From assembly GCA_019638595.1 (NCBI GenBank), contig JAHBTJ010000019.1:92306-156305 (forward strand): 64,000 bases of DNA. Reading direction: 5' to 3'. The DNA is from Chitinophagaceae bacterium. GTDB taxonomy: Bacteria > Bacteroidota > Bacteroidia > Chitinophagales > Chitinophagaceae. Under the pieces are notes generated by a model. The model did no database searches. It saw only the letters and a list, made by a program, of their open reading frames with translations, and was not told where the DNA came from. Of the stretch, positions 1 through 64,000 are shown one piece after another (position 1 is the stretch's first letter; every line of letters begins with the position of its first letter). The position numbers and the translations under genes were made by a program.

Positions 1-579
1 TTTGAAAATACCTACAGGTTTGGCAGTCTTGTTTTTGGAGGAGGCGATGTATTGATGCCAATGATGTATGAACAATACGTAATCAGGCCTGCTACAGAAA
101 GGGTGCAGGAGAAAAACCAGAATGTATTAAAAATCCCAAAGAACGAATTTTTAACCGGTGCAGGACTGGTGCGAGCTATTCCCGGGCCCACGTTTTCGTT
201 TGCCGCCTTTGTTGGCGGGGAAGCTTTAAAGCCGGAAGGAAAAACCATGCAGCTTTGGGGTTGTATTATAGGCACACTGGGCATTTTCCTGCCCAGCGCT
301 TTGCTTGTTTTGTTTTTTTTCCCGGTTTGGAATAATTTAAAAAAATATGCCGGCATTTACCGGTCGCTTAAAGGTATAAACGCGGCCGTAACAGGCATAA
401 TGGCGGCTTCTACTTTATTTCTTATGAAAGACATTTCCTTCTTTGAGCTGAATGAAGAACCTGCCATCAGCTTTTTAAATATCGGCGTAATAGCAGGCAC
501 TTTTCTTATTCTTACATTTACTAAAATTCCCGCACCTGTCATTACATTATTATGCCTTTTATTAGGCTGGATCTTTTAG
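1..579 (+). CDS. chrA: Chromate transporter (ChrA/CHR family), 3' part
   Basis: Inner-membrane CHR-family transporter, of which only the C-terminal half lies in the window; the reading frame is open from base 1. The first visible residues contain FGGGDVLMPMM, the glycine-rich motif that opens each CHR domain, followed by the conserved LVRAIPGPTFSFAAFVGG segment. About five hydrophobic stretches follow, and the protein ends at the TAG at 577-579. CHR proteins are reported to export chromate or take up sulfate; the substrate here cannot be told. It ends 7 bp before the convergent nadD stop, so no independent terminator fits between them. Confidence 0.88.
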   Translation, partial: FENTYRFGSLVFGGGDVLMPMMYEQYVIRPATERVQEKNQNVLKIPKNEFLTGAGLVRAIPGPTFSFAAFVGGEALKPEGKTMQLWGCIIGTLGIFLPSALLVLFFFPVWNNLKKYAGIYRSLKGINAAVTGIMAASTLFLMKDISFFELNEEPAISFLNIGVIAGTFLILTFTKIPAPVITLLCLLLGWIF

Positions 580-586
580 CTGCAGG

Positions 587-1165
587 CTACCTGTAATAAC
601 CATTATTTACAATCTCGTGCATTACGGCATCCGGTACCAGGTAGCGTATAGATTTTCCCTGTTTCAGCAGGTTGCGGATATAAGTGGCAGAAATCTGGAG
701 AAGAGGAGCATTTACAATAGTAATATTTTCCGGCTGGGGGTCATGGATCTCGAAGCCGGGGCGGGTATACACAAATAAATTATACCTCGTCATAATTATT
801 TCCGCATTCTTCCATTTGGGCAGGTTCTGAAATGAATCGCTTCCCATTATTACGGAAAAAGAATGCTGCGGGTATTTTTCTTCCAGGTAAACCAGGGTGT
901 CTACCGTATAAGAAGGCTTAGGTAAATGAAATTCAATGTCGTTCGCTTTAAGCTGGTTTTCTCCTTCTATTGCCACTCTTACCAGGTGCAGCCTGTGATA
1001 TTCGTTTAAAAGCGTTGCGGAGGGTTTAAAGGGATTTTGCGGAGAAACGATAAACCAAACCTGGTCAACCCCGGTATTTTCCAGCATGAACCTGGCTATA
1101 ATAAGATGCCCGTGATGAATGGGGTTGAAAGAGCCGAAGTATAAACCTATCTTCATGTTGTCCAT
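587..1165 (-). CDS. nadD: Nicotinate-nucleotide adenylyltransferase
   Basis: Transfers AMP from ATP to nicotinate mononucleotide in NAD synthesis (cytoplasm). The 192-residue length is normal. Visible nucleotidyltransferase motifs are GSFNPIHHGH near residues 11-20 and ISATYIR near 158-164, the HxGH and SxTxxR signatures of the family. The ATG at 1165 directly follows the TAA of feoA, so the two are probably co-transcribed and translationally coupled; an ATG three codons later (1156) is also possible. A second NAD gene, nadA, lies 3.3 kb away but in another transcription unit. Confidence 0.93.
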   Translation of the reverse strand: MDNMKIGLYFGSFNPIHHGHLIIARFMLENTGVDQVWFIVSPQNPFKPSATLLNEYHRLHLVRVAIEGENQLKANDIEFHLPKPSYTVDTLVYLEEKYPQHSFSVIMGSDSFQNLPKWKNAEIIMTRYNLFVYTRPGFEIHDPQPENITIVNAPLLQISATYIRNLLKQGKSIRYLVPDAVMHEIVNNGYYR

Positions 1166-1390
1166 TTAGAGTTCTTCCACAATCACACTCTCGGCCTCAT
1201 TTAATCTCAAACTTAAATTATACCCGGCAACATAAACAGATATAGGATCGCCGAGTGGAGCTATTTGTTCAATTTTAACCTGTTCTCCCGGGATAAAACC
1301 CATTTCCATAAGTTTTAAAAAGAAATCATCTTTTTGAATTTCTTTGATCACCACTGTAATGCCTGCAGGGATTTGAGACAGTTTTTTCAT
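1166..1390 (-). CDS. feoA: FeoA-domain protein
   Basis: Small SH3-like FeoA protein of 74 residues. The segment LMEMGFIPGEQVKIEQIAPL is the typical FeoA core, with strands continuing to ISVYVAGYNLSLRLNEAESV. The start was placed at the ATG at 1390 because the upstream extension of the open frame is not FeoA-like and runs into the divergent ybeY promoter. FeoA normally helps the ferrous iron transporter FeoB; no feoB is in the window, so this is a stand-alone copy or an adaptor acting elsewhere. Its stop codon abuts the nadD start. Confidence 0.85.
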   Translation of the reverse strand: MKKLSQIPAGITVVIKEIQKDDFFLKLMEMGFIPGEQVKIEQIAPLGDPISVYVAGYNLSLRLNEAESVIVEEL

Positions 1391-1451
1391 ATACGCAAAT
1401 CTATTGTTTAGTTTTACAGCATCCTTACGAATTTTGGAAAAGGAACACAAT

Positions 1452-1877
1452 ATGGCGGAAATCCGTTTTTTCTTTGAACATACAGCAGTAAATCTCCGGC
1501 AAAGGAAAAGTCTAAAATTATTCCTTGAAGCTCTTTTTAAAAAAGAAAAGCGAACGCTGGAATCCCTTCACTATATTTTTTGCTCCGATGCTTACCTGTT
1601 ACAGATCAACAAGGAGTTTTTAAATCACCATTACTATACTGATATTATAACTTTTGAGCTTAGTGCCATGCCCCAAATGGTGCAGGGAGAAGTGTATATC
1701 AGCGTAGATAGGGTTAAAGAGAATGCCCAAGAGATGAAAACGAGCTTTAAAAATGAATTACACAGGGTAATTTTTCACGGAGCTTTGCATTTATGCGGCT
1801 ACAAGGATAAGTTAAAAGAAGATATTATAACAATGCGAAGGAAAGAAGATCGTTTGCTTGATTTATATTTTCGATAA
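1452..1877 (+). CDS. ybeY: Endoribonuclease YbeY (rRNA maturation factor)
   Basis: Metal-dependent endoribonuclease for 16S rRNA 3'-end maturation and ribosome quality control. The 141-residue protein carries the signature FHGALHLCGYKDK near residues 107-119. Two metal-binding histidines of the HGxLHLxGYxH pattern are present, but the third position is not His. As I recall, Bacteroidota YbeY proteins often read GYKDK here, so this may be a lineage trait. The ATG at 1452 follows a purine-rich AAAGGAAC; the longer open frame upstream is not conserved-looking. It is divergent from feoA with about 60 bp between starts. Confidence 0.9.
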   Translation: MAEIRFFFEHTAVNLRQRKSLKLFLEALFKKEKRTLESLHYIFCSDAYLLQINKEFLNHHYYTDIITFELSAMPQMVQGEVYISVDRVKENAQEMKTSFKNELHRVIFHGALHLCGYKDKLKEDIITMRRKEDRLLDLYFR

Positions 1878-1882
1878 TAATT

Positions 1883-1898
1883 AGTTCCACGTGAAACG
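1883..1898. promoter_or_regulatory. parS: parS-like ParB binding site (imperfect)
   Basis: Sixteen bases AGTTCCACGTGAAACG match the consensus TGTTNCACGTGAAACA at all positions except the first and last. The site contains the GTG start codon of the CAP-domain gene (1891). It lies 687 bp from the perfect site at 2570. Confidence 0.65.
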
Positions 1899-2559
1899 TT
1901 TATTCTTCTTTTTTATTGTTTGCATATTCAACATGACAAATGCAAATTCGCAAGGATCGGTTAGCTTTATTGATAAAGACTTTATATACTCTTCTGCCAG
2001 GGATCCTGAAATAGATAGTATGTTATCAAACTCGGAAGCCTGTAAAAAACTTAGTCCACAGGAAAAAGAAACTATATACTGGATAAATTTTGTGAGAAAG
2101 GAACCCAAAAGATTTAACTCAGAAATTCTCACTCCTTTTCTTAAGCAATTTCCTGAAGTAAAAAGCAGCTATTCCCGTTCGCTTCTACATGAATTATCTT
2201 CTATACCACCGGCACCTGTACTTCTTCCACATAAAAAATTAAACGAAGTAGCCGCTAAACATGCCAAGGATCTGGGAAGCACCGGCTCTACTATAAGTCA
2301 CAGTTCCAGTTATGGAGCCAGCTTCCAGGAAAGAATGAACCAGGCAGGACTAACCAACTGTGTAGCAGAAAATGTGTATGAGGGTAAACAACAAGCTTTA
2401 CAAGCCATCATTTTTCTTTTAATTGATAATGGTGTAAAAAACCTGGGACACAGGAAAAACATACTTTCTCCTGACAATAAATACATTGGACTATCCTTTT
2501 ACCCGATCAAAAACAAGAAATCTTTTTATTTTCTTGTCCAAAATTTTTTATGCGAATAA
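1891..2559 (+). CDS. Secreted CAP-domain (SCP/PR-1-like) protein
   Basis: Exported 222-residue protein of the cysteine-rich secretory/antigen 5/PR-1 superfamily. Residues 1-20 form a signal peptide (MKRLFFFFIVCIFNMTNANS, then Q). The CAP fold shows in KLNEVAAKHAKDLG, a SHSSSYG histidine region, AENVYEG and GHRKNILSPDNKYIGL. The GTG start at 1891 is preferred because the next in-frame ATG (1933) would remove the signal peptide core. The GTG lies inside a ParB-type palindrome, so ParB binding could affect its expression. Bacterial CAP proteins are often extracytoplasmic; no enzymatic role can be assigned. Confidence 0.8.
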   Translation: MKRLFFFFIVCIFNMTNANSQGSVSFIDKDFIYSSARDPEIDSMLSNSEACKKLSPQEKETIYWINFVRKEPKRFNSEILTPFLKQFPEVKSSYSRSLLHELSSIPPAPVLLPHKKLNEVAAKHAKDLGSTGSTISHSSSYGASFQERMNQAGLTNCVAENVYEGKQQALQAIIFLLIDNGVKNLGHRKNILSPDNKYIGLSFYPIKNKKSFYFLVQNFLCE

Positions 2560-2569
2560 CACAATAATT

Positions 2570-2585
2570 TGTTTCACGTGAAACA
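2570..2585. promoter_or_regulatory. parS: Perfect parS site
   Basis: The 16-bp palindrome TGTTTCACGTGAAACA is an exact match to the bacterial chromosomal parS consensus bound by ParB. It is intergenic, 41 bp upstream of the mnmG start. parS sites usually cluster around the origin of replication. Confidence 0.9.
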
Positions 2586-2592
2586 TTGCAGT

Positions 2593-2621
2593 TTTGTTAT
2601 CATAGCATCTCACTAATTTTG
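2593..2621 (+). promoter_or_regulatory. Predicted Bacteroidota-type promoter of mnmG
   Basis: A -7 element TAATTTTG (2614-2621) matches TAnnTTTG, with a TTTG at 2593-2596 upstream. The 17-bp spacing is a little shorter than usual. The ATG follows 5 bp later, so the transcript would have almost no leader. The parS palindrome lies just upstream. Confidence 0.5.
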
Positions 2622-2625
2622 CAGG

Positions 2626-4494
2626 ATGTTTTCAAAATATGATGTAATTGTTGTTGGGGCAGGTCATGCCGGTTGCGAAGCAGCAGCAGCGGCAGCAAAT
2701 ATGGGCAGTAAAACCCTGCTCATAACCATGAACATGCAAACCATTGCACAAATGAGTTGCAACCCTGCCATGGGAGGTATAGCAAAAGGGCAAATTGTTA
2801 GGGAAATAGATGCTTTAGGTGGATATTCCGGAATAGTAACAGACCATTCCATGATCCAGTTCCGCATGCTTAATAAATCAAAAGGCCCTGCCATGTGGAG
2901 TCCCCGGGCTCAAAGCGACCGGATGCTTTTCTCTTTAAAATGGAGAGAGCTGCTTGAACAAACTCCCAACCTTGACTTTTACCAGGATATGGTGAAAGGA
3001 TTGATCATAAACGGAAAAAGTTGTACCGGTGTAATTACCGGACTCGGACATTATATCTCCGCTAAAACAGTTGTGCTCACGAACGGAACCTTTTTAAATG
3101 GCATCATTCATATTGGCGAAAAACAATTCGGCGGAGGAAGAGTAGCTGAAAAAGCCGCCACAGGAATTACAGAGCAACTGGTAACGCTGGGCTTTGAAAG
3201 CGACCGGCTAAAAACAGGAACTCCTCCACGTATAGATGGAAGAAGTCTTGATTACTCGAAAATGGAAGAGCAGAAAGGAGATGAAGAAATAACAGGATTC
3301 AGCTTTATACCCACATCCAAAATAACAGCTCAACAACAAAGAAGCTGCTGGATATCTTACACCAGCCAGGAAGTACATGATATTTTAAAAACCGGTTTCG
3401 ACAGAAGTCCTATGTATGCAGGTAGAATTGAAGGAGTAGGCCCCAGATACTGCCCGAGCATTGAAGACAAGATAAACCGCTTTGCGGAAAGAGACCGTCA
3501 CCAGTTATTTGTTGAACCGGAAGGATGGAATACAGTTGAAATTTATGTAAATGGTTTTTCCACCTCTTTACCGGAAGATGTACAACATGCAGCGCTGAGG
3601 AAAGTTCCCGGCTTTGAACATTGTAAAATGTTCCGCCCGGGGTATGCTATAGAATACGATTACTTTCCCCCCATGCAACTGGATTATTCTCTGGAAACCA
3701 AAATTATCTCTCACCTGTTTTTTGCAGGTCAAATAAACGGAACGACCGGCTATGAAGAAGCCGCCTGCCAGGGAATAATGGCAGGTATAAATGCACATCT
3801 GAAAGCCCACGAAAAAGATCCCTTTTACCTGAAACGAAGCGAAGCTTATATAGGAGTACTGATAGATGACCTTATAAGCAAAGGCACAGAGGAACCTTAC
3901 CGCATGTTTACCAGCCGTGCTGAATTCAGAACCCTTCTGCGGCAAGACAATGCCGATATGCGGCTTACCCGTAAAGGGTATGAACTCGGGCTTGCTTCCG
4001 GGGAAAGATTAAACCTACTGAACAGGAAAGAAAAAGATATTTCCAATATACTGGAACTGTTGAATCAACTTGTACTGGAACCTGAAGAAGTAAATACATT
4101 TTTACATAACACCGGTTCCGCAGCACTTACACAAAAACAAAAAGCAGCCCAACTGCTGTTACGCCCGGGGATCAATCTCTTTGATATGGCGAAAGCTGTA
4201 CCCCGCTTATATTCAAATCTGCCCGTTACAGAAAAAGAAAGCCTGGAACAAGCAGATATACAAATAAAGTATAATATATATATAGAGAAAGAAAAAGAGC
4301 TGGTTGAAAAAATGAGTAAGCTGGAATACCTGAGCATACCCGAAAACTTCAATTACAGCCATATTCCAGCCCTTTCTGCCGAGGCAAAACAAAAACTGAT
4401 ACGTATTAAGCCCAGAACTTTAGGGCAAGCCTCGCGCATCTCAGGCGTTAATCCGAGCGATGTGCAGATCCTGATGGTTTATATGGGACGATGA
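2626..4494 (+). CDS. mnmG: tRNA uridine-5-carboxymethylaminomethyl modification protein MnmG (GidA)
   Basis: FAD-dependent subunit of the MnmE-MnmG complex that installs the cmnm5 group on U34 of certain tRNAs. Full length at 622 residues. Visible are the N-terminal dinucleotide-binding VGAGHAGCEAA, the FAD/substrate segments GTPPRIDGRS and PRYCPSIEDKI, GQINGTTGYEEAACQG, and TSRAEFRTLLRQDNADMRL leading into the C-terminal helical domain that binds MnmE. Next to parS, it fits the common location of gidA near chromosome origins. It ends 4 bp from the convergent nadA stop. Confidence 0.97.
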   Translation: MFSKYDVIVVGAGHAGCEAAAAAANMGSKTLLITMNMQTIAQMSCNPAMGGIAKGQIVREIDALGGYSGIVTDHSMIQFRMLNKSKGPAMWSPRAQSDRMLFSLKWRELLEQTPNLDFYQDMVKGLIINGKSCTGVITGLGHYISAKTVVLTNGTFLNGIIHIGEKQFGGGRVAEKAATGITEQLVTLGFESDRLKTGTPPRIDGRSLDYSKMEEQKGDEEITGFSFIPTSKITAQQQRSCWISYTSQEVHDILKTGFDRSPMYAGRIEGVGPRYCPSIEDKINRFAERDRHQLFVEPEGWNTVEIYVNGFSTSLPEDVQHAALRKVPGFEHCKMFRPGYAIEYDYFPPMQLDYSLETKIISHLFFAGQINGTTGYEEAACQGIMAGINAHLKAHEKDPFYLKRSEAYIGVLIDDLISKGTEEPYRMFTSRAEFRTLLRQDNADMRLTRKGYELGLASGERLNLLNRKEKDISNILELLNQLVLEPEEVNTFLHNTGSAALTQKQKAAQLLLRPGINLFDMAKAVPRLYSNLPVTEKESLEQADIQIKYNIYIEKEKELVEKMSKLEYLSIPENFNYSHIPALSAEAKQKLIRIKPRTLGQASRISGVNPSDVQILMVYMGR

Positions 4495-4498
4495 TTGC

Positions 4499-5509
4499 TT
4501 ATAAGCCTAATTTAGCGCTGATATCAAGCATCCTCCGTATTGGCTTTAAAGCAGCCTGCCGGAGCGATTCCTCCATCAGCAGCTCGGGAGTTTCATACTC
4601 CATACACAAGTATAATTTTTCCAGTGTATTCAGCTTCATATGCGGACAGTCGTTGCACGCGCAGCTATTATCAGGTGGGGCGGGTATAAACAATTTTCCA
4701 GGCGAATCCTTTTGCATCTGGTGCAGTATACCCGTTTCCGTAGCCACAATATATTCCTTTGAATCATCTTTCTGCGTGTACTTTAACAATTGCGTGGTGG
4801 AACCTATATAATCCGCCAGTTGCAATACAATATCCTCGCACTCCGGATGGGCTATAACCTTAGCCTGGGGATGTCTTATTTTAAGCCTGGTTATTTTTTC
4901 CCTGCTGAATATTTCATGTACCATACAGGCCCCATCCCACAACACCATTTTCCTCCCGGTTTGCTTATTGATGTAGGCACCCAGGTTTTTATCGGGCGCA
5001 AATATTATTTTCTGATCAACCGGTAAACTTTCCACAATCTGCTTCGCATTGGAAGAAGTACAGATAATATCGCTCAAAGCTTTTATACCCGCAGAGCAAT
5101 TGATGTATGAAATAACCAGGTGACCTGGGTATTGCTCTTTAAACTTTTTAAACAAATGCGGAGGAGCGGAATCCGACAAGGAGCATCCCGCCTTTAAATC
5201 AGGTAGTAATACCTTTTTATCCGGATTTAAAATTTTTGCAGTCTCCGCCATAAAATGTACACCTGCAAAAACGATCACATCCGCTTTTGTTTTTTCCGCC
5301 TGCTGCGCCAGTCCAAGACTATCCCCAATATAATCGGCTACATCCTGTATATCCGCTTCCTGGTAATAGTGCGCCAGTATAACCGCATTTTTTTCTTTCT
5401 TTAACCGCTCTATCTCTTTGAACAAATCCAGCTTTACATCCACGTCTATATCCAGAAAACCAACCTGCTCAATATTTTTTTTTGCTTCGTTGATGTTAAT
5501 TACTGCCAT
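4499..5509 (-). CDS. nadA: Quinolinate synthase NadA
   Basis: Condenses iminoaspartate with dihydroxyacetone phosphate to quinolinate, using a 4Fe-4S cluster (NAD biosynthesis). 336 residues, normal length. Motifs: [21 protein letters not shown] near 45-64; cluster cysteines expected in AGCS (C109), HPEC (C224) and NDCPHMK (C288); STTQLLKY and the MKLNTLEK tail. Start at the ATG at 5509. No nadB is in the window, so iminoaspartate must come from a gene elsewhere. Confidence 0.96.
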
Positions 5510-6075
5510 AGTATTTAATAATAATTAATTATTTATTTAAAAGGCCTATTACTATTAGGGCTGTGAATTTGGGGAAAGAATGCAATAGTAATATTTTGGT
5601 AAAGTTAAAGCTTATGAATTATACACGCTGTTTAACACTTAATTCACAGCGGGGCATTCAGTGCTGTATTGAATCTGGTCTGTTTATTAACAGTGTTGAA
5701 ACAAAAAGGGTGCGGAAAATTAAGAGGGCAAAAATGCTTTTTTTACCTGTTGAAAAAAGGAGGTAAAATTTTAAAAATGTGGTATAAAATAGGAAAGAGT
5801 AAAATCTGTATATCAGCCAAAAAAATGTTTGACCTAAATCCTCACCAAATTCTGTTTAATAAAGCGAGATTTTCAACAATAAACAGCCGCTTTTCACATA
5901 GCCCTGTGAATTTTAATAAACGGTATACAGGCTTTTTTTATTGCGGTATTAAAAAACTTAGATTTACACACTAAAAAAATCAGTACAGCAGCGCATTTCA
6001 GTGTGTTTTCCACAATTTGTTGATAAACATATATTCCCCTATTTTTGCCGTCCACAAAAATATACGTTTCATAAT
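5510..6075. other. AT-rich gap with DnaA-box-like motifs; candidate replication origin
   Basis: Largest AT-rich non-coding stretch near the parS sites. The nonamer CTGTGAATT occurs three times (5561 and 5904 forward, 5641-5649 reverse). Near-matches to the DnaA box TTATCCACA are TTTTCCACA (6006-6014) and, inverted, TGTTGATAA (6018-6026), each one mismatch away, plus TTATACACG at 5619. The left edge is nearly pure A/T. Two short open frames here have no coding character. A function as oriC is inference; the right end also holds the ppiD promoter. Confidence 0.35.
6016..6047 (+). promoter_or_regulatory. Predicted promoter of the PpiD-like gene
   Basis: TTTG at 6016-6019, 20 bp, then TATTTTTG at 6040-6047: an excellent fit to the Bacteroidota consensus TTTG-N19-21-TAnnTTTG. 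The transcript would start near 6054, about 20 bp before the ATG at 6076. Confidence 0.7.
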
Positions 6076-8202
6076 ATGTCTATTATTCAGACGATACGCG
6101 ACAAAGCAGCGGTATTGGTATTCGGTATTATTGCCATAAGTCTTATTGGTTTTTTAGTGCAGGATGCTTTCGTAGGAGGCGCCCGGAATCCTTTTCAGTC
6201 GGAGGCAAAAGATGTTGGAAAAGTAAACGGATCAGAAATAACGAAGAGCGAATTTGATGAGCGCGTAAAAAATACGGAAGCCCAGTACCAGGGGCAGGGA
6301 TACAGGGTTGATGAATCCATGCGCCAGCAAATACAGGAACAAATATGGGAAGCCCTCATAAATAAACAACTGATTGCTGATGAAGCAAAAAAACTGGGTC
6401 TCGGTTTTACCTCTAAAGAATTTACTCATTTATTATTCAGTGAAAAAGCTCCCGAAGAGTTCAAGAGACAATTTACCGATCCCAAAACCGGTACATATAA
6501 TATAGAAGCGGCGAGAAACGCTTTTAAAAGCATTCAAAGAACCAAAGATCCGGAACAGCTCAGGCAAATCAATGAACAGTTAATTGATCCGATTATACTG
6601 AGCCAGTTGCAGGTAAAACTGATGGATATTTATTCTAATGGAGTATATCTTCCCAAATGGCTGGTTGAAAAACAACAGGCCGAGAGCAACCAGGTTTCCG
6701 ATATTTCTTTTGTGGGAATTTCATATTCTACCATAGCTGATTCCACGGTAAAAATTACCGATGCAGCTATTAATGAATATATACAGGCGCATAAAAATGA
6801 TTTTAAGCAGGAAAGGTCGAAAAGTATTGCATATGTTTTATTCAATGCCGCTCCTAACCATACCGACAGCACAAACCTGTGGAATAAAATAGAGACCTTG
6901 AAACCACAGTTTGCCGCTGCAACAGATGCAGGTGTTTTTGTTACCCGCAATGGAACAAAATCTCCTTTTTATGATGGCTATATTAATAAAAGCCGTATAC
7001 AGGTACCTGCTAAAGATTCAATTCTGTCGCTTGCTCCCGGGCAGGTATACGGACCTTACTATGATGGAAACTCCATAGCGCTGGCACGCGTAATTGGCAC
7101 TAAAGTGTTGCCCGATTCAGTAAGAGCGCGTCATATACTGATAGCTACCATGGATCCCCAGAGCGGACAGCCCACAATGGCTGACTCCACGGCAAAAAAC
7201 AGGATTGACAGCATACAGCAGGCAATAGCAAAAGGATCCGCTAGTTTTGAAACACTGGTGGTTCAATACTCAGATGATCAGGGTTCCAAAGAAAGATTCG
7301 GAGACCTGGGTTATTTTCCAAACGGGCAAATGGTAAAAGAGTTTAACGATTTTTGTTTTGAAGGAAAAACCGGCGATAAAGGTGTTGTAAAAACACAGTA
7401 TGGGTATCACTATATAGAAATACAGGATCAGAAAAATTTTGAGCAGGCATATAAAATAGCGTATCTGTCCAAGAATATAGAAGCAAGCAAAGAAACCGAT
7501 GACGCGGCTTCTTCGGCTGCAACCCAGTTTGCTTCTGCAAGCCGTACCGCCAAAACGTTCGATGAAAATATACTTAAAGAAAAGCTGAATAAGCGATTGG
7601 CAGAAACAGTAAGGGAAATGGATTACCAGATACCCGGACTGGGCGCTTCAAGGGCATTTGTAAAATGGGTGTTCAATAATAAAGCGGGAACGGTATCTGA
7701 ACCAATAAGCGTAGGCGACCAGTATGTAGTGGCATTAATTACAGGAGAAAAAGCAAAGGGACTTCAATCTGCGGCCACTGCCAGATTAATGGTAGAGCCC
7801 ATTTTACGGAACAAAGAAAAAGCAAAGCAACTGGCGCAGAAACTTGGAAAATTCAGCAGTATTGATGAAGCAGCGAAAAATGTTGCGCAGGAAGTACAGC
7901 AGGTTGATAGTATCCGGCTTTCAGATAATTTTAAACCCGGCTTTGGCAACGAACCTATTTTAATAGGGGCAGCTTTTAATAAAGAATATCAAAGCAAGGT
8001 TTCTGCTCCGTTAACAGGCAATTCCGGGGTATACGCCATGGTTATAAAAAACAGTAGCTCTTTGCCGGGCGGGGATGCTTCTGTTGAAGATCAGCGCAGC
8101 GCTACAATGATGCAGATGAAACAGATGATGAGCTTTGGCTGGATGCAGGCCCTGAAAGAGGCTGCCAAAATTGACGATTTTCGTTTGAAAGCAGGCTATT
8201 AA
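6076..8202 (+). CDS. PpiD-like membrane-anchored peptidyl-prolyl isomerase
   Basis: Periplasmic folding factor of 708 residues. One N-terminal transmembrane anchor (VLVFGIIAISLIGFLVQDAF) is followed by a SurA_N/PpiD-type helical region (FDERVKNTEAQ...) and a central parvulin rotamase domain (VRARHILIATMDPQSGQ to QYGYHYIEIQDQ, about residues 350-455), with a further domain at the C-terminus. The ATG at 6076 was chosen over a frame opening at 6001 because it puts the membrane anchor at the very start and fits the predicted promoter. Known PpiD/SurA proteins help outer-membrane and secreted proteins fold. A strong terminator follows. Confidence 0.88.
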   Translation: MSIIQTIRDKAAVLVFGIIAISLIGFLVQDAFVGGARNPFQSEAKDVGKVNGSEITKSEFDERVKNTEAQYQGQGYRVDESMRQQIQEQIWEALINKQLIADEAKKLGLGFTSKEFTHLLFSEKAPEEFKRQFTDPKTGTYNIEAARNAFKSIQRTKDPEQLRQINEQLIDPIILSQLQVKLMDIYSNGVYLPKWLVEKQQAESNQVSDISFVGISYSTIADSTVKITDAAINEYIQAHKNDFKQERSKSIAYVLFNAAPNHTDSTNLWNKIETLKPQFAAATDAGVFVTRNGTKSPFYDGYINKSRIQVPAKDSILSLAPGQVYGPYYDGNSIALARVIGTKVLPDSVRARHILIATMDPQSGQPTMADSTAKNRIDSIQQAIAKGSASFETLVVQYSDDQGSKERFGDLGYFPNGQMVKEFNDFCFEGKTGDKGVVKTQYGYHYIEIQDQKNFEQAYKIAYLSKNIEASKETDDAASSAATQFASASRTAKTFDENILKEKLNKRLAETVREMDYQIPGLGASRAFVKWVFNNKAGTVSEPISVGDQYVVALITGEKAKGLQSAATARLMVEPILRNKEKAKQLAQKLGKFSSIDEAAKNVAQEVQQVDSIRLSDNFKPGFGNEPILIGAAFNKEYQSKVSAPLTGNSGVYAMVIKNSSSLPGGDASVEDQRSATMMQMKQMMSFGWMQALKEAAKIDDFRLKAGY

Positions 8203-8222
8203 CAATATTTTTTATAGCAACG

Positions 8223-8256
8223 AGCCGCCGGGTATCGCCATGGCGGCTTTTTTATT
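8223..8256 (+). terminator. Rho-independent terminator
   Basis: Stem AGCCGCC (8223-8229) pairs with GGCGGCT (8242-8248), followed by TTTTTTATTTT. It ends the PpiD-like transcript. Confidence 0.85.
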
Positions 8257-8273
8257 TTCGGTAACTTTACGGC

Positions 8274-8801
8274 ATGAGCAACAACGTGATAGTAAACAAG
8301 GTGGCGGAGAGTGGCATAGTAACCATCAACCTGGAGGATTTTTATCCGAAGCAGGAGATTGTTGTATTTGACATGAAGAATTACCTTTTCCGCGAGATGA
8401 TCTTAAAAGAAAAGGATTTCCGCGAAACCTTAAAAACAACAGACTGGCAACAATACCGGCATAAAACTATTGCGCTTACCAATACGGCAGACGCTATTAT
8501 ACCGATGTGGGCGTATATGCTGGTTGCGAGCTATCTTGAACCTTATGCGGATTCGGTTGTATTTGGAAACGAAAAGCAGTTGGTGGAACATATGATGGTA
8601 CAGCAGATCAACGCCATCGGGGAAAAAGAATATGAAGGGAAACGCATTGTAATAAAAGGATGCGGGGATATTGATATACCCGAAGGTGCTTATATTGCTA
8701 TAACATTAAAACTGCGGCCGGTTGTTAAGAGCCTGATGTACGGCGAGCCCTGCAGTACAGTACCGGTATATAAAACACCGGTAGCTTTAACCAGGAAATA
8801 A
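8274..8801 (+). CDS. DUF2480 family protein
   Basis: Cytoplasmic protein of 175 residues belonging to DUF2480, a family I know almost only from Bacteroidota. Recognisable segments are GIVTINLEDFYP, FDMKNYLFREMILKEKDFRE, TADAIIPMWAYMLVASYLEPYA, IVIKGCGD and the C-terminal MYGEPCSTVPVYK. Two conserved cysteines (in KGCGD and EPCST) may bind a metal, but no function is established. No signal peptide. It is transcribed alone after a terminator. Confidence 0.85.
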   Translation: MSNNVIVNKVAESGIVTINLEDFYPKQEIVVFDMKNYLFREMILKEKDFRETLKTTDWQQYRHKTIALTNTADAIIPMWAYMLVASYLEPYADSVVFGNEKQLVEHMMVQQINAIGEKEYEGKRIVIKGCGDIDIPEGAYIAITLKLRPVVKSLMYGEPCSTVPVYKTPVALTRK

Positions 8802-8822
8802 GCAGCCACCGGTAAATGGAAT

Positions 8823-8830
8823 TATTTTTG
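8823..8830 (+). promoter_or_regulatory. -7 promoter element for the VOC gene
   Basis: TATTTTTG fits TAnnTTTG and lies 21 bp before the ATG at 8852. No clear TTTG -33 element was seen. Confidence 0.45.
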
Positions 8831-8851
8831 ATTGAAGTATAAAAAAAGATC

Positions 8852-9226
8852 ATGAAAATTCCGGAACATCACCAGGCCGTAATGCCTTATTTAATAGTAA
8901 AGACTGCAAAAAAATTCATTGACTTTACCGAAACGGTTTTTGGGGCAAAGGTGATCCATACCGAACAGCGGGAAGATGGAACGACAATTAGACACGCTGA
9001 AATACAAATAGAAGGGTCCACGATAATGTTTGCCGACGCCACAGAACAATTTTCACCACAAACAGCCAGCTTGTTTGTATATGTGCCCGATGCCGATATT
9101 GCTTATCAAAAAGCGCTCGACCATGGAGCCGTAAGCGTTATGCCTCTCTCGAACCAGGATTATGGACGTACCTGTGGCGTGAAAGATACCTGTGGTAATA
9201 CATGGTGGATAACGGCGGTAAAATAG
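8852..9226 (+). CDS. VOC/PhnB-like glyoxalase-fold protein
   Basis: Protein of 124 residues with the vicinal-oxygen-chelate fold (glyoxalase, bleomycin resistance and PhnB-like proteins). It starts with AVMPYLIVKTAKKFIDFTETVFGAKVIHTE and has HAEIQIEGSTIMFAD, FVYVPDADIAYQKALDHGAV and a final YGRTCGVKDTCGNTWWI, typical of the PhnB-like subgroup. His and Glu residues in HAEIQI and the Cys-containing end could be ligands. The substrate is unknown. Confidence 0.8.
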   Translation: MKIPEHHQAVMPYLIVKTAKKFIDFTETVFGAKVIHTEQREDGTTIRHAEIQIEGSTIMFADATEQFSPQTASLFVYVPDADIAYQKALDHGAVSVMPLSNQDYGRTCGVKDTCGNTWWITAVK

Positions 9227-9303
9227 TATGTGCTGTTTAATTTGTTTTAAATTCCTTTAACCTCATTTTTCCCTACATTTACGCCTCAAAATCAACAAAG
9301 CAC

Positions 9304-10551
9304 ATGAAAAAATTCTTTTACCTGTCTGCTGTTGCTTTAACAGTATTCAGCATTGGATGTAATAATAATGCTTCAGGAAGCGGTCCCGGGGAGACCCCTG
9401 CTGTAAATGCTGATACTACCAGCCTGCCACCGCTGGAAACGAATCCCGCTAATTCAGATTATAAACCCGCATTTCCCGGGCAGACCCGGATTGGCGCAGT
9501 TAAAACAACTACACCCTACCAGGTGGATAAGCTGGCGGAGAACCTGGGTAAACCCTGGGCTGTAATCATAATGCCCGACGAAAAGCTCCTTTTAACAGAA
9601 AAGTCGGGTTATATGGAGATACGCAATGCGGACGGCAGCCTGGTGAAAAAAATTACCGGATTGCCTAAAGTAGATGACAGGGGGCAGGGTGGCCTGCTGG
9701 ATGTGGCGCTCGACCCGGATTATGCAAATAATAAAATCATTTACTGGTCTTTTTCCGAACCATATAAGAAAGGTAATTTAACAGCGGTGGCTAAGGGAAA
9801 ACTGAATGATGCAGAAGGCAAGGTTGAAAATCCAACTGTAATATTCCGTGCAACGCCCGAGTTGGATAACAGCACGCTTCACTATGGCTCCAGGTTGATC
9901 TTCGATAAAGATGGAAACCTGTTTGTGAGCGCAGGCGAAAGATCTGTGTTGAACGGAAGAGCGCAGGCGCAGTTGTTGAATGCAGGATTGGGCAAGGTTT
10001 TCAAGATCACCAAAGAAGGCAAGCCGGCTCCGGGTAATCCGTTCATTGACCAAAAAGACGCAATGCCGGAAATATACAGCTACGGGCATCGCAACCCCCA
10101 GGGCCTGGATATTCATCCCGTGACCGGTGAATTGTGGGAAGCTGAATTTGGTCCACGTGGGGGTGATGAGGTTAATATTGTAAAGGCCGGGAAGAATTAC
10201 GGATGGCCCGTTATTACCTACGGGATAGAGTATAACGGAAAAAAAATCGGTGATTCTATTCAACAAAAAGACGGAATGGAACAACCTGTTTATTATTATG
10301 ATCCTGTGTTATCGCCCAGCGGCATGAGCTTTTACAAAGGAAACGCCATACCTGAATGGGAGAATAATTTATTCATAGGGGGTCTCAGCAGCATGCATAT
10401 TGCCCGCCTGGTGATCAAAGACAATAAAGTAGTGGGAGAAGAATGGCTGTTAGGAGATCTTTCGCAACGTTTCAGGGATATAGCATACCACAACGGAATG
10501 CTATATACCGTTACGGATAACGGAAACCTGTACCGCATCAGTAAAAAGTAA
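9304..10551 (+). CDS. PQQ-dependent sugar dehydrogenase-like lipoprotein
   Basis: Six-bladed beta-propeller of the glucose/sorbosone dehydrogenase (GSDH) family, 415 residues. A lipoprotein signal ends at FSIGC near residue 19, so the protein is probably membrane-anchored outside the cytoplasm. Blade motifs include LGKPWAVIIMPDEKLLLTEK, GQGGLLDVALDPDY, LHYGSRLIFDKDGNLFVSAGE, YGHRNPQGLDIHP and WEAEFGPRGGDEVNIVKAGKNYGWP. Family members oxidise sugars with PQQ as cofactor. Whether this host makes PQQ cannot be seen here. Confidence 0.88.
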   Translation: MKKFFYLSAVALTVFSIGCNNNASGSGPGETPAVNADTTSLPPLETNPANSDYKPAFPGQTRIGAVKTTTPYQVDKLAENLGKPWAVIIMPDEKLLLTEKSGYMEIRNADGSLVKKITGLPKVDDRGQGGLLDVALDPDYANNKIIYWSFSEPYKKGNLTAVAKGKLNDAEGKVENPTVIFRATPELDNSTLHYGSRLIFDKDGNLFVSAGERSVLNGRAQAQLLNAGLGKVFKITKEGKPAPGNPFIDQKDAMPEIYSYGHRNPQGLDIHPVTGELWEAEFGPRGGDEVNIVKAGKNYGWPVITYGIEYNGKKIGDSIQQKDGMEQPVYYYDPVLSPSGMSFYKGNAIPEWENNLFIGGLSSMHIARLVIKDNKVVGEEWLLGDLSQRFRDIAYHNGMLYTVTDNGNLYRISKK

Positions 10552-10579
10552 TTGCGACTGGTGGTTGGTTTTAAAACCT

Positions 10580-10612
10580 ATAAGGTTTGCAACGCAGCCC
10601 GGCAAACCTTAT
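10580..10612. repeat. Inverted repeat after the sugar dehydrogenase gene
   Basis: ATAAGGTTTGC (10580-10590) and GCAAACCTTAT (10602-10612) are perfect 11-bp arms around a loop of 11 bases. There is only a weak T-rich tail, so it may be a terminator or a dispersed palindromic element. Confidence 0.6.
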
Positions 10613-10723
10613 GGGGTATTTTATTTCTCAACCTTATTGGATTTGTTTAGGGATTAACATAATTTATAAGCCATTGGTACAATAATCAGATATTAGTGAG
10701 GTTTCTTTTACAAAATATTCTCC

Positions 10724-11605
10724 ATGAAACGACTTTTTCCTTTCCTGTGGATAGTACTATTATGCGCCTGTAACGATTCTGAAAAGGAGAAGGAGTATCT
10801 CTCCCTCATCTTGGTAGAGAATATAATAACAAATACAAATTTTATTAAGCAGGAAAGTGAAAATGCTTACAAGATATTTAAATACCAGGCAGAAGATCCT
10901 AAAACAAGAGAAAAAGCTTTGATTTGGTTGCCTGCTATTGAGAAAATTCATGCATTTTCAGATAGCCTCGTTCAATACATGCAAAATCTAAAAGGCATGG
11001 TTGATGCTGATAAACGCGATAGCGATATTTTTAAGCACACCTATTTTTTACACAATTTATATGATAGTCTTTTATCATTTCAATCCAACATACTTAATAT
11101 TGACCCTGAGTTAAAAGAACAGTTTAAAAACGCTGTGTTTATTTCAAATCTGGGGCAAAATACGGTTCAGAAAAATTTTAGCGACTTTAAGCAAATAGTT
11201 CTTTCTATCCAATCAAACCAAGGATATATTGCTATTCTAGCTGTACTCGAAAACAGGATAAGAAATCTGGAACATAACATGATAAGCTTCTGTTCACAAA
11301 AAATTACTTTTCACGGTTGTTTTCTTGAAAAACATATCCCTCTACTCAATCAGGATAAAAGTATTGTTGCTCCGAATGATACGATCGAAATAACAGTAGC
11401 TACAGGAAGAATAATTACGGAAGCCAAAACAGATATGACTGTACAAGGGAAAAAATTATCTTCAAATGAATTAGGACTTATCGCATACAAATTCAGTGCT
11501 TCCGATAAAAAAGGAAAACATTTTATACCTATAACAATTGAGTTTGCAGACGAAGCGGGGATAAAGAAAAAAGTATCGAATACGATCTCATATACTGTTC
11601 AATAA
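10724..11605 (+). CDS. GldM-like lipoprotein
   Basis: 293-residue lipoprotein (signal ending at LLCAC near residue 15). The N-terminal two-thirds is helical with repeated Asn/Lys-rich segments. The C-terminal third (IVAPNDTIEITVATGRIITEAKTDMTVQGKKL to KHFIPITIEFADEAGIKKKVSNTISYTV) resembles the first periplasmic beta domains of the gliding/type IX secretion motor protein GldM. Known GldM is about 510 residues and inner-membrane anchored; here it is shorter, lipid-anchored and without gldK/L/N neighbours. It could be a stand-alone paralogue binding another envelope partner. Family assignment is from remembered motif similarity only. Confidence 0.5.
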   Translation: MKRLFPFLWIVLLCACNDSEKEKEYLSLILVENIITNTNFIKQESENAYKIFKYQAEDPKTREKALIWLPAIEKIHAFSDSLVQYMQNLKGMVDADKRDSDIFKHTYFLHNLYDSLLSFQSNILNIDPELKEQFKNAVFISNLGQNTVQKNFSDFKQIVLSIQSNQGYIAILAVLENRIRNLEHNMISFCSQKITFHGCFLEKHIPLLNQDKSIVAPNDTIEITVATGRIITEAKTDMTVQGKKLSSNELGLIAYKFSASDKKGKHFIPITIEFADEAGIKKKVSNTISYTVQ

Positions 11606-11632
11606 AACAATGTTTCATGGGTAAGGAAACAA

Positions 11633-12979
11633 CTATCCTAATATTTTCTTCTTTTGCGCTTCAAACTCATCCTGCGTAAGCACGCCGGCATCCAGCAGGT
11701 CTTTTAAATCGAGCAATGCCTGTTTTTTATCAGAGATATTATTGTTTGACGGAACGGTAGTAGTAGGGGTCGTTTGCACCGGTTGGGCCTGTACCGCTGT
11801 TCCTTTAGGGCTATATTGAAGAATTAATGCTGTTATTTCATTAAAGCCTTTAATGTTGCTATAATCAATGGCCTTTTGTTCTTTTACATTCACAATAGTT
11901 GGATCAGCCCCCTGTTCTAATAATAATTTCACCGCGTCTTTTTTTCCGTTAGCGGCAGCATAATGCAATGCTGTATTGCCGGATTCATCCTGTATATTGA
12001 TAGAGGCGCCACGCTCAAGCAGCAGTTTGATCATACTGATATGCCCGCTTTTAACGGCAAGGTGCAGCAGGCTTTCTCCCCCATATTCATAAGTAGCGTT
12101 TAGCGAAAAGCTGCTTTGAACGGAAATATTGTTCGTGGTTTCCACCCAGTCTAAGTAAGCGTTCATTGATTCGGTAGCGCCGGTTACAGGGCGGCTGTGG
12201 TTCACATCCAGCCCGTGATCTAAAAAGAGCGCCACCATTTCTTTCTGGTTATTAGCGCAGGCATACCATATTGGCGATACTCCTTCGTTAGAGGAAACAA
12301 ACAGGTCTGCGCCTTTATCAACCAATAATTTTACGATGGTGCGGTTGGTATCATAGCAGGCCAGCAGTAAAGCATTTTCTCCCGCGTGGTTTATATGGTT
12401 GATGTTGGCGCCATTATTCAATAACAACTCTACCATAGGTATGTGCTTTGACCTAACGGCAAAAAGCAATGGAGATTCTCCCTGCTTATTGGTAGTGTTG
12501 ATATTTGCACCTTTGTCTATCAGCAGCTTTACCACTTCGGTATTGCGCCAGGCCGCTGCAATCAGCAAGGCTGTTTCAGCCTGGTTGTTTTCAAGATCAA
12601 CCTCCGCGCCTCTTTCCAGTAATTCTTTTACCACTTCGGTTTGGCCCGTTTGCGAGGCGAGATGTAAAAGACTGTTCCCGTTCAGGTCATTTATATTTAT
12701 CCTGGCGCCCTGTTCCAATAAATATACCGCTGTTTGTTTTTGCTTTTGCAGGCATGAAAAAAATAAAGGTGTTTCTCCCTGTTGGTCTTCATAATCAAGT
12801 TCGGCGCCATCTGCAACCAACAGCTTTACAAGATCAAGATAGCCGCGATGTGCTGCGTAATGCAGGGCGGTACGGCCTTTTTCATCTGTATATTTTACAT
12901 CCACTTCTTTATTGGCAAGCAGCATTTCAGCTATTTTGCGCTTGCCCCCTTCACATGCTATTATAAACGACATTGACAT
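11633..12979 (-). CDS. Ankyrin-repeat protein with C-terminal SHOCT domain
   Basis: 448 residues, no signal peptide. About ten ankyrin repeats (pattern GETPLxxAxxxGxxxxVxLLLxxGAxxN) run from the N-terminus to about residue 385. A Pro/Thr/Gln-rich linker follows, and the last 30 residues (KQALLDLKDLLDAGVLTQDEFEAQKKKIL) form a SHOCT motif, a short C-terminal domain thought to mediate oligomerisation. Ankyrin arrays bind proteins; the partner is unknown. It lies 26 bp after a second ankyrin gene and is probably co-transcribed with it. Confidence 0.85.
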   Translation of the reverse strand: MSMSFIIACEGGKRKIAEMLLANKEVDVKYTDEKGRTALHYAAHRGYLDLVKLLVADGAELDYEDQQGETPLFFSCLQKQKQTAVYLLEQGARININDLNGNSLLHLASQTGQTEVVKELLERGAEVDLENNQAETALLIAAAWRNTEVVKLLIDKGANINTTNKQGESPLLFAVRSKHIPMVELLLNNGANINHINHAGENALLLACYDTNRTIVKLLVDKGADLFVSSNEGVSPIWYACANNQKEMVALFLDHGLDVNHSRPVTGATESMNAYLDWVETTNNISVQSSFSLNATYEYGGESLLHLAVKSGHISMIKLLLERGASINIQDESGNTALHYAAANGKKDAVKLLLEQGADPTIVNVKEQKAIDYSNIKGFNEITALILQYSPKGTAVQAQPVQTTPTTTVPSNNNISDKKQALLDLKDLLDAGVLTQDEFEAQKKKILG

Positions 12980-13005
12980 AGAACTTCTCTTTTAAAGTAT
13001 GATCA

Positions 13006-14187
13006 TTATTTTTTTGTCAGCAACATTTCGGCCAGCTTTGCTTTTAAATTGTCTTTTGATGCAAGCATAAAAGCCGTTTCATCATTATTATTGGTAATAG
13101 AAACATCCGCCCCGGCTTCAAGCAGCAGCTTTGCCTTTTTATACAATGCTTTTGCCACTTCCTGCGAATAGTTGGGATCAATAGCGCATACTTTATGCAA
13201 CAGCGTATTGCCGTCATTATCCTGCTCATTTACATCCTTGCCGGTTTTCTTTAATGCAATCTCCAATATTTCTATGGGTTTTTCCACTATCCAGTCCCAG
13301 CCCGATTTATTATTGCTGTACCAGGGGGCGCTTTCTTCCAGGCTTGCGCCGTCTTCCAGCAGTTGTTCCACTAATTCAACATCGCTTTTGCCACCCTGCA
13401 TCATATGTAAATATTCTGATAATACCGTTTGATCTTCCCGGTTACGTTGTGAGAAATCCGCAGCTTCATGCGCCGATAATATTTTATAAACTTTCGGGCT
13501 AAGCTTGTGTGCCAGTGCATAGTAAAAAGCGGAGTTCCCTTTGTTATCCTGCAAATTAGGTTGTGCCCCATTGGCAAGCAATGTTTCCAGCAAATGATTT
13601 TTATCGCGTTCCACAGCTATATGCAATGCCGTTTGCTTTACTACATTGGGCTCGTTTAAATCTACTCCTGCTTTCAGTAGCATATCTATATAAGCGAGTT
13701 GCCGTTCGTTGGGTATCATGTTAATGCGAACCGCCTGGTTAATAAGATTATCTTCGGCATTGTTTTTAAAATCTGTTCTTAGCCCTGCATCTATAAGCGT
13801 TCGTATAATGCCTGGCTGCGCTTTCATTTCCAGCGAAAAGCTTAATAGCGTATAGCCCTCCACTTCATCATTAATATTATCCAGTGTAGAAAGAAAGCGT
13901 TTTAAAAACTGTAATTCTTCTTCCCCATCCGGCATATAGGCAAACATATTTTCAAATATGCTACTCTTAAATGAATCATACTCATATATATCAGTATTGA
14001 TCAATCCTTTGTCAATAAAGATATCAAGAATAGAAAAGGCTTTGTTTCTGATGAGATTGTCGTATACCTGTTTTAGATCGAAATCATTAATACCATCTGG
14101 TAAAATTTCTCCATCTTTAAGAAGTTCTTCAGCGGTTTTGTAGTCCTGTTTTTTTAAAGCGTTGCATAACGGTGTGTCAGGTAACAT
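13006..14187 (-). CDS. Ankyrin-repeat protein
   Basis: 393 residues, cytoplasmic. The N-terminal third is divergent (ankyrin-like helices, KKQDYKTAEELLKDGE). Clear repeats follow: VVKQTALHIAVERDKNHLLETLLANGAQPNLQ, NKGNSAFYYALAHK, DNDGNTLLHKVCAIDP and KLLLEAGADVSITNNNDETAFMLASK. First gene of a two-gene ankyrin operon reading leftwards. Unlike its partner it has no SHOCT tail, so the pair may act together with only one member carrying the oligomerisation tail. No function is known. Confidence 0.82.
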   Translation of the reverse strand: MLPDTPLCNALKKQDYKTAEELLKDGEILPDGINDFDLKQVYDNLIRNKAFSILDIFIDKGLINTDIYEYDSFKSSIFENMFAYMPDGEEELQFLKRFLSTLDNINDEVEGYTLLSFSLEMKAQPGIIRTLIDAGLRTDFKNNAEDNLINQAVRINMIPNERQLAYIDMLLKAGVDLNEPNVVKQTALHIAVERDKNHLLETLLANGAQPNLQDNKGNSAFYYALAHKLSPKVYKILSAHEAADFSQRNREDQTVLSEYLHMMQGGKSDVELVEQLLEDGASLEESAPWYSNNKSGWDWIVEKPIEILEIALKKTGKDVNEQDNDGNTLLHKVCAIDPNYSQEVAKALYKKAKLLLEAGADVSITNNNDETAFMLASKDNLKAKLAEMLLTKK

Positions 14188-14409
14188 GTGTTATTTTTTT
14201 TAGCGGTACCCATCAATAATATGCTTTATAGCGCATGCATATAGTTGATGCGTGTTAATGAACAATGAGTATACAAGATATTAAGCCCTTGCTACATAAA
14301 AAAATTGAAAATGCGGACAATGAACAGAATAACGAAAGGGAAAGGAATGTAGTATTTATTTACGATATTTGAAAGGATTGCTATTGCTCATCCACTCAAA
14401 ATATCAGTT

Positions 14410-16950
14410 ATGGATACCCGAAGAGAGTTCCTTCGCAAATCAATGCTGCTGTCTGGCGCAGCCGGGTTGTCATCGTTTGTTGTTCCCGAATCTGTTCAAA
14501 AAGCTTTTGCCATTGACCCTGCGCCCGGCAGTACATTTATGGACGCGGAGCATATTGTGATAATGATGCAGGAAAACAGGTCTTTCGATCATTGCTTCGG
14601 CACTTTGCAGGGCGTTCGCGGCTTTAATGATCCCAGGGCAATCGCTTTGCCCGACAAAAAACCTGTTTGGTTTCAAACCAATGAAAAAGGAGAAACCTAT
14701 GCGCCTTTCAGGCTTGATATAAAAGATACCAAAGTTACCTGGATGGGCGATCTCCCCCACTCCAGGCCAAGCCAGGTTGATGCGCATAATGAGGGTAAAT
14801 ACGATAAGTGGCTGCAGGCAAAAAGATCGGGCAATAAAAAATACTCGGATATGCCTTTAACCATGGGGCACTATACCAGGGCCGACCTGCCTTTTAATTA
14901 TGGCATGGCCGACGCCTTTACAGTTTGCGATCAGAACTTCTGTTCAGCAATGACAAGCACAACGCCTAATCGTTCTTTCTTCTGGACGGGAAAGATTACC
15001 AATGTAGAAAATGGCATACCCAAGGCAAATATCCGCAATGATAATTACAGCTATGCCAAAATGCAATGGCAAACATTTCCCGAATTGTTAGAAGATAATA
15101 ATATTTCGTGGAAATTTTACCAGAACGAAATAAGCTGTGGTGGCGGGTTCCAGGGAGAAGAGCGTGCGTGGCTGGCAAATTTTGGTTGCAACCTGCTGGA
15201 GTTTTTTGCCGCGTATAACGTAAAATTTTCTCCGCGTTATATTCAAAACCTGCAGAAGCTGGCAGATGAGCTGCCCGGGCAAATTACCAAATTGCAGGAA
15301 GAAAGCCCGTCGAGTGAAGACGCGGCGAAAAAGATACAGGTTGAAGTGGCCAAAAAGCAGGAAGTGCTGAATAATGCTTTGAGCGAGTTGAAAAAATGGA
15401 ATAAGGAAACATTTGAAAAACTGTCTGAAAAAGAAAAGAACCTTTTTCGCAATGCATTTGTGGTGAATGAAAATGACCCGAATTACAGAAGTATTACCGA
15501 GCTGAACTATAAGGAAGGCAATGTTGAAAGAAAGGTTACCATACCTGCCGGCGATATTCTTCACCAGTTCCGTAAAGATGTGAATGAAGGCAGGCTGCCA
15601 ACCGTATCATGGTTCGCGGGGCCGCAAAATTTTTCTGACCATCCCAGCGCGCCGTGGTATGGAGCATGGTATGTATCAGAAGTGCTGGATATACTTACCA
15701 AGAATCCTGAAGTATGGAAGAAAACAATATTGATCTTAACCTACGATGAAAACGATGGCTATTATGATCATATACCACCGTTTTCTATTCCCGATAATAA
15801 TAAACCGGAAACCGGTAAATGCTCTGCAGGCATTGATACCGAAATTGAGCATGTAAGACTGGAGCATGAATTAAAACATGGTATTCCTGAAAAGCAGGCG
15901 AGAGAGGCGCCGGTTGGTTTGGGCTTCAGGGTGCCGATGATCATTGCCTCACCGTGGAGTCGTGGCGGCAAAGTTTGTTCAGAAGTGTTTGATCATACAT
16001 CCACCTTACAGTTCCTTGAAACCTTTATCAATAAGAAATTCAGCAAGCATATACATTTGGATAATATCAGCAAATGGCGCAGAACCATTTGCGGCGATCT
16101 TACCGCGGCATTCAGTCCTTTTGATGGTACGCCTGTACAAAAAATTCCTTTTTTACAAAGAGATGAATTTGTAGAAGATATTTACAACGCCAGGTTTAAA
16201 GATGATCCGGCAGGCTATAAACAAGTAGCCGGTAATGATATTGAGCTGGCGTTAAGAAAAAATGATTTATCGGGGTTAATGTCATCGCAGGAAAAAGGAA
16301 CAAGGATTGCCACTCCGCTGGCATACGAACTGTACGCCGACGGAAAGCTGACCGGCGACGGAAAAGAGGTTGAGATAACAATGGCGGCAGGGAATACAGC
16401 ATTTGGTAAAAATGCCTGTGGATCTCCTTTCAGTATTTACGCGCCCGGCGCTTTTACGGATGAAAACGGGAAGACCAACAGCGCTAAAAACTGGGCGTTT
16501 GCTGTAATGGCCGGCGATACCTTAACCTACCGGTGGCCTATAACCGCTTTCGAAGATGGTAAGTACTATTTGCGTGTATACGGGCCTAATGGATTTTTCA
16601 GGGAGCTCAGCGGTAATAAAAATGACCCTGCGATTGATATAGCCTGTAAGTACGAATTGGGCGTATCAAAAAAGCCGACAGGAAATATCGCATTATCACT
16701 CACCAATAAAAATGCCGAAAAGTCGGTAAATATTCAAGTGATAGACAATGCATATAAGAATAAGCCGGTTAAACGAACAATCGCAAGATCATCCACAGCG
16801 AATATTATTCTTAATACGGGCAAGAGTAAAGGCTGGTATGATTTTACAGTTAAAGTATCCGGTGCGGAAGATTTTGAAAAGCGCTTTGCCGGCAGGGTAG
16901 AAACGGGGAAGGAAAGTATAACGGATCCGTATATGGGAAAGATGGTATAA
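14410..16950 (+). CDS. Phosphocholine-specific phospholipase C (Tat-exported)
   Basis: 846-residue enzyme of the acid-phosphatase/non-hemolytic phospholipase C family, which hydrolyses phosphatidylcholine or sphingomyelin. The N-terminus has a twin-arginine signal (TRREFLRKSMLLSGAAG). The catalytic domain starts with EHIVIMMQENRSFDHCFGTLQGVRGFNDPRAI, continues with a DENDGYYDHIPPF metal-site segment and RVPMIIASPWSRGG, and is followed by two C-terminal beta domains of the DUF756 type (from about residue 640). The length matches other Bacteroidota members. It is divergent from the ankyrin pair; the 222-bp gap between them holds no clear structure. Confidence 0.93.
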   Translation: MDTRREFLRKSMLLSGAAGLSSFVVPESVQKAFAIDPAPGSTFMDAEHIVIMMQENRSFDHCFGTLQGVRGFNDPRAIALPDKKPVWFQTNEKGETYAPFRLDIKDTKVTWMGDLPHSRPSQVDAHNEGKYDKWLQAKRSGNKKYSDMPLTMGHYTRADLPFNYGMADAFTVCDQNFCSAMTSTTPNRSFFWTGKITNVENGIPKANIRNDNYSYAKMQWQTFPELLEDNNISWKFYQNEISCGGGFQGEERAWLANFGCNLLEFFAAYNVKFSPRYIQNLQKLADELPGQITKLQEESPSSEDAAKKIQVEVAKKQEVLNNALSELKKWNKETFEKLSEKEKNLFRNAFVVNENDPNYRSITELNYKEGNVERKVTIPAGDILHQFRKDVNEGRLPTVSWFAGPQNFSDHPSAPWYGAWYVSEVLDILTKNPEVWKKTILILTYDENDGYYDHIPPFSIPDNNKPETGKCSAGIDTEIEHVRLEHELKHGIPEKQAREAPVGLGFRVPMIIASPWSRGGKVCSEVFDHTSTLQFLETFINKKFSKHIHLDNISKWRRTICGDLTAAFSPFDGTPVQKIPFLQRDEFVEDIYNARFKDDPAGYKQVAGNDIELALRKNDLSGLMSSQEKGTRIATPLAYELYADGKLTGDGKEVEITMAAGNTAFGKNACGSPFSIYAPGAFTDENGKTNSAKNWAFAVMAGDTLTYRWPITAFEDGKYYLRVYGPNGFFRELSGNKNDPAIDIACKYELGVSKKPTGNIALSLTNKNAEKSVNIQVIDNAYKNKPVKRTIARSSTANIILNTGKSKGWYDFTVKVSGAEDFEKRFAGRVETGKESITDPYMGKMV

Positions 16951-16999
16951 AGCAGGAGCTTTTGTGTATCAAAAACGCATATATTGTGTCCAACCCTTG

Positions 17000-18014
17000 T
17001 TACTTACCGTCTAATATTGCTTTCACTTTCTTTTGTAATTGTTTTTTGTCAGGCAGGTAAATCTGATATTTTGAAACAAAGATTTTGTTGGAGATTCCAC
17101 CCGTAGCAAATTCAACCAATACTTCGTCCTTCTCGGCTGAAAGAATAATACCGATTGGTTCATTGTCGCCTTCAACATTTTCTTCTGTCTTGAAATAATT
17201 CAGGTAAAGATTCATTTGCCCAATGTCGCCATGGTCAACCTTTCTTATTTTGAGGTCTATCAAAACAAAACATTTCAAAATTCGGTGATAGAAAACAAGG
17301 TCAATATAGTAATGCTTGTTGCGGAGTGAAATTTTGTATTGTCGTGCTACAAACGCAAATCCTTTTCCCAATTCAAGTAAGAACAGTTGCAGGTTGTCAA
17401 TAATTTTTTGTTCAAGTGCTTTCTCGGTTATTCTGTGACTTTGCGGTATTTTGAGAAAGTCCAAAACATAAGGGTCTTTGATGGCTTCTGTAGGTTCGGA
17501 AACAATATACCCTTTCTCTGAAAGTTGCAACACACCTTTTTTTGTCCTTACTTAATGCAAGCCGTTCAAACAAAGAAGAATCAATCTGCCTTTCAAGTTC
17601 ACGATAACCCCAATTTTCAAGTATAGCCTGCTTTTCGTAAAATTTCCGTGCGGTGTCGTCCGAAACCGCAAGTAAGGTTATAAAATGTGTCCAACTCAAT
17701 TTGGCAGGCACTGCCTGCCATTTCTGATAAGCAAGATAAAACCTCCGCATATCAAGGATGTTCCGCCTGCCAAATCCTTTACCATATCGTTGTCTTAAAT
17801 CTTTGGAAAGCCTTGATAATAGCTCACTTCCGTATTCTGCTCTTTCTTGCCCGTGCTGCTCATATTCCACTATGTGCCTGCCAATTTCCCAGTTGGCTTT
17901 TACCAATTCAGTGTTTACGGCTTTGAAAGCATTTTGCCTCGCTTGTTCAATAGTAAGACCTATGCTGTCAAGCAGTTGGTTATATTTATTTGAAGCTGGC
18001 TTCATTGTTTGCAA
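17000..18014 (-). pseudogene. YhcG/DUF1016-type PD-(D/E)XK nuclease, split by a frameshift
   Basis: Two overlapping frames together make a full-length protein of about 335 residues. The first (17412-18014) holds the winged-helix DUF1016 N-domain (LDSIGLTIEQARQNAFKAVN, YGKGFGRRNILDMRRFY). The second (17000-17533) holds the nuclease domain (ITEKALEQKIIDNLQLFLLELGKGFAFVARQ; YYIDLVFYH and LIDLKI as acidic/Lys catalytic motif). The join falls at an A7 tract (T7 at 17537-17543 on +); removing one A restores ...SKDKKGVLQLSEKGYIVSEP in one frame. It could be a dead gene, a sequencing error, or a slippage-controlled gene. Family members sit near restriction or mobile genes; here it is alone. Confidence 0.85.
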
Positions 18015-18516
18015 ATATAGCCCAAATACTTAGGCTTATTTGATGGTCAAAAAATTCAATGGTTGTACGTGAGCGCATTCCAAAATTCTCCTTATCGAAG
18101 CTATTCTCCCAAAAATCGAAGTATTCTTTTCCTTTACCGAATTAAGTTTCAAAGCCGCTGATTCCTTTACATCTTTGTATTGTCAAACAGCGATACAAAA
18201 TCCACATCCACTGAAAACCGGTAACCGTTAGAAAAGCACAACCTCTATAATCCAATCCACCGAAAGCCATCAATATCCCGGAAAAGCTGATATAATAAAT
18301 CCGATCCGCTGAAATCCAGATCCAATCCTACACAATTACCAAACATCAATCCAATCCCTGCAAAAACCGGAAATCCTCATTCATTGAAAACCATGTCCAA
18401 ATCTTTTGAATAATCAACGTATCCTTAAAAACCAAGCCTTAACCGAAGTCCGTCAGCTTTTTATTAAAACCGTTAGTTGCTAACGTCCCAGCCTCTGACA
18501 AGATTTCAAAATATTG
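18015..18516. other. Non-coding stretch with degenerate repeats
   Basis: No plausible gene. Between about 18200 and 18420 short motifs recur irregularly: ATCCAATCC around 18250, 18322 and 18348, and CCGCTGAAA/CCACTGAAA/CCACCGAAA variants. A small palindrome CGTTAG-TTG-CTAACG lies near 18471-18485, just before a strong terminator. Confidence 0.5.
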
Positions 18517-18541
18517 AGCCCCGTGTTTAGCGGGGCTTTTT
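18517..18541 (+). terminator. Rho-independent terminator without an upstream plus-strand gene
   Basis: AGCCCCG (18517-18523) pairs with CGGGGCT (18531-18537), then a run of T. It is oriented for the + strand, yet the nearest + strand gene ends 1.5 kb upstream beyond an opposing gene. It implies a + strand transcript from 18015-18516 or the relic of a lost gene. Confidence 0.75.
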
Positions 18542-18660
18542 GTTGTAATAAGTTTTTGTTGCGGCTGTTACAGGTTACAGGTTAATCCTACTGTGGCATA
18601 AGGCAAAAGGTGTAGGGTCGTAAACCCTCCGCCTTCCACCCTATACCCTCCACCATCTCC

Positions 18661-21600
18661 CTATCTCTTTTCATACGCTGGCAGCGTAGGCGCCGTATAC
18701 CCCTTCGTTTTCATCAGGTTCTTTATTTCCGTAATGGCGCGTTCCAGTTGAGGATCTGTACCTTTGGACATTGCTGTCAGATCTTCCGGCACTTCAATAT
18801 CAGGATCAACGCCATGCCCTTCCTTAAACCAGGTACCATCTGCATTATACATGCGGAAAGTAGGCACGGTAATCCCTCCGCCATCTATCAGGCCGGGGCA
18901 CCCGCTTATACCTATCAGTCCGCCCCAGGTTCTTGTTCCTATCAGGGGTCCTAATCCTTTCTTCCTGAAAAAATCAGGAAAGGCGTCACCACCTGAACCG
19001 CTCCAGCCGTTCATCAGCATTACCTTGGGGCCAAAATTAGATTGCGGCGGCCATGGCCAGTCTTTTCCATCACGTATAGCCCAATACGCCAGCGGTGGGC
19101 GGTCCAGCATTTCTATGAACCTGTCGGGGATCTGTCCGCCATCATTGAACCGTTCATCAACTATCAGCGCTTTTTTATCTGATTGCGCGTTCAGTTGACG
19201 CAACAATTCTGTTTGCCCGTCAATGCCGGTGCTTGGTACATAAATATAACCCACCTCTCCGTTCGTAGCATCATTCACACGTTTACGCATACCCTCAATC
19301 CAGGCAAGATTGCGTAAACGATATTCATCATCCATTGTTTTTACAACCGCTGTTTTAGCGTTGGAGAAGGAGGGAGTGTTGTTATAAGTAAGCTCTACCG
19401 TTTTGTTGGCAAGGCCAATAAAAGCAAGATAGGGCTCCTGTGTTGTGGTGAGGGGCACACCATTTACCGCCAGTATATAGTCGCCTTCTTTTATTTTTAT
19501 TCCGGATTCTGCCAAAGGCGAATGTTCTTCTGCATCCCATGTAGCGCCTCTTACTATTTTTTTGATCCTGTAGTGTTTGCCGTCGGCCTGCCAGTCAACG
19601 CCAAGGTAGCCGCAGGATTCCATTTTTTCATTTTCGCCATCGCCGCCCCCATGATAGGTGTGAGACGCATTTAATTCGCCGATCATTTCGCCTATAATAA
19701 AATCAACCTCTTCTCTTGTCATGGCATCGTTCAGCATTTTCATATAGCGCTCCTTTACCAGGTTCCAGTCAACACCATGCATGTTAGGATCGTAGAAATA
19801 ATCTCTTTCCAACCGCCATGCATCTGTAAAAAGTTGTTTCCACTCCTGCTGCGGATCAACTGTCATCATCATTTCCGCAATACGAACGGATTTTTCAAAT
19901 TTTTGATTCTCCTCTGGTTTTATTACTGCATAAGCGCCAGCCTGCGATACCAGCATTTTTTGTTTGTTGTCAGAAAGCCAATAATTGTTCGCGCCATCGA
20001 GTATTGTTTTTTCTTCCCGCTTTTCAATATCATAAAACTTAACGGAGGGCTTGCTTTCTGGGGCGCCGGTATTGGTATACCGTATATAAATCACCTTGCC
20101 GTTAACCGCCGTTAATTTACCGAGATTACCTGATGGAGGTGGAAGCAGTACCATTCTTTGTTCGAAGCCATCAAAATCTATATCAACCGGCTTCTCTTTT
20201 TCTTTCTTGTCTTCCGCTGAAGTTTTATTGCTGTCCCTGCCTTTTTTCTTTTCATCTTTTTTTGATGTATCCGACGGTTTTTCTTCATCGGCCTTAAGCG
20301 ATACCGAATCATTCTTTGCAGCAAGAATAGAGGGAGTATCGTTTTTCAACGCTATGGCAGCCAGTTGCGTTGAATTGGCATAAATAAATGAATTGTCAAA
20401 ATCTCCGTAATAAGGTAGAAATTTCTGGGAGGTAAAAAGGAACAAATATTTTCCTTCTGTATCAAAAGTTGGTTTGGTGCAATTATAATAGCCGCTGGTT
20501 GCCTGCTGCTTTGTTTTATTTTTTGTATCGTAAATAAAAACCGCGTTATGCCAGTTTTCTACATCGCGGTTATATGCCAGCCACCTGCTGTCGGGCGACC
20601 AGCTGCAAGAGAAATTCTCCTGCTCGTCATAAGAATATCGCAGCGCCGCATCAACATCGTAGGTTTGGTTTACAGCAAGATCGTATACTTTCATTTTGTT
20701 GGCGTTGTCTAAATAGCAAAGCTTTTTACTATCCGGACTCCAGAATAAGCTGTAACGGAAACCGGGACCATAGCTGGTTATTTTTTTCGCGCTGTTTTCT
20801 TTACCGGCTTCCATCAGCCATAATTCATATTCCCCGCTTTGATCGCTCCAGTAAGCAATGGTTTTACCATCGGGGCTCCACGAGGGGTAACGTTCCGCGG
20901 CAGTGGTACTCATCGTGAGGTTTTTTACAAAACCATCCTGCGCGGGCAGGGAAAAAATTTCTCCTCTTGCTTCCACCAGTACCCGGTTACCATCGGGGCT
21001 GATGTTTACATGCTGTATATATTTATCCGCTTTCTCCAACCTCGGCTTTAACGCGGTTCTGTCCATTACCACAGTTACTTTTATTTCCTTATACCGGAGA
21101 GTGCTCAAAGAAAAAAGATATAATTTACCCGCCTGTTCAAAAACGATATCATCCGGCCCCATTGATGGATAATGGGCGTCGTAATCTGTGAACTTCGTTA
21201 ATTGTTCAAATGTTTTTTTGCCGATATCATATCTCCACAGGTTCATGCGCTGTTCCGGGCCACGATCGGTAAGAAAATAAATATAATTGCCATGCCACAT
21301 CGGGAACTCATCTGCCCCATTGCTGTTAGCGGAAATATTTTCTGAAGTCAGCGTTTCAAAATTAAAAATATGTATATCCGCGTTCCATCCGCCACGATAA
21401 CGTTTCCAGTTACGCCCAACCTGTGTACGGAAGTTCAGCGCCATTTGTTTGCCATCGGGAGAATAAGAACCATATTCTGCGTAGGCGAGCGGTAATTTTG
21501 ACGCAGGCCCTCCTGTTGCAGGTACTGTATAGAACTGGTTGAAACGATATTTACCGCTTTCCCTGATAGAAGCGAACAACACGCTTTTTCCATCATTTGT

Positions 21601-21942
21601 CCAGTCAACGATTCTGTCGCTTACGCTGTGTGATGTAATACGCTGCGGCACCCCGCCTGCTACCGGTATCGTATACACATCCCTGTTACCGTCATAATTG
21701 CCCGTAAAGGCGATCTTGGACCCATCGGGCGAAAACTTGGGATAAACTTCTACACCTGCAGGTGAGCTCAGCCTTACCGCATTACCCCCCTCTTTAGGCG
21801 CCACCCACAAATCATTGGCGTAAGTAAAAACGATCTGTGTTTTTGAAACATCCGGATAGCGGAATAAGCCCGCGTCGGTTTGCGCACAGGCGTTTCCTGC
21901 ATATACTGCCACCAGGAGCAGGCAGAAACATAGCTTTTTCAT
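18661..21942 (-). CDS. Tricorn-like S41 family serine protease
   Basis: Large exported protease/peptidase of 1093 residues. After a signal peptide (residues 1-20, ending NACA-Q) come PD40/WD40-like propeller repeats (FSPDGSKIAFTGNYDGNRDVY, WSPDGKTIAYWSDQSGEYELW). A low-complexity Lys/Glu/Asp linker follows near 555-590, then the C1 helical domain, a PDZ domain (SGIKIKEGDYILAVNGVPL) and the S41 catalytic core with its Ser in GSGGDAF near residue 983. This order matches tricorn-related proteases, which degrade peptides, but here acting outside the cytoplasm. Monocistronic; divergence from known members not assessable. Confidence 0.93.
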   Translation of the reverse strand: MKKLCFCLLLVAVYAGNACAQTDAGLFRYPDVSKTQIVFTYANDLWVAPKEGGNAVRLSSPAGVEVYPKFSPDGSKIAFTGNYDGNRDVYTIPVAGGVPQRITSHSVSDRIVDWTNDGKSVLFASIRESGKYRFNQFYTVPATGGPASKLPLAYAEYGSYSPDGKQMALNFRTQVGRNWKRYRGGWNADIHIFNFETLTSENISANSNGADEFPMWHGNYIYFLTDRGPEQRMNLWRYDIGKKTFEQLTKFTDYDAHYPSMGPDDIVFEQAGKLYLFSLSTLRYKEIKVTVVMDRTALKPRLEKADKYIQHVNISPDGNRVLVEARGEIFSLPAQDGFVKNLTMSTTAAERYPSWSPDGKTIAYWSDQSGEYELWLMEAGKENSAKKITSYGPGFRYSLFWSPDSKKLCYLDNANKMKVYDLAVNQTYDVDAALRYSYDEQENFSCSWSPDSRWLAYNRDVENWHNAVFIYDTKNKTKQQATSGYYNCTKPTFDTEGKYLFLFTSQKFLPYYGDFDNSFIYANSTQLAAIALKNDTPSILAAKNDSVSLKADEEKPSDTSKKDEKKKGRDSNKTSAEDKKEKEKPVDIDFDGFEQRMVLLPPPSGNLGKLTAVNGKVIYIRYTNTGAPESKPSVKFYDIEKREEKTILDGANNYWLSDNKQKMLVSQAGAYAVIKPEENQKFEKSVRIAEMMMTVDPQQEWKQLFTDAWRLERDYFYDPNMHGVDWNLVKERYMKMLNDAMTREEVDFIIGEMIGELNASHTYHGGGDGENEKMESCGYLGVDWQADGKHYRIKKIVRGATWDAEEHSPLAESGIKIKEGDYILAVNGVPLTTTQEPYLAFIGLANKTVELTYNNTPSFSNAKTAVVKTMDDEYRLRNLAWIEGMRKRVNDATNGEVGYIYVPSTGIDGQTELLRQLNAQSDKKALIVDERFNDGGQIPDRFIEMLDRPPLAYWAIRDGKDWPWPPQSNFGPKVMLMNGWSGSGGDAFPDFFRKKGLGPLIGTRTWGGLIGISGCPGLIDGGGITVPTFRMYNADGTWFKEGHGVDPDIEVPEDLTAMSKGTDPQLERAITEIKNLMKTKGYTAPTLPAYEKR

Positions 21943-22134
21943 ATTTTAAAAATTTTGGGGTCTTTGATTATTGCAAATGGCCAGGCAAAGTAACAGGGAA
22001 AAGTATTGGATAGTCTGAGTTCTACAGGAAGGGATCATAAAGCAGGATAAACGGATTTGGGTAAGATTGCCATACCTGACCCAAAAACCAGGGATTGTTT
22101 CAGTGCAGGCTGTTTGAAATAAGAAGGATATGGA

Positions 22135-23244
22135 TCAATACCAGCCTCTTTTCCTGAAAAAATATAACATGATCAATGGTATAAATAACATACCGGTTAC
22201 AGAAATATAAAAGCCCCATTTGTTATGCAGCAGCGGAATGTCTTCAAAGTTCATTCCGAAAATACCACCGATGACCGTTGCCGGCGCCATTAGGCAGGTA
22301 ACGATCGCCATTACTTTCATTACTTCGTTCATGCGCAGGTTAACGTTGTTAATGTATATATCCTGCATGCTCATCATCATATCGCGGTAGTTCTCTGTAA
22401 AGTCGTAAGCCTGTACTATGTGATCGTATACGTCTTTAAAGTATTTGGTGGTACGGTCTTCCAGCAAATCACTCTCGCTGCGGATGAAGCCGTTCACCAG
22501 CTCACGAACGGGAGCGATATTTCTCTTGAGCACGATCAGCTCTTTACGCAACTGGTTAATTCTTGCCAGCGACCTGGTATTGCTGCGCCGTATTACTTCT
22601 TCTTCCAGCAGCTCAATCTCTTCCCCCAGCTTTTCCATTACCACGAAATAGTTATCAACTATCATATCGAGCATGGTATAACAGAGGTAATCGGCGCCAC
22701 GCTGCCGAATTTTACTTGCCGTCATTTTTAACTTAGAGCGTAGCGGATCAAATACATCCCTGGAGCTGTCTTCCTGAAAGGAAACCACAAAATCGTTTCC
22801 AAGCACAATGCTTATTTGTTCGGTTTCAACAGTTTTAGAGCTGCTGTTGAAATACAGCATATTCAGCAGGCAAAAAAGCACTCCTTCCACATCATCCATT
22901 TTAGGGCGCTGTCCTACACTTAATATATCTTCTACAAGCAACTGGTGAATGCCGAACTGGGTACTTACATTTTCAACATCCGATTTACGAAGCCCGTCAA
23001 TATTTATCCAGGTTATACGTCCGTTGTTTTTAAAGCCGGAGCAGTCGTTGATATGCTCCAGCTTTGTTTCGTTTACAACAGTTGCATCATAGTCAAAAAC
23101 ATAAATCTTTACATCCTTCGCCTCTTCTCTTTGCGGAAGAATGGTAGGATTTACCTTAAATAATTCCCTGGTGCGCTGGGTACCGAATAATGAAGCCAGC
23201 GGAGTAGCCAGCGGAATATACCGCAGGATCTTGTTCTTAACCAT
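22135..23244 (-). CDS. corA: CorA-type magnesium/divalent metal transporter
   Basis: Inner-membrane Mg2+ (or Co2+/Ni2+) channel of 369 residues. A large cytoplasmic N-domain precedes two C-terminal transmembrane helices. The signature GMN triad is at residues 330-332 (GGIFGMNFEDIPLLHNKWGF), and the C-terminus is basic (FFRKRGWY). The long stalk helix (ENYRDMMMSMQDIYINNVNLRMNEVMKVMAIV) is as in the family. It has its own unit 192 bp after the protease start and shortly downstream of the ferritin gene. Confidence 0.95.
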   Translation of the reverse strand: MVKNKILRYIPLATPLASLFGTQRTRELFKVNPTILPQREEAKDVKIYVFDYDATVVNETKLEHINDCSGFKNNGRITWINIDGLRKSDVENVSTQFGIHQLLVEDILSVGQRPKMDDVEGVLFCLLNMLYFNSSSKTVETEQISIVLGNDFVVSFQEDSSRDVFDPLRSKLKMTASKIRQRGADYLCYTMLDMIVDNYFVVMEKLGEEIELLEEEVIRRSNTRSLARINQLRKELIVLKRNIAPVRELVNGFIRSESDLLEDRTTKYFKDVYDHIVQAYDFTENYRDMMMSMQDIYINNVNLRMNEVMKVMAIVTCLMAPATVIGGIFGMNFEDIPLLHNKWGFYISVTGMLFIPLIMLYFFRKRGWY

Positions 23245-23293
23245 ATGGCCAAATTAAAATGCCGGCGTAAAAGCAAACCGGCATAGTAATATA

Positions 23294-23812
23294 TTATTTA
23301 CCGCCTTTAGAAGCGCTTACTGTCGCTTCCAGAGTAAGGATATCCCTGTCAAACAGGTATAAGCCGCCTTTATCGTCTCCTATCAGCTTCAGCTTGTCTA
23401 TTACCCTTCTTGCCAGCGCTTCTTCTTCAATTTGCTCGCTCACGTACCATTGCAGGAAATTATGAGTGGTGTAATCTTTGTCTTTCAGGCAGATATCTAC
23501 CAGCTTATTGATCTCGTCGCTTACATGAATTTCATGGTTCAAAACCTGCTCAAATAACGGCTTGATGCCCTTATATTTTAAGGAAGGCTGCGGCAGGGCA
23601 GGAATTACACCATGCCCGCCTCTTTCGTTAATAAATTTTACGAGCTTCAACATGTGAATACGCTCTTCGTCGGAATGCTTGTACAGGAAGTCGGAAATTC
23701 CATTGTACCCTTCCACCTCAGCCCAGCTTGCCATTGCAAGATATATCTGCGAAGATTCAGCCTCTAACTGCACTTGCTGGTTAAGCGCTTTTTCAATTTT
23801 TGGAGAGATCAT
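23294..23812 (-). CDS. Ferritin
   Basis: Iron-storage protein (FtnA-like, non-heme) of 172 residues. The four-helix bundle carries ferroxidase ligands in QLEAESSQIYLAMASWAE (E17-type), DEERIHMLKLVKFINERGG (ExxH) and WYVSEQIEEEALARR. The ATG at 23812 gives the canonical start MISPKIEKALNQQVQLE; the longer open frame upstream is not conserved. It is divergent from the nfu-type gene, so iron storage and iron-sulfur assembly share one intergenic region. Confidence 0.95.
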   Translation of the reverse strand: MISPKIEKALNQQVQLEAESSQIYLAMASWAEVEGYNGISDFLYKHSDEERIHMLKLVKFINERGGHGVIPALPQPSLKYKGIKPLFEQVLNHEIHVSDEINKLVDICLKDKDYTTHNFLQWYVSEQIEEEALARRVIDKLKLIGDDKGGLYLFDRDILTLEATVSASKGGK

Positions 23813-23903
23813 AGCATTATGATTTAGCTTTTTAAAATAATTGCGGTTCGAAAGATAGAAAGAATAATTGAACCTTGCAGCAACCAATCGGGAAATGTTT
23901 GCG

Positions 23904-23911
23904 TATCTTTG
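23904..23911 (+). promoter_or_regulatory. -7 promoter element for the Nfu-type gene
   Basis: TATCTTTG fits TAnnTTTG, 19 bp before the ATG at 23931. No well-placed -33 element was recognised. Confidence 0.45.
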
Positions 23912-23930
23912 CCTGCTAAAATTGTAGTGT

Positions 23931-24527
23931 ATGATAAGGACTGGAAATCCGGTTATCAGTATTTATACTGAAATGACTCCTAACCCGGAGACAATGAAGT
24001 TTGTAGCAAATAAATTGTTATATCCCGGAAAGAGCATTGATTTTCCTGATATGGAAGCCGCAAAACCTTCGCCGCTGGCGCAGGAGCTTTTTGGCTTTCC
24101 GTTCATTAAGGCTGTTTTTATAGCAAGCAATTTTGTAACGCTTACAAAAACCAGCGAAACCGACTGGCAGGATGTTATTCCTAACATCAGGCAGTTTTTA
24201 AAAGAGTACCTGGAAGACGGTAAACAGGTAATTAATGAAGATGAAGTTATCGTTCTTAAATCAGAACCGTCCAATACTATAAGCGCAGACGATGATGATG
24301 TGGTGAAGCGCATTAAGGAAATATTAGATAATTATGTTAAGCCGGCTGTGGAAATGGACGGCGGCGCTATACAATTCAGGAGCTATAATGACGGGGTTGT
24401 GAATCTTATGTTGCAGGGCTCCTGTTCGGGCTGCCCCTCTTCGATGATCACGCTGAAGTCGGGTATAGAAGGAATGATGAAAAGAATGATACCCGAAGTA
24501 AAAGAAGTAATAGCAGAAGCCGAATAA
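23931..24527 (+). CDS. NifU-like iron-sulfur carrier (Nfu)
   Basis: Two-domain Nfu protein of 198 residues. The N-terminal Nfu_N domain (YTEMTPNPETMKFVANKLLYPGKSIDFP) is joined to a C-terminal NifU domain (VKRIKEILDNYVKPAVEMDGGAIQF). Its GSCSGCPSSMITLKSGIE carries the CxxC that holds a transferable 4Fe-4S cluster. It delivers clusters to apo-proteins such as NadA or DusB-type enzymes; that pairing is inference. A clear terminator follows. Confidence 0.93.
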   Translation: MIRTGNPVISIYTEMTPNPETMKFVANKLLYPGKSIDFPDMEAAKPSPLAQELFGFPFIKAVFIASNFVTLTKTSETDWQDVIPNIRQFLKEYLEDGKQVINEDEVIVLKSEPSNTISADDDDVVKRIKEILDNYVKPAVEMDGGAIQFRSYNDGVVNLMLQGSCSGCPSSMITLKSGIEGMMKRMIPEVKEVIAEAE

Positions 24528-24559
24528 AAACCAGGCTAAAAGAAAGAAACGATCTTTTT

Positions 24560-24589
24560 AACCTCCCTGTGCGGGAGGTTTTATTTTAT
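24560..24589 (+). terminator. Rho-independent terminator
   Basis: AACCTCCC (24560-24567) and GGGAGGTT (24573-24580) around loop TGTGC, followed by TTATTTTAT. It ends the nfu-type transcript and may also serve dusB, whose stop lies at 24600 on the other strand. Confidence 0.85.
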
Positions 24590-24599
24590 GCAGATCATA

Positions 24600-25649
24600 T
24601 TAGTTTACAGGACATTTTTCGTGGTAATTGATCAACTCAATCGGAGCTTTTTCGAATGTAAATCCTGCATAAAACCTGCTTACTTCATCCAGCACGTCAT
24701 CTATTTCCCCGGTAGTGTTTAAAGTAACCAGGCGTTTACGGAACTCTTTTATTTCGGGCAGTCCTTTCAGGTAGTTGGCATAGTGCCTGCGCATTTCGAG
24801 AATGCCCACAACAGGCCCCTTCCACTCAACAGATTTATGCAGGTGTTTACGACATACTGCTACCCTTTCTTCCAGAGTTGGTGGCGTAGCGTGTGTGCCC
24901 GTTTGCATGTAGTGTTTTATTTCATTAAAAATCCAGGGATAGCCAATGGCCGCGCGGCCGATCATAATACCATCTACGCCATACCTGTTTTTATATTCCA
25001 CCGCTTTTTCCGGGGAATCAATATCTCCGTTCCCGAAGATGGGAATTTTAATGCGGGGGTTGTTTTTTACTTTCCCAATCAGCGTCCAGTCGGCAGAACC
25101 CTTATACATCTGGGTACGGGTGCGGCCATGAATGGCAAGCGCCCGGATACCAACATCCTGCAGGCGTTCCGCTACCTCTTCAATATTACGGGTATTATCG
25201 TCCCAGCCTAACCGTGTTTTTACAGTAACAGGCAGACTGGTTGATTTAACCACGGCGCTGGTTAAACGAACCATCAGGTCAATATCCTTCAGCACCCCGG
25301 CTCCGGCGCCTTTCAGTGCTACTTTTTTTACCGGGCAGCCAAAATTAATATCCAGCAGGTCGGGGTTGGTAACGTCTACAATTTTAGCGGCGAGCGAAAG
25401 GCTTTCTTCATCTCCTCCAAATATCTGTATCCCTACAGGTCTTTCGTAATCAAAAATGTCCAGCTTTTTGCGGCTTTTGATGGCATCGCGGATCAATCCC
25501 TCACTTGAAATGAATTCGGTATACATGAGGTCTGCCCCGTTGTCTTTGCAAACCGCGCGGAACGGAGGGTCGCTTACGTCCTCCATCGGAGCCAGCAGCA
25601 ACGGGAAATCAGGGAGTTGTATATTACCAATACACACCATACTAATCAA
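24600..25649 (-). CDS. dusB: tRNA-dihydrouridine synthase (DusB-like)
   Basis: FMN-dependent reduction of uridines in the tRNA D-loop, 349 residues. TIM-barrel motifs: LLLAPMEDVSDPPFRAVCKDNGADLMYTEFIS, the catalytic Cys in DINFGCPVKKVALKGAGAG, VTVKTRLGWDD, IHGRTRTQMYKGSADW and GVDGIMIGRAAIGYPW. The C-terminal helical RNA-binding part ends near residue 345. The first Met (25649) or the fourth (25640) could be used. Follows the efflux operon on the same strand but is probably independent. Confidence 0.93.
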   Translation of the reverse strand: MISMVCIGNIQLPDFPLLLAPMEDVSDPPFRAVCKDNGADLMYTEFISSEGLIRDAIKSRKKLDIFDYERPVGIQIFGGDEESLSLAAKIVDVTNPDLLDINFGCPVKKVALKGAGAGVLKDIDLMVRLTSAVVKSTSLPVTVKTRLGWDDNTRNIEEVAERLQDVGIRALAIHGRTRTQMYKGSADWTLIGKVKNNPRIKIPIFGNGDIDSPEKAVEYKNRYGVDGIMIGRAAIGYPWIFNEIKHYMQTGTHATPPTLEERVAVCRKHLHKSVEWKGPVVGILEMRRHYANYLKGLPEIKEFRKRLVTLNTTGEIDDVLDEVSRFYAGFTFEKAPIELINYHEKCPVN

Positions 25650-25684
25650 TGAATCTGCAAAGGTAAGAAATGGTGACAGGAATA

Positions 25685-26869
25685 TTAACGAATTACGGAG
25701 TTGTTGCGTATTTCCTCGTTAGCGCGTTTAACCAGGGTATCCCCGGCGTTTATATTTCCAAAAATTTCCACCTGGTCACCCTGCTCGCGTCCTTTTTGAA
25801 TTTCAACCCATTTGGCGGTTCCGTTGATGGCCTGTATAACAAACAGCCCTTCGGTGGAAGTAACAATGGCGGTTTTAGGTACAATAACCGAACTGTCGCG
25901 GGCAGGTAAAGGAATAGACACAGAGGCGATCATTCCCGGGAGCAATTTTTTATTGGTATTGTTTATATCCATTTCAATGCGTTGCGAGCGGATACGATTG
26001 TCCAGCGCGCCTGCCATTCTTTGTATGCCGGCGGAGAATTTTTCGCCGGGCAATGATTGAATGGTAAAGGAAATTTCTTTTTTCGCCTGCAGATACTGAG
26101 TGTAAGTTTCCGGAACCGCAACGGCTAAACGAAGCTTTTTCTGCTCCTGCAAAGTAAACATTGGCTGTTCGGAGCCTTTGCCAGAGGGACCTACATACGC
26201 GCCCGCGCTTACATTCCGGGCGGTTATTATACCGCTGAAAGGAGCCCGGATAACGAGGTAATTTTTATTATCGGTTATTTCGCGCTCCGCGGCTTTTGCA
26301 GCCTGCAATTGCGCATAATCCGCTTTTTGCTTTGCAAAAGCGATATCAATATCGTTGGGGGGTATAGTGCCGGGTGTTTTGCTGGTTTCGAGCAACCTGT
26401 CATAATGCGCTTTGCTTGCCGTATAGGTTGCTTCCAGTGCCTGTAACCTTGATGCGGCACCCGATAGCTGGGCGTTTATTTCGGGCGCTTCCATTGTTGC
26501 CAGCACCTGCCCTTCCTTTACTTCCGACCCAACATCCACGTTCAGCTTTTTAACAAAGCTGCTTACTTTGGCATAAATGTCTACCTGTTGAAAGGCGATC
26601 AGCTCACCGGGAATTTCAACAGAGGTAGATAGCTTACCTTTTTCTGCTATGAAATATTCAGGAGCCGCGGGCGCTCCGGTAGCCGGGGATGTTTTTTTCT
26701 CTTCTTCCTGCGGGCCGTTACACGAGAGCAGCAGTATACCTGCAAATAAAACAAGCCTGCCCGGTTGTATACAACCCGAACGCAGGGCAGTGTTACCACT
26801 GTACAAGAGTGCGACGCAAGTGTTGTTGAGGAGAGTTACTACAGCACGGTACATAAAAATATTAAACAT
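25685..26869 (-). CDS. RND efflux periplasmic adaptor (membrane fusion protein)
   Basis: Adaptor linking the RND pump to the outer-membrane channel, about 394 residues. A lipoprotein signal ends at LLLSC, followed by barrel-sandwich segments (VDIYAKVSSFVKKLNVDVGSEVKEGQVLATME), an alpha-helical hairpin (ASRLQALEATYTASKAHYDRLLET), NYLVIRAPFSGIITARNVSAGAYV and a beta-barrel end. Start choice is uncertain: ATG at 26869 overlaps the pump stop by 8 bp and ATG at 26854 follows it by 7 bp. Both give an unusually long stretch before the lipobox. Last gene of the OMF-RND-MFP operon. Confidence 0.88.
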   Translation of the reverse strand: MFNIFMYRAVVTLLNNTCVALLYSGNTALRSGCIQPGRLVLFAGILLLSCNGPQEEEKKTSPATGAPAAPEYFIAEKGKLSTSVEIPGELIAFQQVDIYAKVSSFVKKLNVDVGSEVKEGQVLATMEAPEINAQLSGAASRLQALEATYTASKAHYDRLLETSKTPGTIPPNDIDIAFAKQKADYAQLQAAKAAEREITDNKNYLVIRAPFSGIITARNVSAGAYVGPSGKGSEQPMFTLQEQKKLRLAVAVPETYTQYLQAKKEISFTIQSLPGEKFSAGIQRMAGALDNRIRSQRIEMDINNTNKKLLPGMIASVSIPLPARDSSVIVPKTAIVTSTEGLFVIQAINGTAKWVEIQKGREQGDQVEIFGNINAGDTLVKRANEEIRNNSVIR

Positions 26870-29800
26870 TGTGTGATTGATTTTTGTTGTGTGAGGACGC
26901 TCCGGCATAAAACCTGCTTTCCCTGTCTTCGGGATCGAGCGAAACAGATTGGGTAGAGGCTTTACCCTGCACCCAGGCAAAAACAAGCGGTAAAATAAAA
27001 AGCACGGCTATCGTTGAGGCTGCCAAACCGCCGATAACGGCCCGCCCCAACGGGGATACCTGGTCGCCACCTTCGCCATGCCCGATCGCTACAGGCAGCA
27101 TGCCTGCTATCATAGCCACGCTCGTCATAATAATAGGACGCAGGCGTAGTGCGGCGGCTTCTTTTGCAGATGCCATCGCATTGCCGTTGTGCTTGCGCAG
27201 GTGCTCGGCGTTGGTGATCAGCAATACCGCATTAGCGATGGAAACGCCTACCGACATGATAATGCCCATATACGATTGCAGGTTCAGCGTGGAGCCTGTA
27301 AGTAACAGCAGCCCGATGGCGCCTAAAACCACCGCAGGCACGGCAGCAAGAATGACCATTGGCACCCTGAAGGACTGAAAGTTGGCGGAAAGCATGAGGA
27401 ATATAACTACAACGGCTACCAGTAATCCTGATTGCAGGCTTGATAAGGTATCGGATAATACCGTGCTTAATCCTATGCGGTCAATAAATAACCCACGCGG
27501 TAATGTTCCCAGCGAAGCGATCGCCCTGTCCACATCTGCTGATGCTGTTCCCAGGTCTTTATCAAACATATTGGCGGTTACCGACACAAAAGGTATGGCG
27601 CCAAGATTATCGTTTTCTCCATAGGTGGTATCGCTGGTAATGGTTGCTACATCGCTCAGCACCGGTCGTACGGAATTCTTTAATACCGGGATGCCTTTTA
27701 AATCGTCAATACTGTTCATTTCATACAAAGGCACCTGCACCTGCACGGCGTAGGGAAGGTTCGTTTTTTCATCTATCCAGGTATTTTTTTCGGTATACCT
27801 TGATGATGAAGTGGAAGCTACCAGCGACCTCGAAATATCGCTCATATCTACCCCCAGTTGCGAGGCCTTAACGCGATCTATATTAATATTGAGCGCGGGA
27901 TACCTTACAGGCTGGGCGATCTGGATATCGCGCATATATGAGATCTGTTTCAGCTTTGCTATCAGCTTATTGGCATATTCTTCATTCAACTGTTTGTTTT
28001 TACCGGTAATACGCACTTCAATGGGTGTGGGCGAGCCCTGGCTTAATACTTTATCGGTTAATTCAATAGGCTCGAAGGATAGCTTTACGCCAGGTATTGA
28101 CTGCTGCAACCGCTCCCGCATTTTTTCTTTGAACAGGTCCATATCTTCACGATAGTTTTTTAAGCTAACCTGCAGCACGGCTTCGTGCGGACCGCCCATG
28201 AAAAGATAAATAGGACTTACAGAGTATAGCGAAGGGTGCTGACCTACATAAGAAGAAGTAATACCGATATGTTCTTTACCGGCCACCTCTTCCAGTACCT
28301 TCAACGCAACCAGCACTTTTTCTTCGGTACGTTCCATCCGGGTTCCTTCAGGCGCGCGCAAGCGTAACTGAAACTGGCTGGAATTTACTTTGGGCAAAAC
28401 ATCTCTTCCAACAACAGATAGTAACAATACCGCGCTGCCTGTTATAACAACACTATATGCTACCACGATCGCTTTCCTGTACGGCATCATCCGGTTAATG
28501 AACCGCATGAACCTGTTCCGGAACTTTTCAAAACGGCTTATTTTTCCATCGTTATTAAAGTCGTCGCGCTCTACCAGTATTTTCTTTTCATCCCAGGTAT
28601 CCGGCGGCAGATTTTCTTCAGCAGGGCCGGGGCTGGTTTCGCCTGTAATGGTATTTTGTTTTTTGGGATGCACTTTCATGATCCAGTTGGCCATTACCGG
28701 AACAAATGTTTGTGATAGTATGAACGACATGATCATTGAAAAACCGATGGCCAGCGCCAGAGGTAAAAACAAGGCACCGGGAATACCCACCATTGTAAAT
28801 GCCGGTGCAAATACAGCCAGGATACAAAGCAGGATCAGCAATTTGGGAAAAGCAATTTCCCTGCAGGCATCCCATATGGCAACGGCTTTGGGCTTGCCCA
28901 TATCAAAGTGCTGGTGAATATTTTCGATGGTTACCGTGCTTTCGTCTACCAATATGCCAATTGCCAGGGCCAGGCCGCTTAACGACATGATATTGATCGT
29001 TTGCCCGAAGAGTTTCAGGAACAATACCCCCGAAATAATAGAAGTAGGAATGGTAAGTATTACGATCAAAGCCGCACGCCTGTCGCCCAAAAAAAGCAAA
29101 ACCATCAACCCGGTAAGTATGGCGCCCATAACACCTTCGCTTACCAGGCTTCGGACAGCATTGATAACATATACGGATTGATCAAACTCGTAAGAGAGCG
29201 TTACATCTTCGGGCAGGGTGCTTTGTATGCGTGGCAAAGCGGCTTTCAATTGCTTTACCACTTCCCAGGTAGAGGCGTCGGCAGATTTGGCAATGCTTAC
29301 GTATACAGAGCGTTTACCGTTAATGAGCGCGTAGCCGTTATTAATATCCGAGCCATCTTTTACTGTTGCCACATCGCGCAGGTACAGGTTTTGAACGCCG
29401 CCTTTAAAGATCGGGATGTTTTCAAACTCTTTGAGTGTTTTAATAGTGTTGTTGGTGGGTGTAATATAGTTTTTATCGCCGATGCGCACGTTGCCCGAAG
29501 GCGACGTTTGGTTGTTAAGCCTGATGGCTTCCACCACCTGGTCGGGCGTGAGATTAAAAGAGCGCAGGGAAGCGGGATTTACATTGATCTCAATAGTACG
29601 CGGGCTGCCGCCAAATGGAGGCGGCGCCAGCAGCCCCGGTACGGAGGTAAAGGAAGCGCGTACATATACGTTGGCCAGGTCCTGCAGTTGGTTATTATCA
29701 CGGATAGGACTGCTTAAAACCAACTGCCCAACCGGCAAAGACGACGCGTCGAAACGGATGACAAACGGGGGTTGCGAGCCCGGAGGGAACGCAGCCTGTA

Positions 29801-30143
29801 TCCTGTTGGTAAGCGCGCTTACTTCGGCAGCCGCCTGGGCCATGTTGGTTCCCTCATAATAGCTTAGCTTCATTAAAGTAAGCCCCTGTGTGTTTTTGGT
29901 TTCCACACTTTTAATGCCATTGGCAAACAACAGGATGTTTACATATTGTTTTCCAAAGTACGCTTCCATCTGATTAGGAGTGTAGCCGCCAAAAGGGTGC
30001 GCGATGTAAATAACCGGGAGGTCCATTTTGGGCAGGATATCCACCTTAATATCATCAATAGCCTTTATACCAAAAAAAAACAAGCCTGCTACCAGTACCA
30101 GCACCGAAACAGGTTTGCGTAATGCCGCTTTAATTAAATTCAT
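26862..30143 (-). CDS. RND efflux pump, inner-membrane permease
   Basis: 1093-residue proton-driven exporter with twelve expected transmembrane helices and two large periplasmic loops. The TM4 region reads GLALAIGILVDESTVTIENIHQHFD: the Asp-Asp pair of AcrB is Asp-Glu here. Residues 528-539 (in the cytoplasmic stretch between TM6 and TM7) read DFNNDGKISRFE, a complete 12-residue EF-hand-type loop, within an insert of about 60 residues rich in Pro, Glu and Lys. Middle gene of an operon with the TolC-like and adaptor genes. Substrate unknown (HAE/HME-type pump). Confidence 0.93.
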   Translation of the reverse strand: MNLIKAALRKPVSVLVLVAGLFFFGIKAIDDIKVDILPKMDLPVIYIAHPFGGYTPNQMEAYFGKQYVNILLFANGIKSVETKNTQGLTLMKLSYYEGTNMAQAAAEVSALTNRIQAAFPPGSQPPFVIRFDASSLPVGQLVLSSPIRDNNQLQDLANVYVRASFTSVPGLLAPPPFGGSPRTIEINVNPASLRSFNLTPDQVVEAIRLNNQTSPSGNVRIGDKNYITPTNNTIKTLKEFENIPIFKGGVQNLYLRDVATVKDGSDINNGYALINGKRSVYVSIAKSADASTWEVVKQLKAALPRIQSTLPEDVTLSYEFDQSVYVINAVRSLVSEGVMGAILTGLMVLLFLGDRRAALIVILTIPTSIISGVLFLKLFGQTINIMSLSGLALAIGILVDESTVTIENIHQHFDMGKPKAVAIWDACREIAFPKLLILLCILAVFAPAFTMVGIPGALFLPLALAIGFSMIMSFILSQTFVPVMANWIMKVHPKKQNTITGETSPGPAEENLPPDTWDEKKILVERDDFNNDGKISRFEKFRNRFMRFINRMMPYRKAIVVAYSVVITGSAVLLLSVVGRDVLPKVNSSQFQLRLRAPEGTRMERTEEKVLVALKVLEEVAGKEHIGITSSYVGQHPSLYSVSPIYLFMGGPHEAVLQVSLKNYREDMDLFKEKMRERLQQSIPGVKLSFEPIELTDKVLSQGSPTPIEVRITGKNKQLNEEYANKLIAKLKQISYMRDIQIAQPVRYPALNINIDRVKASQLGVDMSDISRSLVASTSSSRYTEKNTWIDEKTNLPYAVQVQVPLYEMNSIDDLKGIPVLKNSVRPVLSDVATITSDTTYGENDNLGAIPFVSVTANMFDKDLGTASADVDRAIASLGTLPRGLFIDRIGLSTVLSDTLSSLQSGLLVAVVVIFLMLSANFQSFRVPMVILAAVPAVVLGAIGLLLLTGSTLNLQSYMGIIMSVGVSIANAVLLITNAEHLRKHNGNAMASAKEAAALRLRPIIMTSVAMIAGMLPVAIGHGEGGDQVSPLGRAVIGGLAASTIAVLFILPLVFAWVQGKASTQSVSLDPEDRESRFYAGASSHNKNQSHNV

Positions 30144-30182
30144 TGCTGCTTATTAAAATAAGTTGATTCATTTGTAATGTCG

Positions 30183-31613
30183 TTATCTAAGCTCTGCAAG
30201 AAAGAGATGTATGTTTCCGGTAGCTGCCGCTTTGAGTAAGAGTGCCTGCCACACGTTGCTGTATGTAATATCCCGGTCAATTTCAGCGCGGTTTAAAGCA
30301 TAGAGCGCCTGCGTAACATCTACGATGGTGGTAAGCCCGTTGCGGTATAGAACAGATCGTTGCAAAAAAGCATCAGAAGCTGCCTTTAACTGGGCGGGTA
30401 CTTCCCTATATGCGTCAATAGCGTTTTTTATGCGGGTTTCCGCAAGCGCCTGCTGCGCTTTGATCTGCTGATCCGCTACTTCATATTCGTGCTGTAAAGC
30501 CCGCGAAATGAATTGCTGCGAAATTACCTGCTGGTTCACCCGTGTTATAGAAGTAAGATTCCAGGTAACTCCAACTCCCAAAAGGTAATTGCTGCGGGAG
30601 GGTTTAATGCCTTCAAAGTACTTGTGATCGAAAGCGGTTTGATCGGTAGCATAATTAGAATAAAAGCCCGAACCGCGGGTTTGGAAAACTCCGAATAGCG
30701 AAAATGCGGGATACTTGAAAGTGTTGAAATATTTAGCCTGCTGGTTGCTTACGCCAATACGGCTTTTATAATAACGTAATAAAGGATGCTCTGCTGTTGT
30801 GCCGGAAGTATCAACCAGTGAAACGGGGATGGAAGCAATAAAAACCGTATCGAGCAAAAGCTCACGGGGCGCTATTCCCATCAACGTTGCCAGCTCATTG
30901 GCTCTTTCCTGCTCTATATCTTTTGCCCTGATCCACGATATTTTTGCATTGGCGAGCTCTGCGTTCGCCAGTGAGGAATCCACGCCGGCGATCAGCCCGT
31001 TTTTTGCGCGTGCGGTTACCGACAGGCGAAAAGTATCGGCCCTGGCCAGGTTATTTTTTTGAGAAATGCTGATACGTTGCGCTGCCAGCAGGTTAAGATA
31101 CGCCGCGGCGGTTTTTACCTGGTGTTGAAAAAGTTCCTGCTGCCTGTCGCTTTCATCTCTTGCTACAGCGCTTTCCGCGGTCCGGATTTTTTCTTTCGCC
31201 CTGCCAAACGCGAAAAACTCCCAGTTGATATTGGCGAGATATAAAGCGCCGAAGGCGGCGTTCCAGTTCTGGTTGGGTAAAGGCAATCCCGAAGAGGCAA
31301 CCCCGTATCCCCCAAAACCATACAACGGACCATTCTGCCCGTTAACAGTACCATAATCCTGCTGCGCAGATATTACCAGGTTCGGCAAATAGTCGTTCTT
31401 TACCTGCTGAACCGTAGCCTGCGAAGCCCGGGTATACATTTCTTTGGCTTTGATGCTTCCATAGTTGGCCAGGGCGGTTTCTATAGCCTGTTTTAGCGTA
31501 AGTACCTGGGCTTCCCCGTTTTGAAGCAGAAGTGCAGTAAAAATAAATATTACTATACCTGTTCTTTTTACCGATGCAGGAACTTTTGCGAACTGCCGGA
31601 CTGAGTGAAACAT
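30183..31613 (-). CDS. TolC-family outer-membrane efflux protein
   Basis: Outer-membrane channel of the tripartite pump, about 476 residues. Signal peptide (TGIVIFIFTALLLQNGEAQ), then two copies of the OEP helix-strand pattern (LTLKQAIETALANYGSIKAKE; LRYYKSRIGVSNQQAKYFNTFKYPAFSLFGVFQT) and the typical VLYRNGLTTIVDVTQALYALNRAEIDRDITYSN near the C-terminus. The ATG at 31613 places the signal peptide closer to the start than the frame's first ATG at 31652. First gene of the operon, 39 bp before the pump gene. Confidence 0.9.
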   Translation of the reverse strand: MFHSVRQFAKVPASVKRTGIVIFIFTALLLQNGEAQVLTLKQAIETALANYGSIKAKEMYTRASQATVQQVKNDYLPNLVISAQQDYGTVNGQNGPLYGFGGYGVASSGLPLPNQNWNAAFGALYLANINWEFFAFGRAKEKIRTAESAVARDESDRQQELFQHQVKTAAAYLNLLAAQRISISQKNNLARADTFRLSVTARAKNGLIAGVDSSLANAELANAKISWIRAKDIEQERANELATLMGIAPRELLLDTVFIASIPVSLVDTSGTTAEHPLLRYYKSRIGVSNQQAKYFNTFKYPAFSLFGVFQTRGSGFYSNYATDQTAFDHKYFEGIKPSRSNYLLGVGVTWNLTSITRVNQQVISQQFISRALQHEYEVADQQIKAQQALAETRIKNAIDAYREVPAQLKAASDAFLQRSVLYRNGLTTIVDVTQALYALNRAEIDRDITYSNVWQALLLKAAATGNIHLFLAELR

Positions 31614-31655
31614 TATTCCCTTTTTATCTTTTAAGCATTTGAGGAAGAACAAAGT

Positions 31656-31680
31656 AAAACCGGGCTGTTATCCCGGTTTT
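31656..31680 (-). terminator. Terminator overlapping the msrB stop codon
   Basis: AAAACCGGG (31656-31664) and CCCGGTTTT (31672-31680) are perfect arms around a 7-base loop; the msrB TAA (31668-31670) lies in the loop. Read on the minus strand the stem is followed by TTTTAC, so it ends msrB just before the efflux operon. Confidence 0.75.
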
Positions 31681-32240
31681 TTATCTTCCTTATATTTTTT
31701 TTCTGCCTCAGTGGCTTTTGCAAAATCAAGAATTACCCCGTTAATGCAGTAGCGCAGCCCGGTAGGCGGTGGTCCATCATTAAATACGTGACCCAGGTGA
31801 GCTTTACAGCGGCCGCATTGTACTTCTGTTCTTTCCATTCCGTGTGAATGATCGGGGGTATAAATAATACTGCTTTTGCTTACAGGTTCGTAAAAGCTTG
31901 GCCAGCCGCACCCACTTTCGAATTTGGTATCGCTTTTAAACAATGGGTTTCCGCATGCCGCGCAAAAATAAGTACCTGCTTCATCAAACTTTTCGAACTT
32001 ACTGGTCCAGGGCCTTTCGGTCCCCTTCATCCGCCCAATATAGTACACCTCTTCAGGGAGTATTTTTTTCCATTCCTCTTCGCTCAGGTTTACTTTAGAG
32101 GTATCTGTTCTTGAATAAGCCTTGTGTTTATTATCTGTATTATCCATATGCGTTATTGTTTTTTTATCAGTAGTTTGAGAAAAGCTGCACTGGCAAAGCA
32201 CGAACGGCAGCGCAACAATGAAGAATAATTTTACCGACAT
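31668..32240 (-). CDS. msrB: Methionine-R-sulfoxide reductase (MsrB), exported
   Basis: Reduces the R form of methionine sulfoxide in proteins. 190 residues: a signal peptide (possible lipobox ending LCQC), a linker, then the MsrB domain. Zinc cysteines lie in FCAACGNPLF and VQCGRCKAHLGHVF, the substrate site in ESGCGWPSF, and the catalytic Cys in GLRYCINGVIL. Export suggests repair of oxidised envelope proteins. Its stop codon lies within its own terminator. Divergent from adk. Confidence 0.94.
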   Translation of the reverse strand: MSVKLFFIVALPFVLCQCSFSQTTDKKTITHMDNTDNKHKAYSRTDTSKVNLSEEEWKKILPEEVYYIGRMKGTERPWTSKFEKFDEAGTYFCAACGNPLFKSDTKFESGCGWPSFYEPVSKSSIIYTPDHSHGMERTEVQCGRCKAHLGHVFNDGPPPTGLRYCINGVILDFAKATEAEKKYKEDKKPG

Positions 32241-32382
32241 AATAAATTGTTTTCTGGTAATACAAATTTACAACAAGCACCTATTATATGTGATATATGG
32301 TAAAGATCGGGGATTGTTAAAAAAACGAACGCCAATACTGTATTTCATGGAAATTGTTAAGAGATTTTTAATATCGTTACTT

Positions 32383-32390
32383 TATATTTG
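32383..32390 (+). promoter_or_regulatory. -7 promoter element for adk
   Basis: TATATTTG fits TAnnTTTG, 23 bp before the adk ATG. No convincing TTTG upstream. Confidence 0.45.
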
Positions 32391-32413
32391 CCCCTCACCT
32401 AAGGCTAGTTATA

Positions 32414-32992
32414 ATGTTTAATCTTATTTTGTTTGGACCTCCCGGAAGCGGAAAAGGCACGCAGTCTGAAAAGCTCATCGCTAAATACGGCTTAAAGCAT
32501 CTTTCAACCGGCGATCTTTTACGCAGCGAAATTGCCAGTCAAACACCGCTGGGGTTAGAGGCAAAGAACTTTATGGATAAGGGGCAACTGGTTCCGGATG
32601 AAGTAGTTATAGGAATGATCAGCTCCGCGCTTGATAATAATCCCGAAGCTAATGGCTTTCTTTTTGACGGGTTCCCCCGCACGGAGGCGCAGGCCGAAGC
32701 GCTTGATAAGCTGCTGAAACTGAAAAAAACCGCTATACACCTGCTGCTGGCACTGGATGTAAGCGAAGAGGAGCTTGTAAAGCGGTTACTGGGCAGGGGA
32801 AAGACCTCCGGAAGGAGCGATGATACGAATGAAGAGGTGATCCGCGCCAGGATCGTTGAATATCATAAAAAAACGTCACCTGTAGCCGACTACTATGCAA
32901 AGTTTGACAAAGTAAAGCATGTAAAAGGCGAGGGAACGATTGATGAGATATTTGAGGCTTTGTGTGAGCAGGTGGAAATGAAAAAGAAATAG
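32414..32992 (+). CDS. adk: Adenylate kinase
   Basis: Interconverts AMP + ATP and 2 ADP. 192 residues, the short form with a minimal LID. P-loop GPPGSGKGTQSEK near 6-18, AMP-site LSTGDLLRSEIAS, FLFDGFPRTEAQAEALD and the LID arginines in LLGRGKTSGRSDDTNEEVIRARI are all present. Single gene followed by a strong terminator. Confidence 0.97.
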   Translation: MFNLILFGPPGSGKGTQSEKLIAKYGLKHLSTGDLLRSEIASQTPLGLEAKNFMDKGQLVPDEVVIGMISSALDNNPEANGFLFDGFPRTEAQAEALDKLLKLKKTAIHLLLALDVSEEELVKRLLGRGKTSGRSDDTNEEVIRARIVEYHKKTSPVADYYAKFDKVKHVKGEGTIDEIFEALCEQVEMKKK

Positions 32993-32994
32993 GT

Positions 32995-33023
32995 AAAGGC
33001 GGGGAAAGCCCCGTCTTTGATTT
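32995..33023 (+). terminator. Rho-independent terminator of adk
   Basis: AAAGGCGGGG (32995-33004) pairs with CCCCGTCTTT (33009-33018; one G-T pair) across loop AAAG, followed by GATTTTT. Confidence 0.8.
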
Positions 33024-33060
33024 TTACTATAATCTTTTTTTGCGGCTCAGCCGCCTGCTG

Positions 33061-33510
33061 TTAATGATCAAAAAGCTGCTGTGCTTTTTGAATGCTGCTG
33101 TTGATCCTGGCTTCAACAGTATCCACTTTTTCTTTTTCGTTGCTGTAAAATGCGGTCTTTTCTTCTTCGGTGTTACCCGCTTTATTGGGATCAAATTCAT
33201 CCATCCATTTGTTCATTAGCTCTGTGGCGTGATCCAGGTCGTGAGCAACAGAGTCCAGTATTGACAGTTGCGCTGTTTCTTTTGAGCTGAGCCCCGCAAG
33301 AGCGTCTTTTTTTTGTTTAACGAGATCCCTGTAACGACTTACTTCACCCATTTTTGCCATTCCCCTGTCGTGCCCCTTCATTACCAGCCTGTATAAGCTG
33401 TCCGACGGGGTTTTAGCTACAGCAGCATTATTTTCGTTTGTGTGCTGATGCCCGCCTCCGTTACAACCCCAGGCCAGTAAGCCGCCTATAATCAGAATAA
33501 AATATTTCAT
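33061..33510 (-). CDS. Hypothetical lipoprotein with coiled-coil region
   Basis: 149 residues from the ATG at 33510, which starts a signal MKYFILIIGGLLAWGC with the likely lipidated Cys at 16. A His/Asn-rich stretch (GGGHQHTNENN) follows, then a mostly helical, charged region (SLYRLVMKGHDRGMAKMGEVSRYRDLVKQKKDAL... to SIQKAQQLFDH) with conserved-looking Met/His residues (MKGHDRGM, VAHDLDHATELMNKWMDEF). I recognise similar proteins as uncharacterised in Chitinophagaceae. The His/Met content might bind metal, which is speculation. Divergent from the enoyl-CoA hydratase gene. Confidence 0.7.
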   Translation of the reverse strand: MKYFILIIGGLLAWGCNGGGHQHTNENNAAVAKTPSDSLYRLVMKGHDRGMAKMGEVSRYRDLVKQKKDALAGLSSKETAQLSILDSVAHDLDHATELMNKWMDEFDPNKAGNTEEEKTAFYSNEKEKVDTVEARINSSIQKAQQLFDH

Positions 33511-33672
33511 AATAGAGTTAGTTAAGGCGTAAAGATACTGCTGATTTGAATAGAGGAGACCGCCGGGTGCATTTACCTTCGGTATATTACTAAAGCAGAA
33601 GTTAATAAAATGAAATTGTTTATGCAGATTCGAAAAAAATGAGTTATTTAAAGGAACAAAAAAGCAGCAGGT

Positions 33673-34443
33673 ATGATACACGAAATACAGGACGGGTATG
33701 TTAAAGTAGAATCAAGGAACGGAATTACTACCATTGAGTTCTATCATCCCCAGGGCAACTCTCTTCCTTCGGCTATGTTAACCGACCTCGCCCAGGAAAT
33801 TCACAGCGCGGGTATGGATGACGATACAAGGGTGATCGTTCTGCGCTCCTCGGGCGACGGAGCTTTTTGTGGCGGCGCGTCTTTTCACGAGCTGGTTGCT
33901 TTGCATACCGAGGAAGAAGGAAGGCTTTTTTTTAGCGGGTTTGCTAATGTGATCAATGCCATGCGCAAATGCCCGCAAATGATCATTGCGCGGGTACATG
34001 GCAAATGTGTGGGTGGCGGTGTTGGTATTGTAGCAGCAGCCGATTATGCTATTGCTACAGAAACCGCAGAGGTAAAGCTGAGTGAGCTTACTATTGGCAT
34101 TGGTCCATTTGTTGTGGGGCCTGTAATTGAAAAAAGGATTGGATTTGCGGGGTTCAGCCAGTTGGCCATAGATGCTTCAATGTGGCGTCCGGCAGACTGG
34201 GCCCGGAGGAAAGGATTATTTGCCGAGCTGCATCCCAATCCTGAAAATATGGACGAATCCATTGCCCGCCTTTCCAATGAGCTGAGAAACGCTAACCCGG
34301 ATGCCTTGCGTGAACTAAAGAAGGTTTTTTGGAAAGGCACTGAACTTTGGGATACGTTATTGCAGGAGCGGGCTGCCATCAGCGGTAAGCTGGCTGTAAG
34401 CAAATATGCAAAAGATGCGTTGGAGAGAAGAAAGAGTAAGTAG
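33673..34443 (+). CDS. Enoyl-CoA hydratase/isomerase family protein
   Basis: Crotonase-fold enzyme of 256 residues. Motifs: ITTIEFYHPQGNSLPSAML, the oxyanion-hole segment DGAFCGGASFHEL, and HGKCVGGGVGIVAAADYAIATETAEVKLSELTIGIGPFVVGPVIEKRIG. The order and the SELTIGIGPFV segment are closest to methylglutaconyl-CoA hydratase-like members, but the substrate cannot be fixed from sequence. Cytoplasmic, single gene. Confidence 0.88.
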   Translation: MIHEIQDGYVKVESRNGITTIEFYHPQGNSLPSAMLTDLAQEIHSAGMDDDTRVIVLRSSGDGAFCGGASFHELVALHTEEEGRLFFSGFANVINAMRKCPQMIIARVHGKCVGGGVGIVAAADYAIATETAEVKLSELTIGIGPFVVGPVIEKRIGFAGFSQLAIDASMWRPADWARRKGLFAELHPNPENMDESIARLSNELRNANPDALRELKKVFWKGTELWDTLLQERAAISGKLAVSKYAKDALERRKSK

Positions 34444-34465
34444 AGTAAGTTGTTATATATACTCC

Positions 34466-35254
34466 TTATGAATTTATTGATTTCTTCTTTTTGGTAGCGG
34501 GCTTGTTTGGAATAAATTCAGAATTATAAATAACGAGCTTCTCCCAATTTATACTACCGTCTGCATCACAGAATTCCTGCATAAATTCCAGTGTCAACCT
34601 ATTAATCAGATTACTGTAGTGCTGAACAAATTCTTCGTTTCTTTCCCTTGCTTCGTGCGCTAAAGGAAGTATTAGTTTTGTATATAAATCCGGCTCACCG
34701 GAAATCAGTTCCCAAAAACGTTGGCCGCATAATTTATAATAGTTTCCCTTAGCTTTATATTCATAACGTTCTCTTGTTCGGCCATAACAACACCCGTTAA
34801 CACAAACTAAGTTTACAATTCCACCGGAAGTGCTGAATCTTTTTCGAGCCGTATTAAACTCACTTATTAGATTTTTTATTTGACCATCATTTCCCCAATT
34901 AGGACCAGATTTAATAGCAACAATATATCGTTTTTCACCTCTATCAAAATCTAAATCTATTCCTGGGATACCGGCTTTTCGGCCCTGGAAAACTGAGTCA
35001 TTGATAAAAATAGCAAGCCTTTCCAGCCAATTCCCAAAAATGCTTTCTTCACTTGACGAAATGGAAGCGTTTAAAATATCCCTGATAATTTCAGAAGCAT
35101 CTAAAGCGTTCTTCGCTTTAAACAAATAAGGGTTTTTTGCTAAAAGAACTTCTTTGAGTTTAAGACCTGTTACCTTTTCAAGACGTCGTTTGTGAAAATC
35201 ACCAATGTTGTCTTCAACGTACTGCGTAACGTCTTTTAGATTTAGCTGTTTCAT
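34466..35254 (-). CDS. Type II restriction endonuclease (PmeII-like)
   Basis: 262-residue nuclease, encoded directly after and overlapping (41 bp) a DNA methyltransferase gene. It resembles the PmeII family: IGDFHKRRLEKVTGLKLKEVLLAKNPYLFKAKN at the start, a PD-(D/E)XK core GIDLDFDRGEKRYIVAIKSGPNWGNDGQIKNL near 120-150, then CVNGCCYGR and YYKLCGQRFWELISGEPDLY. Known role: cleavage of unmethylated DNA. The recognition sequence cannot be deduced. The gene is more AT-rich than its neighbours, suggesting transfer. Confidence 0.85.
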   Translation of the reverse strand: MKQLNLKDVTQYVEDNIGDFHKRRLEKVTGLKLKEVLLAKNPYLFKAKNALDASEIIRDILNASISSSEESIFGNWLERLAIFINDSVFQGRKAGIPGIDLDFDRGEKRYIVAIKSGPNWGNDGQIKNLISEFNTARKRFSTSGGIVNLVCVNGCCYGRTRERYEYKAKGNYYKLCGQRFWELISGEPDLYTKLILPLAHEARERNEEFVQHYSNLINRLTLEFMQEFCDADGSINWEKLVIYNSEFIPNKPATKKKKSINS

Positions 35255-36092
35255 ATTTTACTACCGGGTCTAATAAATATAGCTCTACAGGCTTAATTTG
35301 CTCATTTACCATGTCATAGTATTCGGGAACTATGTCAATTCCAATAGCGTGTCGTTTCATTCTGTTGGCAACCAGCACTGTTGTTCCTGAGCCCATGAAT
35401 GGATCAAGTACCGTATCTTTTTCCTTCGTGAACAGCTTAATAAACCATTCAGGAAGTTCTTCAGGAAAAGCAGCGCTGTGATTTTTATTGCTGCATTCAG
35501 TTGCTAAATGCAAAACGTTTGTCGGAAATGCTTTATCTCTTGTTAGCCAGTTTGAAATATTTTTACCGAAGCCGCTACCAACTTTTGAATTATCTCTTAT
35601 TTTATCTGTGTCGCTAAGGTTTTTAAGTCTTGATTTCGCCCAATCACCCATTGGAACCATTACTTCTTCCTGGTACATGTGGAATTTCTTGTCCTTGTTA
35701 AATTGCAGAAGTCTTTCCCATGCATCCCGAAAACGATTCGGCCATTTGCCCGGATAACAATTTTTTTTATGCCAGATAAATTCCTCTGTCCATAACCAGC
35801 CTTGCTTACGCATTTCAAGAATTAATTCCATTACGTATATGCTGCGTTCGCCTTCAACAACTTTTTCTTTAATGTTCAGGATAAACGTTCCAGTTGGCTT
35901 TAAAACCCTGAAAAGTTCTTTGGTTATTGGGAGAAACCATTCAACATATTTGTCAGGATGAATACCACCATAAGTTCCTTTGCGTTGGTCTGCGTAAGGC
36001 GGGGATGTTACGATGAGGTCAACAGAGTTGGTGGGAAGCTTTGTGAGCATTGTTTTGCTGTCGCCTAAAAATAACGCTGTTCTTATCTCCAT
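35214..36092 (-). CDS. DNA adenine/cytosine-N4 methyltransferase of the restriction system
   Basis: 292-residue beta-class amino-methyltransferase. The catalytic motif TSPPYADQ (motif IV) comes near residue 30, before the S-adenosylmethionine motif DPFMGSGTTVLVA (motif I) near 235-247, the order that defines the class. It protects host DNA from the adjacent endonuclease, whose start it overlaps by 41 bp, ensuring the methylase is made first. The pair forms a compact 1.6-kb cassette between an enoyl-CoA hydratase and a gluconate permease. Confidence 0.93.
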   Translation of the reverse strand: MEIRTALFLGDSKTMLTKLPTNSVDLIVTSPPYADQRKGTYGGIHPDKYVEWFLPITKELFRVLKPTGTFILNIKEKVVEGERSIYVMELILEMRKQGWLWTEEFIWHKKNCYPGKWPNRFRDAWERLLQFNKDKKFHMYQEEVMVPMGDWAKSRLKNLSDTDKIRDNSKVGSGFGKNISNWLTRDKAFPTNVLHLATECSNKNHSAAFPEELPEWFIKLFTKEKDTVLDPFMGSGTTVLVANRMKRHAIGIDIVPEYYDMVNEQIKPVELYLLDPVVKYETAKSKRRYAVR

Positions 36093-36248
36093 ATCATTGT
36101 CCTGTTTCTACAAATATAAAACCTTGCTCCCAGATGCCAAAAATTTTAGTAATTCCAGGGGTATAGTCCAGCGATACCACCTCTATGCACAATGATCCAT
36201 AAAATATGTACGGCTTAACACTGAGTTAAAAGTTGCAGTTGACCTTTC

Positions 36249-37562
36249 TTATATTATTGTACTCAACAGCATTACGGCGCCCAATCCCACTATTGCTACT
36301 ATAGTTTCCATCAGCGACCAGGAGCGGATCGTGTCTTTAACGCTGAGATTGAAGTATTCTTTAAACAGCCAGAAGCCGCCATCGTTCACATGAGAGAACA
36401 TCAGGCTTCCCGCCCCGATAGATAATACCATAAGATTGGGGTCTACATTTCCCTGCAATACCATTGGCGCTACAATACCCGCAGTGGTGAGCCCTGCTAC
36501 CGTAGCGGAGCCGATACAAACCCGGATAATGGCAGCGATCATCCAGGCCAGCAACAGCGGATGAAGCGGCCAATGCTGCAATGCCATTGCTATTTCATTG
36601 CTTACCCCACTTACCGTAAGGACTTCCTTAAACGAACCGGCCCCGGCAATGATCAATAATATCATGGCAATATCTTTTACCGCACTTTCGTAAACCCCCA
36701 TGATCTTTTTCATAGGCATACCTGTGCCCCTGCCTAACGAAAAAGTAGCTACCACCAGCGCGATAAGCATCACGATCATGGGATTTCCCCAAAAGGAAGA
36801 GATATTTTTTACCTGCTCCGAGGACGGAACTATTAACGGAATAACGGTAGTTGCTATCAATAACAAAACAGGAAGCAGCGATGACATAAGGCTGTTGAAC
36901 AGGGAGGGCAGCCTGTCTTCTTCAATAACCGAAGGCTGGAATGTTTTTAGCGGAACAGACACTATTTTTTTGAGCGTTTTTGCAAAAATGGGGCCGGCTA
37001 TAATAATAGCAGGAATGGCAACGATCAATCCATACAACAAGGTTAAGCCCATATTGGCGTTAAATTGCTTTACCAGCGCGGCCGGGGCGGGATGCGGAGG
37101 CAGGTACCCGTGAGTAACCGAAAGCGATGCCAGCATGGGCAACCCTATATATACTGCCGGCAATTTATATTGATAAGCCACAGAAAATATGAGGGGAACC
37201 ATCAGCACAAATCCCACATTATAAAATAAGGGAATGCCTATAATAAAGCCGGTAACCATTAAAGCCCATTGTATATACTTCACACCAAAAACGCGCATCA
37301 GCGATGCGGAAATTTGCTGGGCTGCTCCACATTCCGCTACCAGCTTTCCCAGCATAGCGCCCATCATAATAACGCCGGTAAGCGCGCCCAGCGTATCCCC
37401 CATTCCTTTTTCAACAGCGCCTGCCAGTTGGTTCATAGGTATGCCCAATAGCCATCCTGCCAATAAAGAAACGAGCAGGAAAGCGATAAAAGCGTTTGTT
37501 TTTCCCCAGGTAATCAGTAGTACCAAAAGAGCAATACAGCCTGCAATAATTAAAAGAGTCAT
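36249..37562 (-). CDS. GntP-family gluconate:H+ symporter
   Basis: Inner-membrane permease of 437 residues with about twelve hydrophobic helices. GntP features include GKTNAFIAFLLVSLLAGWLLGIP at the start, GVIMMGAMLGKLVAECGAAQQIS, LPPHPAPAALVKQFNANMGLTLLYG, a loop GAGSFKEVLTVSGVS and IGAGSLMFSHVNDGGFWLFKEYFNLS. The family imports gluconate and related sugar acids. No gluconate kinase or dehydratase lies beside it. Confidence 0.93.
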   Translation of the reverse strand: MTLLIIAGCIALLVLLITWGKTNAFIAFLLVSLLAGWLLGIPMNQLAGAVEKGMGDTLGALTGVIMMGAMLGKLVAECGAAQQISASLMRVFGVKYIQWALMVTGFIIGIPLFYNVGFVLMVPLIFSVAYQYKLPAVYIGLPMLASLSVTHGYLPPHPAPAALVKQFNANMGLTLLYGLIVAIPAIIIAGPIFAKTLKKIVSVPLKTFQPSVIEEDRLPSLFNSLMSSLLPVLLLIATTVIPLIVPSSEQVKNISSFWGNPMIVMLIALVVATFSLGRGTGMPMKKIMGVYESAVKDIAMILLIIAGAGSFKEVLTVSGVSNEIAMALQHWPLHPLLLAWMIAAIIRVCIGSATVAGLTTAGIVAPMVLQGNVDPNLMVLSIGAGSLMFSHVNDGGFWLFKEYFNLSVKDTIRSWSLMETIVAIVGLGAVMLLSTII

Positions 37563-37717
37563 ACCGGTAGAATATGAAAGTGAGCCCTGTCAACACAATT
37601 CATCCATCGTTATAGCCAGCTAATATAAGCAATGCGAATGAGTTAACCGTTGCCGGTAAAGAAGAAACAGGCAGGTTCAGGCAAAATCAGAAATCATATA
37701 CCATATATATCCATCCT

Positions 37718-38185
37718 CTACCAGTTGTTCATTTGTTCCTTCACAATCCTTTCTGTATGTTCGGAGGCGATAGGCTTATTTTTCCAGTCGGGCTCATATT
37801 TTACAAACCAGGAAAGCCAGAGCGTACGCGAAAGCCGCATGAACAGAGGCTGCATAATGATCAGCAGCAGGGCATTGGTTATTCCCCACCACAGCACGCG
37901 GTAGTCTCCGTCCTGTACAGAAAACCCAATTAATATCCACCAGGCAATAAATGTAGTAACGCTAACGCCTATCGCCAGTGCGTAGCTTACATAAGCGGTT
38001 CCATAATAAAAGCCAACCTCTATATCTGTGGGTTGCCCGCAAACAGGGCAACCGGGATTCATTTTAACGGTTGACTTCAGCTTGTATGGATTGCTTTCTA
38101 CAAACAGTTTTCCCCGCCGGCATCTTGGGCAGCGATTATCCAATACAGATAAGAGGTACCCGGGCTTTTTTTCTTCTGCATCCAT
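37718..38185 (-). CDS. DUF983 family membrane protein
   Basis: 155 residues. A Cys-rich N-terminal zinc-ribbon-like part (NRCPRCRRGKLF ... NPGCPVCGQPTDIEVGFYYGTAYVSYAL) is followed by two transmembrane helices. DUF983 members occur widely in Bacteroidota and Alphaproteobacteria; none has a proven function that I know. Positioned 62 bp downstream of the murF end on the same strand, so possibly co-transcribed. Confidence 0.85.
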   Translation of the reverse strand: MDAEEKKPGYLLSVLDNRCPRCRRGKLFVESNPYKLKSTVKMNPGCPVCGQPTDIEVGFYYGTAYVSYALAIGVSVTTFIAWWILIGFSVQDGDYRVLWWGITNALLLIIMQPLFMRLSRTLWLSWFVKYEPDWKNKPIASEHTERIVKEQMNNW

Positions 38186-38247
38186 TGTGGCTTTTTTTGC
38201 AAAGTACCTATATTCTCCTGATTTAGGTGGGATGAAATTTTATATTA

Positions 38248-39519
38248 TCAGAGCGCATCCAGTATGGTTTCCATTTTTGTGCTGCGCGATCCCTTTACCA
38301 GGTAAGTTGCAGCCGCTTTTTTATTTGCCTGCAGCCAGTTTTTTGCTTCGGCAGAAGTAGAAAAAAAATGAAACGGATGTTCCACTTTGCCAAAATCACC
38401 GCCAACCAGTATTACGTCATCCCAGCGTTCCTGCCCGATCAATGCAACCAGGTTTTCATGTTCCATCATACTTGCCGTTCCCAGCTCCATCATAGCGCCC
38501 AATACCAATATTTTTTGGGGATCGCGCAGCTTTGCAAAATTTTCAATAGCCGCTTTCATACTTGTGGGATTGGCATTGTAAGCATCCAGTATTATTTTAT
38601 TTGTTCCTTTTTCAATTAGCTGCGAGCGACTGTTGGAAGGAATATAGGTTTCAATGGCTTTTTTGATGTTGTCATCACTTATTTTAAAATACCTGCCAAC
38701 GGTTGCGGCTACCAGCACATTCGGCAGGTTGTATTCTCCCACCAGCCTGGTATGGATCACATTTCCGCCCACCTCTACTTCCAGGAAGGGCTCACTTTTC
38801 AGGAGGGCGCCTGTTGTATCGGCATTGGCGGTTCCGTACTTTACAATGTGGGGTATGCCTGTGCTCATGTCGCGCAGGTAGGCATAGTCCCACATCACAA
38901 AAGCAGTACCATCATGCGTCCTTAAATAATCATATAGCTCCCCTTTTCCTTTTCTTACGCCTTCCAGGCTTCCAAAGCCTTCAAGATGGGCCTTGCCGCA
39001 GTTGGTAATAATACCGTGAGTAGGCGCAGTATAAGTGCAGTATCCTTCAATTTCTTTAAGATGGTTGGCGCCCATTTCTATCACCGCCATTTCCGCATCG
39101 GGCTTTACACTCAGCAGTGTAAGCGGTATGCCAATATGATTATTGAGATTGCCCTGAGTAGTATATGTTTTGTATGCAGAAGATAACACTGCATGGATCA
39201 GCTCTTTGGTAGTCGTTTTTCCATTGCTGCCGGTAATGGCGATAAAAGGGATGTTGAATTTACTACGATGATATCCTGCCAGTTGTTGCAATGTTGCCAA
39301 AACATCGGTTACCCTGAAAATCCTATCGTCTGAAAATCCCGTATCCTCGTCTACCACTACACAGGAAGCTCCCTCCTCCAACGCCTGGCGGGCAAATTGA
39401 TTGCCATTAAAGCTGGGACCCTTCAGTGCAAAAAAGATATCGTCTTTTTTGAGCTTGCGGGTATCTGTTTGTACAGATGGATGCTGCCGGTATATGGTAT
39501 AAAGCTGTTCAATAAGCAT
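38248..39519 (-). CDS. murF: UDP-N-acetylmuramoyl-tripeptide--D-alanyl-D-alanine ligase
   Basis: Adds D-Ala-D-Ala to the peptidoglycan precursor. 423 residues, slightly short as in other Bacteroidota. Mur-ligase motifs: DTRKLKKDDIFFALKGPSFNGNQF near 18-41, the ATP loop ITGSNGKTTTKELI, EMGANHLKEIEGYCTYTAPTHGIITNCGKAHLEGFGS, and the C-terminal ILDAYNANPTSMKAAIENF. No other mur gene is adjacent. Confidence 0.95.
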   Translation of the reverse strand: MLIEQLYTIYRQHPSVQTDTRKLKKDDIFFALKGPSFNGNQFARQALEEGASCVVVDEDTGFSDDRIFRVTDVLATLQQLAGYHRSKFNIPFIAITGSNGKTTTKELIHAVLSSAYKTYTTQGNLNNHIGIPLTLLSVKPDAEMAVIEMGANHLKEIEGYCTYTAPTHGIITNCGKAHLEGFGSLEGVRKGKGELYDYLRTHDGTAFVMWDYAYLRDMSTGIPHIVKYGTANADTTGALLKSEPFLEVEVGGNVIHTRLVGEYNLPNVLVAATVGRYFKISDDNIKKAIETYIPSNSRSQLIEKGTNKIILDAYNANPTSMKAAIENFAKLRDPQKILVLGAMMELGTASMMEHENLVALIGQERWDDVILVGGDFGKVEHPFHFFSTSAEAKNWLQANKKAAATYLVKGSRSTKMETILDAL

Positions 39520-39697
39520 GCTGCAAAATTAGAGTTTTCCGGCAAGCAAGCGGCAGATAAGAGTATTGCATCGGGGTGAAAGATATTTCAGGTTACAAGT
39601 TCCAGGTTAATTGGTTACTTGCAACAGCCCACAAACTATAAACCCGAAACCTTGTGTTGCACCGGGGTCTCACTCTTCACACAGTAAACCGCGAAAG

Positions 39698-39725
39698 AGG
39701 CTGCATCATATTTTTGATGCAGCCT
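39698..39725 (-). terminator. Hairpin after the SusCD operon
   Basis: Perfect 11-bp arms AGGCTGCATCA (39698-39708) and TGATGCAGCCT (39715-39725) around a 6-base loop. It lies 34 bp after the SusD stop, so it likely ends that minus-strand transcript, although the T-rich tail is better on the + side. Confidence 0.65.
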
Positions 39726-39758
39726 CCTTTTATTGGGGTACCTGTTATTAGTACACGA

Positions 39759-41294
39759 TTAATATCCTTCGTTTTGCGTTAAATTAGGATTGCGCGCTAA
39801 TTCATCTGAAGGGATTGCAAAATACTTTTTGTATTCTTTTGCGGCTGTAACTCCTCTTTCAATGGCATCACTAACCAGGAGATTGTGTCTTAGCAATACT
39901 GAGCGGTATTTATTCTCATTTGCAAACTCACGTTTAAACTCAATCAGTACAGAATCCCTGAATGCACCCTGGCTTAAACCTGCCAAATCCGGTAAAATGC
40001 CGGCGGGTTGTTCGTTGGCTGTTCCCACGGCGCGGGCTCTTCGCCTGATTTCGTTTACAGCATCATACGCTTCTGCAGTTGGGCCGGAGTTTGCCTCATT
40101 TAAAGCTTCTGCATATAATAGCTTCATATAAGCAAGGCGGTAAATCACCATATTAACACCACGATCAAGTAATCCATCCGTAAGATTAACATACATAAAT
40201 TTTACATACAGAGGATTTGGCAGGGGAACAGGTGTCATGTGCACATTGTTATAGTCGCCCAGTACATAGTAGTATGGCATTTCCTTCCGCATGGTCCAAT
40301 ATTTTCTATAAGTATCTGGTGTTGAATTAAAAAAGTCTGGAACCACCTGTGAATTAGGCCCATTAAAAGGGGGAGCAAAAAAAGCAATAGCTGTCCCGTC
40401 ACTTAAGGTGCTCCTGCTTGGTACAAACCAGCGTACTTCCTTATTGGTAGCATCAACATCACCGGCCTGATGAGCCTTCACGATTGAGAAAATCTCTTCT
40501 TTGTTTAATGAAGGGCCGGGTCTGTAAATATCGTGAAAGTCAGGAAGCAGTTGAAAGTATCCTGCATCAATTACCTGTTTAGCAGTAGCTGCAGCCTCTG
40601 CCCATTTTCCCTGCTGGGCATATATATCTGCCAGCACTGCGAGGCAGGCAAGCGAAGTAACCCTGCCGTTAGACTGATCTGTTTCATTAAAAGGGCTTAA
40701 TTCAGTAGCTGCAGTTGTCAGGTCAGTTTCAATTTGCTTATATACTTCAGCTTCGCTGCTGCGTGGCAAATTAACATCAGCCAGGCTAGCCGTTCCTTTA
40801 ATATGCAAAGGCACTCCGCCCCATAACTTTACCAGTTCAAAATAACCAAGTGCACGCAGAAATCTTGCCTGCCCATTAAACCGAGCCTTTGCGGCATCTG
40901 TAATAAGCGTGCTTTTTTCTAATCCATCCAATAGCGTATTAGCCCGGTTAATAGCATTAAAAATGCTGGACCACATCAGCAATTCGTCCTGCCCATCAAC
41001 AGTAAAATCCCATGCGCTGTACGCAGTAGCGGTAGCCCCCATATTTATTGACACACCGGCAGTATAGTCACTCATAGTATGCCAATATCCTGGCTTATAA
41101 ATATTCCAGTACATTTGATATACTCCGTTTAAACCCAGGTTAGCCTCACTTTCATTGGAATAATATTTATCGGTGGCGCTGTTGCTGTATATAGTGGGCT
41201 CCAGTTTACAACCAGCAAGAAACATAATACATACTGCCGCCAGGAAATATCGCCCTGTTTTTTCTCTAAAATTGTTGCTTATTAACTTTTTCAT
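39759..41294 (-). CDS. SusD/RagB-like outer-membrane lipoprotein
   Basis: Surface glycan/nutrient-binding lipoprotein of 511 residues that caps its SusC partner. The signal peptide ends at MFLAGC (residue 29). The SusD N-domain is seen in ATDKYYSNESEANLGLNGVYQMYW, followed by TPR-like helices (RFLRALGYFELVKLWGGVPLH) and the C-terminal YMKLLYAEALNEANSGPTAEAYDAVNEIRRRARA...FRDSVLIEFKREFANENKYR. It follows SusC by 17 bp. No glycoside hydrolase is nearby, so the substrate is open. Confidence 0.95.
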   Translation of the reverse strand: MKKLISNNFREKTGRYFLAAVCIMFLAGCKLEPTIYSNSATDKYYSNESEANLGLNGVYQMYWNIYKPGYWHTMSDYTAGVSINMGATATAYSAWDFTVDGQDELLMWSSIFNAINRANTLLDGLEKSTLITDAAKARFNGQARFLRALGYFELVKLWGGVPLHIKGTASLADVNLPRSSEAEVYKQIETDLTTAATELSPFNETDQSNGRVTSLACLAVLADIYAQQGKWAEAAATAKQVIDAGYFQLLPDFHDIYRPGPSLNKEEIFSIVKAHQAGDVDATNKEVRWFVPSRSTLSDGTAIAFFAPPFNGPNSQVVPDFFNSTPDTYRKYWTMRKEMPYYYVLGDYNNVHMTPVPLPNPLYVKFMYVNLTDGLLDRGVNMVIYRLAYMKLLYAEALNEANSGPTAEAYDAVNEIRRRARAVGTANEQPAGILPDLAGLSQGAFRDSVLIEFKREFANENKYRSVLLRHNLLVSDAIERGVTAAKEYKKYFAIPSDELARNPNLTQNEGY

Positions 41295-41311
41295 ACTATA
41301 TCATAATTTTT

Positions 41312-44300
41312 TTAAAAGCCTATTTTGAAGTTGATGCGAAATGTTCTTGTTGCCGGGTACATGTACATGTCTACACCTTTTACCGCATTGTCCAACCCTC
41401 CGGAGTTTACTTCCGGGTCGTAACCGGTATACCCCGTAAACACAGCAAGATTATCAACGGAGATGCCAATGCTGGCCTGCCTCAATGCACCGCTTTTAGA
41501 AGATATATCATAGTTAAGCGCCACATTCGCAATTCTTAAAAACGTACCGTTTTCAACAATAGCATCGTTTTCCTGGTTCATAGACCCAGTGCCGGGAAGG
41601 TACCCCTCTTTGTTATTCAGACTCCACCTGCCTGTCACCCTTTCAGCTCCTAATCCTCCTCCGCTATACAACCACCGGCTTTTGGGAATATTTAAGATCT
41701 TATTGCCAGAAACACCATACATGAATATGTGCAAGCTCAATTTTTTATAGCTGAAATCATTTGTCATACCAAAATTCAGCTTGGGTAAACCACTCCCCAG
41801 GAACTGTTCATCTTTATCATCAATTAGCCCGTCTCCATTTAAATCTTTCCAGCGTACAGAGCCGGGTGTGGCGCCAATCATAGTACCAACATTATCAATT
41901 TCTTCCTGTGAGTGCCAAATGCCTTCATATATTCTGCCATAAAAAGAGCCTACAGGTTGCCCAACCTCAAGCCTTACTGCGTTTGCACCATGCGTAGTAA
42001 GATTGGCGCCTCCTACCCATCCTGTATAAACGAATTTTGGACCACCCAGTGAAGTAATCTCATTTACATTGTGGGTAATATTAAAATCAGTGGTCCATTT
42101 AAAATTCTTACCGTTTACGTTAATACTGCTGACCTGAAACTCAACGCCCCTGTTTTTCATGGAACCGGTGTTCATAAGAACGGAGGCATAACCCGAGTGT
42201 TGGGCAACGGGTAAATTCAACAGTAAGTCAGTGGTTTTTTTGAAATAAACATTGGCACTAACCATTATCCGGTTAACAAAAAGTCCCAAATCCAGTCCCG
42301 CCACGAACCCCGTTGTTTTTTCCCAGCTTAAATCAGGGTTTGCAATTCCTCCCGGGTAAGCAATCGGGTTCAATACTCCCCCACCAAATATAATCGCCTG
42401 TTCCTGGTTAAAACTTGTGGTTATTAAGGATTTTGAGGAATAATAGCCAATGGATTCATTACCGGTTTTCCCCCAGCCGGCATGAAGTTTTAGCTGACTT
42501 ATTGCAGGTATGTTTTTAATGAAATCTTCCTTTCCTATCTGCCAGGCAAAAGCTGCCGAAGGAAAAGTGCCGTATCTCCGGTTGTCTCCAAATTTGGAAT
42601 CGCCATCCGTCCTTATAGAAGCTGTAAAGAGGTATTTATCATCGAGGGAATAATTAATACGACCGAGGTAAGAGATCAATGTATATTCGCTTGCGTAAGA
42701 CGCCGGGGCCTGTGGGTTTGCACCAGAACCAAGGTTATGCCAGTCATAATTGTCGGTCGGAAAATTTTCAGCCGATGCCTGAAGGCTGAGATTCTTCTGT
42801 TTTTGGTAAGTATAACCTGCGGTTATATCAATAGTGTTGTGCTCATTAATATCCTTTTTATAGGTGAGAATGTTATTATTTACAATATTCACATTCTCAT
42901 CACTCCAGTTCCAGGCTGCGCCATTTTGCCCCCTGCCCCAATCAGAATTACTCGGAAAATATTGCCCGTACCGGAAGTTTCTCACATCTCCGCCCAAAGT
43001 AACAGTAGCACTCAGCTCATTAGTAAAGTCGTAAGTGGCATGTACATTTCCAATAAACCGATTGTTAAGCATTTGAAATTTTAGCAATTCAGCAATTACT
43101 AAGGGGCTTTGCCCTCCGGCCGGGAAATTGGTGATTTCAATCACATCTCCATTAGCATCTCTGGCCGGGCTGGTAGGCGGTGCCGTTATTAAATTATATA
43201 TTATACCGGGAGCTTCCTGGTATCCTTTTGTTCCTGTAGGAACCCGGTTATTGATACTATACGTAAAACTTGCATTTGCCCCCACTTTAAAGCGCTTACT
43301 AACAGTAGAGTTAATATTTGCAGTAAACCCGTAACGGGTAAACCCGGATCCCCTCACTATGCCTTCATCGCGGGAGTAATTACCCCCGATCATATAAGTA
43401 GTTTTTTCAGAGCCCCCGGAAAAACTAAGATTGTGATTCGTAACCAATGCAGTTCTGGTAATTTCATCCTGCCAGTCTGTACCCCTGCCAAAACCGGCTA
43501 TTTGTTCCTGATTAAAAATGGGAGGCTGATTTACGAAGGCGGCATTGTCTGCAAGCATTTGAGCGTAATCTTTTGCGCCCATAAAATCCAGCTTTTTAGC
43601 AATTTTGGAAACACCCACCGAACCAGAGTAATCAACCCTGTTTTGCCCAGCTTTACCAGACTTTGTGGTAATAATTACAACGCCATTGGCGCCACGTGAG
43701 CCATAAATAGCTGTGGCTGATGGTCCTTTCAAAATGGACATGGATTCAATATTATTGGGATCGAGAGAAGATAAAAAATTTGGCATGGTATTTCCGCGCC
43801 CGGTATTTGCGCCACCAAACCCCGTTGCAAAATCAGTGGCTACAGGTATACCATCTACAACATATAAAGGCTGACCTGACGCTGTTAAAGAAGATATTCC
43901 GTTAATACTTACGGAAAGACCACCGCCCGGTTCGTGAGAATTTCGAAAAACATTTACGCCGGCAACCTTACCCTGTAAGCCCTGGTCAACCGTGGTCAGC
44001 TTACTTTTTTCCAATTGTTGGCTGGACACAGTTGCTACTGAACCCGTGAGGTCAGATTTAGACTGGGTGCCATATCCAATAACAACCACCTCCTGCAATC
44101 CCTTGCCGGCTTCCGGCGTCAGGGTAATTTCAACCTGGGTATTACCGTTAAGCGCTACTTCTTTTTGTTGATAACCAATTGATGTAATAACTAATATACT
44201 TTTACTGTTTGGGGCATCGAGTTGAAAAACTCCATTATCGTTTGTGGAAACGCCTGTTGCCGCTCCCCGAACCGTAACACTCGCCCCTTTGACGGGTTCA

Positions 44301-44428
44301 CCTGTTTGGGCATCTTTAACAGAGCCATGCACCCTGATTTGTTGCGCATAACACACGGTTGCCGCAAACAGAAAAACGGCGCCCGGCATTAGAAAATGTA
44401 GAAAGAGTACTCTTGTAAATTTCTTCAT
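41312..44428 (-). CDS. SusC/RagA-like TonB-dependent transporter
   Basis: Outer-membrane TonB-dependent importer of 1038 residues. After a signal peptide comes a CarboxypepD-reg-like domain (GSVKDAQTGEPVKGASVTVRGAATGVSTNDNG), the TonB-box-like EVVVIGYGTQ, a plug (LTTVDQGLQGKVAGVNVFRNSHEPGGG, LYVVDGIPVATDF, GPSATAIYGSRGANGVVIITTKSG) and the long barrel. It lacks the STN domain used with sigma/anti-sigma signalling, and no such regulators are adjacent. First gene of the operon with SusD. Confidence 0.95.
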   Translation of the reverse strand: MKKFTRVLFLHFLMPGAVFLFAATVCYAQQIRVHGSVKDAQTGEPVKGASVTVRGAATGVSTNDNGVFQLDAPNSKSILVITSIGYQQKEVALNGNTQVEITLTPEAGKGLQEVVVIGYGTQSKSDLTGSVATVSSQQLEKSKLTTVDQGLQGKVAGVNVFRNSHEPGGGLSVSINGISSLTASGQPLYVVDGIPVATDFATGFGGANTGRGNTMPNFLSSLDPNNIESMSILKGPSATAIYGSRGANGVVIITTKSGKAGQNRVDYSGSVGVSKIAKKLDFMGAKDYAQMLADNAAFVNQPPIFNQEQIAGFGRGTDWQDEITRTALVTNHNLSFSGGSEKTTYMIGGNYSRDEGIVRGSGFTRYGFTANINSTVSKRFKVGANASFTYSINNRVPTGTKGYQEAPGIIYNLITAPPTSPARDANGDVIEITNFPAGGQSPLVIAELLKFQMLNNRFIGNVHATYDFTNELSATVTLGGDVRNFRYGQYFPSNSDWGRGQNGAAWNWSDENVNIVNNNILTYKKDINEHNTIDITAGYTYQKQKNLSLQASAENFPTDNYDWHNLGSGANPQAPASYASEYTLISYLGRINYSLDDKYLFTASIRTDGDSKFGDNRRYGTFPSAAFAWQIGKEDFIKNIPAISQLKLHAGWGKTGNESIGYYSSKSLITTSFNQEQAIIFGGGVLNPIAYPGGIANPDLSWEKTTGFVAGLDLGLFVNRIMVSANVYFKKTTDLLLNLPVAQHSGYASVLMNTGSMKNRGVEFQVSSINVNGKNFKWTTDFNITHNVNEITSLGGPKFVYTGWVGGANLTTHGANAVRLEVGQPVGSFYGRIYEGIWHSQEEIDNVGTMIGATPGSVRWKDLNGDGLIDDKDEQFLGSGLPKLNFGMTNDFSYKKLSLHIFMYGVSGNKILNIPKSRWLYSGGGLGAERVTGRWSLNNKEGYLPGTGSMNQENDAIVENGTFLRIANVALNYDISSKSGALRQASIGISVDNLAVFTGYTGYDPEVNSGGLDNAVKGVDMYMYPATRTFRINFKIGF

Positions 44429-45063
44429 AACTGTAGATTGATTTGTGATTGAATGTGCGGTTTACGTTTTGTTTGAAAAGGCAAATCCTTTCTTATTCTC
44501 AATAACGGTGAGTTGAAATCATAATCTGCTAATGTCTTTGTAATTGCATTTTTTAAATAAGAATTACTATGACATAAAAGAGTATTTTATCTTGCAGGGG
44601 AAAGGGGGACACTATTGTAAAGCCTTATGTATAACTGCATATTTTCGGCAGTTTTAAACAACCGGTGGATAGCAAAAACCACAAGTCCATGCAATTAGTT
44701 TATATGTATCCAGTATTTGTATTCTAACAAACTTATTAAAGTCTTTGCCTGAAGGGGAGGGCTTTTACCTGGATTTAGTAATGAATAAACTGTTGCCAGG
44801 TAAGTAATGATTATTTAAATATAAGTCTTATTCCGGAAGACAGGTATAAAAATTTTAGAAAAAAGAAAAAAAATAAGTCTTCATTTAAAGCTATAGCGGG
44901 CAGCCCATGAGACACTGGTGCTGCGTGATCCGGGGGGCTCCGCTGCCTGGCTGTAAAGACCTCATCGGGACATGGTGCGAAAGCCTGGAATGCACCCGCT
45001 ACATATAACCGTGCACAGAATTGGTTTTTTGTACAGAACTTTGCAGCATAAACCATATCTTAT
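44429..45063. other. Intergenic region upstream of SusC and the aldo/keto reductase gene
   Basis: 635 bp between divergent genes, mostly AT-rich. Near 44888-45010 there is a markedly GC-richer block (starting GCGGGCAGCCC, with CCGGGGGGCTCC). Open frames across it have no recognisable protein character. Promoter elements could not be assigned with confidence. Confidence 0.4.
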
Positions 45064-45960
45064 ATGAACTTTAATCCTTTAGGAAAATCGGGTCTGCAGG
45101 TAAGTGAACTGAGTTTCGGCTGCATGTCGCTGGGTACAAACGATGAAGACAATGCCCGGCTTATTCATTATGCCATAGATAATGGCATTAATTATTTTGA
45201 TACTGCCGATTTATACCAGAAAGGCCAAAATGAAATTACGGTTGGCAGGGCGCTGAAAGGAAAACGCGATAAAATTATCCTGGCGACAAAAGTGGGCAAC
45301 CAGTGGCGTGCTGACGGAAGCGGCTGGGACTGGAATCCCCAAAGGGAATATATACTCCGTTGTGTGGACGAAAGCCTGAAACGCCTGGATGTAGATTATA
45401 TTGATGTATACCAGTTGCATGGCGGAACCCTTGAAGATCCTATTGATGAAGTAATTGCAACATTTGAACAACTGGTGCAGCAGGGAAAGATCCGCTTTTA
45501 CGGCATTTCGTCCATACGCCCGAATGTAATAAGAGAATATGTAGCAAAGTCGAACATTATAAGTGTGATGATGCAGTATAGCTTGCTTGACAGGCGGCCG
45601 GAAGAAGCCTGTTTATCCCTGCTGGCAGAAAAAAACATCGGTGTACTGGCCAGGGGAAGCCTGGCAACAGGATTGCTGGTGAATAAAACCGCCGATCCTT
45701 ACCTTAATTATTCTGAAGATGAGGTACACCATGCCGCTTCGGCGGTGCAGGCCATTTCGGGCGAATCGCGTAAGCCATCGCATACTGCATTGCGCTTTGT
45801 GCTGCAGCAACGGGGTATCAGTTCGGCGGTAGTAGGTATACGAACCATGGAGCAACTTAAGGATGTGCTTGCCACTTTACAAACCCCGGAGCTGACAGAA
45901 AGCGAGATTCAATACCTGAGGGCTTCATTGCCTGTTAATTATTATGAGCAGCACAGGTAA
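45064..45960 (+). CDS. Aldo/keto reductase
   Basis: NADPH-dependent oxidoreductase with a TIM barrel, 298 residues. Catalytic tetrad segments: Asp and Tyr in FDTADLYQKGQNE, Lys in LATKVGNQW, and His in VYQLHGGTLED. The coenzyme-binding end reads ISSAVVGIRTMEQLKDVLAT. The start MNFNPLGKSGLQVSELSFGCMSLG is typical. Substrate unknown; divergent from the SusC operon. Confidence 0.93.
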   Translation: MNFNPLGKSGLQVSELSFGCMSLGTNDEDNARLIHYAIDNGINYFDTADLYQKGQNEITVGRALKGKRDKIILATKVGNQWRADGSGWDWNPQREYILRCVDESLKRLDVDYIDVYQLHGGTLEDPIDEVIATFEQLVQQGKIRFYGISSIRPNVIREYVAKSNIISVMMQYSLLDRRPEEACLSLLAEKNIGVLARGSLATGLLVNKTADPYLNYSEDEVHHAASAVQAISGESRKPSHTALRFVLQQRGISSAVVGIRTMEQLKDVLATLQTPELTESEIQYLRASLPVNYYEQHR

Positions 45961-46020
45961 GAAGCAATAGTGAGCGGGTACTGGAGAGAAACCGGCGTTT
46001 ATCTTTGCCGATAAATGTTT

Positions 46021-46713
46021 TTACTGCAGGGTGCACAAACGAAAGAGCTTCTTTATATCATCCGGGTTGTGGAAATTGATTTTTTTGTTCCTGATGTATT
46101 CCCCGATGATTTCTTTTTTATCGGGAAAAGCTTCGGTGAAACCTTTCTTATCGGCTCTGCTGAAATGATTATACCGGTCGCCAATAAAAAAAGCCTGCGC
46201 TCTTGCGAACGATACGTTCCTTTTTACATTCAGCTTGTATGTGGTTCCGCTGGTGTACATGTTTGCGTAGGTTGTAATGGCCGAAGTACCGGATGATGCT
46301 CCGTAAGCGCCTTCCACCTTATCGGAAACCTGGATAAGCCGTTCCCGGATGGCAAGCGTATAAACGCCAGCTTTTTCTACTTCTCTCAGGTATCCCTTTT
46401 CGTAATAGAATATAGCGGAGTCAAGCTGTATGTATGTAAGCAGGTCTGGTTCCGCAATAGTAAGGGTATCGCCCGAAGGGGTGAGGAACTGCATTTCATC
46501 CAGCAGCCGGTTATAATTAAAAAGCTGTTTTGATAAAGCTCCGTTCCTCAGGAAAGCGCTTCCATCAGTAAATGCCGGCAGAAAATATTTTGCCTCCGCC
46601 GGTATTACAATGTCGGGCGATTCCCCTGCTTTCACCGGGTAAGTTTTCGGATCCTGCGCATACATGGAACAAACATGCAGTATTGACATACAAAAGAGTA
46701 CCGGCAAGCGCAT
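46021..46713 (-). CDS. Hypothetical secreted protein
   Basis: 230 residues with a signal peptide (MRLPVLFCMSILHVCSMYAQ). The mature part (GESPDIVIPAEAKYFLPAFTDGSAFLRNGALSKQLFNYNRLLDEMQFLTPSGDTLTIAEPDLLTYI) resembles uncharacterised Bacteroidota proteins that I cannot place in a named family. It ends with a helical, Lys/Phe-rich stretch. It lies 30 bp downstream of the LytTR response regulator and is probably the third gene of that unit, so it may be linked to the signalling system. Confidence 0.65.
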   Translation of the reverse strand: MRLPVLFCMSILHVCSMYAQDPKTYPVKAGESPDIVIPAEAKYFLPAFTDGSAFLRNGALSKQLFNYNRLLDEMQFLTPSGDTLTIAEPDLLTYIQLDSAIFYYEKGYLREVEKAGVYTLAIRERLIQVSDKVEGAYGASSGTSAITTYANMYTSGTTYKLNVKRNVSFARAQAFFIGDRYNHFSRADKKGFTEAFPDKKEIIGEYIRNKKINFHNPDDIKKLFRLCTLQ

Positions 46714-46743
46714 ACGAATAAAATTTGTATAGCAATTTACCCT

Positions 46744-47445
46744 TTATTTTCGCATGTCTTGTTTTTCTCTTTGTTCCAGGGCAAGAATATTCATCCTGTA
46801 ATTGTCACCAACGGGAATGATGTGCTTATGAACGGATATTTCTTTTCTTCCGATTGAAGTGATGTGCCCGGAATGAATAACGAATGAGCGGTGAACCTGT
46901 ATGAACGAATGGGCAGGTAATAAGCCAATGAGCGACTTCATTGTCATATGCGTAACAAAGCTTTCTTTTATGGTTACGATCTTCATATAATCCTTGAGAG
47001 ATTCGGCATACAGGATGTCGGCAAGAAATATTTTAACCAGTTTGCCCGATACTTTTATATAGATGTATTTCTTTTCGGGAGTTACGGGCAGCCCGGTTTG
47101 TTTTAAAAACTTTTCGATGCTCCTCCTGAACCTGGAAAAGGTAACGGGCTTCAGTAAATAATCAACAGCATCCAATTCAAATCCATCCAATGCATATTCC
47201 GAAAAGGCCGTTGTAAAAATAACCGCGGGGGGCTTCTCCAGCGATTTCATAAACTCCAGGCCGCTGATAACCGGCATTTTTATATCAAGGAACAGCAGGT
47301 TAATTTCCTGTTGCTGAAGCACGTTAAACGCCTCAATAACATGAGTACACTTTTGAACCAGCGTTAACATTCCCATCTGCTGAATATGGCGCTCTATAAC
47401 CTGTTGTGCCAATGGCTCATCATCTACTATCATACACTTGATCAT
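46744..47445 (-). CDS. LytTR-family response regulator
   Basis: 233 residues. The receiver domain has its phospho-acceptor Asp in LLFLDIKMPVISG near residue 54 and acidic residues in MIVDDEPLAQ. The C-terminal LytTR DNA-binding domain runs from about 130 (KKYIYIKVSGKLVKIFLADILYAESLKDYMKIVT ... FIQVHRSFVIHSGHITSI). It starts one base after the histidine kinase stop, so the two are translated together. LytTR proteins bind direct repeats about two helical turns apart; such repeats occur upstream at 48601 and 48622. Confidence 0.94.
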   Translation of the reverse strand: MIKCMIVDDEPLAQQVIERHIQQMGMLTLVQKCTHVIEAFNVLQQQEINLLFLDIKMPVISGLEFMKSLEKPPAVIFTTAFSEYALDGFELDAVDYLLKPVTFSRFRRSIEKFLKQTGLPVTPEKKYIYIKVSGKLVKIFLADILYAESLKDYMKIVTIKESFVTHMTMKSLIGLLPAHSFIQVHRSFVIHSGHITSIGRKEISVHKHIIPVGDNYRMNILALEQREKQDMRK

Positions 47446-47446
47446 A

Positions 47447-48541
47447 TCAGTTCAATTCTATTGTTAACATAAGCTTATACGTTGTGTCGTCATTGGTTAT
47501 GTGTAAGCTGTATTTTTCCGGGTATAATAAATGTAACCTTTGTATCGTATTTTCTATACCTATCCCTTTATAGCTTGAGTTGTTTTTCATTCCGGCCGGC
47601 TTGCTGTTATGCGTTTCAACTATCAACAGCGTTTCATTAAGACAGATAATTATTTCTGCAAAGCCTTGCTGTATTTCTTCCTGTAGTCCATGCTTGAATA
47701 CATTTTCAACAAAAGGTAGTAAGAGCAGCGGTTCTATATGGGTAGACTCATCAATTCCCTGCGTATCAAATAAAACAGATATCTTCTCATTATATCTTAC
47801 AGATTCCACTGCTACATAGTTTTTGAGGAATGCTACTTCTTTTGAAAGCGGCACTTTCGATTGGGTTGTTTCATAAATTACATATCTCATCAGGTGAGAT
47901 AATTGTGCTACCAGTTCTGCCGTTTTCGTGGATTGCTGCTGGGCCAGCGAATAGATATTATTTAACGTGTTAAAGAAAAAATGAGGCTGTATCTGCGCTT
48001 TTAAATAATTCAGGTCTGTTTCAAGCTTTGCCTGCCTGAGGGCATTCATTTTCTTTTCTTGTTTAATAAAATGAATAAAGTAAGCCAGCGCTGTTAATAC
48101 CAAAGTCTCCCTTATAACATATGCTATGCTGAAATGGAATGGAGTATGGGCTTTAAACCAATCTCCTGCGGATTGAGTGATGCTTTGGGGTAAAAATGTT
48201 AATTGGGAGATCAGCCAGTATTCACCATACACTGTATAGATGTTCAGAAAAAGCAGGAAAAGAAGAAATGCTCCCATGAACGCTCCATATCTTTTTTTGA
48301 TCAGCAGTTGATTAATTAATAACCCGTATAAAACCAGGTAGGGCGGAATAGAGGCGATGCCATATACAAGCCGGTGGGTGATCTTTTCGGCAAGGGACAT
48401 GGAATATTTAGTATAGACGGGCTCATACAGCGCATATTCAATGTCGCTTAAAAAAGGAAATATAATAAAATAGAAAATAAAGAAGCCGGTCTCTATCCGG
48501 GAATAAATACTGAACTTCTTAGGAGAATGAAAAAACGCCAT
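47447..48541 (-). CDS. LytS/YehU-type sensor histidine kinase
   Basis: 364 residues: four predicted transmembrane helices with short connections (no large periplasmic sensor), then a His_kinase domain with LKAQIQPHFFFNTLNNIYSLAQQ (phospho-His) near 185-207. A GHKL ATPase region follows (LLLLPFVENVFKHGLQE N-box, GIGIENTIQRLHLLYPEKYSL). Partner of the adjacent LytTR regulator. The signal is unknown; the membrane-embedded sensor suggests a lipid or envelope cue. Confidence 0.93.
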   Translation of the reverse strand: MAFFHSPKKFSIYSRIETGFFIFYFIIFPFLSDIEYALYEPVYTKYSMSLAEKITHRLVYGIASIPPYLVLYGLLINQLLIKKRYGAFMGAFLLFLLFLNIYTVYGEYWLISQLTFLPQSITQSAGDWFKAHTPFHFSIAYVIRETLVLTALAYFIHFIKQEKKMNALRQAKLETDLNYLKAQIQPHFFFNTLNNIYSLAQQQSTKTAELVAQLSHLMRYVIYETTQSKVPLSKEVAFLKNYVAVESVRYNEKISVLFDTQGIDESTHIEPLLLLPFVENVFKHGLQEEIQQGFAEIIICLNETLLIVETHNSKPAGMKNNSSYKGIGIENTIQRLHLLYPEKYSLHITNDDTTYKLMLTIELN

Positions 48542-48600
48542 GCTTTAAAGATAACTACTATTACAGGCGTCCATATACCTGCTGGGGGCTGCTCCTTTCT

Positions 48601-48635
48601 TTTTTAGACAAACCCTTTGTTTTTTTAGACAAACC
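48601..48635. promoter_or_regulatory. Tandem direct repeat, candidate LytTR regulator site
   Basis: TTTTTAGACAAACC occurs at 48601-48614 and again, identically, at 48622-48635, a 21-bp period (two helical turns). LytTR-type regulators such as AgrA bind paired direct repeats with this spacing. The repeats lie between the divergent histidine kinase and TlpA-like genes. A weaker third copy (TTTAGGCAAAA) starts near 48672. Confidence 0.6.
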
Positions 48636-48749
48636 ATAGCGCCATCCATTTTTTGTCGATTGATTGTTTCGTTTAGGCAAAATAAAACAATCAGTATGTG
48701 TTTGAAGGATAGTTTTATGTTGTTAAACTACAAAAATCCAGGTTAATAT

Positions 48750-49955
48750 ATGATGCCAATTAAACAGGTATTGATTGTAATAATGTTGCCGGTATTCGCA
48801 AAGGCCGGCTCTTTGAATGTTTCGGGTAAATCAATTGATAAGTATGAAGATGTAAATACTGTGCTTGACAAAGTATCGGCTACGCTTCAATCGTTGAAAG
48901 CCGTAAGCTATACGTATCATATTGAATTGATGTACAAAGAGGAAAATTATCACAACCGGCTTTCCATCCTGTCGTATGTGGATTTTAATGAGCGTGATAA
49001 TATTCCCGCATGCCGTTTCCAAATGAAAGATAACGGCTTTTTCTCCTGCTTTAACGGGACTGATTATTTTGCGCTGAATGAAAACGACAGAACGATTGAT
49101 ATAAATAAACAGCCCGACAGCTCTTTGTTTGAACGGCAGACAGCGCTTAACAACTCCTTTATAACACTCAGGAATTTTTTGCCTGTATTGAAACGAAGTG
49201 ATTCGATCAAAAAAAGTATTTCAGATACTGTTATACAGCAAAAGGAATATTATGTAATCAAGCTTGAATTATACAATCACTACATCGGGTACCTGGGGGG
49301 TCTCAAAAAGTTTGGGCATGAATATAAAGGCGATAAAAGCAAGCCATATACATTAATAATTGACAAAGGCACCTTTCTCCCATACAGCTTTATTACAAAA
49401 TTTAACGACAGGAAAAATGATTTTATAGCCGTTACTTTTTCAGATATCAATACTGATCCCGTACCTCCCAACGACTCCTCCTGGCTTTATACAACCTATA
49501 CCAACGGATACAAAATGCCCGATGCTGTAATACCATTGATAACAACCGGAACGGTGCCCGCTAACTGGATACTGCCTGTTTATACCAGTAAGAAGACAGA
49601 CTCAACCTCCTTATACGGATACAGGGGAAAGCTGGTAATGCTCGATTTCTGGATAAAGAGCTGCGGACCCTGCCTGGCGTCCTTTCCTTATTTAAATGAG
49701 CTGCAGGAAAGATTCGGAACGGACAAATTTCAGATTCTTTCCATTAATACGGAAGACGGGATAGAAGACATAGCTTTTTTTTACAACAAGCATAAGCCAT
49801 TATACAAAATGCTTTTTAAGGGCAAAATGCTCGCGGAAAATTACGGAGTGCAGGCGTATCCTACCGTTATTATCCTGGATAAGACAGGGAAAATAATATA
49901 CAGCAATGGGCTTGACAGGCATACAATTGAAAACATAATAGAGCAAAATCTTTAA
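48750..49955 (+). CDS. TlpA-like thioredoxin-domain protein
   Basis: 401-residue exported protein. Signal-like N-terminus (QVLIVIMLPVFAKAGS), then a 250-residue beta-rich domain resembling outer-membrane lipoprotein-sorting/LolA-like folds (SYTYHIELMYKEENYHNRLSILSYVDF), and a C-terminal TlpA/ResA thioredoxin domain with CGPC in MLDFWIKSCGPCLASFPYLNELQERF near 305-330 and the cis-Pro segment YGVQAYPTVIILDKTG. Likely a periplasmic thiol-disulfide reductant. Divergent from the LytTR kinase operon and a probable target of it. Confidence 0.82.
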   Translation: MMPIKQVLIVIMLPVFAKAGSLNVSGKSIDKYEDVNTVLDKVSATLQSLKAVSYTYHIELMYKEENYHNRLSILSYVDFNERDNIPACRFQMKDNGFFSCFNGTDYFALNENDRTIDINKQPDSSLFERQTALNNSFITLRNFLPVLKRSDSIKKSISDTVIQQKEYYVIKLELYNHYIGYLGGLKKFGHEYKGDKSKPYTLIIDKGTFLPYSFITKFNDRKNDFIAVTFSDINTDPVPPNDSSWLYTTYTNGYKMPDAVIPLITTGTVPANWILPVYTSKKTDSTSLYGYRGKLVMLDFWIKSCGPCLASFPYLNELQERFGTDKFQILSINTEDGIEDIAFFYNKHKPLYKMLFKGKMLAENYGVQAYPTVIILDKTGKIIYSNGLDRHTIENIIEQNL

Positions 49956-49957
49956 AT

Positions 49958-49974
49958 AAGGATCCCGGATCCTT
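49958..49974. repeat. Small palindrome after the TlpA-like gene
   Basis: AAGGATCC (49958-49965) and GGATCCTT (49967-49974) around one C, starting 2 bp after the stop codon. No T tail, so it may be a repeat element rather than a terminator. Confidence 0.5.
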
Positions 49975-50091
49975 CAAAGGTTCGCCACACACAGTTCTGT
50001 TGTCGCCTGGCGACTACACCTCTATGAACAAAATTTTCGATACATGAAGCTTCTTCACTTCGCACAGCAGTAAATACAAAAAATGCACGGA

Positions 50092-50778
50092 TCAGGGCTT
50101 ACATATACTGGTTATCCTTTCTTTTACAATGGCTAATCTTTTTCCTGTCATGTCGGGCGACATATGTGCCAGCAAGGCTTCCTCTAAAATACCTTTGCTC
50201 CTCATCTCCTGTAGTTCGTTTATCAAAAAGTTGCGGATACGGTTATCGCCGGCTTCAACTTCTTCTACAATAGTACTCCTGTTGTCTAAAATATAAATAA
50301 TATCTTCCATGTCGTGACTGGTACGGAAATCGCGGGCGCGATCATTAAAAGCTTCAAATTTAGTAGCCAGGTAACAGGGAGGAGAAAATATATTTATCTC
50401 TTCTTCCTTCGCTTTTGCTGTCCATAATTGCTCAAACCCGATTGGATACCACCTGTTAGCCGGCCCTAATGCAGTAGTATGCGCCATCATAATGTCAACG
50501 GGTATGCCCTGGTACAGGTAGTTGCATAGCGCATGGCCGGCAGGGTTGGGGTAAAATCCCAGTGCAATCAACTCCTCCTGCAGCGGCGTCCAGTCTTTCA
50601 GGCTGGCAATGTTGAGAGCAACATCCACATCCATAGTAGGACGTATTTCATCTGCCGCCGGGTCATCGGTATACAAGCTGATGACAGCGCCACCTACAAA
50701 CACCACCTCTTTTTTAAGGTGCTTTAAGGCTCCGGCTATTTTTGCCACTATATTTATATTGATGCTGTTATTTTCCAA
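50092..50778 (-). CDS. Nucleotidyltransferase, putative toxin (AbiEii-like)
   Basis: 228 residues with the polymerase-beta-type nucleotidyltransferase core VFVGGAVISLYTDDPAADEIRPTMDVDVALNI near 26-57 (GG-x-x-x-S and D-x-D metal site). Further family-like segments are GIPVDIMMAHTTALGPANRWYPIGFEQLWTAKAKEEEINIFSPPCYLATKFEAFNDRARDFRTSHDMEDI. Such proteins paired with a helix-turn-helix partner act as AbiEii/type IV-like toxins or related RNA modifiers; the toxin role is inference from the pairing. It overlaps the upstream regulator gene by 11 bp. Confidence 0.75.
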   Translation of the reverse strand: MENNSININIVAKIAGALKHLKKEVVFVGGAVISLYTDDPAADEIRPTMDVDVALNIASLKDWTPLQEELIALGFYPNPAGHALCNYLYQGIPVDIMMAHTTALGPANRWYPIGFEQLWTAKAKEEEINIFSPPCYLATKFEAFNDRARDFRTSHDMEDIIYILDNRSTIVEEVEAGDNRIRNFLINELQEMRSKGILEEALLAHMSPDMTGKRLAIVKERITSICKP

Positions 50779-51292
50779 TGCCGAATCGTTTTTTTAGCGC
50801 GGTCACCGCCAGCTCTTTTTCCCTGGCTTTTCCTACCCGTAATGTATCCGTCAGGGCCAGCAGTTCGTGCAAAGAGGCATCCTGCTCTGCCGCTTCGGGC
50901 ACTGAAGGGTATAATGGTTGTATGGCCAATCCCTTTATTTGGCCTTTGGCATAAGGCCACACATACAGCTCTGAGCTTTGTATCAGTTTATTGAGCGGGG
51001 CGGCAGCATGAGCAGTGGGTATCCCTCTTACCGGGGGACCCGGCCGCTGCGGAAACACATAAGCGATGCCGTGCTCCAGCAATTGCAGCAGGGCATGTTT
51101 CATTACGGTTTTGCCGGTAGGGTCGAGCAAGCCGGCGTATTTGGAACGGGCTACCGATTGACTCACTTCCGACTGGCTCATGCCCAGGGCTTTAGCTGCA
51201 GGCTTTTGACCCCAGGCAGGGTCATTCATGCTGATGATTTTGAGCAACAATACAATATCCTGTGGTTTTAATTGATAAACAAACGATTTCAT
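50768..51292 (-). CDS. Winged helix-turn-helix protein, putative antitoxin/autorepressor
   Basis: 174 residues from the ATG at 51292. The N-terminal helix-turn-helix reads DPAWGQKPAAKALGMSQSEVSQSVARSKYAGLLDP; the C-terminal half (LNKLIQSSELYVWPYAKGQIKGLAIQPLYPSVPEAAEQDASLHELLALTDTLRVGKARE) has no recognised fold. A longer open frame starts at 51319 but its first codons lie inside an operator-like repeat, so the ATG at 51292 is preferred. It overlaps the nucleotidyltransferase gene by 11 bp, a typical toxin-antitoxin layout, and probably represses its own promoter via the repeats just upstream. Confidence 0.75.
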   Translation of the reverse strand: MKSFVYQLKPQDIVLLLKIISMNDPAWGQKPAAKALGMSQSEVSQSVARSKYAGLLDPTGKTVMKHALLQLLEHGIAYVFPQRPGPPVRGIPTAHAAAPLNKLIQSSELYVWPYAKGQIKGLAIQPLYPSVPEAAEQDASLHELLALTDTLRVGKAREKELAVTALKKRFGIGK

Positions 51293-51295
51293 AAA

Positions 51296-51377
51296 AATAT
51301 CGCGTATTGCGATATGCAATATTAAAGATTTAACGGATAAAACGCAACTTTAATATCGCGTATTGCGATATGCAATA
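51296..51377. promoter_or_regulatory. Tandem operator repeats of the HTH/nucleotidyltransferase pair
   Basis: An identical 26-bp sequence occurs at 51296-51321 and 51352-51377 (56-bp period). Each copy has two nested dyads: ATATCGC-N5-GCGATAT and TATTGC-N5-GCAATA. The first copy ends 4 bp upstream of the regulator ATG. The arrangement suggests autoregulation by the helix-turn-helix protein. Confidence 0.8.
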
Positions 51378-51669
51378 CGGTTAGAAATGAAGTGTCCTGA
51401 TGCTTGAGCCCATAAGATTGTCAGTTTGCCATGCCGCGCTGCCATCTTATAGGGTATGTCAAGAAATTCTGGAGTGGGGTATAATTTCAAATTAGTGATG
51501 CTGTGTATGGCCCTGACTGCTGGTTTATCTGCCGTAAGGTTGACAGGCAGGTTCGTCGCGCACAGCCTCCTACCGCCTTTGGCGACTATACCTGAAACGG
51601 CATGAACAAAACCCGGAGCTATAGTCATCGCCGGCGACAGGAAAAAGGTCTGAGCACAGCGAAAGCGTA
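51378..51669. other. Non-coding spacer between two toxin-antitoxin loci
   Basis: No gene seen. A stretch near 51577-51590 (GGCGACTATACCT, followed by ATGAACAAAA) resembles one near 50012 (GGCGACTACACCT, also followed by ATGAACAAAA), indicating a degenerate dispersed repeat on both sides of the nucleotidyltransferase pair. Confidence 0.4.
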
Positions 51670-51726
51670 TTAGCCGCCGTTCATCTTTTTTGTATTAGAA
51701 GTAAGCCATGCAACAATTCCATCAAA

Positions 51727-52056
51727 TTAAAGAGACCCCGAAGCAATATTAATCACGAACTCGTATGTGTTGTCTTGTGAAGCAGTAACTTCCAATCCGG
51801 ATTTAAATAAGAAAAATAGTACAAGGGTAATGCCTGTTCTTTTATTACCGTCAATGAATGGATGATTAATTAAAACGCTTTCAATTAACGATGCTGCTTT
51901 TTCCAGAGCGGAAGGGTATAATTCTTTTTTGTCGAATGTTTGAAACGGCCGGGCCAGGGCAGATTCCAATGCAACCCTATCCCTGATGCCAGGTGTACCA
52001 CCAAATTTGTTAATGAGGGTTTGATGTAGGTGCTCGACTTCGTGTATGGGTATCAT
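51727..52056 (-). CDS. doc: Doc-type Fic toxin, shortened by an in-frame stop
   Basis: Fic/Doc fold protein; Doc toxins inactivate EF-Tu by phosphorylation. 109 residues. The active-site loop HPFIDGNKRTG lies at 65-75 and the start IHEVEHLHQTLINKFGGTPGIRDRVALESALARPFQTF is typical. The TAA at 51727-51729 falls inside the usual reading frame: beyond it the frame continues FDGIVAWLTSNTKKMNGG to a TAA at 51670, matching the final helix of Doc. The full protein would be about 128 residues. So the toxin lost its last helix, or the gene is decaying. The ATG overlaps the upstream antitoxin stop (ATGA). Confidence 0.85.
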   Translation of the reverse strand: MIPIHEVEHLHQTLINKFGGTPGIRDRVALESALARPFQTFDKKELYPSALEKAASLIESVLINHPFIDGNKRTGITLVLFFLFKSGLEVTASQDNTYEFVINIASGSL

Positions 52057-52241
52057 TTAGCAAGTTTTTCCAGAAGATCGTTGTTGTCGGACAAGATTTT
52101 GTCGAGTACTGCCTGATCAAGATGAAAAACAGTTGGTTTATCTTCCAGGCCTTTAAGCATGGTAAGAACATCCTGGAGGCTATTATCAGACAAATGGTCA
52201 AGCACTTTATTTATTTCGTTCTTAATCTCTTCCTTTGACAT
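52053..52241 (-). CDS. Antitoxin partner of Doc
   Basis: 62 residues from the ATG at 52241, acidic and helical: SKEEIKNEINKVLDHLSDNSLQDVLTMLKGLED, then a short tail ending DLLEKLAK. The four-base overlap with the doc gene and its position directly upstream mark it as the antitoxin. It does not look like classical Phd; I cannot name its family. The alternative start at 52277 adds a hydrophobic segment without family support. Confidence 0.7.
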   Translation of the reverse strand: MSKEEIKNEINKVLDHLSDNSLQDVLTMLKGLEDKPTVFHLDQAVLDKILSDNNDLLEKLAK

Positions 52242-52322
52242 ATATAAAACAATTGGTATAAAATTACGAATTCTCAAGAACGTAGCAACTAACGGCTTTT
52301 TTGGTTAGCAAACCCCTATACG

Positions 52323-53798
52323 CTATTCTCCCGCCACTTCTTCCCGCCCTTTCTTTCCCCAAATCTTATGCTTGGCGCCACCCCTGTCCGTACCGGCATG
52401 GGTGGACATCTTCACAATTTTTGGGGTAAATTTTCCTACCACATCCACTAATGCTTTTTGTGATTGCATTACCACATCAATGTTCTTGTACGCGAAAGGA
52501 GATTCATCTAAACCACCTCCCAGCAATTTTACGCCAAACTTTTTCAGTTCTTCTTTAAATTGCTTATCAGTAACAGAAGCCATGGCTTTTGTACGGCTCA
52601 TCTTTCTTCCCGCGCCATGCGAAGCGGAATTAACGGCAGCCGATTCTCCCTTACCTTTTACAATAAATCCATCTGCTGTCATAGACCCGGGAATAATACC
52701 CAGCACATTTTTACCTGCAGGCGTTGCACCTTTACGGTGAACGATCACCTCTTTTCCTTCCCACTGTTCTTTCCATGCAAAGTTGTGGTGATTTTCCACC
52801 CTCTTCAATGGTTTTCGTGCCAGTTGCTTCGCGATTTTTTCATGTATCACATGATGACAGGCAGCAGCATAATCGCCTGCCAGGTTCATCGCCTTCCAGT
52901 ATTCTATACCCTCTTCTTCATTGAGCGAAAGCCAGGCAAGATTTTTGGCTTCCTGGGGTAAACGTCTTTTGCTGATAGCGAGTTTGGTATAGTGGTTGGC
53001 AATATTGGCGCCCAGGGCTCTTGACCCGGAATGTGTTAAGAATCCTACATACTTACCGGCGTCAATTCCCAGCACAGCATCCTTTTCCGCTATTTCAATC
53101 ACACCAAATTCCGCGAAATGGTTGCCCGAACCGGAAGAACCTAATTGCTTCCAGGCACGGCCATGCAGGTTCTTCAGCAATGGTAATTCATAAAACAACT
53201 CATTCTCCATTATTTCATGATTGGCAGCTCTATCGAATTGCGCTCCGCTTCCAAATAGAGTGGCCTCACCCAGTTCTCTTGCGAAAAATGATTCTTTATC
53301 TGTCAGCTCTTTAGGGTTGATATCAAATATGCTCAAACACATGCGGCATCCAATATCCACGCCTACGCCATAAGGTATTACCGCATTATCTGTTGCCAGC
53401 ACACCTCCTATCGGCAATCCGTAACCACTGTGTGCATCGGGCATTAACGCCCCGGCTACAGATATGGGCAGCCTGGCTGCCTGGTACATCTGGTGCAGCG
53501 CCCCTTCTTCAATATGCTCCTGCCCGAATATGTTGAACCGGATCCCATTCTGGTTCAGGGATATTTCCGCCCCTCCGGTATCTTTTTCAGGGATCAACTG
53601 TTGTGCGATCAAACCCAGCACCGCATCGTTTTCATATTCAATGGGGGCAGCCAATATCTTTTTTAATAATTCCATCACATCCTCTTTCGCTTCATGTTTA
53701 TAGTGCTTTTGCATCAGGTTCATGGCAATGCTGATTACCGGCGCTTCGGGGTACCCGATCGCTCTCAGCTCCTTACCAGTTAATTTTAACTTAGTCAT
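52323..53798 (-). CDS. rtcB: RNA-splicing/repair ligase RtcB
   Basis: GTP- and Mn2+-dependent ligase joining RNA 2',3'-cyclic phosphate (or 3'-phosphate) and 5'-OH ends, as left by many anticodon nucleases. 491 residues. Metal- and GTP-site motifs: AVIPYGVGVDIGCRMCLSIFD, GSSGSGNHFAEFG, LTHSGSRALGANIANHY, IVHRKGATPAGKN, IPGSMTADGFIV and the guanylylated His in SASHGAGRKMSR. The ATG at 53798 is used; the longer frame begins with TTG. A palindrome shared with two other transcripts lies 40 bp upstream. No rtcA or archease in the window. Confidence 0.96.
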   Translation of the reverse strand: MTKLKLTGKELRAIGYPEAPVISIAMNLMQKHYKHEAKEDVMELLKKILAAPIEYENDAVLGLIAQQLIPEKDTGGAEISLNQNGIRFNIFGQEHIEEGALHQMYQAARLPISVAGALMPDAHSGYGLPIGGVLATDNAVIPYGVGVDIGCRMCLSIFDINPKELTDKESFFARELGEATLFGSGAQFDRAANHEIMENELFYELPLLKNLHGRAWKQLGSSGSGNHFAEFGVIEIAEKDAVLGIDAGKYVGFLTHSGSRALGANIANHYTKLAISKRRLPQEAKNLAWLSLNEEEGIEYWKAMNLAGDYAAACHHVIHEKIAKQLARKPLKRVENHHNFAWKEQWEGKEVIVHRKGATPAGKNVLGIIPGSMTADGFIVKGKGESAAVNSASHGAGRKMSRTKAMASVTDKQFKEELKKFGVKLLGGGLDESPFAYKNIDVVMQSQKALVDVVGKFTPKIVKMSTHAGTDRGGAKHKIWGKKGREEVAGE

Positions 53799-53821
53799 CT
53801 TTTTCAATTTATTTAATACAA

Positions 53822-53858
53822 CGAAGCTAAAAGGGTTCTGTGCAGTCTTTTTGCACAG
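53822..53858 (-). promoter_or_regulatory. rtcB promoter with shared 21-bp palindrome (site A)
   Basis: Half-sites CTGTGCA (53838-53844) and TGCACAG (53852-53858) with spacer GTCTTTT. Reading on the minus strand, exactly 8 bp later comes TAGCTTCG (53822-53829), one mismatch from TAnnTTTG. The predicted transcript starts near 53816, 18 bp before the ATG at 53798. Same layout as sites B and C. Confidence 0.8.
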
Positions 53859-53970
53859 GTATAAAATCTTTTAATAGATTGGAAGCTATATTATGATAAA
53901 AAGCGTATTCAACATAAGACCTGTTTTTGTGCCGGTCGTTAATCCAGTAGGATGCTATTCTTTTATCAGT

Positions 53971-53994
53971 AAAAAAACCGGGTATTTTACCCGG
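53971..53994 (-). terminator. Terminator of the ECF sigma operon
   Basis: CCGGGTA (53978-53984) pairs with TACCCGG (53988-53994); on the minus strand it is followed by seven T (A7 at 53971-53977 on +). It lies 36 bp after the last small gene of the operon. Confidence 0.85.
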
Positions 53995-54029
53995 CCTTTG
54001 GATGATGCGTTACCTGCCTGTATATTACC

Positions 54030-54203
54030 TCAATGATTTCCTGCCCTGTTTTCTTCTGCCGGAAGCTGTCGTGTTTCACAACGACTGCTTTCATGTCCCC
54101 GGTGATGGTTGTGCGACATAAACCGTTTGGGTCCCAAGGCGATCATCAGTGTTGAAAAAGTAACGATTGCTGCAACGAGCCCGATAATAAACCTATTTTT
54201 CAT
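54030..54203 (-). CDS. Small membrane protein with His-rich tail
   Basis: 57 residues from the ATG at 54203: one transmembrane helix (RFIIGLVAAIVTFSTLMIALG), then a hydrophilic tail with MSHNHHRGHESSRCETRQ that could bind metal. It overlaps the end of the preceding gene by 11 bp and is the last gene of the sigma-factor operon. The residues on the far side of the membrane suggest a sensor or chaperone-like part. No family recognised. Confidence 0.6.
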   Translation of the reverse strand: MKNRFIIGLVAAIVTFSTLMIALGPKRFMSHNHHRGHESSRCETRQLPAEENRAGNH

Positions 54204-54495
54204 GTTGATCATTTTGCGGGTTAGTAAAATTTTTTGCCCTGCCGCAGCCAAACGGTGGCTGCTGTTTGAATTGCGTATATTCTTCTTCGCTCATATTACG
54301 TATATGATCCGCGAAAGCGAAGCGGCGTTCTTTAAACGGGCCCCCAAACCGCCTTCGACGACCGGCAAACAGCCTGAATACCAGCCCCGCGATCAGCAGG
54401 AACAATGCAACCCGCAGTATAAAAAAGGGAATAAAAAATAAACCCAGCCCAATTACTACACCTGCCAGCACGGGCTTTACAATACTTCTGTTCAT
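54193..54495 (-). CDS. Small membrane protein with MSEEE motif
   Basis: 100 residues from the ATG at 54495. Two adjacent hydrophobic stretches (VLAGVVIGLGLFFIPFFILRVALFLLIAGLVFRLF), a basic RRRR segment, then IRNMSEEEYTQFKQQPPFGCGRAKNF. The NMSEEExxxFKxQ and CGR motifs also occur in the protein encoded just upstream, so the two are paralogues. Third gene of the ECF sigma operon. A role in controlling the sigma factor or metal/envelope stress sensing is inference. Confidence 0.65.
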   Translation of the reverse strand: MNRSIVKPVLAGVVIGLGLFFIPFFILRVALFLLIAGLVFRLFAGRRRRFGGPFKERRFAFADHIRNMSEEEYTQFKQQPPFGCGRAKNFTNPQNDQHEK

Positions 54496-54600
54496 TTGAA
54501 TGATTTGATGGTGATGAATGTTGTTATGATATAGTAGACGGAATTGCGGGGCGTTTACTTTACATTCATAAAAAAACTCCGGGATCATCCCGGAGCTCAC

Positions 54601-54933
54601 TTATTCTTCTTTTCTGCCGCAGCGTTGCCGCCATTGTTCTTTGAAACGGGCTCTTTCCTCCTCACTCATATTCATCCATTTTTCCCGCCAGGCACTACGG
54701 TTAAAGGGACTGCCTTTCCCGGGAGGTCCACCCCTGAAGCCGCCGAATAGTATACGGCATAGAACCAACAGCCCCAGGGCTTTCCAGTAGGTTAAATGAC
54801 CCACCTGAACCAGGTCGGGCAAAATAGCATTCCACAGCCATTGTACTACCGCGGCCATTAATAAAGCGATGGGTATAATCGCGATAAAAAAAGGAAACCG
54901 GGGCCTCTTACCGGGTATGTTTTCACTATTCAT
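54601..54933 (-). CDS. Small membrane protein with MSEEE motif
   Basis: 110 residues. Two transmembrane helices (FPFFIAIIPIALLMAAVVQWLW and YWKALGLLVLCRILFGG), a Gly/Pro-rich linker, then WREKWMNMSEEERARFKEQWRQRCGRKEE. The C-terminal motif resembles that of Spy/CpxP or RcnX-like stress proteins in its short MSEEExxxFKxxW pattern, but relationship is unproven. It begins 1 bp after the sigma factor stop codon, as anti-sigma genes often do. Confidence 0.68.
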   Translation of the reverse strand: MNSENIPGKRPRFPFFIAIIPIALLMAAVVQWLWNAILPDLVQVGHLTYWKALGLLVLCRILFGGFRGGPPGKGSPFNRSAWREKWMNMSEEERARFKEQWRQRCGRKEE

Positions 54934-54934
54934 G

Positions 54935-55462
54935 TTAAAAAGTGTTTAGTTCATTATATAAATCGGCCAGCCGGTTACGCAGGTGTTTTACTGCGTAACC
55001 TTTCCGGCTGATAATGGTTTTTATATTCTCTCCTGTTTTATCAGCTATTTCCCGGAGGGTCATATCTTCCAGTTCATTCCATATAAATACCTGGCGTTGA
55101 TTTTCGGGTAATTCGTCCAGGGCGGACATCAGCTCTTCCCAGAACAACTCTTTGAACTGGCGGGATTCCGGGCTGTCGCCCTGCGAAGCAAGAAAATCAA
55201 TCCATCCTTCTTCCCCGGTAAACAAAAACTCCTTTTTCTTTCGGTATTTGTCTGTAAGCCTGTTGCGGGCTACCCGGTATAACCAGCCGCTGATGCTGTT
55301 TATGGAATCAATGTCCACTATATGATTCGCCTGGTACCAAACATCCTGCAGGATGTCCTCAGCATCCTCGTTCGTATTGACCCTGCCGCGGATAAAGTCA
55401 AACAACCGGCCGCCATAATTTTTTACTATGGCAGCAATATTGGTTTGTCTTGATTTTTCCAT
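54935..55462 (-). CDS. ECF-type RNA polymerase sigma factor
   Basis: 175 residues from the ATG at 55462. Region 2: IVKNYGGRLFDFIRGRVNTNEDAEDILQDVWYQANHIVDIDSINSISGWLYRVARNRLTDKYRKKKE. Region 4: ALDELPENQRQVFIWNELEDMTLREIADKTGENIKTIISRKGYAVKHLR. First gene of a four-gene operon with three small membrane proteins and no FecR-type anti-sigma, so one of the small proteins may hold the sigma factor. Confidence 0.93.
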   Translation of the reverse strand: MEKSRQTNIAAIVKNYGGRLFDFIRGRVNTNEDAEDILQDVWYQANHIVDIDSINSISGWLYRVARNRLTDKYRKKKEFLFTGEEGWIDFLASQGDSPESRQFKELFWEELMSALDELPENQRQVFIWNELEDMTLREIADKTGENIKTIISRKGYAVKHLRNRLADLYNELNTF

Positions 55463-55564
55463 CGTATGATCCAAAATAGCCGTAATTTGAAAGAGAAGAC
55501 GAAGGAAATGCAATTTTACTTTAACCGGCGAAAAAATTTTAACAGGGCCGTGGGGTAGTGTAGT

Positions 55565-55780
55565 TTAAACCAAATCTATTTTCAATCCCAATGCCTGCAT
55601 GGCAAGCAATGCCTGTGCATTGCCCAGGGCATCATTTACAGGATTATGATCATGCCGTGTTTTGCGGAACAGCCTTTTCCATTCTGCATTCAACCCGGTA
55701 TCCATCTTCATACCGCAGTATAGATCTTCTATGCGACGGGCAGAAAAGCCGAACGGATTTTTATTTTTTGTGATAGCCAC
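55565..55780 (-). pseudogene. Fragment of a DEDDh 3'-5' exonuclease-like gene
   Basis: An open frame of 71 codons whose second half (GLNAEWKRLFRKTRHDHNPVNDALGNAQALLAMQALGLKI) looks like the C-terminal end of a DnaQ-type exonuclease, with the HxxxxD of the DEDDh class (HNPVND). The N-terminal three acidic motifs are absent, and the frame begins inside an inverted repeat at 55773-55817, so this is most likely a remnant. It sits just downstream of the nucleotidyltransferase operon on the same strand and may once have been its third gene. Confidence 0.5.
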
Positions 55781-55817
55781 GAATACAAAAAGATTTCATT
55801 CGTGCATTCGTGGCTAT
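55773..55817. repeat. Inverted repeat ATAGCCACGAAT
   Basis: ATAGCCACGAAT (55773-55784) and ATTCGTGGCTAT (55806-55817) are perfect 12-bp arms around 21 bp. The right arm reaches the stop codon region of the upstream nucleotidyltransferase gene; no T tail is present. Confidence 0.65.
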
Positions 55818-56878
55818 AATTGTTCTTTATAATACTCCTCCCTCATTTTAATCAATAATTTATTTACTTCTTCCTTGTCCGGTTTATCTATCAATTCAGA
55901 ATCAACATACAATGCAGGCAATTCTTTTTTCAATGTTTCGGCTTTTTGTACCAGTTCATCATATTCAAACCTACCCCGCTTTATATCCAGCAGGTATTCC
56001 CTGTCTTCACGGTGTACATTTATCTTTCCTTCAATAGCAATTTCCTTTGCCATTAATAATAAGCGAAACACATGCATCATATTTTTGGAATCGTATTTCT
56101 TTCCATGCTGCAATGTTGTGTTATATCTCGCGTCATTTCGTTTAGCTATCCAGTCCTGGTATTCTTTATAACGTTTGCAATAGATAGAATATCCATCTTT
56201 GTTGAAATACAGCAATCCAACCGGCTTTTCTCCCCTGGATATGCTGCTCAAACAAACATCATTGGCTTCTTCTTTTCGCAATATACCGGCATATTGCCCG
56301 TGTGACGAATAATATAGATTATAGCAATCCCGAAAATGCGGTACTACGCTTAATCCCAGGTCTTCCTGCCTGTAATTACTCTCCTGCAAATATTGTGATA
56401 ATGCAACGGATCTTCCATCAGCATATACATAACAAAAAGCCAGCACCGGTTTTCGTTCTTCTTCCATAGGGGTCACAATTTTCTTTTCTAAGCCATATGC
56501 TTTTTTTATTTGTGTATAGGCATAGTTGGCAAAACTCTGCTGACAAAGCTTAGATAAAAACAGCTCCGGTCGTATATTATCCATCAGCGGATGCCTGTAC
56601 AATACACAAGTTTCCGGTGTATTCAGCAACTCCAGTATATTGGGATTATTCTTACCGAGTAATTCTATAAACCTGCCGAGCTCATAATATACAATATCGT
56701 TGGTTTCATTGGCTACCTGGGGCACATAGTCCAGTGAATAAAACATTGCCCGGGGTAGCACGAATACTCCCCTGATATCTATATCAGAAGTAGCGGTATC
56801 CAGGCCATAGGCCTTACTGCCGGATACCGCCTCAAATATCAGCCAGCCATTACGCTTTACTTCCTCTGTCGTCAGCAT
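55814..56878 (-). CDS. COG3541/RlaP-type predicted nucleotidyltransferase
   Basis: 354 residues. The nucleotidyltransferase core is FEAVSGSKAYGLDTATSDIDIRGVFVLP near 15-42 (GSxAYG and DxD metal motif). A long helical C-domain follows (KKYDSKNMMHVFRLLLMAKEIAIEGKINVHREDREYLLDIKRGRFEYDEL). From comparative genomics of RNA repair as I recall it, this family (RlaP) is found near RNA ligases including RtcB. It overlaps the upstream paralogue by 29 bp, so both are translated together. Likely role: adding or priming nucleotides on damaged RNA ends; the reaction is not established. Confidence 0.82.
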   Translation of the reverse strand: MLTTEEVKRNGWLIFEAVSGSKAYGLDTATSDIDIRGVFVLPRAMFYSLDYVPQVANETNDIVYYELGRFIELLGKNNPNILELLNTPETCVLYRHPLMDNIRPELFLSKLCQQSFANYAYTQIKKAYGLEKKIVTPMEEERKPVLAFCYVYADGRSVALSQYLQESNYRQEDLGLSVVPHFRDCYNLYYSSHGQYAGILRKEEANDVCLSSISRGEKPVGLLYFNKDGYSIYCKRYKEYQDWIAKRNDARYNTTLQHGKKYDSKNMMHVFRLLLMAKEIAIEGKINVHREDREYLLDIKRGRFEYDELVQKAETLKKELPALYVDSELIDKPDKEEVNKLLIKMREEYYKEQL

Positions 56879-57614
56879 AATCGTTTACCATTTGTAAAAA
56901 ATAATTGTTTAATGCTTTGCTGTCTTCCCTGTTTACGGAAAGGTTATGTTTGGCTGTTTCGAGCATTGTAAATAATTCAGCTATCCAGTTGTTCAAACCT
57001 TTATCAGCGGGGTGAAGATACTTTTCCTCTACGGTCGCTTTCAGTTGTACCAAAGCCCGTAATTCATCCCTTCTGTCTGTATCTATTTTAGCCATTAGCC
57101 CTTCTATAGCCATTGGCAACACACTATTATCTTCTGTTATCCAGTAACAGGACAATAAAGAGCGGATCAGGTAAAAATAATTTTTAAGTTTTATTTCTTT
57201 TTGGTCTTTTAACTCTTCCCAAAACCTTTGCGCCAATGAATAGTGATGAAAGAAAACAGCCGTAGGCGAATAATATTTTTTTATCAGCGCTGAAAACGAT
57301 TGTTTAAAATCACCTGCTGCAAAATAGGTAATGGGCGATTGAAATCTTTCTATCAGGGCGGCATTCGATTTTTTTAACAGCACTAAGGATTTTTTCAAAT
57401 CCCAGCCGGTTATATCAAGTTCGCCATTCATTTGCTCTATAGTGTCTTTTTTTTGAGATAGCGACAGGTACCAGTCTCTTTCATGCATATATATAAACCG
57501 AACATCATAGTCGCTATCTGGTGAAGGAAAGCCCCATGCCCGGCTTCCGGTTTCGCAGGAATATAACAGCCTGACTCTTTTATCGGCCGCTATTTTCCCT
57601 ACGGTTTGAGTCAT
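56850..57614 (-). CDS. COG3541/RlaP-type predicted nucleotidyltransferase
   Basis: 254 residues. Core: LYSCETGSRAWGFPSPDSDYDVRFIYMHERDWYLSL near 17-52 (GSRAWG, SDYDVR), then an alpha-helical region typical of the YcgL/COG3541 group. The ATG at 57614 is used because the -7 element at 57628-57635 would start transcription near 57622, leaving the ATG at 57623 without a leader. First gene of a two-gene unit controlled by palindrome site B and therefore probably co-regulated with rtcB. Confidence 0.83.
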   Translation of the reverse strand: MTQTVGKIAADKRVRLLYSCETGSRAWGFPSPDSDYDVRFIYMHERDWYLSLSQKKDTIEQMNGELDITGWDLKKSLVLLKKSNAALIERFQSPITYFAAGDFKQSFSALIKKYYSPTAVFFHHYSLAQRFWEELKDQKEIKLKNYFYLIRSLLSCYWITEDNSVLPMAIEGLMAKIDTDRRDELRALVQLKATVEEKYLHPADKGLNNWIAELFTMLETAKHNLSVNREDSKALNNYFLQMVNDYADDRGSKA

Positions 57615-57627
57615 TGTTTGCATGAAG

Positions 57628-57664
57628 CAAAGCTAAGACAGCCCTGTGTAACCTTTTTGCACAG
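57628..57664 (-). promoter_or_regulatory. Nucleotidyltransferase-operon promoter with shared 21-bp palindrome (site B)
   Basis: CTGTGTA (57644-57650) and TGCACAG (57658-57664), spacer ACCTTTT. On the minus strand, 8 bp further, TAGCTTTG (57628-57635) is a perfect TAnnTTTG. There is no TTTG -33 element; the palindrome occupies that position. Confidence 0.82.
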
Positions 57665-57728
57665 AAAGATTTTTGTTTGTATTACCAGGATACTTCTAAC
57701 AGCATGCTTTCCATCGCCAGCCTGATAA

Positions 57729-57765
57729 ACCGGGTTCCGAACCTTTGAAAGGTTCGGAACCCGGT
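57729..57765. repeat. Perfect 37-bp palindrome
   Basis: Eighteen-base arms (left arm begins ACCGGGTTCCGAACC) mirror exactly around a central G at 57747. It has no T tail and lies between two divergent promoters, so it is not an ordinary terminator. Confidence 0.85.
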
Positions 57766-57797
57766 AATAGTTACAAGTAACTTTAAGGAACTTATTT

Positions 57798-57805
57798 TAC
57801 ATTTG
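57798..57805 (+). promoter_or_regulatory. -7 promoter element for the dynamin-like gene
   Basis: TACATTTG fits TAnnTTTG, 28 bp before the ATG at 57834. Confidence 0.5.
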
Positions 57806-57833
57806 AAAGGCAGAACCTCAATTCAACAGGCAT

Positions 57834-59570
57834 ATGAATCAGTTTACAGATCAAAAAGTGAGCAAATACAGAGCTAAGCTCGATGAGCTGGCTAAAGATG
57901 TGCATAGCCTTACCATTATCATAAACCACGAAGAACTTGCAGAAACAGTGAGCGCCCTGCGCAACAGGATAAATGAGCCATACATGTTTGTTATTGTTGG
58001 GGAGGTGAAGGCGGGTAAATCAAGCTTTATCAATGCTTTACTGGATACAGGGAAAGAAATAGCGAAAGCTGCTCCCCAGCCGATGACGGATACGATACAA
58101 CAAATTGTATGGGGTGAACAGGAAGAAGTGATTGTGCTGAATCCCTTTCTGAAAAGAATTACACAACCTGTAGAAATACTGAAAGAGATTGCTATTGTAG
58201 ATACGCCCGGCACTAATACAATAGTAGAAAAACACCAGGAAATAACGGAATCGTTCATACCTGGCAGCGATTTAATCGTATTCGTGTTCGAAAGTAAAAA
58301 TCCTTACCGGCAAAGCGCATGGAGCTTTCTTGATTTTATACACAAAGACTGGCAGAAGAAGATCATCTTCGTAATGCAGCAAAAAGATTTGATGAGTGCA
58401 GAAGATTTAATGGTGAACATGAACGGCGTAAGGGAGCAGGCAGAAAGAAAAGGACTTTCCGATCCGTCCGTATTTGCTGTTAGCGCCAAGCTGGAGCTGG
58501 ATGGGAATAAAGAAGAGAGCGGGTTTAAAGATGTGCGTGAATATATAGCGAAAAATATCACGGGGGGTAAAGCGCCTTACCTTAAGCTTCAGAACAACCT
58601 CGCAACTTTAGCGAATATAGAAAACAGGATCGGGCAGGGTATTGAGCTGAGGAAAAAGCAATTAGAGCTGGATACTGCCTTCCGGACCGATATCAAAAGC
58701 TCCCTGGATGAACAGGAAGTCCGCTCTAAAAAACAGGTGGAGATACTGGTAAAAATTATTTTGAACGCCTATGATAATGCAACCGGGAAAGCAACTGCCG
58801 AGTTGAATGAAGGACTTAGCTTTGGCTCCATGCTGAAGCGCTCGTTCTCGTCTATTTTCAGCAAAAAGGAAAGTATGAAAAGCTGGCTGCAGGGCCTTGC
58901 CCGGAAGCTGGAAAATGATTTGAATCATGATTTGAAAAAGGGACTGGACGAAGGAGTTGGCAGTGTGGTTGACAGTATACAGCAGATGGCAAAAATTATT
59001 CAACTGAAGGTGCAGAGCTCGCAAACAGTATTGAAAAACGATCATGAAGTATTCAGCGATATCGCTGAAAAGAGAAACCATATCATGTATGATCTTCAAA
59101 GCAAATTCAATGATTTTATAGAAAAGTCTGAAAACTTTAAAGACCAGTCGCTTTTCCCCGACCAGTCTAATGTGTCTACCGGTATTGCGACGGGAAGCGG
59201 TATAGCGGTAGTGGGAATAATAATTGCGGCCGTTACTAAAATCGCGGCTTTTGATGTTACCGGGGGATTGCTGACTGCTGTAGGGATCATATTTGCCGGG
59301 GCTACTTCTGTTCTTAAAAAGAAGAAGGTGATGGATACGTTCAGATCGGAGATTGCTAACAGTCGTATTAAGCTCGATTCGGAAATACGCGATCAGTTAT
59401 CGAAATACATTGTTCAGTTAAAGTACAGGATTGATGATAATTTCAAGAACTTTGATATCATGTTAGACCAGGAATCCAGGCAATTGGATAAAGTGGGTAA
59501 TGCTTTCAGTTCGTTAAACGATACATTCACCGTGCTGCAAACCGAAATCAGGGAACTTACCGGGTTATGA
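57834..59570 (+). CDS. Dynamin-like GTPase
   Basis: 578-residue bacterial dynamin/GTPase. G-domain motifs: P-loop GEVKAGKSSFINALL near 54-68, switch Thr in PMTDTIQQIVWG, DTPGTN (G3) near 123-128 and QKDLMS (G4-like). A long helical middle is followed by a hydrophobic membrane-binding hairpin (GIAVVGIIIAAVTKIAAFDVTGGLLTAVGIIFAGATSVL, about 460-500) and a helical tail. Such proteins remodel or protect membranes, and some act in phage or stress defence. It is divergent from the nucleotidyltransferase operon, but its own promoter lacks the palindrome. Confidence 0.87.
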   Translation: MNQFTDQKVSKYRAKLDELAKDVHSLTIIINHEELAETVSALRNRINEPYMFVIVGEVKAGKSSFINALLDTGKEIAKAAPQPMTDTIQQIVWGEQEEVIVLNPFLKRITQPVEILKEIAIVDTPGTNTIVEKHQEITESFIPGSDLIVFVFESKNPYRQSAWSFLDFIHKDWQKKIIFVMQQKDLMSAEDLMVNMNGVREQAERKGLSDPSVFAVSAKLELDGNKEESGFKDVREYIAKNITGGKAPYLKLQNNLATLANIENRIGQGIELRKKQLELDTAFRTDIKSSLDEQEVRSKKQVEILVKIILNAYDNATGKATAELNEGLSFGSMLKRSFSSIFSKKESMKSWLQGLARKLENDLNHDLKKGLDEGVGSVVDSIQQMAKIIQLKVQSSQTVLKNDHEVFSDIAEKRNHIMYDLQSKFNDFIEKSENFKDQSLFPDQSNVSTGIATGSGIAVVGIIIAAVTKIAAFDVTGGLLTAVGIIFAGATSVLKKKKVMDTFRSEIANSRIKLDSEIRDQLSKYIVQLKYRIDDNFKNFDIMLDQESRQLDKVGNAFSSLNDTFTVLQTEIRELTGL

Positions 59571-59715
59571 TCCTGCCGGGTTTTGCGAAAAAAATATTCT
59601 CATTCATTCTGAAAAAATTTTCACTACCTCCCAGGGCATCGTCAAAAGATTAGCGTTCTTCTTTCAAAAACACGCTTATTGCCTCTGCTTCGGTATCCAT
59701 TTATCAGCAGAGGGT

Positions 59716-60003
59716 TTATTTTGCCCAAACATCTTTATATTCTTCAGGATGGCGCCTGAACTGCATAAGAACGTAGGGGCAAAGCGGAACGATCTGTAAA
59801 TTATTTTCCCTGGCATAGCTTACAAGCCGGGCTAGCAACAGTTTTGCAAAGCCTTTGCCCTCATAAGCGGGGGCTACCTCTGTATGAAAAACGGTCAACC
59901 GGGTATCCTTTATTGCTATATCCATAAAGCCCGCCTTTATATCATCTGAAAATACCTGTACTTCGCCCTTGTTATTGTTCAGCACAACGGTTGTTTTTTC
60001 CAT
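59716..60003 (-). CDS. GNAT family N-acetyltransferase (YjdJ-like)
   Basis: Short acetyltransferase of 95 residues from the ATG at 60003. It matches the small single-domain YjdJ-type: TVVLNNNKGEVQVFSDDIKAGFMDIAIKDTRLTVFHTEVAPAYEGKGFAKLLLARLVSYARENNLQIVPLCPYV, with the acetyl-CoA-binding GKGFAKLL. The ATG at 60003 gives the family-sized protein; the longer frame reaches into the neighbouring gene. The acceptor is unknown. Confidence 0.85.
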   Translation of the reverse strand: MEKTTVVLNNNKGEVQVFSDDIKAGFMDIAIKDTRLTVFHTEVAPAYEGKGFAKLLLARLVSYARENNLQIVPLCPYVLMQFRRHPEEYKDVWAK

Positions 60004-60080
60004 GTTGTTTAGTTTAACTGCTTTTTGTATTTCACAAAATGATAAAGCTATGCACGAAGAATAGCTGCAACCAAAGCGAT

Positions 60081-60941
60081 TCATTTTTCTTTATATACTT
60101 TCCAAACATTTTCCAGGGCCTGGTCGTAACCCTTCCTGTCGGAGAAAATGATTGGATTATACGTATCTCCCGGTTTGCGTTTTTGATGCAAGCCGAACTG
60201 GCCGGCATGGGAGGCCACCCAGATATCAAACTGCAGATCCTTCATAGCTGTAAGGCTGTTGGCAATATCTGTTTTTATACCGGGGTATTCTTTTACTTCC
60301 GCAAACTTCCGGGAAATAATGATAGTAGGAATATTAGCGATCAATACTTTATAGCTGCGATCTTCGTCTGTAACATCCAGCATATAGCTGCAGGAGCCTT
60401 TGGTATGACCGGGATGATGAAGCAATATTAGTCTGGTGTCGTCCAGTTGAATCACATCTCTATCGTTTAATAGCTTGTCAGGCACGATAGGCGCGAAACT
60501 CACGCCTATATAAGCCAATTCATAATCTGTAGCTCCCCCGGATCTTACTTCAGGAGCATCTGCGGCATCTACCCAAAACTGCGCGCCGGTTTCCTTTTTA
60601 ATGGCAGCCATAGCGCCCATATGATCCCAGTGTGCTTGGGTGGTAAGCAGTATTTTTATATCCCTGTATTTAAACCCGAGCCTTTCAATATTCTTTTTTA
60701 TTTGCTGGCGGGAGTTTGCCAGTCCCGTATTAATTAAAATATTTCCTTTTTCTGTAACTACCAGGTACGAAGCCAGGTCGTAAGTGCCTACATAATACAG
60801 GTTACCTGCAATACGAAAAGGCTCATACGGCTTTGACCAGTCTGTAGGATTGTTTTGAGGTTCATTGACCTTTTGTGCATGCAGGCCCGGTGTAAAATGC
60901 AGGCTGATAATTATCAGGATATACCCGGTAAGTTGTTTCAT
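60081..60941 (-). CDS. Subclass B3 metallo-beta-lactamase, GOB-like (Gln at the first zinc ligand)
   Basis: Exported zinc hydrolase of 286 residues (signal peptide MKQLTGYILIIISLHFTPGLHA-Q). The zinc motif reads TQAHWDHMGA with Q102, H104, D106 and H107, then H179 in HHPGHTKGS and H245 in ASHAGQFGLH. In classical B3 enzymes the first position is His; Gln there is the trait of the GOB (B3-Q) enzymes of Elizabethkingia. GOB-type enzymes hydrolyse penicillins, cephalosporins and carbapenems; activity of this one is untested. Chromosomal, single gene. Confidence 0.85.
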   Translation of the reverse strand: MKQLTGYILIIISLHFTPGLHAQKVNEPQNNPTDWSKPYEPFRIAGNLYYVGTYDLASYLVVTEKGNILINTGLANSRQQIKKNIERLGFKYRDIKILLTTQAHWDHMGAMAAIKKETGAQFWVDAADAPEVRSGGATDYELAYIGVSFAPIVPDKLLNDRDVIQLDDTRLILLHHPGHTKGSCSYMLDVTDEDRSYKVLIANIPTIIISRKFAEVKEYPGIKTDIANSLTAMKDLQFDIWVASHAGQFGLHQKRKPGDTYNPIIFSDRKGYDQALENVWKVYKEK

Positions 60942-60966
60942 CCGGCAAAATTAATTATTAGTTTTA

Positions 60967-61024
60967 ACAGGGACGGAGTCTCTGAAGAACATAGGGAATA
61001 CGAAGTCTGGAGACTTCGTACAGC
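60967..61024 (-). repeat. Two-hairpin interspersed repeat, copy 1
   Basis: On the minus strand: a 10-bp hairpin (TACGAAGTCT, loop CC, AGACTTCGTA), the linker CCCTATGTTCT, and a second weaker hairpin. Copy 2 lies at 63939-63995 on the + strand; 39 of the 47 core positions are identical and two stem pairs differ in a compensatory way. A half copy (GGAGACTTCGTACAGCGG) lies near 61196. Confidence 0.75.
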
Positions 61025-61230
61025 GGGGTGTGTGCGAAGTCGGAGGCCATAAACGTTTGAAACCTGCGAAAATGCCGCTCCTACGGAGCTTTGTCAATGC
61101 ATTACTTTATAATTGCCACCAAACTTTCGCGTCTATGACGCTATAAAATTGCTGATATGGCAGCCTTCAAAATAACGTTTCGAACACCTATGGCCGGAGA
61201 CTTCGTACAGCGGGCTTCGTACAGCGGCTG
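61025..61230. other. Non-coding region of repeat fragments
   Basis: About 200 bp with three copies of CTTCGTACAGCGG in all (one at the edge of copy 1 and two near 61200-61226) and other palindromic scraps, but no gene. Confidence 0.45.
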
Positions 61231-61929
61231 TTATACTCTTTCCGTAACAATACGCGTATTGCCCAGGTAGCTGAACCGGACCTGCAAAGTATCCCCTTCT
61301 TTGAGGTCGCTGTTCTGTCCTTTTGTAATGGGAAGCTTTGATTGCAGGTTGCCGCCATACAAATCAAGATATACAGCATAAGGAGAGATTCTCGTTACTA
61401 CAGCCTCCACAGGCGTATTATGTTTGTAGGCCTGTATTGCCTTCCTGAAGTCAGGGATATAATCGTGGTTGAACAATTCTGCACTAATACGTCCCGGTTT
61501 ATCCGTATGTAGCAACCTGAACTCAACAGGTTCGTTGTAATCCTTTTCTGTTGGCGCTTTTTCCCATTTTGATATTTCGAGCGGGAAAAAAATATAGCTT
61601 CCTCTTTCTTTTATAAACAAAGCATCCTCGGCCCTTTTCAGGTAACCGGTAAAGCGATTGTCGGCGGCAGCTTTATCTAACAGCTTTTGCAGTTCATTGT
61701 TGTACAGGAACTTGAGGTTATACGCAATCAGGCTGGCTCCGCGGTTGGCTCCTTTTACCTGGAAGCTGACTTCATCACCAAGCCTGTAGGTATGCCTGAG
61801 CTTTTCGGCCGACTCATTCATCCTGCAGGTAATGGTGCGCTTGCGATCATTGTGCATATACGCTACTGATACATAATTTTTCTCGTGGTTGATAGAGGTG
61901 ACCTTACCTGTAAATACATCTTTGCCCAT
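61231..61929 (-). CDS. S1/OB-fold RNA-binding-like protein
   Basis: 232 residues from the ATG at 61929; the upstream extension is not protein-like. Two or three OB/S1-like beta modules: GKDVFTGKVTSINHEKNYVSVAYMHNDRKRTITCRM at the start and NTPVEAVVTRISPYAVYLDLYGGNLQSKLPI...LKEGDTLQVRFSYLGNTRIV at the end, joined by a helical stretch with FPLEISKWEKAPTEKD. Probably binds nucleic acid. Located next to the SPFH gene of the RNA-repair cluster on the same strand but 190 bp away, with no palindrome of its own. No named family recognised. Confidence 0.62.
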   Translation of the reverse strand: MGKDVFTGKVTSINHEKNYVSVAYMHNDRKRTITCRMNESAEKLRHTYRLGDEVSFQVKGANRGASLIAYNLKFLYNNELQKLLDKAAADNRFTGYLKRAEDALFIKERGSYIFFPLEISKWEKAPTEKDYNEPVEFRLLHTDKPGRISAELFNHDYIPDFRKAIQAYKHNTPVEAVVTRISPYAVYLDLYGGNLQSKLPITKGQNSDLKEGDTLQVRFSYLGNTRIVTERV

Positions 61930-62118
61930 CTGTGTAATTTGGGCAAAGTTGAAGAAAAAGCCGGAGAACAAATAATAATAGAAATGGAAGATGCAGCGAT
62001 TTGCTGATATGGTAAGGAGGGTAGAGAAGCTTTTCGGCCGGTATAACAGGTAACCACCAAAATGAGAATGGGCAAAACTTCAAATCTTACCCATCTCATA
62101 TAATCCCAAAATCCCGGT

Positions 62119-63222
62119 CTACTTCTTCGGCACAAATATCTCCTTCAACTGTTCAATCAATACTCCGTTACCGCTTACACTGATATTGCTGATCTTATCC
62201 GCGATCTTTTCTACATATTCCATTTCCTTTAACTTCCACAACATCGCGTTTTCTTCCATCAGCTTAGCTGTATTCAGCAAGCTGCGGGTACTTGCCGTTT
62301 CTTCACGGCGCATAATGGTATTTGCCTGCGCTTTTTTCTCCGCTACCAATACCTGGTTCATGATCTCCTTCACATCTCCCGGCAGAACGATATCGCGTAT
62401 ACCGAAACCAGTTACTTCCACACCCAGCGTTTCGGCTTTTTCTTTCACCTGCTGCAATACAAAAGGAGTTAAAGCTTCTTTCTTTTCCAGCAATTCATCA
62501 AACCCGAAACCGGCAATATATTCGCGCAGCACCAGTTGAAAAGCTATATACAATTGTTTTTCGTATTCTTTGTTTTGTAACAAAGCCTTTTCAATATCCG
62601 CTACTTTATACTGTGCCCATGCATTGATACGCAGTGCCGCTTTATCGCGGGTCAGGATTTCCTGCCCGTTAATTTCCAGTTGCTGCTGACGGGTATCAAT
62701 TTTACCAATATGTACCGCAATAGCATTCTTCCACCAGTAGTATACACCGGGCTGTAATACCTGTACAAATTTCCCGTCAATAAACAATACAGCCTTTTCA
62801 TAGCTTTCCACACTTACGGTGCGTACAAAAGGCGCCACCAAACGATGTAGCAATACATTACGTTCAATCGGTTCAGTAATCTCAATCTTCCCGGTATCTG
62901 CTTTTACAAATTCATAATTAACGGCTCCTTTCCAGAACGCGTAGCGACCGGCAGTAAGCACGGCCTCAAGCAACCCGTTTTTATATTGCAAGGCAATTTC
63001 ATTATCCTTTACTTCCAGCACAATCAGGGCTTCTGCCAATGCAGTATCCTGTAAAAGTATGTTCAGCTCAACCGGGGCATTAAACGCCTGGGTGATCTCA
63101 TACAACTTTACTACTTCATTACCCCAGAACCAATAGCTGCCTTCAGTCAGCATACGCTGGTATGTACCGTTCTTAAAAACCAATCCACGCTGGTATGCGT
63201 TCACTTTTACATTTTTCATCAC
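62119..63222 (-). CDS. SPFH/band-7 (slipin) family protein
   Basis: 367 residues. The SPFH domain is recognised in RTVSVESYEKAVLFIDGKFVQVLQPGVYYWWKNAIAVHIGKIDTRQQQLEINGQEILTRDKAALRINAWAQYKVADIEKAL and VTGFGIRDIVLPGDVKEIMNQVLVAEKKAQANTIMRREETASTRS, followed by a coiled coil. A related N-terminal repeat (QRGLVFKNGTYQRMLTEGSYWFWG) precedes it. Unlike typical slipins there is no hydrophobic N-terminal anchor. Band-7 proteins are reported beside rtcB in many RNA-repair loci. It would be on the same transcript as the tRNA-like array, driven by palindrome site C. Confidence 0.87.
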   Translation of the reverse strand: MMKNVKVNAYQRGLVFKNGTYQRMLTEGSYWFWGNEVVKLYEITQAFNAPVELNILLQDTALAEALIVLEVKDNEIALQYKNGLLEAVLTAGRYAFWKGAVNYEFVKADTGKIEITEPIERNVLLHRLVAPFVRTVSVESYEKAVLFIDGKFVQVLQPGVYYWWKNAIAVHIGKIDTRQQQLEINGQEILTRDKAALRINAWAQYKVADIEKALLQNKEYEKQLYIAFQLVLREYIAGFGFDELLEKKEALTPFVLQQVKEKAETLGVEVTGFGIRDIVLPGDVKEIMNQVLVAEKKAQANTIMRREETASTRSLLNTAKLMEENAMLWKLKEMEYVEKIADKISNISVSGNGVLIEQLKEIFVPKK

Positions 63223-63484
63223 GTATCATTTTTAATTTTTCCTTTCTTGTTATAAAACCCTTCCGGTTGCCACCAGGTATTACGGATGCGATGGTTGATT
63301 TGCTCAGGCAATACAGTTTTGCCAACTTTTGTATAACACAATTACTATACAGCCATTGAGAAAAGTGCATTGTTACTTCATTCCAATTACACCACATGCT
63401 GGTGATATTCCGGCTGTGCATTTATAAGTATAGCTACGTATAATCCACCGGCAACACGGAAGCATTTTATTATGATCGCCATTT
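63223..63484. other. Leader between the tRNA-like array and the SPFH gene
   Basis: About 260 bp without a convincing gene. If transcription starts at site C, this is untranslated leader linking the tRNA-like array with the SPFH coding region. It contains an isolated half-site TGTGCA (63414-63419). Confidence 0.4.
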
Positions 63485-63515
63485 TTTGAGAAGCAGCGTA
63501 CTCCTTTGCATAAAG

Positions 63516-63587
63516 CAGGATCCTCAATCCTGAGCGTCTACCAGTTTCGCCATCCTGCCCTCCGGCAGGAGCGGGACTCGAACCCGC
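63516..63587 (-). ncRNA. Permuted Leu-like tRNA (3' half, GGAG, 5' half)
   Basis: T-arm and acceptor TCCTGCC (63587-63564), the tetranucleotide GGAG, then acceptor GGCAGGA (63559-63553), a tRNA-Leu-type D-arm, and a full anticodon arm CAGGA-TTGAGGA-TCCTG with anticodon GAG (63525-63523). GGCAGGA and TCCTGCC pair perfectly over 7 bp, so the 3' half belongs to this 5' half although it precedes it. The normal long variable arm and a downstream T-arm are missing. Confidence 0.6.
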
Positions 63588-63588
63588 A

Positions 63589-63667
63589 CTTTTCTGTTGC
63601 TCTATCCGCTGAGCTATCCCGCCGTTGACGGGAAGAGGAATCGAACCTCTGACCCACAGGTTATGGG
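63589..63667 (-). ncRNA. Permuted Met-like tRNA (3' half, AAC, 5' half)
   Basis: Read 5'-3' on the minus strand: anticodon-loop end with CATAA, stem CCTGT, variable GGGTC, T-arm and acceptor TCCCGTC (to 63627); then AAC; then acceptor GGCGGGA, D-arm GCTC-N8-GAGC and the stem start ACAG (63623-63589). GGCGGGA pairs with TCCCGTC (one G-U) and ACAG with CTGT. It thus looks like an elongator tRNA-Met opened in the anticodon arm and closed at the acceptor end. Alternatively, 63564-63623 reads linearly as a tRNA lacking the anticodon arm. Confidence 0.6.
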
Positions 63668-63837
63668 GAAACCTCATATTAATGCAACAGCATACAGCCG
63701 GTTACTACCGCTGCACTATGGTGTTTGTAAAACATGCATCCGGTTTGCTGTTAACATGATGACCTCCCTCTTGCCGTTAAGCAAGTCGTTTATTCCTATT
63801 GAGAAAATAGTTATAAGAGCTTTATTGTTTGATGATA

Positions 63838-63874
63838 CAAATCTGCATGCTTACTGTGCAATCTTTTTGCACAG
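63838..63874 (-). promoter_or_regulatory. Promoter with shared 21-bp palindrome (site C) for the tRNA-like array and SPFH gene
   Basis: CTGTGCA (63854-63860) and TGCACAG (63868-63874) with spacer ATCTTTT. On the minus strand, 8 bp further, CAGATTTG (63838-63845) stands where sites A and B have their -7 element (one mismatch to TAnnTTTG). Confidence 0.75.
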
Positions 63875-63938
63875 TAAAAATTAATTTGAAATTTTCTTAG
63901 AAAATTTTGATAACAGATCATTTACCTGCCAGAAATCT

Positions 63939-63995
63939 GCTGTGCGAAGTTTCCAAACTTCGCACGCCCTATGTTCTCCGGAGACTATTGTCTCC
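63939..63995 (+). repeat. Two-hairpin interspersed repeat, copy 2
   Basis: Hairpin TGCGAAGTTT-CC-AAACTTCGCA, then CCCTATGTTCT, then GGAGAC-TATT-GTCTCC. See copy 1 at 60967-61024; a 12-bp partial match (ACTTCGCACAGC) also occurs at 50057-50068. Confidence 0.75.
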
Positions 63996-64000
63996 GCAAT

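Follow-up and report, generated by a model that had tools for sequence, protein, structure and literature searches.

A predicted 21-bp operator and a candidate WYL-WCX regulator at RNA-repair genes of a Chitinophagaceae bacterium

Within a 64,000-nucleotide stretch of DNA from a Chitinophagaceae bacterium (the window), three transcripts of RNA-repair genes were preceded by one 21-bp palindrome at a fixed distance from the -7 promoter element. The palindrome is probably the operator of a WYL-WCX factor, which most likely activates the three promoters together with the primary sigma factor. A preliminary description of this DNA had postulated a regulator acting on the palindrome with the ordinary Bacteroidota sigma factor. 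That proposal gained support: the phase was conserved, the site was rare, and a probable binder, the WYL-WCX protein, could be named.

Palindromes and promoters of the three transcripts

All three transcripts were encoded on the minus strand. The predicted operator of rtcB (53838-53858) was located 8 bp from the -7 element TAGCTTCG (53822-53829), upstream of the RNA ligase gene itself (52323..53798; Pfam RtcB). The predicted operator of the RlaP pair (57644-57664) was located 8 bp from TAGCTTTG (57628-57635) and preceded two RlaP-type nucleotidyltransferase genes: the first at 56850..57623 (Pfam RlaP) and the second at 55814..56878, where Pfam RlaP matched the first third only. The third predicted operator (63854-63874) was located 8 bp from CAGATTTG (63838-63845), at the head of a transcript comprising a tRNA-mimic RNA and the gene of an SPFH/Band_7 protein (62119..63222; Pfam Band_7). 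The preliminary description had reported 21-bp palindromes at 53838, 57644 and 63854, with 18 of 21 positions identical and each 8 bp from its -7 element; these positions, the identity and the spacing on the minus strand were all exact. The downstream genes that it had named (rtcB, two RlaP-type nucleotidyltransferases and an SPFH protein) were borne out by Pfam.

A whole-genome pattern search, which the preliminary description had proposed, found that the palindrome was not common at unrelated promoters of the source genome. The three palindromes were the only exact matches in 7.06 Mb, all other places carried at least two mismatches to the pattern, and the palindrome joined to a -7 element returned only the three sites within one mismatch. 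At up to three mismatches the window held seven matches versus 6.2 in shuffled sequence; with no excess at this level, only near-exact sites carry meaning.

The palindrome in related genomes

The exact palindrome was found in 22 of 294 family genomes, while a backwards control pattern gave zero in every row. Flanking sequence fetched for these 22 genomes contained RNA-repair genes beside the site in 10 and none in 12; we take most of the palindromes away from RNA-repair genes in those 12 genomes to be chance occurrences. The palindrome was kept upstream of rtcB in G239, G103, G028 and others. More widely, the search of relatives, also proposed at the outset, found it with its 8-bp phase before rtcB, SPFH, RlaP and TROVE genes. 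The phase was exactly 8 bp in 29 of 34 site/octamer pairs from relatives, and a TTG at 17-22 bp, as expected of a -33 element, occurred at just 4 of 87 sites.

Inverted repeats are able to form hairpins, and the palindrome could in principle be a repeat element or RNA hairpin with no operator role. This is scarcely credible and is already contradicted by the conservation data: the flanks of the sites varied among relatives while half-sites and phase were kept, and the palindrome was kept in other families. The three exact copies in the source genome, moreover, had one orientation and all preceded related genes.

Near RtcB genes, the palindrome was present in three of the four genomes with the WYL gene versus two of 25 others, in a comparison that covered only the 30 nearest RtcB loci, one of which had too little upstream sequence. 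The palindrome was missing at 23 of 25 near RtcB genes from genomes without this WYL gene, which places it in the WYL branch and not with rtcB generally. Conservation upstream of rtcB, on which the preliminary description had rested part of its case, thus held in the WYL branch and failed at these 23 genes. A tie of the palindrome to RtcB as such was ruled out on the same count.

A WYL-WCX protein as candidate binder

The protein that binds the palindrome is, with fair confidence from sequence comparison, a WYL-WCX protein. Its gene in the source genome (G000:C20:1491-2495) probably lies about 1.5 kb past the end of the window, an adjacency that rests on a 26-base contig overlap. The protein scored 46.9 bits for WYL (cut-off 21.8) and 43.5 bits for WCX (cut-off 23.9). 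For an N-terminal winged HTH, models gave no score up to E 1; a helix-like R-T-I-R/Q-x-D pattern was present in the WYL alignment, from which the presumed recognition helix was read. The only solved structures that matched by sequence were two WYL proteins, over the WYL domain alone; we take these to be CapW and BrxR.

Of 58 WYL loci, 51 (27 of 29 family loci and 24 of 29 class loci) had a palindrome-type site in the 260 nt upstream of the WYL gene; among controls, 1 of 348 windows and 5 of 1160 shuffles did. No palindrome was found within 260 nt at the remaining seven loci, and the source genome's own WYL gene had only a degenerate site (two mismatches). This tie between gene and palindrome reached loci of 16 further families of the class, with families assigned from the tree. 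The WYL gene neighbored rtcB, TROVE/Ro60, SPFH, RlaP or a gene for a RING-type protein in 25 of 29 family loci. A T-type site was present in seven of eight genomes with a close WYL homologue versus four of 286 without, a co-occurrence whose p-values ignore phylogeny. In the named-genome scan, L055 and L063 contained neither WYL nor RNA-repair genes.

The half-site shifted from CTRCGCA to CTGTGCA in step with a single residue in the presumed recognition helix, in 59 of 59 scorable rows: Arg occurred with CTGTGCA (14/14) and Gln with CTRCGCA (45/45), with zero exceptions at this position. This covariation amounts to about two evolutionary events on a tree with long branches. An earlier candidate covariation, Met/Leu/Val versus Arg/Lys at the site two residues into the motif, was abandoned, as L207 and L214 contradicted it.

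Counter to a WYL operator, two genomes about 99-100% complete (G028 and G237) held perfect sites at rtcB and no close WYL homologue. These sites would suit a different binding protein, with the WYL gene a mere neighbor that is itself under palindrome control. Such an arrangement is improbable given that the operator covaried with the WYL helix and that the tie to the WYL gene held in 51 of the 58 loci and across the 16 further families.

The tRNA-mimic RNA and the SPFH gene

A conserved array of tRNA mimics, circularly permuted and variable in their anticodon-like loops, formed the start of the third transcript. The conserved structured core spanned 328 nt (63462..63789, minus strand) and contained a first permuted tRNA-like module, which was YrlA-like (63590..63652, minus strand), and a second with an anticodon arm and the loop TTGAGGA (63516..63589, minus strand). 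ARAGORN found no ordinary tRNA at this RNA. In Rfam the window RNA matched tRNA above threshold and YrlA (RF02553) below threshold, the latter at 36.1 bits versus a gathering score of 69. Both matches, together with the conserved structure, backed the tRNA-like RNA of the preliminary description. Among eight related loci, RF02553 scored 37.3 to 54.4 bits in five and gave no match in the other three at E 0.01. The RNA model was unspecific in the family scan, with matches in 291 of 294 genomes at E 0.001, and only the 40 hits of at least 54.6 bits were used; we take the excess to be neighboring ordinary tRNA genes.

Like YrlA (PMC8394870), the RNA mimics tRNA and has T, acceptor-like and D arms. 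It differed from YrlA in scoring below the Rfam threshold in the nine loci scanned, in having at least two tandem modules, of which the last carried an anticodon arm, and in adjoining SPFH, not Ro60, in the source genome. In all of 30 loci, an SPFH gene followed the RNA on its downstream side. TROVE, the domain of the Ro60/Rsr partner, had no match in the source genome and was found in two of the 12 genomes searched (G058 and G102). As the RNA-SPFH pair suggests, partners other than Ro60 may work with tRNA-mimic RNAs.

Proposed mechanism and comparison with known systems

In the proposed mechanism, a WYL dimer would occupy the two 7-bp half-sites, covering the region of the missing -33 element at a constant spacing of 8 bp to the -7 element. 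The WYL domain would take up a damage signal, probably a nucleic-acid fragment, and the signal-bound protein, with the primary sigma factor, would most likely activate rtcB, the RlaP pair, and the tRNA-mimic RNA with SPFH.

DriD of Caulobacter crescentus is a WYL activator of DNA-damage genes that binds a 7-7-7 consensus positioned over the -35 with constant spacing to the -10 (PMC12340889). The layout here was of the same type: the 7-7-7 palindrome covered the -35, kept a constant spacing to the -10 and was accompanied by a poor -35. The two systems share WYL-WCX architecture, 7-bp half-sites with a 7-bp gap, and the primary sigma factor; they differ in half-site sequence, and the targets here are RNA-repair genes, with activation proposed by analogy (PMC12340889). 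Because the 7-7-7 geometry, the fixed 8-bp phase and the missing -33 resemble DriD, activation is our best guess for the WYL protein. The mycobacterial PafBC proteins likewise are WYL proteins that replace the -35 contact by sigma adaptation, but as a heterodimer on a single -26 motif, whereas the palindrome here is symmetric (PMC11804915).

The same WYL protein might instead be a repressor that covers the -33 region until a ligand releases it, as CapW does at CBASS promoters; we regard this as possible and distinctly less probable. CapW and the BREX regulator BrxR are WYL-WCX proteins on promoter palindromes (PMC9122588, PMC9122589). CapW represses from palindromes over the -10 (PMC9122588), many WYL start codons here were preceded by a site at 30-60 nt, as in autorepression, and the retention of sites and rtcB in G028 and G237 is explained no less well by loss of a repressor. 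Repression, however, has no need of a strict 8-bp phase or an absent -33, and the geometry matched DriD, not the -10 overlap of CapW. BrxR differs further in half-sites that are 5 nt apart (PMC9122589).

The rsr-yrlBA-rtcBA operon resembles the loci of relatives in its content of RtcB, Ro60 and Y RNA, and its regulator RtcR, like the WYL protein, is dedicated and has a ligand-binding domain; RtcR differs as a CARF protein and sigma-54 activator, versus WYL and a primary-sigma type promoter here (PMC7790460). The sigma-54 -24/-12 consensus showed no excess in the window (35 matches versus 37.8 expected) and had no match in the 150 bp preceding any of the three -7 elements. In Anabaena, rtcB, a slipin gene and tRNA genes share the regulator TrcR at promoters of the primary type, but TrcR is a ribbon-helix-helix repressor with an 8-bp motif of other sequence at the -10 (PMC10272220). 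The operator here differed in sequence and position from the TrcR motif.

A broader reading is tentative and rather unlikely to hold as a whole. The WYL protein would be an RNA-damage sensor of Bacteroidota that binds RNA ends or tRNA fragments. By a DriD-like mechanism involving the primary sigma factor, it would switch on the repair enzymes as well as the permuted tRNA-mimic array, whose anticodon-like loop varies between species. The array would serve as bait for anticodon nucleases on an SPFH membrane scaffold that replaces Ro60, and its cleavage could feed the signal.

A search of one open-licence library found no description of this operator, nor of rtcB control by a WYL regulator in Bacteroidota; an earlier remark in a survey of RNA-repair systems beyond that library is possible. 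To our knowledge, the switching-on of RtcB repair outside Proteobacteria is largely an open question. Cyanobacteria control it by TrcR (PMC10272220). For the genes considered here, one regulator of a damage-sensing type would be a likely candidate for the missing controller of RNA mending. Regulation by a WYL protein whose operator code can be read would be a third solution to RtcB control, found in this family and at loci from the same 16 other families of the class. For WYL regulators, a large family about which little is understood, the match between half-site and helix residue provides a specificity code, and a system of a single protein, a single 21-bp site and three promoters makes the signal testable.

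Palindromes and promoter geometry

The preliminary description had placed three 21-bp palindromes in the window, at 53838, 57644 and 63854, upstream of rtcB, two COG3541-type (RlaP) nucleotidyltransferase genes, and tRNA-like RNAs with an SPFH gene. These positions were borne out, with 18 of 21 bases identical, a single orientation and, as stated there, a -7-like octamer 8 bp downstream of each. In the whole 7.06-Mb genome the exact pattern occurred at these three places only, any other place having at least two mismatches, and the palindrome joined to the -7 element (up to one mismatch) was likewise confined to them. Downstream of the -7 elements many sites continued into TTTG-N6-CAAA (e.g., TTTGTGTTATCAAA, window 63828–63841, minus strand), a small inverted repeat close to the expected transcription start.

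The exact palindrome was found in 22 of 294 family genomes and a backwards control pattern in none of the 294. According to the flanks fetched, the site lay at rtcB, SPFH, RlaP or TROVE in 10 of the 22 genomes and not in the other 12. A second scan of named genomes, using a longer pattern that included part of the -7 element, gave 21 loci: 14 contained rtcB, SPFH, TROVE or RlaP, three (L057, L066, L073) contained a WYL gene without any of these, and four (L055, L062, L063, L067) contained neither, L062 and L067 being a single genome and the L067 sequence stopping at the site. In L063, a Bacteroidales MAG, the same palindrome and a -7 element (3331–3365) preceded Cas10 and a Cas7 of type III-D CRISPR; a WYL gene was absent within the 8 kb, and this site may be a chance occurrence.

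When gaps of 4 to 13 bp were examined, site and octamer were 8 bp apart in 29 of 34 pairs. The remaining five (gaps of 4, 5, 6, 7 and 9 bp, one each) were all on the opposite strand, and each belonged to a site having another, better placed octamer. A wider set of 87 sites, which took gaps of 8 or 9 bp only, contained 64 and 23 of these, respectively. Its T-type sites (37 of 87) had the consensus CTGTGCA-AAAAgaT-TGCACAG-N8-nAnnTTTG and the other 50 had CTgCGCA...TGCGcAg. The -33 element was missing: TTG was found 17–22 bp away at 4 of the 87 sites and TTTG at 1, versus 37 and 14 of 303 unselected TAnnTTTG octamers.

The WYL gene and its proposed operator

A protein starting MPVNRNALIRYRTIDKCLQNRRRKWTIEDL, with WYL and WCX domains, was repeatedly found adjoining the sites and is the proposed palindrome binder. 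In the window's own genome its gene is at G000:C20:1491-2492 (product 80% identical to the G103 protein), while the window (G000:C11:92306-156305) is the end of contig C11. The final 26 bases of C11 are also the first 26 of C20, which probably places the gene about 1.5 kb past the window. The overlap could instead come from a repeat; the same gene order in the near relative L064, with 2.7 kb from site to WYL gene, counts against this and favors adjacency. A degenerate site (two mismatches) ends 29 nt ahead of the own WYL start.

In the 260 nt preceding the WYL gene, a palindrome (at most 2 mismatches of 12) was present at 27 of the 29 family loci and at 24 of the 29 class loci, versus 1 of 348 control windows taken from these loci and 5 of 1160 shuffled windows. 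Ten of the 29 family loci had a pair of sites, spaced about 100 to 114 nt from each other. Of the 29 family loci, 25 had RtcB, TROVE, SPFH, RlaP or the RING-type protein P752 within a flank of 1.5 kb; the arrangement relative to WYL was divergent in 24 of these and convergent in L102. A roughly 750-aa protein (L040 3911–6169; L089, L094, L095, L097, L098, L101, L103) adjoined WYL in 7 of 29 family loci, and showed partial likeness, well under the family cut-off, to RING protein family MXAN_6230/SCO0854. Distant WYL homologues with adjoining CTGTGCA palindromes were seen in Prevotellaceae, Flavobacterium and G075 (L073 4331–4365 and 2632–2652; L057 1016–1036; L051 1686–1706); known RNA-repair genes were absent from these three loci.

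Half-sites were CTGTGCA in close relatives; those of the 22 family loci further removed, and of every class locus having a site, were of the CTRCGCA type. In the presumed recognition helix, as read off the alignment (on the WYL protein no HTH model scored), one residue went with the half-site: R (RTIRxDL) with T-type and Q (RTIQxDI) with C-type. The 69 rows comprised 45 Q/C, 14 R/T, none discordant, eight with Q or R and no site in the locus, one Y/T (L051) and one unreadable. Since the R rows of the tree formed one clade of 15 (100/100), with Flavobacterium L057 apart from it on a long branch, this covariation would represent about two events, not 59.

WYL was detected in 57 of the 294 genomes (E 1e-60), RtcB in 135 and the strict site with -7 element in 18. 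RtcB occurred in 51 of 57 WYL genomes versus 84 of 237 others (p 3e-14), the strict site in 14 of 57 versus 4 of 237 (p 4e-8), and a T-type site in 7 of 8 genomes with a close WYL (at least 59% identity) versus 4 of 286 others (p 7e-11), all p-values ignoring phylogeny. Exceptions were G028 and G237 (perfect sites, close WYL absent), G142 (60% complete) and G075 (a distant WYL homologue adjoining its site). Among the 29 nearest RtcB genes having sufficient upstream sequence, a site lay upstream of 3 of the 4 that came from WYL genomes and of 2 of the other 25.

Probable mode of action and known systems

WYL regulators and RNA-repair loci are both already known kinds. DriD is described as a WYL activator that binds the 7-7-7 palindrome ATACGAC(X)7GTCGTAT over the -35 at fixed phase, its DNA-binding domains sandwiching sigma region 4 (PMC12340889), and PafBC combines sigma adaptation with ssDNA (PMC11804915). 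The proposed operator is DriD-like: a 7-7-7 palindrome at fixed phase in place of the -35/-33. Our best guess is that the predicted regulator activates; repression, of which a WYL protein is capable in the case of CapW (PMC9122588), is the less probable reading.

Damaged tRNAs are reported to be the signal answered by the RtcR-controlled operon of Salmonella (PMC7790460). In Anabaena, TrcR is reported to act as a repressor of rtcB and of a tRNA array, a slipin gene rising on TrcR loss (PMC10272220). TrcR controls the nearest regulon by content but is a regulator of another kind than WYL. In five loci (L047 17909–19515; L075 38–1458; L173, L175, L181), 6 to 12 ordinary tRNA genes form a dense array within a few kb of either the RNA or the WYL gene, recalling the TrcR tRNA array. 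No WYL regulator with such an operator over RNA-repair genes was found in the literature searched, one main survey lying outside it.

The tRNA-mimic RNA upstream of SPFH

Downstream of the third site and ahead of the SPFH gene lies a conserved structured RNA of about 330 nt (window 63462–63789, minus strand), which recurs in L034, L042, L047, L060, L064, L065, L069 and L075. It contains circularly permuted tRNA-like modules in tandem. The last runs T arm, acceptor-like hairpin, D arm, anticodon arm, the order of a circularly permuted tRNA. Under a hand-set structure for nine sequences, 94% of cells paired versus 77% when shuffled (slid versions, 36–45%), and 29 cells changed on both sides versus 10.4; further pair types among the nine were no higher than in shuffles (13 versus 13.9).

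A last-module model gave one strong match (at least 60 bits) in each of 35 given loci, nine of which, or their genomes, had gone into the model. A second module lay directly 5' of the last in 32 of the 35. The anticodon-like triplet took 20 forms among the 35 RNAs, and U33 was present in 27. The family scan was unspecific at low scores; at least 26 of 40 strong matches had a listed RtcB gene on their contig less than 10 kb away.

In each of the 30 loci that the family search returned (L167–L196), the RNA was followed by an SPFH gene on its own strand. Because the palindrome was found in only 4 of these 30 loci and not in the other 26, the RNA-SPFH pair extends beyond the palindrome regulon.
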